Of a stretch of DNA of 13,159 bases, positions 1 through 13,159 are shown piece after piece. The notes below the pieces were generated by a model that ran no database searches, was not told the origin of the DNA, and saw nothing but the letters and a program-made list of their open reading frames with translations. Origin of the DNA: Clostridia bacterium (GTDB lineage Bacteria > Bacillota_A > Clostridia > Oscillospirales > Butyricicoccaceae); the NCBI GenBank assembly GCA_017421885.1, contig JAFOHJ010000124.1, forward strand, positions 1 through 13,159, in the 5' to 3' direction. The stretch's first letter is position 1. Each line of letters starts with the position of its first letter. The position numbers and the translations under genes were made by a program.

Positions 1-1299
1 GGACAGAAGTGGCTCAATCAGGCGGTTACCTATGCCTACTCTCCCGGTTCCACATTTAAGATCCTCACAGCCTCGATGGCACTTGAGGAAAATCTTGTTT
101 CTACATCCACCAGCTTCTATTGTCCCGGCTATAAGCAGGTCGAGGACTGGAATATCAGCTGCTGGAAGCCTGCAGGTCATGGCCCGGAAAACCTTGTTGA
201 GGCCATTATGAACTCCTGCAACCCTGCATTTATGGAGATCGGTTCGCTTGTCGGACGTCAGAACTTCTATAAATACTATAAGGCTTTTGGACTTAACGAA
301 AAGACCGGAATCGACCTTCCCGGCGAGGCCGTAGGCTCTTTCTGGGATATCGAAGAGATGAATGTAGTTGACCTTGCGGTTGCATCTTTCGGTCAGAACT
401 TCACCATCACGCCTCTTCAGCTCATCACGGCGGTTTCTGCCGTGGCAAACGGAGGTGATCTCGTCACGCCTCATCTTGTCGACAGGATCGTGGATGCCGA
501 CGGCAATACCATCGCGTCTTCTGAAACAAATGTTGTAAGACAGGTCATTTCCGAGGAGACATCCGAAGTCATGAGCGATATGCTTGAGCAGGTAGTTTCG
601 AAAGGTACCGGTAAGAATGCTTATGTTGCAGGCTACCGTGTAGCCGGCAAGACCGGTACCACCGAGAAGATTGCCGAACAGCTGGCAGAAGACAGAGATG
701 ACCTTCGTGTTTCTTCCTTTATCGCATACGCACCTGCCGATGATCCTCAGGTAGCCGTTCTCGTTCTGCTCGACGAGCCTACGGTATATCCCGTAACCGG
801 CGGTGTAACGGTTGCGCCCGTAATCAAGCGTATTCTTTCCGATGTTCTGCCCTACCTTGAGGTAGAGGCTGTTTATACAGAAGGCGAACAGCAGAAGATG
901 GATACCGTTGTGCCCAATATGGTCGGCATGAATGCCGAGCAGGCCAAGGCTGCCGCTCAGGCAGAAGGTCTTGCCGTCAGAACAGTAGGTTCGGGCGACA
1001 CAGTCACGGCGCAGGTGCCCTCTTATTCCGCAACGGTATCGCGCAACTCCACGGTTGTTCTTTATATGGGCAGCGAAGTCCCTGCCGACACGGTCACAGT
1101 TCCCGACCTCTCGAATCTGGGAGTGTGGGAAGTAAGGGTCCGTCTCAGCAATCTCGGACTTTATTATAAGAGCTCGGGCACCGAGTACGGCAGCGGCAAT
1201 CTGGTATGCCGCAAGCAGGATATCGTTGCAGGCACAGAGGTGCCGGTAGGCTCGGTAATTTCGGTCGAGTTCAGCGACCTAAATCAGATTTCTCAGTAA
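1..1299 (+). CDS. ftsI: Class B penicillin-binding protein (FtsI/SpoVD type) with two PASTA domains, 5' partial
   Basis: This is the C-terminal 432 residues of a septal peptidoglycan transpeptidase, which cross-links stem peptides outside the membrane. The frame is open from base 1, so the start, membrane anchor and N-terminal domain lie upstream. The three penicillin-binding motifs are visible: STFK at visible residues 17-20 (catalytic Ser17), SCN at 72-74 and KTGT at 217-220. Two PASTA domains follow, at about 303-358 (starts VVPNMVGM) and 366-425 (starts VTVPDLSN). The position immediately upstream of murE matches spoVD or pbpB of Firmicute dcw clusters. Two PASTA domains fit a PBP2x-like vegetative division enzyme as well as SpoVD, so the split between ftsI/pbpB and spoVD is not settled. 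The family is certain; the symbol is a choice. Confidence 0.93.
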   Translation, partial: GQKWLNQAVTYAYSPGSTFKILTASMALEENLVSTSTSFYCPGYKQVEDWNISCWKPAGHGPENLVEAIMNSCNPAFMEIGSLVGRQNFYKYYKAFGLNEKTGIDLPGEAVGSFWDIEEMNVVDLAVASFGQNFTITPLQLITAVSAVANGGDLVTPHLVDRIVDADGNTIASSETNVVRQVISEETSEVMSDMLEQVVSKGTGKNAYVAGYRVAGKTGTTEKIAEQLAEDRDDLRVSSFIAYAPADDPQVAVLVLLDEPTVYPVTGGVTVAPVIKRILSDVLPYLEVEAVYTEGEQQKMDTVVPNMVGMNAEQAKAAAQAEGLAVRTVGSGDTVTAQVPSYSATVSRNSTVVLYMGSEVPADTVTVPDLSNLGVWEVRVRLSNLGLYYKSSGTEYGSGNLVCRKQDIVAGTEVPVGSVISVEFSDLNQISQ

Positions 1300-1317
1300 A
1301 AGAAAGGATTCTCGGGT

Positions 1318-2760
1318 ATGAAACTTTCACAGCTTCTGTCGGTCCTCGATGTAGTCGAGATCCATGCCGACACGGAAACAGAGATCACATCGGTATGTTA
1401 TAATTCCCGTCTTGCCGAAGAAGGCAGCCTTTTCGTTGCTGTCAGAGGCTTTCAGACCGACGGACATAAATACATAAAGAGCGCCTTCGAAAAAGGCGCT
1501 GCGGCTGCGATCGTTGAGGAGGCACCTGCCGACTGTGATATTCCCTATGTTATTGTAAAGAACAGCCGCCGCGGCCTCGCACTTATTGCGGCTGAGTGGT
1601 TTGGTCATCCCGAAAAGAAGGTTCCTGTAATTGGTGTCACAGGCACCAACGGCAAAACAACAGTAACCAATTTGATTCGTGACATTGCGACAAAGAGCGG
1701 CATCAAATGCGGACTTGTCGGTACCAATGGCAACATGATCGGTGATGAGTTCATTCACACCGAGAGGACCACGCCCGAATCCTTTGAGCTTTTCAGGTTG
1801 TTTGCCCGTATGGTAGAAGAGGGCTGCGGCTGCATCATTATGGAGGTATCTTCCCATTCGCTGGTGCTTGACCGTGTATTCGGAATCGAATTTGAGGCGG
1901 CTGCTTTCACCAATCTGACCCAGGATCACCTGGATTTTCATGTCACAATGGACGAGTATGCAAGGGCCAAGGCTATGCTGTTCGACAGATGCCGCAAGGC
2001 AGTTATCAATGTTGATGCCGACTATGCCGACGTTATGCTGGGCGGCTCTTGTGAGAATAAAATGACATATTCCACAAAGGACAGCGGCGCATCGCTTTAT
2101 GCGCGCGATGTAAACCTCAGCCTCGGCGGAGTGGCATTCACACTTGAGTATGAAGGTTGCAGCATCCCCGTTTCGCTGGGTATCCCCGGTATGTTCTCGG
2201 TATATAATGCCCTGACAGCCATCGGCTGCTGCCTTTCGCTGGGCCTTAAGCTCGAAAACATCATTGCGCTGTTGGGCGAGGCTCACGGCGTAAAGGGCAG
2301 GGCACAGGTAGTGCCCACAGGCACGGACTATACCGTGCTGCTTGACTATGCACACACGCCTGACGGAGTGGAAAATATTCTCAAGGCAGCCAAGGGCTTT
2401 GCCAAGAGCAGAGTCATAGCTCTCTTCGGATGCGGAGGCGACCGCGACAGGACAAAGCGTCCCATTATGGGCAATATCGCAGGTAGCCTTGCCGATATGT
2501 GTATCGTTACAAGCGATAATCCCAGAAGCGAAGAGCCTATGGCCATTATCGAAGACATCCTTCCCGGTGTCGAGAAGACGGGCTGCAGCTATACCGTAAT
2601 TGAGGACCGCCGCGCAGCCATCCGCCACGCCCTTTCCATTGGTGAGGCCGGCGATGTCATCGTTCTAATGGGCAAGGGTCATGAGGACTATCAGGAGATC
2701 AAGGGCGTCAAGCATCACCTTGATGAGTATGAAGAAGTAATGGCTTATTTTAATAAGTAA
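1318..2760 (+). CDS. murE: UDP-N-acetylmuramoyl-tripeptide synthetase, meso-DAP-adding (MurE)
   Basis: Cytoplasmic Mur ligase that adds the third amino acid to UDP-MurNAc-L-Ala-D-Glu, using ATP. The 480-residue length is usual for MurE. An N-terminal UDP-binding domain (about 1-100) is followed by the ATP-binding loop GVTGTNGKTT at 106-115, the central ligase motif MEVSSHSL at 175-182 and Lys218 (YARAKAML), the expected carbamylated lysine. The C-terminal domain holds DYAHTPDG at 343-350 and DNPRSEEP at 400-407. DNPR is the established marker for meso-diaminopimelate, so the cell wall is predicted to be of DAP type rather than lysine type. The start follows AAAGGA at 1303-1308, 18 bases after the PBP stop, so the two are probably co-transcribed. 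murF, which often follows murE, is absent here. Confidence 0.96.
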   Translation: MKLSQLLSVLDVVEIHADTETEITSVCYNSRLAEEGSLFVAVRGFQTDGHKYIKSAFEKGAAAAIVEEAPADCDIPYVIVKNSRRGLALIAAEWFGHPEKKVPVIGVTGTNGKTTVTNLIRDIATKSGIKCGLVGTNGNMIGDEFIHTERTTPESFELFRLFARMVEEGCGCIIMEVSSHSLVLDRVFGIEFEAAAFTNLTQDHLDFHVTMDEYARAKAMLFDRCRKAVINVDADYADVMLGGSCENKMTYSTKDSGASLYARDVNLSLGGVAFTLEYEGCSIPVSLGIPGMFSVYNALTAIGCCLSLGLKLENIIALLGEAHGVKGRAQVVPTGTDYTVLLDYAHTPDGVENILKAAKGFAKSRVIALFGCGGDRDRTKRPIMGNIAGSLADMCIVTSDNPRSEEPMAIIEDILPGVEKTGCSYTVIEDRRAAIRHALSIGEAGDVIVLMGKGHEDYQEIKGVKHHLDEYEEVMAYFNK

Positions 2761-2771
2761 GAATGTAAACA

Positions 2772-2785
2772 GCGCCTTGAGGCGC
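2772..2785 (+). other. Short GCGCC/GGCGC hairpin between murE and mraY
   Basis: A perfect 5-bp stem with a TTGA loop lies in the 61-base murE-mraY gap. No T tract follows, so it is not a standard terminator. It could be an RNA processing or stability element, or chance. Confidence 0.3.
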
Positions 2786-2821
2786 ATAAAGAGAAAAGAT
2801 CCTTAACAGGGGGAAGTTGAA

Positions 2822-3802
2822 ATGAAATCAATAGCCTTTGGCGTAGTTACATCGCTTGTAATAGCACTTTTGATCGGCCCTTCGATCATCAAGGCTCTCA
2901 GGAAGATGAAGTTCGGACAGAAGATCCTTGAAGATGGCCCAACATGGCACATGAACAAGCAGAATACACCTACGATGGGCGGCATTATCTTTATTGCAGC
3001 CATCATCGTTCCCATAATCGTGCTGCTGCCTGCAATGGTAAGCATCGGCGATTACAGACCTGTGCTTATGCTGGCACTTTCGCTGGTTTTTGCCGCTATT
3101 GGTTTTGTCGACGATTATACGAAAATCAAAAAGAAGCAGAATAAGGGCCTTACTGCCAAGCAGAAGCTTCTGCTCCAGCTGGCAGCATCAGCGCTGTTCA
3201 TCACAGTCATGAGAACAATGGGATATCTCGAGCCTGAGATCTATCTTCCCTTTGTAAATATTACTCTTGAGCTGCCCTGGTGGCTCTACCTGGCATTCTC
3301 GGTGTTCGTCATCGTCGGATGCGACAATGCCGTTAATCTGACCGACGGTATCGACGGCCTCTGTGCTTCGGTAACCGCTGTTGTCGCAGTTTTCTTCTGC
3401 GGAGTGTTTGCTATCCTCGGCAGCAGCGCCCGCGTTTTCTCGGCAGCGCTGCTGGGTGGACTCATCGGCTTCCTCTATTTCAATAAATATCCTGCAAAGG
3501 TATTTATGGGCGACACCGGCTCTTTGTTCCTCGGTGGTGCCGTTTGTGCAATGGCTTATGCCTGCAATATGCCCGTAATACTGGTGCCTGTCGGCATCAT
3601 ATATATTGCCGAGACTCTTTCCGATATCATTCAGGTGCTTTATTTCAAGGCAACCCACGGAAAGAGGTTCTTTAAGATGGCTCCCATCCACCATCATTTT
3701 GAGATGTGCGGTTGGAGCGAGAAGAAGATCGTTGCTGTATTCACTGCAGTGACGGCTGTTATGTGTGTAATCAGCTACTGGGGCATTGCCGCTGCCCTCT
3801 AA
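2822..3802 (+). CDS. mraY: Phospho-N-acetylmuramoyl-pentapeptide-transferase (MraY)
   Basis: Integral membrane enzyme that transfers phospho-MurNAc-pentapeptide from UDP to undecaprenyl phosphate, making lipid I on the inner face of the membrane. It has 326 residues and about ten hydrophobic segments, as usual for the family. Visible motifs are GPTWHMNKQNTPTMGG (39-54), the acidic pair DD at 97-98 in FVDDYTK, NLTDGIDGL (172-180), MGDTGSLFLGG (229-239) and HHHFEMCGWSE (290-300). AGGGGGA at 2808-2814 is 7 bases before the ATG and supports this start. It follows murE directly, without murF, and precedes ftsW by 21 bases. MurG further downstream uses its product. Nothing in the sequence suggests loss of function. 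Confidence 0.97.
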   Translation: MKSIAFGVVTSLVIALLIGPSIIKALRKMKFGQKILEDGPTWHMNKQNTPTMGGIIFIAAIIVPIIVLLPAMVSIGDYRPVLMLALSLVFAAIGFVDDYTKIKKKQNKGLTAKQKLLLQLAASALFITVMRTMGYLEPEIYLPFVNITLELPWWLYLAFSVFVIVGCDNAVNLTDGIDGLCASVTAVVAVFFCGVFAILGSSARVFSAALLGGLIGFLYFNKYPAKVFMGDTGSLFLGGAVCAMAYACNMPVILVPVGIIYIAETLSDIIQVLYFKATHGKRFFKMAPIHHHFEMCGWSEKKIVAVFTAVTAVMCVISYWGIAAAL

Positions 3803-3819
3803 AAGCGCGGCGCGATTCT

Positions 3820-3824
3820 GGAGG
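3820..3824 (+). promoter_or_regulatory. GGAGG ribosome binding site that conflicts with the ftsW GTG start
   Basis: GGAGG ends on the first base of GTG 3824, so it cannot serve that codon at normal spacing. In frame, 8 bases after GGAGG, is ATA at 3833, an unusual start codon; ATC at 3842 is another. The next standard in-frame start is GTG 3956, inside the first membrane segment. Initiation may therefore use ATA/ATC, or may depend on coupling to mraY, which ends 21 bases upstream. Confidence 0.5.
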
Positions 3825-5020
3825 TGTCTGAAATAGCTTCTATCAATGAAAAAGAAAGGCGATACAGCCGTGAAATAAAAGAAAAAAAGCAGAAGCTTTC
3901 GGGCATCGATGAACCCTTTACCGTCCTTGTTCTTCTTCTGCTGCTCATAGGACTGGTGTGTCTCTATTCGGCCAGCTATGTAACAGCCTACAACGACGGC
4001 GAGTCTTCTACCTCCTATGTTGTAAGGCAGGGAATATTTGCCGCGGCCGGAGTTTTTGCGATGTTTGTAGTCGCGTTCGGACTTAAGGATTATCGCAAGC
4101 TTCATTATTTTGCATGGCCGCTTATGGCTTTCTCTATCCTACTCCTGGCCACTATCTTCATTCCCGGTCTGTGGGCCACCATCAACAAGGCTACAAGATG
4201 GATCAAGATCCCTGGAATAGGCACATTCCAGCCTTCCGAGATCTCGAAGTTTGCCTTCATCCTCTGTTTCTCCAGCTGGTCGACGATCATGGGAACAAAG
4301 AAGATGAAGAATCCCATTATAGGCTTTGGCCCCTTTATTATCTGCATGGGCTTCACAGCTCTGCTGCTTATGAAACAGCCCCATCTTTCAGCAACGGTCA
4401 CCATTGCAGCTATCGGTGCCGTTATCATCTATCTTGGTGGGGCCAATACATGGTGTTTTATCGGAGCGGGCGGCGGTGCGGTAGCCTTTGTATTGTGGTA
4501 TCTTAAAACGCATACATATGCCATGACCCGTATTAATGTATGGCTCGACCCCTTCATCGACTTCAGAGGAAGCGGATGGCAGGGAGCGCAGTCGCTCATC
4601 ACGATCGCCAGCGGCGGTGTGTGGGGGCTCGGACTGGGTCAGGGAAGGCAGAAGCATCTCTATCTGCCCGAGCCTGCCAACGACTTTATCTTTTCGGTTA
4701 TATGTGAAGAACTGGGATTCATCGGCGCTTTCATCATAATAATACTGTTCGCGGCCCTTGTTCTCAGAGGTTATTATATTGCCTCCAAAGCGCCCGACAG
4801 ATTCGGCACTCTGCTGGTGGCGGGAATCACCACTCAGATCGCCGTTCAGACCATATTTAACCTGGGCGTTGTCTCGGGACTTCTGCCTGTAACGGGCGCT
4901 TCGCTGCCCTTTTTCAGCTACGGCGGCACGTCGCTTATGATGCTGTTGGGCGAGATGGGCATCATCCTTGCCATATCAAGGCGAAGGAATCCCGATGAAA
5001 AAGAAAACAAAGATAAATAA
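3824..5020 (+). CDS. ftsW: SEDS-family peptidoglycan glycosyltransferase FtsW/SpoVE
   Basis: Multi-pass membrane enzyme that polymerises lipid II into glycan chains and works with a class B PBP, here probably the one encoded at the window start. The 398 residues begin with a charged cytoplasmic stretch (about 1-30, many Lys/Glu), followed by about ten membrane segments. The SEDS signature is clear: RWIKIPGIGTFQPSEISK at 125-142, GWQGAQSLITIASGG at 251-265, GLGLGQGRQKHLYLPE at 268-283, and NDFIFSVICEELGFIG, in which Asp287 is the residue expected to be catalytic. The C-terminal part includes GLLPVTGASLPFFSYGG. By context alone it could be the division enzyme FtsW or the sporulation paralogue SpoVE. 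The given start is GTG 3824; its ribosome binding site is wrongly spaced, so the true N-terminus may be 3-6 residues shorter. Confidence 0.94.
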   Translation: MSEIASINEKERRYSREIKEKKQKLSGIDEPFTVLVLLLLLIGLVCLYSASYVTAYNDGESSTSYVVRQGIFAAAGVFAMFVVAFGLKDYRKLHYFAWPLMAFSILLLATIFIPGLWATINKATRWIKIPGIGTFQPSEISKFAFILCFSSWSTIMGTKKMKNPIIGFGPFIICMGFTALLLMKQPHLSATVTIAAIGAVIIYLGGANTWCFIGAGGGAVAFVLWYLKTHTYAMTRINVWLDPFIDFRGSGWQGAQSLITIASGGVWGLGLGQGRQKHLYLPEPANDFIFSVICEELGFIGAFIIIILFAALVLRGYYIASKAPDRFGTLLVAGITTQIAVQTIFNLGVVSGLLPVTGASLPFFSYGGTSLMMLLGEMGIILAISRRRNPDEKENKDK

Positions 5021-5053
5021 ACAGGGTCTGTCAGACAAAGTGAGGTAAAGAAA

Positions 5054-6175
5054 ATGAAGGTTATTTTTGCAGGCGGCGGCACAGCCGGTCATGTCAATCC
5101 GGCTCTGGCAATTGCATCTTATATTAAAAAGAAGGATCCTTCGGCTCAAATTGCATTTTCAGGTGGCAAAGGCGGCATTGAAGAGCGTCTTGTAGCTCGT
5201 GAGGGTTATCCTATCTACACATTCCCACTCAGCGGACTTTCGCGCAGTTTAAGCCTCGGCGGTCTCAAGAAGAATGTTGGCGCGATCAAAAACACTTTTG
5301 CCGCCATTGCGGCAGCAAAGAAGATCATTCGTGAAAAGAAGCCTGATATTGTCATAGGAACCGGTGGCTATGCCTGCTTCCCCATGGTATATGCGGCCCA
5401 TGCCTGCGGCGTCAAGACGGCTATGCTGGAGGTCAATGCAACCCCCGGTGTTGCTCTCAAACAGCTTTCGAAGAAGGCTGACTGTGTCATGATCAGCTTT
5501 GAAGAAACAAGGAGTTTCTTTGAAGGTGCAAAGAAGGTAGTTTACACCGGCAGCCCTGTCAGAGGAGAGATCCTCGATGCGGCCGAACAGCCCAAAAAGT
5601 CTTTGTTCGATAATGGCAAGCCGACAGTTCTCTGTTTCTGGGGTTCGGTAGGCGCTCTTTACATGAACAAGAAGATGGAGGACTTTATCGCTCTTGTGAA
5701 TGAAGATAAGAGCTTCAATATCCTTCAGGCAGCGGGCAAGGCCAATTTCGAGTGGATGCCCCGTGAGCTCCAGGAAAAGGGCGTTGAGCTTGAGAATAAC
5801 GAGAACATCCGTCTTGAAGAGTACATCTATGATATGGCATCGGCCATGAACGGATGTGACCTTGTCATCTGCCGTGCCGGAGCCAGCACATTGGCTGAGG
5901 TCTGTGCCTGCGGCAAACCTTCTCTGATAGTTCCTTCGCCTTATGTTGCCGACAACCATCAGGAAAAGAATGCCCGTGCCCTTGAGAGAGCCGGTGCGGC
6001 AGTTGTTGCTCTTGAGAAGGAAGTCGACGGCAAGGTACTGTTTGAAATGGCAAAGAGCCTTATTGCTGACAGTGAAAAGCTTGAGGCAATGGGAACCAAT
6101 GCACGCAAGCTTGCTAATTTTGATGCTCTTGAAAGCATCTGGCAGGCCGTCTGCGATACTGTAAACGGAAAATAA
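5054..6175 (+). CDS. murG: UDP-GlcNAc:lipid I N-acetylglucosaminyltransferase (MurG)
   Basis: Peripheral membrane GT-B glycosyltransferase that adds GlcNAc to lipid I to give lipid II, acting directly after MraY. The 373-residue length is typical. The N-terminal loop GGGTAGHVNPALAIA (7-21) includes His13, which corresponds to the conserved His of GGTGGH in other MurG proteins. IGTGGYACFP (101-110) and the donor-binding AGASTLAEVCACGKPSLIVP (275-294) are present, followed by DNHQEKNA. Two positions differ from the textbook motifs: HEQN is LEVN at 125-128, and the GGS loop is WGSVGA at 196-201. These may be lineage variants, since the rest of the protein is intact. GTGAGG upstream at 5040-5045 supports the ATG. 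It lies 33 bases after ftsW. Confidence 0.95.
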   Translation: MKVIFAGGGTAGHVNPALAIASYIKKKDPSAQIAFSGGKGGIEERLVAREGYPIYTFPLSGLSRSLSLGGLKKNVGAIKNTFAAIAAAKKIIREKKPDIVIGTGGYACFPMVYAAHACGVKTAMLEVNATPGVALKQLSKKADCVMISFEETRSFFEGAKKVVYTGSPVRGEILDAAEQPKKSLFDNGKPTVLCFWGSVGALYMNKKMEDFIALVNEDKSFNILQAAGKANFEWMPRELQEKGVELENNENIRLEEYIYDMASAMNGCDLVICRAGASTLAEVCACGKPSLIVPSPYVADNHQEKNARALERAGAAVVALEKEVDGKVLFEMAKSLIADSEKLEAMGTNARKLANFDALESIWQAVCDTVNGK

Positions 6176-6186
6176 AATCACCACAG

Positions 6187-6236
6187 TCTTCTTTTCTGCA
6201 TAGAATGTCACAGCTATCTGTGTACAGAAAGGAAGA
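6187..6236 (+). promoter_or_regulatory. murA leader hairpin that can pair with the murA ribosome binding site
   Basis: TCTTCTTTTCTG (6187-6198) can pair with CAGAAAGGAAGA (6225-6236) over 12 bp with one G-U pair. The right arm contains the murA ribosome binding site GGAAG (6231-6235), 6 bases before the ATG. A second small hairpin, CACAG-CTAT-CTGTG (6209-6222), sits in the loop. The -10-like TAGAAT at 6201-6206 also lies in the loop; its possible -35 is poor. Folding of a murG-murA transcript should reduce murA initiation. The pairing is visible; the regulatory role is inferred. Confidence 0.5.
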
Positions 6237-6241
6237 ACAGC

Positions 6242-7492
6242 ATGAGTGTTTTGAAAATAATCGGAGGGCGCCACCTTGAGGGCACCATCAGAATAAACGG
6301 AGCCAAAAACAGTGTTCTGCCCATTCTGGCGGCAACACTGGTCAATGGCGGAATCAATGTTATAGATAACTGTCCCGACCTTCGCGATGTGGCCTCGGCC
6401 ATAAAGATACTCGAACATCTGGGGTGCAGGGTCACACGGGAGGAGAAAAGAGTTACGGTAGATTCCTCGTCGGTGTGCCGCTATGATGTGCCTGATGAGC
6501 TTATGCGCGAGATGCGCTCGTCGGTCATATTTCTGGGGCCTATAATTGCCCGTTGCGGCCGAGCGCTTCTGTATACTCCAGGAGGTTGCGAGCTTGGGCC
6601 GCGGCCCATCGACCTTCATCTTGATGCACTGTCGAGAATGGGGGTTGCTATTGAACGCGAGGGCGGCGCTATCAGCTGCCGCGCCGAGGCTATGAAGGGG
6701 CGGGACATAATCCTTGATTTCCCGAGCGTTGGAGCCACCGAGAATATAATGCTGGCTGCAACGGCCTGCAAAGGCTCGACAAGAATTATCAATGCGGCGC
6801 GTGAGCCGGAGATAACCGACCTTCAGCAGTTCCTAAGGAAGACGGGAGCTTCGGTCAGCGGTGCAGGCGGCAGCGAGATAGCTGTGATCGGAGGACGATG
6901 CAGCTTTGATACATATCACCGGATCATGCCCGACCGTATAGAGGCGGCTACATATCTTTGCGCGGCGGCCGCGGCAGGCGGTGACATAACACTTGATGAC
7001 TGCGAGCCAGAGCATTTCGGAACGGTCATCGAAAAGCTGAGTGACGGAGGGGCCGAGATATCGGTCAGAGGCCGTTCGGCTAGAATAAAAACCAAAAAGC
7101 GGATTGATGCCATGCCTTTTATAAGGACGATGCCCTATCCAGGTTTTCCCACCGATGCCCAGTCGCAGCTTCTTGCGGCGGCGTGTACAGCAAAGGGGAC
7201 AACGGTGTTTCTCGAAAGTATATTTGAGAACCGCTTCCGTTATGTGGGCGAGCTTCAGCGGATGGGTGCCGATATCACTCTCAGCGGCAGGATAGCCGTT
7301 GTGGAGGGCAAGAACAGGCTTCAAGGAGCTGCCATGAAGGCCACCGACCTGAGAGGCGGAGCAGCAATGGTCATAGCGGCTCTTGCTGCCGAAGGCACAA
7401 GCGAGATAGGCGATGTTCATCACATCGACCGCGGATATGAAAAAATAGAAGAGGTGCTCTCATCGGTGGGAGCGCAGATGATCAGAGAATAG
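6242..7492 (+). CDS. murA: UDP-N-acetylglucosamine 1-carboxyvinyltransferase (MurA)
   Basis: Cytoplasmic enzyme of the first committed step of peptidoglycan synthesis: it transfers enolpyruvate from PEP to UDP-GlcNAc and is the target of fosfomycin. The 416 residues form the usual two-lobed EPSP-synthase-like fold. Visible motifs are GAKNSVLPIL (20-29, with Lys22 and Asn23), the catalytic loop PGGCELGPRPIDLH (113-126) with Cys116, and YPGFPTDAQSQ (299-309) with the conserved Asp305. Cys116 is present rather than Asp, so fosfomycin sensitivity at the target is expected from family knowledge. It sits between murG and ftsQ, a placement common in clostridial dcw clusters in place of murB. Translation may be tuned by the leader hairpin just upstream. 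Compared with ftsZ it uses more ATA and GGG codons, in line with weaker codon bias. Confidence 0.96.
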   Translation: MSVLKIIGGRHLEGTIRINGAKNSVLPILAATLVNGGINVIDNCPDLRDVASAIKILEHLGCRVTREEKRVTVDSSSVCRYDVPDELMREMRSSVIFLGPIIARCGRALLYTPGGCELGPRPIDLHLDALSRMGVAIEREGGAISCRAEAMKGRDIILDFPSVGATENIMLAATACKGSTRIINAAREPEITDLQQFLRKTGASVSGAGGSEIAVIGGRCSFDTYHRIMPDRIEAATYLCAAAAAGGDITLDDCEPEHFGTVIEKLSDGGAEISVRGRSARIKTKKRIDAMPFIRTMPYPGFPTDAQSQLLAAACTAKGTTVFLESIFENRFRYVGELQRMGADITLSGRIAVVEGKNRLQGAAMKATDLRGGAAMVIAALAAEGTSEIGDVHHIDRGYEKIEEVLSSVGAQMIRE

Positions 7493-7516
7493 AAAACCAG
7501 AGAGAGGAGGCCGCCG

Positions 7517-8371
7517 ATGAAAAAAGTAAAACGCAGCAGAAAAAGGCGCAGACGCAGCTTTAACGCTGTCACCACCTGTGTATGCTTTGCTCTTGTGTTG
7601 GCGGCTCTCGTTTCGGCGGCCGTTATATTCTTCAAAATAGGTGAGATAAGGTTGGTCGGCGATAATCGATATTCCGATGATGCCATCATCGAGGTATCGG
7701 GTATCGAGATGGGTAAGAGTATGTTTCTCTTTAACAAGTTCGCTGCTCAGAACAGGATTTTTGCAGCCTGCCCTTATATTGATGAGATACAGATGAAGAG
7801 AACGCTGCCCGACAGGATCGATATTATCGTAACACCTTGTCAGCCTGTGGCTGTGATCCACAGCGACGGAGGCTATTTCACCCTAGATAGGGATGGTAAG
7901 GCAGATAAGCAGGTGGCTGCATCTGAGACATCCAAGCTTGATGCTGACGAGTTTGTATATTATGCTCCCGGCAGCTATGTTATCGATATCAAGGGCAAGA
8001 TCCTTGAGGTCGGAAGCGGCAGCGGAGAAGAGAAGTTGATAAGCATTTCTGGTGGAACTCTTATCGATCCTCAGGTAGGTAAAAGTGCAAAATTTTTTGA
8101 TAAAGAAAGCACAGATGCGCTGTTTTCTGTATTGATAACCGCAAAAAACAATGATATACTTAAGAATATAAGTGATATTGATGTTGCCAAAGTATATGAT
8201 ATCACTTTTGGTTATATGGAAAGATTTACTGTCAGGATCGGCTCGCATGACGATATCGAACGCAAGTTCAAGTTTGTTGATGCCGTTGTCGGTGCGTTAA
8301 GCCCCAATGAAAAGGGGACCATCGATGTATCTGATGGAAAAACCGGATATTTTAGTCAAATAAAACAATAA
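7517..8371 (+). CDS. ftsQ: Cell division protein FtsQ/DivIB
   Basis: Bitopic membrane protein of the divisome that links the FtsL/FtsB-type proteins to the septal synthase. The 284 residues start with a very basic cytoplasmic tail ([12 protein letters not shown], 2-13), then one membrane segment at about 16-39, then an external POTRA domain at about 41-108 ([19 protein letters not shown] through [14 protein letters not shown]), then the FtsQ/DivIB beta domain. GGAGG at 7506-7510 is 6 bases before the ATG. The gene begins 25 bases after murA and ends 35 bases before ftsZ. Its 3' part (8080-8220) is markedly more AT-rich than the rest and contains a good promoter. Primary sequence conservation in this family is low; identification rests on topology, POTRA pattern and the position before ftsZ. 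Confidence 0.9.
8132..8160 (+). promoter_or_regulatory. Predicted sigma-A promoter for ftsZ inside ftsQ
   Basis: TTGATA (8132-8137), a 17-base spacer and TATACT (8155-8160), the latter preceded by TGA to form an extended -10. Both hexamers match the consensus at 5 of 6 positions. The box lies in the AT-rich 3' part of ftsQ about 245 bases before the ftsZ ATG, so it would add ftsZ transcription independent of the upstream operon, as ftsZ promoters inside upstream division genes do in other bacteria. Confidence 0.6.
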
Positions 8372-8405
8372 ACAAGAAGTTGAAGAATATATTGGAGGAA
8401 GATTT

Positions 8406-9527
8406 ATGGGCTTTGTAATGGAAAGCGGACCCGAAAGCAGCGTGGTCATTAAGGTCATCGGCGTTGGCGGTGGCGGCGGCAATGCTGTTAACCGTATGGT
8501 TAATTCCAGCCTCAAAGGTGCAGAATTTATTGCAGTAAACACAGATACACAGGCTCTCAAGTTCTCGTCGGCTAATATTAAGCTGCAGATCGGTGAGAAG
8601 AAGACAGGCGGCAAGGGCGCAGGCTCGCAGCCCGAGATCGGCCGTGCTGCTGCAGACGAGAGCAAGGCAAAAATCGAAGAGCTGCTGGTAAATACCGATA
8701 TGGTATTCATCACAGCAGGCATGGGCGGCGGCACAGGCACAGGTGCAGCTCCCGTTATCGCTAAGATCGCCAAGGAAATGGGCATTCTTACAGTCGGCGT
8801 TGTCACACGTCCCTTCTCCTGGGAAGGCAAGAAGCGTATGGAGCATGCATCCGAGGGTATCGCTGCTCTTAAGGAGAGCGTAGATGCTCTGGTAGTTATC
8901 CCCAACGACCGTCTTAAGCTGGTCAGCGAGCAGAAGCTGACATTTGCAAATGCATTCGAGATCGCCGACAGCGTTCTGCTTAAGGGCGTTCAGAGCATCA
9001 GTGAGCTGATCACAGTCACCGGCTTCATTAACCTCGACTTTGCCGATGTTTCGACAGTCATGACCGATGCCGGTTATGCTCATATGGGCACAGGCCGCGC
9101 AAACGGCAAGGACAGAGCTCAGGATGCAGTCAACATGGCTATCAGAAGCCCCCTGCTCGAGACATCTATCGACGGTGCAAGAAGAGTTATTCTTAACTTC
9201 ACATGCTCCAATGATATCGAACTGGACGAGATCGAGAAGGCAGCTTCCATCATCCAGGAGGCAGCACATCCCGATGCACACATCATCGTTGGTGCTAATA
9301 TGGACGATTCTCTCGAGGACGAAGTACGCCTGAGCATCATTGCAACAGGCTTCGACAACGATCCCAAGGTAGCTCCCATCAAGAAGGAAGAGGCTCACGC
9401 AGTCAGCGAGAAGCCCTTTACCGAAGCTAAGGACAAGGTAGAGAACGAGGCAGCTGCTGAAGAAAAGGCTGTTAATGATTTTGACAGCAGCATCGATGCT
9501 CTTCTCAGCATTTTTGAAAAGAAATAA
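8406..9527 (+). CDS. ftsZ: Cell division GTPase FtsZ
   Basis: Tubulin homologue that forms the cytoplasmic Z ring. In 373 residues it has the nucleotide-binding loop [13 protein letters not shown] (19-31), NTDTQAL (45-51), the tubulin signature [13 protein letters not shown] (107-119), [11 protein letters not shown] (134-144), and the T7 synergy loop NLDFADV (209-215) with Asn209, Asp211 and Asp214. The C-terminal subdomain includes [12 protein letters not shown] (289-300). A linker of about 40 residues rich in Glu, Lys and Ala ends in [14 protein letters not shown]. That tail lacks the usual IPxFLR core of the conserved C-terminal peptide, and no ftsA lies nearby, so membrane anchoring may use a different partner. 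GGAGG at 8394-8398 is 7 bases before the ATG. The codon bias is strong, as expected for an abundant protein. A terminator follows. Confidence 0.98.
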
Positions 9528-9552
9528 GCTGAAGTTATTTAAATAAGAACAT

Positions 9553-9586
9553 ATCCGCCGTTTGCGTTAGCTGACGGCGGATTTTT
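9553..9586 (+). terminator. Rho-independent terminator after ftsZ
   Basis: ATCCGCCGT (9553-9561) pairs with ACGGCGGAT (9574-9582) over 9 bp, with GC pairs at the top of the loop and a run of T at 9582-9586. It ends the dcw transcript. The next gene starts only 24 bases further on, leaving no room for a promoter after it, so some read-through is likely. Confidence 0.82.
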
Positions 9587-9610
9587 CAAAACAGGAAGGG
9601 GGATTTTTAT

Positions 9611-11107
9611 ATGAGCAAACTTATGGAAAAGGGTCCAATGACCCGTAATATTGAAAAAGCTTTTTTGCTTGGCGATAAAGATATGCTTGCAAGCGGCGAG
9701 CGCCGTACCTTTGGACAGGTCCTGGAAGAGCTTCTTGAAAAGTGTTCTGCACGAAGGACGGACGGCTTTTCAAAGAAAAAGCTGATAGATGATCTGGCAG
9801 TAAGCCCCTTTAATGACGGCGAGACCAAGCGAAGCTCGGTTGAAAAGAAGATCTCGCGCTGGCTTAAGGACGAGGCCCGCCCTGAAGACAGGGCTCTGCT
9901 CTTCCAACTCTGCATCATTATGAAACTCACCGAGGAAGAGGCCAGATATCTCTTTGAAAGAGGACTTATGGCTTCGTGGATACATTGGGCCAACCGCAAC
10001 GAACTCATTTATGACTTCTGCCTGAAAATGGGATATGATATCGATAAGACCTACGAGCTTATCAACTCCGAAAACGGCATAAAAGGAGCCGGCGGCAGAG
10101 GTGCGTCCATGCGTATGTCGATCAGCGAACATTCGACAAAAATGATCGGAGCAGAGTACGGCAGACTGACCGACGATTGGGAGGACATGGACGAAGAGGA
10201 GAAAATAGAGTCGTTTAACGATTTCCTTCGTCAGAATGCCCACTACTTCAGAGCGGTGAGCAAAACTCGCCGTAACCGCTTCAGAAAGTTCTATGAAAAA
10301 TACGAACAGAAAAAGCGTACAGATCCCTCGAAAAGCACTTCTTCGGTAGATTATGATGCTCTCTATTACGAGGATATTATCGAAGAAGCAGCAGCGGCAC
10401 AGAAAAAGTTCGGCGATGTCTTCCTGGCAAATATCGATCCTGTTTCTGCCGACATTGTCAGAAGAGCAATGGATCTTGCTGTCAAGGGTGAAGAGGGCAT
10501 GGGTATACATAAGGGTTCGCTCAATTCCGACACCTGGAAACAGTATGTGGAAGACGCCATTGAAGCCGAGGCTTCGGCAAAGGGCGGAAACGGCAAGCTT
10601 AAGATAATTGAGATCGCTGATATCCTCAGGGTGATGCGCCTTCCCGATGCGGGTGATCTTAAAAGCCTTGAGGGCGGAGATGAAAACGCAAAAGCATATA
10701 AAGACAGCGTAAAGAGGATCAAAAAGATCATTTATGACGATAAGAGTGGAACCGATAATCCCATGAGGCACGATGTTTCGGATTATCTTAAGGGGAAAAA
10801 GGATGTTCCCCGTGATGTGCTGATCAAGATGTATATTCTTACCAATACTCCTGACATGAGCGGTGCCGGAGATGTCGACAATCAGGAGCTGGTAAATGAT
10901 ATGAAGTATGATCTTGAAAGTATGCTCATGGAATGCGGTTATCCCGGCATCTATGTCAGAGCAGCTGATGGATTTGATGCCGTTGTTTTCCAGACATTTT
11001 CGAGAATGATGGATCTGGACGAAGAAGATTATGATAACGGATATGAGATCACATACAAAAGAGCAGTAAATGAAGTCATTGATTATATGATCAGTTTTAT
11101 TGAATGA
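9611..11107 (+). CDS. Hypothetical protein with two helix-turn-helix-like modules
   Basis: I do not recognise a named family. The 498-residue protein has no signal peptide or membrane segment and is rich in charged helices, so it is probably cytoplasmic. Residues 76-150 (ISRWLK at 81-86, then a helix with FQLCIIMKL, then EEARYLFERGL and ELIYDFCLKMG) resemble an all-helical Xre/Cro-like module. Residues 386-466 look like a second copy (VSDYLKGKKDVPRDVLIKMY, then LESMLMECGYPGIY and FDAVVFQTFSRMM). Between them are a basic, Arg/Lys-rich stretch (216-237) and a long helical part. AGGAAGGGGGA at 9593-9603 supports the ATG. It sits between the ftsZ terminator and the kinase gene; base and codon use are like the neighbours. 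It could be a DNA-binding regulator, a kinase partner or an adaptor; the sequence does not decide. Confidence 0.85.
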   Translation: MSKLMEKGPMTRNIEKAFLLGDKDMLASGERRTFGQVLEELLEKCSARRTDGFSKKKLIDDLAVSPFNDGETKRSSVEKKISRWLKDEARPEDRALLFQLCIIMKLTEEEARYLFERGLMASWIHWANRNELIYDFCLKMGYDIDKTYELINSENGIKGAGGRGASMRMSISEHSTKMIGAEYGRLTDDWEDMDEEEKIESFNDFLRQNAHYFRAVSKTRRNRFRKFYEKYEQKKRTDPSKSTSSVDYDALYYEDIIEEAAAAQKKFGDVFLANIDPVSADIVRRAMDLAVKGEEGMGIHKGSLNSDTWKQYVEDAIEAEASAKGGNGKLKIIEIADILRVMRLPDAGDLKSLEGGDENAKAYKDSVKRIKKIIYDDKSGTDNPMRHDVSDYLKGKKDVPRDVLIKMYILTNTPDMSGAGDVDNQELVNDMKYDLESMLMECGYPGIYVRAADGFDAVVFQTFSRMMDLDEEDYDNGYEITYKRAVNEVIDYMISFIE

Positions 11108-11141
11108 TCGCAGGTTCCGACTTTAAAACTCCAAATAGATA

Positions 11142-11171
11142 TTGAGCAGCCTCCGTTCGGAAGTCTATAAT
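11142..11171 (+). promoter_or_regulatory. Predicted promoter upstream of the kinase
   Basis: TTGAGC (11142-11147), an 18-base spacer and a perfect TATAAT (11166-11171). Transcription would start near 11178, inside the inverted repeat loop, so this transcript would lack the left arm and leave the leader ribosome binding site free. The -35 matches at 4 of 6 positions. Confidence 0.55.
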
Positions 11172-11198
11172 ATGGACATGAAAAACGAACGGAGGCTG
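11147..11198 (+). repeat. Perfect 13-bp inverted repeat around promoter and ribosome binding site
   Basis: CAGCCTCCGTTCG (11147-11159) and CGAACGGAGGCTG (11186-11198) are exact reverse complements separated by 26 bases. The left arm lies between the -35 and -10 of the predicted promoter; the right arm contains GGAGG (11191-11195), the ribosome binding site of the short leader frame. No T tract follows, so it is not a terminator. It could act as RNA, hiding the site in transcripts read through from upstream, or as DNA, as an operator. Confidence 0.75.
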
Positions 11199-11202
11199 AT
11201 GA

Positions 11203-11262
11203 ATGTCCGGCATGGGGGATGATTCATCAGAAGCTCTTACCCGGGAGGGATCGCTTATATGA
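11203..11262 (+). CDS. Possible 19-residue leader peptide coupled to the kinase
   Basis: A 20-codon frame (MSGMGDDSSEALTREGSLI, then stop) starts 7 bases after GGAGG at 11191-11195. Its TGA overlaps the kinase ATG as ATGA (11259-11262), the classic arrangement for translational coupling. The peptide has no recognised motif. Its ribosome binding site lies in the inverted repeat, so its translation could be the step that is controlled. A second start at 11199 gives only 7 codons. At this length it could be chance. Confidence 0.4.
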   Translation: MSGMGDDSSEALTREGSLI

Positions 11263-13159
11263 GTGAAACAGACAAACTGAAATACAGACAGATAAGATAT
11301 GACGATTATATAGAAGAGTTCGACCAACTGACCAACAGGAGTATGGTCATCCAACTGGACCTGGCCGATCTGAAGACCCTTGTGGGCGAAGACGAGCTTG
11401 TTGAATGCTATGAGGGCCGAGGTACTCTGCAGCAGTGCATGGAAATGGTCAGGCAGTGCATCAGCAGCTCGACCGAAAGAATAATGATAATTGCCGAGGC
11501 ACTTACCCTTGAGTGTCTCAACCAGTTTTGTGAAAGGGTGTCGCGTCTTGCGGCGCCTGATGCGAATATTATAATGGGAGCGATGATACCCGAGGAATGG
11601 GACGGCCTGTGGGGAAAGGAAGACGACGGAAGCGAACATTTCGGCTTTCATATCGTAACTCCGGCTAAGCCGATCAGAATGGATAACCCTTTGCTTCTGG
11701 GCTTCAGCAGCGTTCTCAAAAGCTCAAAGAGCACATACACACAGCTGATCCCTTTTGCTGCAGGCGGAACCAGCATATGCTATAAGGCCGTTGATGCCGA
11801 TGGAAGCTCGGTGCTAATCAAAGAGGTATATCCCATCTCTATCGGACGTAAGCTTGTTCGCGACGGTGACAACCTGGTGCCGAAGTCGAGCAACGAGAAG
11901 GTTGCCGAGTCGGTCAAAACGCGTCTTATGATGGCGGTGCTCAAGGCCGAGAAGGAAAAGGAGCTTGAGCGCGACCTGCAGAATGATGGACGTGACTTTT
12001 TTGAAAAGAATGCCGATTATTTTCGTGCCAACAATACTTTCTATACTGTTTACAACGACTATGGCCACGGCACGATGGATTCGCTCAGCGGCAAGATAAC
12101 GCTTCGTGAGGCGGCTGTGCTTACCAAGAGGATTCTTGAGGCACTTGATAAGCTTCATGCATCAGATTACCTCCATCTCGACATTTCGCCCGAAAATATC
12201 CTTCTTGGCTCTGAGGTGGATGGTGTGCCTCAGGTCAAGTTTATCGATCTGGGCAGCCTTGTTCATCGAAAGATGATAAACCGAATGGAATCATTCCCGT
12301 CAAAGGACGGATATTCGCCCTTTGAGCTGTTCAGCGCTACCACCAGCGCAGAGGCCAGGGACCTTATTGCGCCTCACACCGACACCTTCTCGGTTGGTGC
12401 AGTATTCTATAATCTGCTGACCGGCAGATATGTCAACTGGGATGTATGCCGACGCGGAAATATGTCGATCATCAAGCCTGACGATGCCGGAATCGCCCTC
12501 AGCTACGGCAGTTGTGTAAGGGTAAAGCAGCAAGATCTTGATGAATATTATTATGAAGAAGATGAGTTCGGAGATATCGACGGGGACAGCGAATATCATG
12601 TCAGAAGGATCGTTAACGACCTGTATGTCGAAAGCAAAGAAGGCATGGTTTCGCCACGAATCCTCGAGGCTGTCAACGGTCTGATGGCGATCGCTATTTG
12701 CAACAATCCAAACAGAAGATTTCAGGATGCACACAGCATGATGAAGGCCATGGAAGGCCTTATTGCTGAGATCGATAAACATCAGTATTTTTTTGAGAAG
12801 GCCTCGATGCCTGCCGACTTTATGGAGCATTATATCAGCGGCGAAAGCGGCATGACCACTGAGACCACCATTCCTTTTGTTACAAAGAAGATCATGGATA
12901 AGCGCTATGAGCCGGAGGAGCTTCGACTGGCGCTTATGAAACATAAGGATATATTGCTTGAAGATGGCTCGCTGAGACATAATCGCGAGGATGTAAGAGA
13001 CTATATCGAGGCCTACAGAGATAAGTATCACGAGATCATTTTCTTTGATGAGGGCACTCAGGAGAGTCTGCTTTTCAGTGGAACCGTGGATACAGGTTAT
13101 TCTGATATAAAGCAGCTGGACTGTGACGAAAAGACTCTTATTGTATTCTACGGAAGAAA
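11259..13159 (+). CDS. FtsZ C-terminal-domain-like / protein kinase fusion, 3' partial
   Basis: The frame is open to the window end: 633 residues, no stop. Residues about 20-139 resemble the C-terminal half of FtsZ. IQLDLADLKT (31-40) matches the T7 loop [10 protein letters not shown] of the adjacent FtsZ, with both acidic residues kept (Asp34, Asp37); the Gly-Arg at 53-54 falls at identical spacing; LTLE (82-85) and PDANIIMGAMI (100-110) match the later strands. The GTP-binding half is absent. A kinase domain follows at about 160-505: AAGGTSICYK (167-176), Lys188 in VLIKE, the catalytic loop HLDISPENIL (306-315) with Asp308 and Asn313, DLG at 330-332, SPFE at 353-356, Asp375 and Arg486. All core residues for phosphotransfer appear present. 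An acidic insert (428-445) interrupts the C lobe. Residues past 510 form an unidentified extra region. The start follows GGGAGG at 11243-11248 and overlaps the leader frame. Soluble, cytoplasmic. Confidence 0.85.
   Translation, partial: MSETDKLKYRQIRYDDYIEEFDQLTNRSMVIQLDLADLKTLVGEDELVECYEGRGTLQQCMEMVRQCISSSTERIMIIAEALTLECLNQFCERVSRLAAPDANIIMGAMIPEEWDGLWGKEDDGSEHFGFHIVTPAKPIRMDNPLLLGFSSVLKSSKSTYTQLIPFAAGGTSICYKAVDADGSSVLIKEVYPISIGRKLVRDGDNLVPKSSNEKVAESVKTRLMMAVLKAEKEKELERDLQNDGRDFFEKNADYFRANNTFYTVYNDYGHGTMDSLSGKITLREAAVLTKRILEALDKLHASDYLHLDISPENILLGSEVDGVPQVKFIDLGSLVHRKMINRMESFPSKDGYSPFELFSATTSAEARDLIAPHTDTFSVGAVFYNLLTGRYVNWDVCRRGNMSIIKPDDAGIALSYGSCVRVKQQDLDEYYYEEDEFGDIDGDSEYHVRRIVNDLYVESKEGMVSPRILEAVNGLMAIAICNNPNRRFQDAHSMMKAMEGLIAEIDKHQYFFEKASMPADFMEHYISGESGMTTETTIPFVTKKIMDKRYEPEELRLALMKHKDILLEDGSLRHNREDVRDYIEAYRDKYHEIIFFDEGTQESLLFSGTVDTGYSDIKQLDCDEKTLIVFYGR

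What the first reader, a model, noticed from the sequence alone, without database searches (positions are those of the whole stretch)
11316..12773. Half of an FtsZ fused to a protein kinase, encoded just downstream of ftsZ
Residues 20-139 of the kinase align with residues about 198-317 of the FtsZ encoded 1.7 kb upstream. LDLAD aligns with LDFAD, and the Gly-Arg pair lies at exactly the same distance (L33 to R54 against L210 to R231, no gap). PDANIIMGA aligns with PDAHIIVGA and is even closer to the general FtsZ consensus PDANIIFGA. The order of all matched elements is the same. A kinase domain with intact HLD, DLG and SPFE motifs follows in the same frame. I know of no described FtsZ-domain kinase. 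The inferred role is a kinase that docks on FtsZ or the Z ring and phosphorylates division or wall proteins.
Basis: partly seen in the sequence, partly recalled or inferred. Interest (0 to 1): 0.95.

Follow-up and report, generated by a model that had tools for sequence, protein, structure and literature searches.

The report
Division kinase wearing half an FtsZ
In a small group of uncultured gut Clostridia, a protein kinase gene just after the cell-division gene ftsZ carries a half-copy of FtsZ at one end and a remnant of a wall-building membrane enzyme at the other, suggesting a kinase built to plug into the division machine.

The parts
11259..13157 (+). Kinase ORF, residues 1-633 of 966 (open at window end)
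11316..11675 (+). FtsZ C-terminal (GTPase-activating) domain homologue, residues 20-139
   Evidence: profiles, hhalign, AF2/Foldseek
11349..11369 (+). T7-loop-like motif IQLDLAD (residues 31-37); D34 and D37 match the two catalytic Asp of FtsZ, Q32 replaces Asn
   Evidence: roles of the FtsZ residues from PMC8936486 (passages)
11508..11588 (+). H10-S9 equivalent (residues 84-110), the stretch that carries the Pfam FtsZ_C match
11745..12758 (+). Ser/Thr protein kinase domain (about residues 163-500), K188, D308, N313 and D330 intact
   Evidence: Pfam PF00069 E 9.2e-13, residues 253-394; invariant motifs in 7 of 7
12174..12197 (+). Catalytic loop HLDISPEN (residues 306-313)
12876..13157 (+). Start of middle alpha/beta region (residues 540-633) of unknown fold; the SEDS-like membrane half (about 680-860) lies beyond the window
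   Evidence: SEDS match
9611..11107 (+). Partner gene, 498 aa, unknown family; occurs in the same 4 of 87 genomes as the kinase, between ftsZ and kinase
8406..9527 (+). ftsZ (complete, 373 aa), proposed docking partner
   Evidence: Pfam Tubulin 3.2e-50 and FtsZ_C 4.9e-32
9553..9582 (+). Hairpin followed by a T run between ftsZ and the partner gene, terminator-like; an inverted repeat lies there in L096, L003 and L004 too
   Evidence: not flagged by the consensus scan
11142..11198 (+). Promoter-like TTGAGC-18-TATAAT inside an inverted repeat upstream of the kinase; found only in the window and its close relative L096
   Evidence: 4 promoter-like sites found, 2.9 expected, so weak
3824..5020 (+). 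ftsW, the full-length SEDS protein of the cluster
   Evidence: Pfam PF01098 E 1.1e-89
76..1299 (+). Transpeptidase PBP with PASTA domains (start probably cut by the window edge), possible partner of the SEDS-like half
   Evidence: Pfam Transpeptidase 3e-59, PASTA 3.8e-20

Best explanation
A membrane Ser/Thr kinase of the division machinery made of three recognisable parts: an N-terminal copy of the GTPase-activating half of FtsZ, an intact-looking kinase domain, and (after a short unknown domain) a degenerate C-terminal half of a SEDS wall polymerase. Shown by computation: the homologies, the predicted fold of the N-domain, intact kinase motifs, purifying selection, the place after ftsZ and the constant partner gene. 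Inferred: the half-FtsZ sits on the exposed nucleotide face of an FtsZ subunit as the next subunit would, at the filament end that shows this face or on free FtsZ-GTP, and may trigger GTP hydrolysis there through its two T7 aspartates. The half-SEDS, which aligns with the TM7-loop-TM8/9/10 region, places the kinase beside the PBP/SEDS synthase. The kinase then phosphorylates division or wall proteins (or its partner protein), linking Z-ring state to septal synthesis.
For: Homology of the N-domain to FtsZ: (29 of 29 fetched non-kinase loci are FtsZ), 35, 37, 82/99, 88; also an unprompted hit of the full-length profile on an FtsZ (identified). Fold. Second T7 Asp invariant in 7 of 7; first Asp is Asp in 3, Glu in 2, Gln in 2 of 7. 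T7/H8 and S9 are among the better kept segments and are contact regions in the FtsZ filament (PMC8936486 passages). Kinase motifs. SEDS half; FtsW TM8/TM9 contact FtsI (PMC7614612, one passage). dN/dS 0.05 for residues 1-155. Synteny. Partner and kinase in the same 4 of 87 genomes.
Against: No binding, activity or localisation data. The T7 Asn is replaced in 7 of 7 (Q, S or P), and the S. aureus mutants N208L, D210N and D213N all suppress assembly (PMC8936486). H10, another contact region, is only modestly kept, while S10, not listed as a contact region, is kept well. Homology is weak in single members: Pfam FtsZ_C lists 1 of 7, the reverse FtsZ profile finds only the window-type copies, profiles of P0007/8 or P0005/6 alone find no FtsZ at E < 0.01, and P0005/6 show 0.2% in hhalign. 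The A2 profile gave nothing at E <= 10 in 115 of 197 genomes. PF01098 is not listed for the kinases. Two genus-mates live without the module.
Confidence: 0.6

Rival explanations
1. The half-FtsZ and half-SEDS are integrated decoys: the kinase is an accessory guard that senses phage or competitor proteins aimed at FtsZ or FtsW and then arrests the cell by phosphorylation.
For: Patchy presence (4 of 7 genomes of the genus; ftsZ found in 6 of the 7); a constant partner gene; the N-domain diverges fast between species (21-28% identity) while FtsZ stays at 70-72%. A search listing shows PMC13423816, whose title and start of abstract report FtsZ with a phage protein activating a defence protein.
Against: Sits in the division cluster; N-domain under strong purifying selection between close relatives; NCBIfam defence kinase MAD6 only 31.1 of 460 bits. 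No PADLOC search was run.
Confidence: 0.12
2. The FtsZ-like domain no longer meets FtsZ; it is a kinase regulatory or dimerisation domain that merely descends from FtsZ, and the gene keeps its place by history.
For: T7 Asn lost in 7 of 7, first Asp lost in P0005/6, the second tandem copy; H9, S7 and S8 hardly resemble FtsZ; P0005/6 have no recognisable homology by hhalign.
Against: Second Asp invariant in 7 of 7, and T7/H8 the best kept segment outside the window-type copy; position beside ftsZ in the carrier genomes.
Confidence: 0.22
3. Chance or convergent resemblance of a common alpha/beta domain to FtsZ.
For: Single-sequence hits are marginal, and identity is only 13-21% in the Foldseek rows shown. 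With P0009 alone a reversed decoy scored 0.038, better than any FtsZ.
Against: The all-member profile finds FtsZ and no other family at E < 0.01 against ORFs and reversed decoys, among 40 families and in the PDB; two leave-out profiles without the window copy still do; all 50 Foldseek rows shown are FtsZ.
Confidence: 0.03
4. A decaying relic of an ftsZ duplication read into a kinase gene, without function.
For: Tandem ftsZ copies occur in the order, a possible source.
Against: dN/dS 0.05 over residues 1-155 (28 synonymous, 7 non-synonymous changes); complete ORFs in P0003, L002, L003 and L004.
Confidence: 0.03

Closest known systems
FtsZl1 family proteins with N-terminal kinase, Planctomycetes (PMC2875224; passages read)
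   Same: One chain joins a protein kinase and an FtsZ-superfamily domain
   Different: There the kinase is N-terminal, and the FtsZ part is the FtsZ-like domain of a separate family whose C-terminal domain showed no similarity to FtsZ; here only the FtsZ C-terminal half is present, N-terminal to the kinase, in the division cluster
PASTA kinases PrkC/StkP/PknB
   Same: Membrane Ser/Thr kinases tied to division and wall synthesis (recalled; starts of abstracts)
   Different: No PASTA domain, several membrane segments, division-protein halves at both ends; a separate PASTA kinase exists in G003 (L035)
FtsZ C-terminal (GTPase-activating) domain
   Same: Predicted fold, order of elements, T7 Asp-x-x-Asp in the window copy
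   Different: No GTPase domain, T7 Asn replaced, H9 loop shortened, fused to a kinase
SEDS proteins FtsW/RodA/SpoVE
   Same: Second half (TM7 to TM10, numbering recalled) detected by profile
   Different: First half missing, catalytic motifs not conserved in the family, fused to a kinase
Mycobacterial MviN (MurJ with pseudokinase; recalled, only the search term seen)
   Same: Kinase fold fused to a wall-synthesis membrane protein
   Different: Pseudokinase; MurJ, not SEDS; no FtsZ part (all recalled)

Membership tests
FtsZ (whole protein) | Tubulin/FtsZ GTPase domain (PF00091) | tested here: not met
   Not listed for P0001 or P0003 at E <= 10
FtsZ C-terminal (GAD) domain | Profile-level sequence similarity | tested here: met
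FtsZ C-terminal (GAD) domain | Fold (predicted) | tested here: met
FtsZ C-terminal (GAD) domain | Two catalytic T7 aspartates | tested here: met
   D34 and D37 in the window copy; across 7 members the first is D (3), E (2) or Q (2), the second D in 7
FtsZ C-terminal (GAD) domain | T7 asparagine | tested here: not met
   Q, S or P in 7 of 7
FtsZ C-terminal (GAD) domain | Pfam PF12327 curated cut-off (27 bits) | tested here: not met
   18.9 bits at best; 1 of 7 members listed at E <= 10
FtsZ C-terminal (GAD) domain | Binds FtsZ or activates its GTPase | not testable with these tools
   needs protein
Hanks-type Ser/Thr kinase | PF00069 above cut-off and catalytic Lys/Asp/Asp | tested here: met
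   48.6 against 31.7 bits; K188, D308, D330 invariant
PASTA kinase (PrkC/StkP) | PASTA domains | tested here: not met
   no Pfam PASTA hit in P0003; middle region against a PASTA profile 0.2%; NCBIfam PknB_PASTA 32.8 of 450 bits
SEDS (FtsW/RodA) | Profile similarity of the membrane half | tested here: met
   HMM E to 1.2e-15; hhalign 98.2 and 95.1%
SEDS (FtsW/RodA) | Complete ten-TM protein above PF01098 cut-off | tested here: not met
   4-6 hydrophobic segments; PF01098 not listed for the kinases
FtsZl1-kinase fusions | Kinase N-terminal to an FtsZl1 GTP-binding domain | tested here: not met
   no GTPase domain, opposite order; no direct comparison with FtsZl1 sequences was made

The most novel reading that the evidence does not exclude
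A regulator built as a dummy subunit at both ends: its half-FtsZ occupies the nucleotide face of FtsZ at a filament end and fires GTP hydrolysis with its own T7 aspartates, its half-SEDS takes the FtsW seat beside the PBP, and the kinase between them turns Z-ring turnover directly into phosphorylation of the septal synthase. It would be a single-chain bridge from FtsZ treadmilling to wall synthesis, of a kind I know no example of.
Probability: 0.25. Interest if true: 0.95.

Novelty: new variant of a known kind. Interest (0 to 1): 0.85.

Why it matters
How FtsZ treadmilling is coupled to septal wall synthesis, and how division kinases find their place, are open questions. A natural protein that joins half an FtsZ, a kinase and half a SEDS enzyme offers a direct test: if it binds both, evolution has hard-wired the link. 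It would also be a natural FtsZ GTPase-activating domain without its GTPase half, useful as a filament-end probe. It was found in only one small clade, so it illuminates mechanism rather than general biology.

Tried and rejected
Middle region (residues 540-660): suspected a PASTA or FtsZ repeat; hhalign against PASTA 0.2%, against FtsZ C-domain 0.3%, no Foldseek hit at E <= 0.001 from a low-confidence model (pLDDT 54.3). It stays unexplained.

Partner protein: no Pfam or NCBIfam match above a cut-off; I suspected a helix-turn-helix protein by eye and could not confirm it.

Search for other proteins with this N-domain: residues 1-160 of P0003 as query found only itself at E <= 0.01 among 218 candidates; the search missed even P0004-P0009, so it is insensitive and says little about other architectures. 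Plasmids: 8 records matched, the 5 shown by kinase-domain stretches only. Rfam gave nothing at gathering thresholds.

Limits of counts; 82 of 197 genomes matched at E <= 10, 115 did not; by my count 62 matches other than the kinase reach E <= 0.001. Of these, 30 were checked as FtsZ (29 loci plus G003's own); 32 were not fetched, one of them in a 111-aa frame. The 29 loci were chosen by the profile, so the FtsZ set (38 ORFs, 36 distinct) is partly selected; searches are less so. SEDS identity was confirmed by Pfam for 12 of 14 distinct ORFs that hit at E < 0.001 (L042 and L049 not tested). Foldseek and VIA tables were seen for 50 rows each; the VIA rows include TubZ and tubulin besides FtsZ.

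Full report
What is there. The finding lies in a division and cell wall cluster: PASTA-bearing PBP, murE, mraY, ftsW, murG, murA, ftsQ, ftsZ, an unknown 498-aa gene, then the kinase (murE, mraY, murG, murA and ftsQ named by eye, not by a family search). The kinase ORF begins at 11259 and runs off the window. A database protein, P0003 (966 aa), gives the whole; it differs from the window at 3 of 633 residues. P0003-P0009 form the family; the six others share 38-42% identity with the window protein, and the E-value then falls from 4e-113 to 1e-12. A profile search added no further full-length member.

N-domain is half an FtsZ. Pfam FtsZ_C is the top hit of the isolated N-domain at E 0.0019, under its cut-off, and only 1 of 7 members shows it. 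So I built profiles from kinase N-domains alone. Profile A2 (6 rows, two of them 95% identical), run on 197 genomes of the order, gave matches at E <= 10 in 82 genomes and none in 115; most of the better matches span nearly the whole domain in frames of FtsZ length, best 2e-9. All 29 fetched non-kinase loci proved to be FtsZ; 32 further matches at E <= 0.001 were not fetched. In a database of 3385 ORFs plus reversed copies the all-member profile found 38 of 38 FtsZ ORFs at E < 0.01 and no other family. Without P0003 it found 18 of 38; with P0004/7/8/9 only 25; P0003 alone 7; P0004/9 6; P0007/8, P0005/6, P0004 alone and P0009 alone none, and for P0009 alone a reversed decoy (0.038) beat every FtsZ. 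In hhalign against the FtsZ C-domain the all-member profile reached 94.4%, P 9e-8; P0004/7/8/9 88.7%; P0004/9 59.2%; all but P0003 30.3%; P0007/8 5.0%; P0005/6 0.2%. Against 40 families built from the fetched DNA, besides the kinase itself, only FtsZ stood out (92.8%, next 0.9%; with P0004/7/8/9 66.5%, next 2.5%). Against PDB sequences 45 of 46 matches at E <= 10 were FtsZ, best 2.8e-5. The full-length profile had earlier hit an FtsZ unprompted (identified). The reverse test is weaker: a 32-sequence FtsZ C-domain profile found L096 at 3.5e-4 and P0003 at 0.004, the other members not significantly.

Active residues. In S. aureus FtsZ, T7 residues D210 and D213 act on the GTP of the neighbouring subunit, and the longitudinal contacts of this half are H10, S9, H8 and T7 (PMC8936486, passages read). 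The kinase equivalents are D34 and D37, with Q32 for N208. Across 7 members the second Asp is invariant, the first is D (3), E (2) or Q (2), and the Asn is never kept. Mean BLOSUM62 against FtsZ for P0003 and for P0004/7/8/9 is: T7/H8 1.49 and 1.53, S9 2.56 and 0.81, S10 1.42 and 1.14, but S7 0.25 and -0.95, H9 -0.62 and -0.19, S8 0.39 and 0.30, H10 0.34 and 0.64. The contact regions T7/H8 and S9 are thus kept better than most, along with S10, which is not a listed contact; H10 is only modestly kept.

Membrane half. Full-length profile hits in ORFs of about 280-490 aa over model positions about 650-820 led to the C-terminus. A profile of residues 655-870 reached 1.2e-15 on such ORFs, and Pfam of 12 tested ORFs SEDS. 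hhalign against 40 families: the kinase itself, then two SEDS families at 98.2% and 95.1%, next 0.8%. The second is named after L131 1729-3030, labelled FtsW of a division cluster; the first after L095, the same ORF as L039. Single FtsW proteins score poorly with this profile (E about 2 for L003). The aligned part spans TM7, the large loop, TM8, TM9 and TM10 of the SEDS proteins (TM numbering from recall). FtsW TM8 and TM9 bind the FtsI membrane helix (PMC7614612, one passage read). The Asp in the YNTD motif (P0003 757-760) is not general in the family.

Distribution and neighbourhood. At strong scores the kinase occurs in 4 of 87 genomes of the family and 4 of 7 of the genus, in only G001 among 197 of the order, and in only G003 among 391 of the class at E <= 1e-25. 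In G001, G003 and G004 ftsZ, partner and kinase follow one another; in G002 the same order is split over two contigs. The partner gene is found in the same 4 of 87 genomes. G061 and G063, with ftsZ 70% identical, have other genes after ftsZ and neither kinase nor partner; no ftsZ was found in G062, so its lack of the pair means little. Between window and G001 the N-domain shows dN/dS 0.05. An inverted repeat follows ftsZ in window, L096, L003 and L004.

How it likely works. I infer that the half-FtsZ docks on the nucleotide face of FtsZ, where the next subunit would sit. By the polarity argued in PMC8936486, that face is exposed at the end opposite the growing one. It may promote hydrolysis there. 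The half-SEDS would place the kinase beside the PBP. Docking, activity and substrates are untested.

Known and new. PMC2875224 reports four planctomycete FtsZl1 proteins with an N-terminal kinase (passages read), so a kinase joined to an FtsZ relative is not unheard of. Searches for a closer precedent, in open-access full text only, showed none in the rows listed: 15 of 22 papers, 10 of 204, 2 of 3, 1 of 1, 6 of 853,097 for a loose query. A PASTA kinase is present separately in G003 (L035).

Noticed in passing
L104, L110, L111, L116/L135: Two ftsZ genes in tandem in several genomes of the order (further double hits), a possible source of the fused half.
   Followed up: partly
L001:1-3784: Two copies of the kinase in tandem in G001; the second has a frame break in this assembly (intact relative: P0005), and the N-domains of P0005/6 show no recognisable FtsZ similarity.
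   Followed up: partly
L039, L041, L045, L080: Divergent SEDS proteins of about 450-480 aa, with a weak HAAS hit in the N-terminal region of L039; L039 is the best non-kinase match of the kinase's membrane half.
   Followed up: no
11142-11198: Inverted repeat with 13-bp perfect arms enclosing a promoter-like -10 box upstream of the kinase; arms identical in L096, no such repeat found in L003 and L004; looks like an operator.
   Followed up: partly
L128, L143: murA is missing between murG and ftsQ in G061 and G002, though present there in the window and in G004 and G063.
   Followed up: no
9611-11107: Partner protein of unknown family with conserved blocks (MASW, YVRAxDGFDA); its middle varies strongly in length between relatives.
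   Followed up: partly
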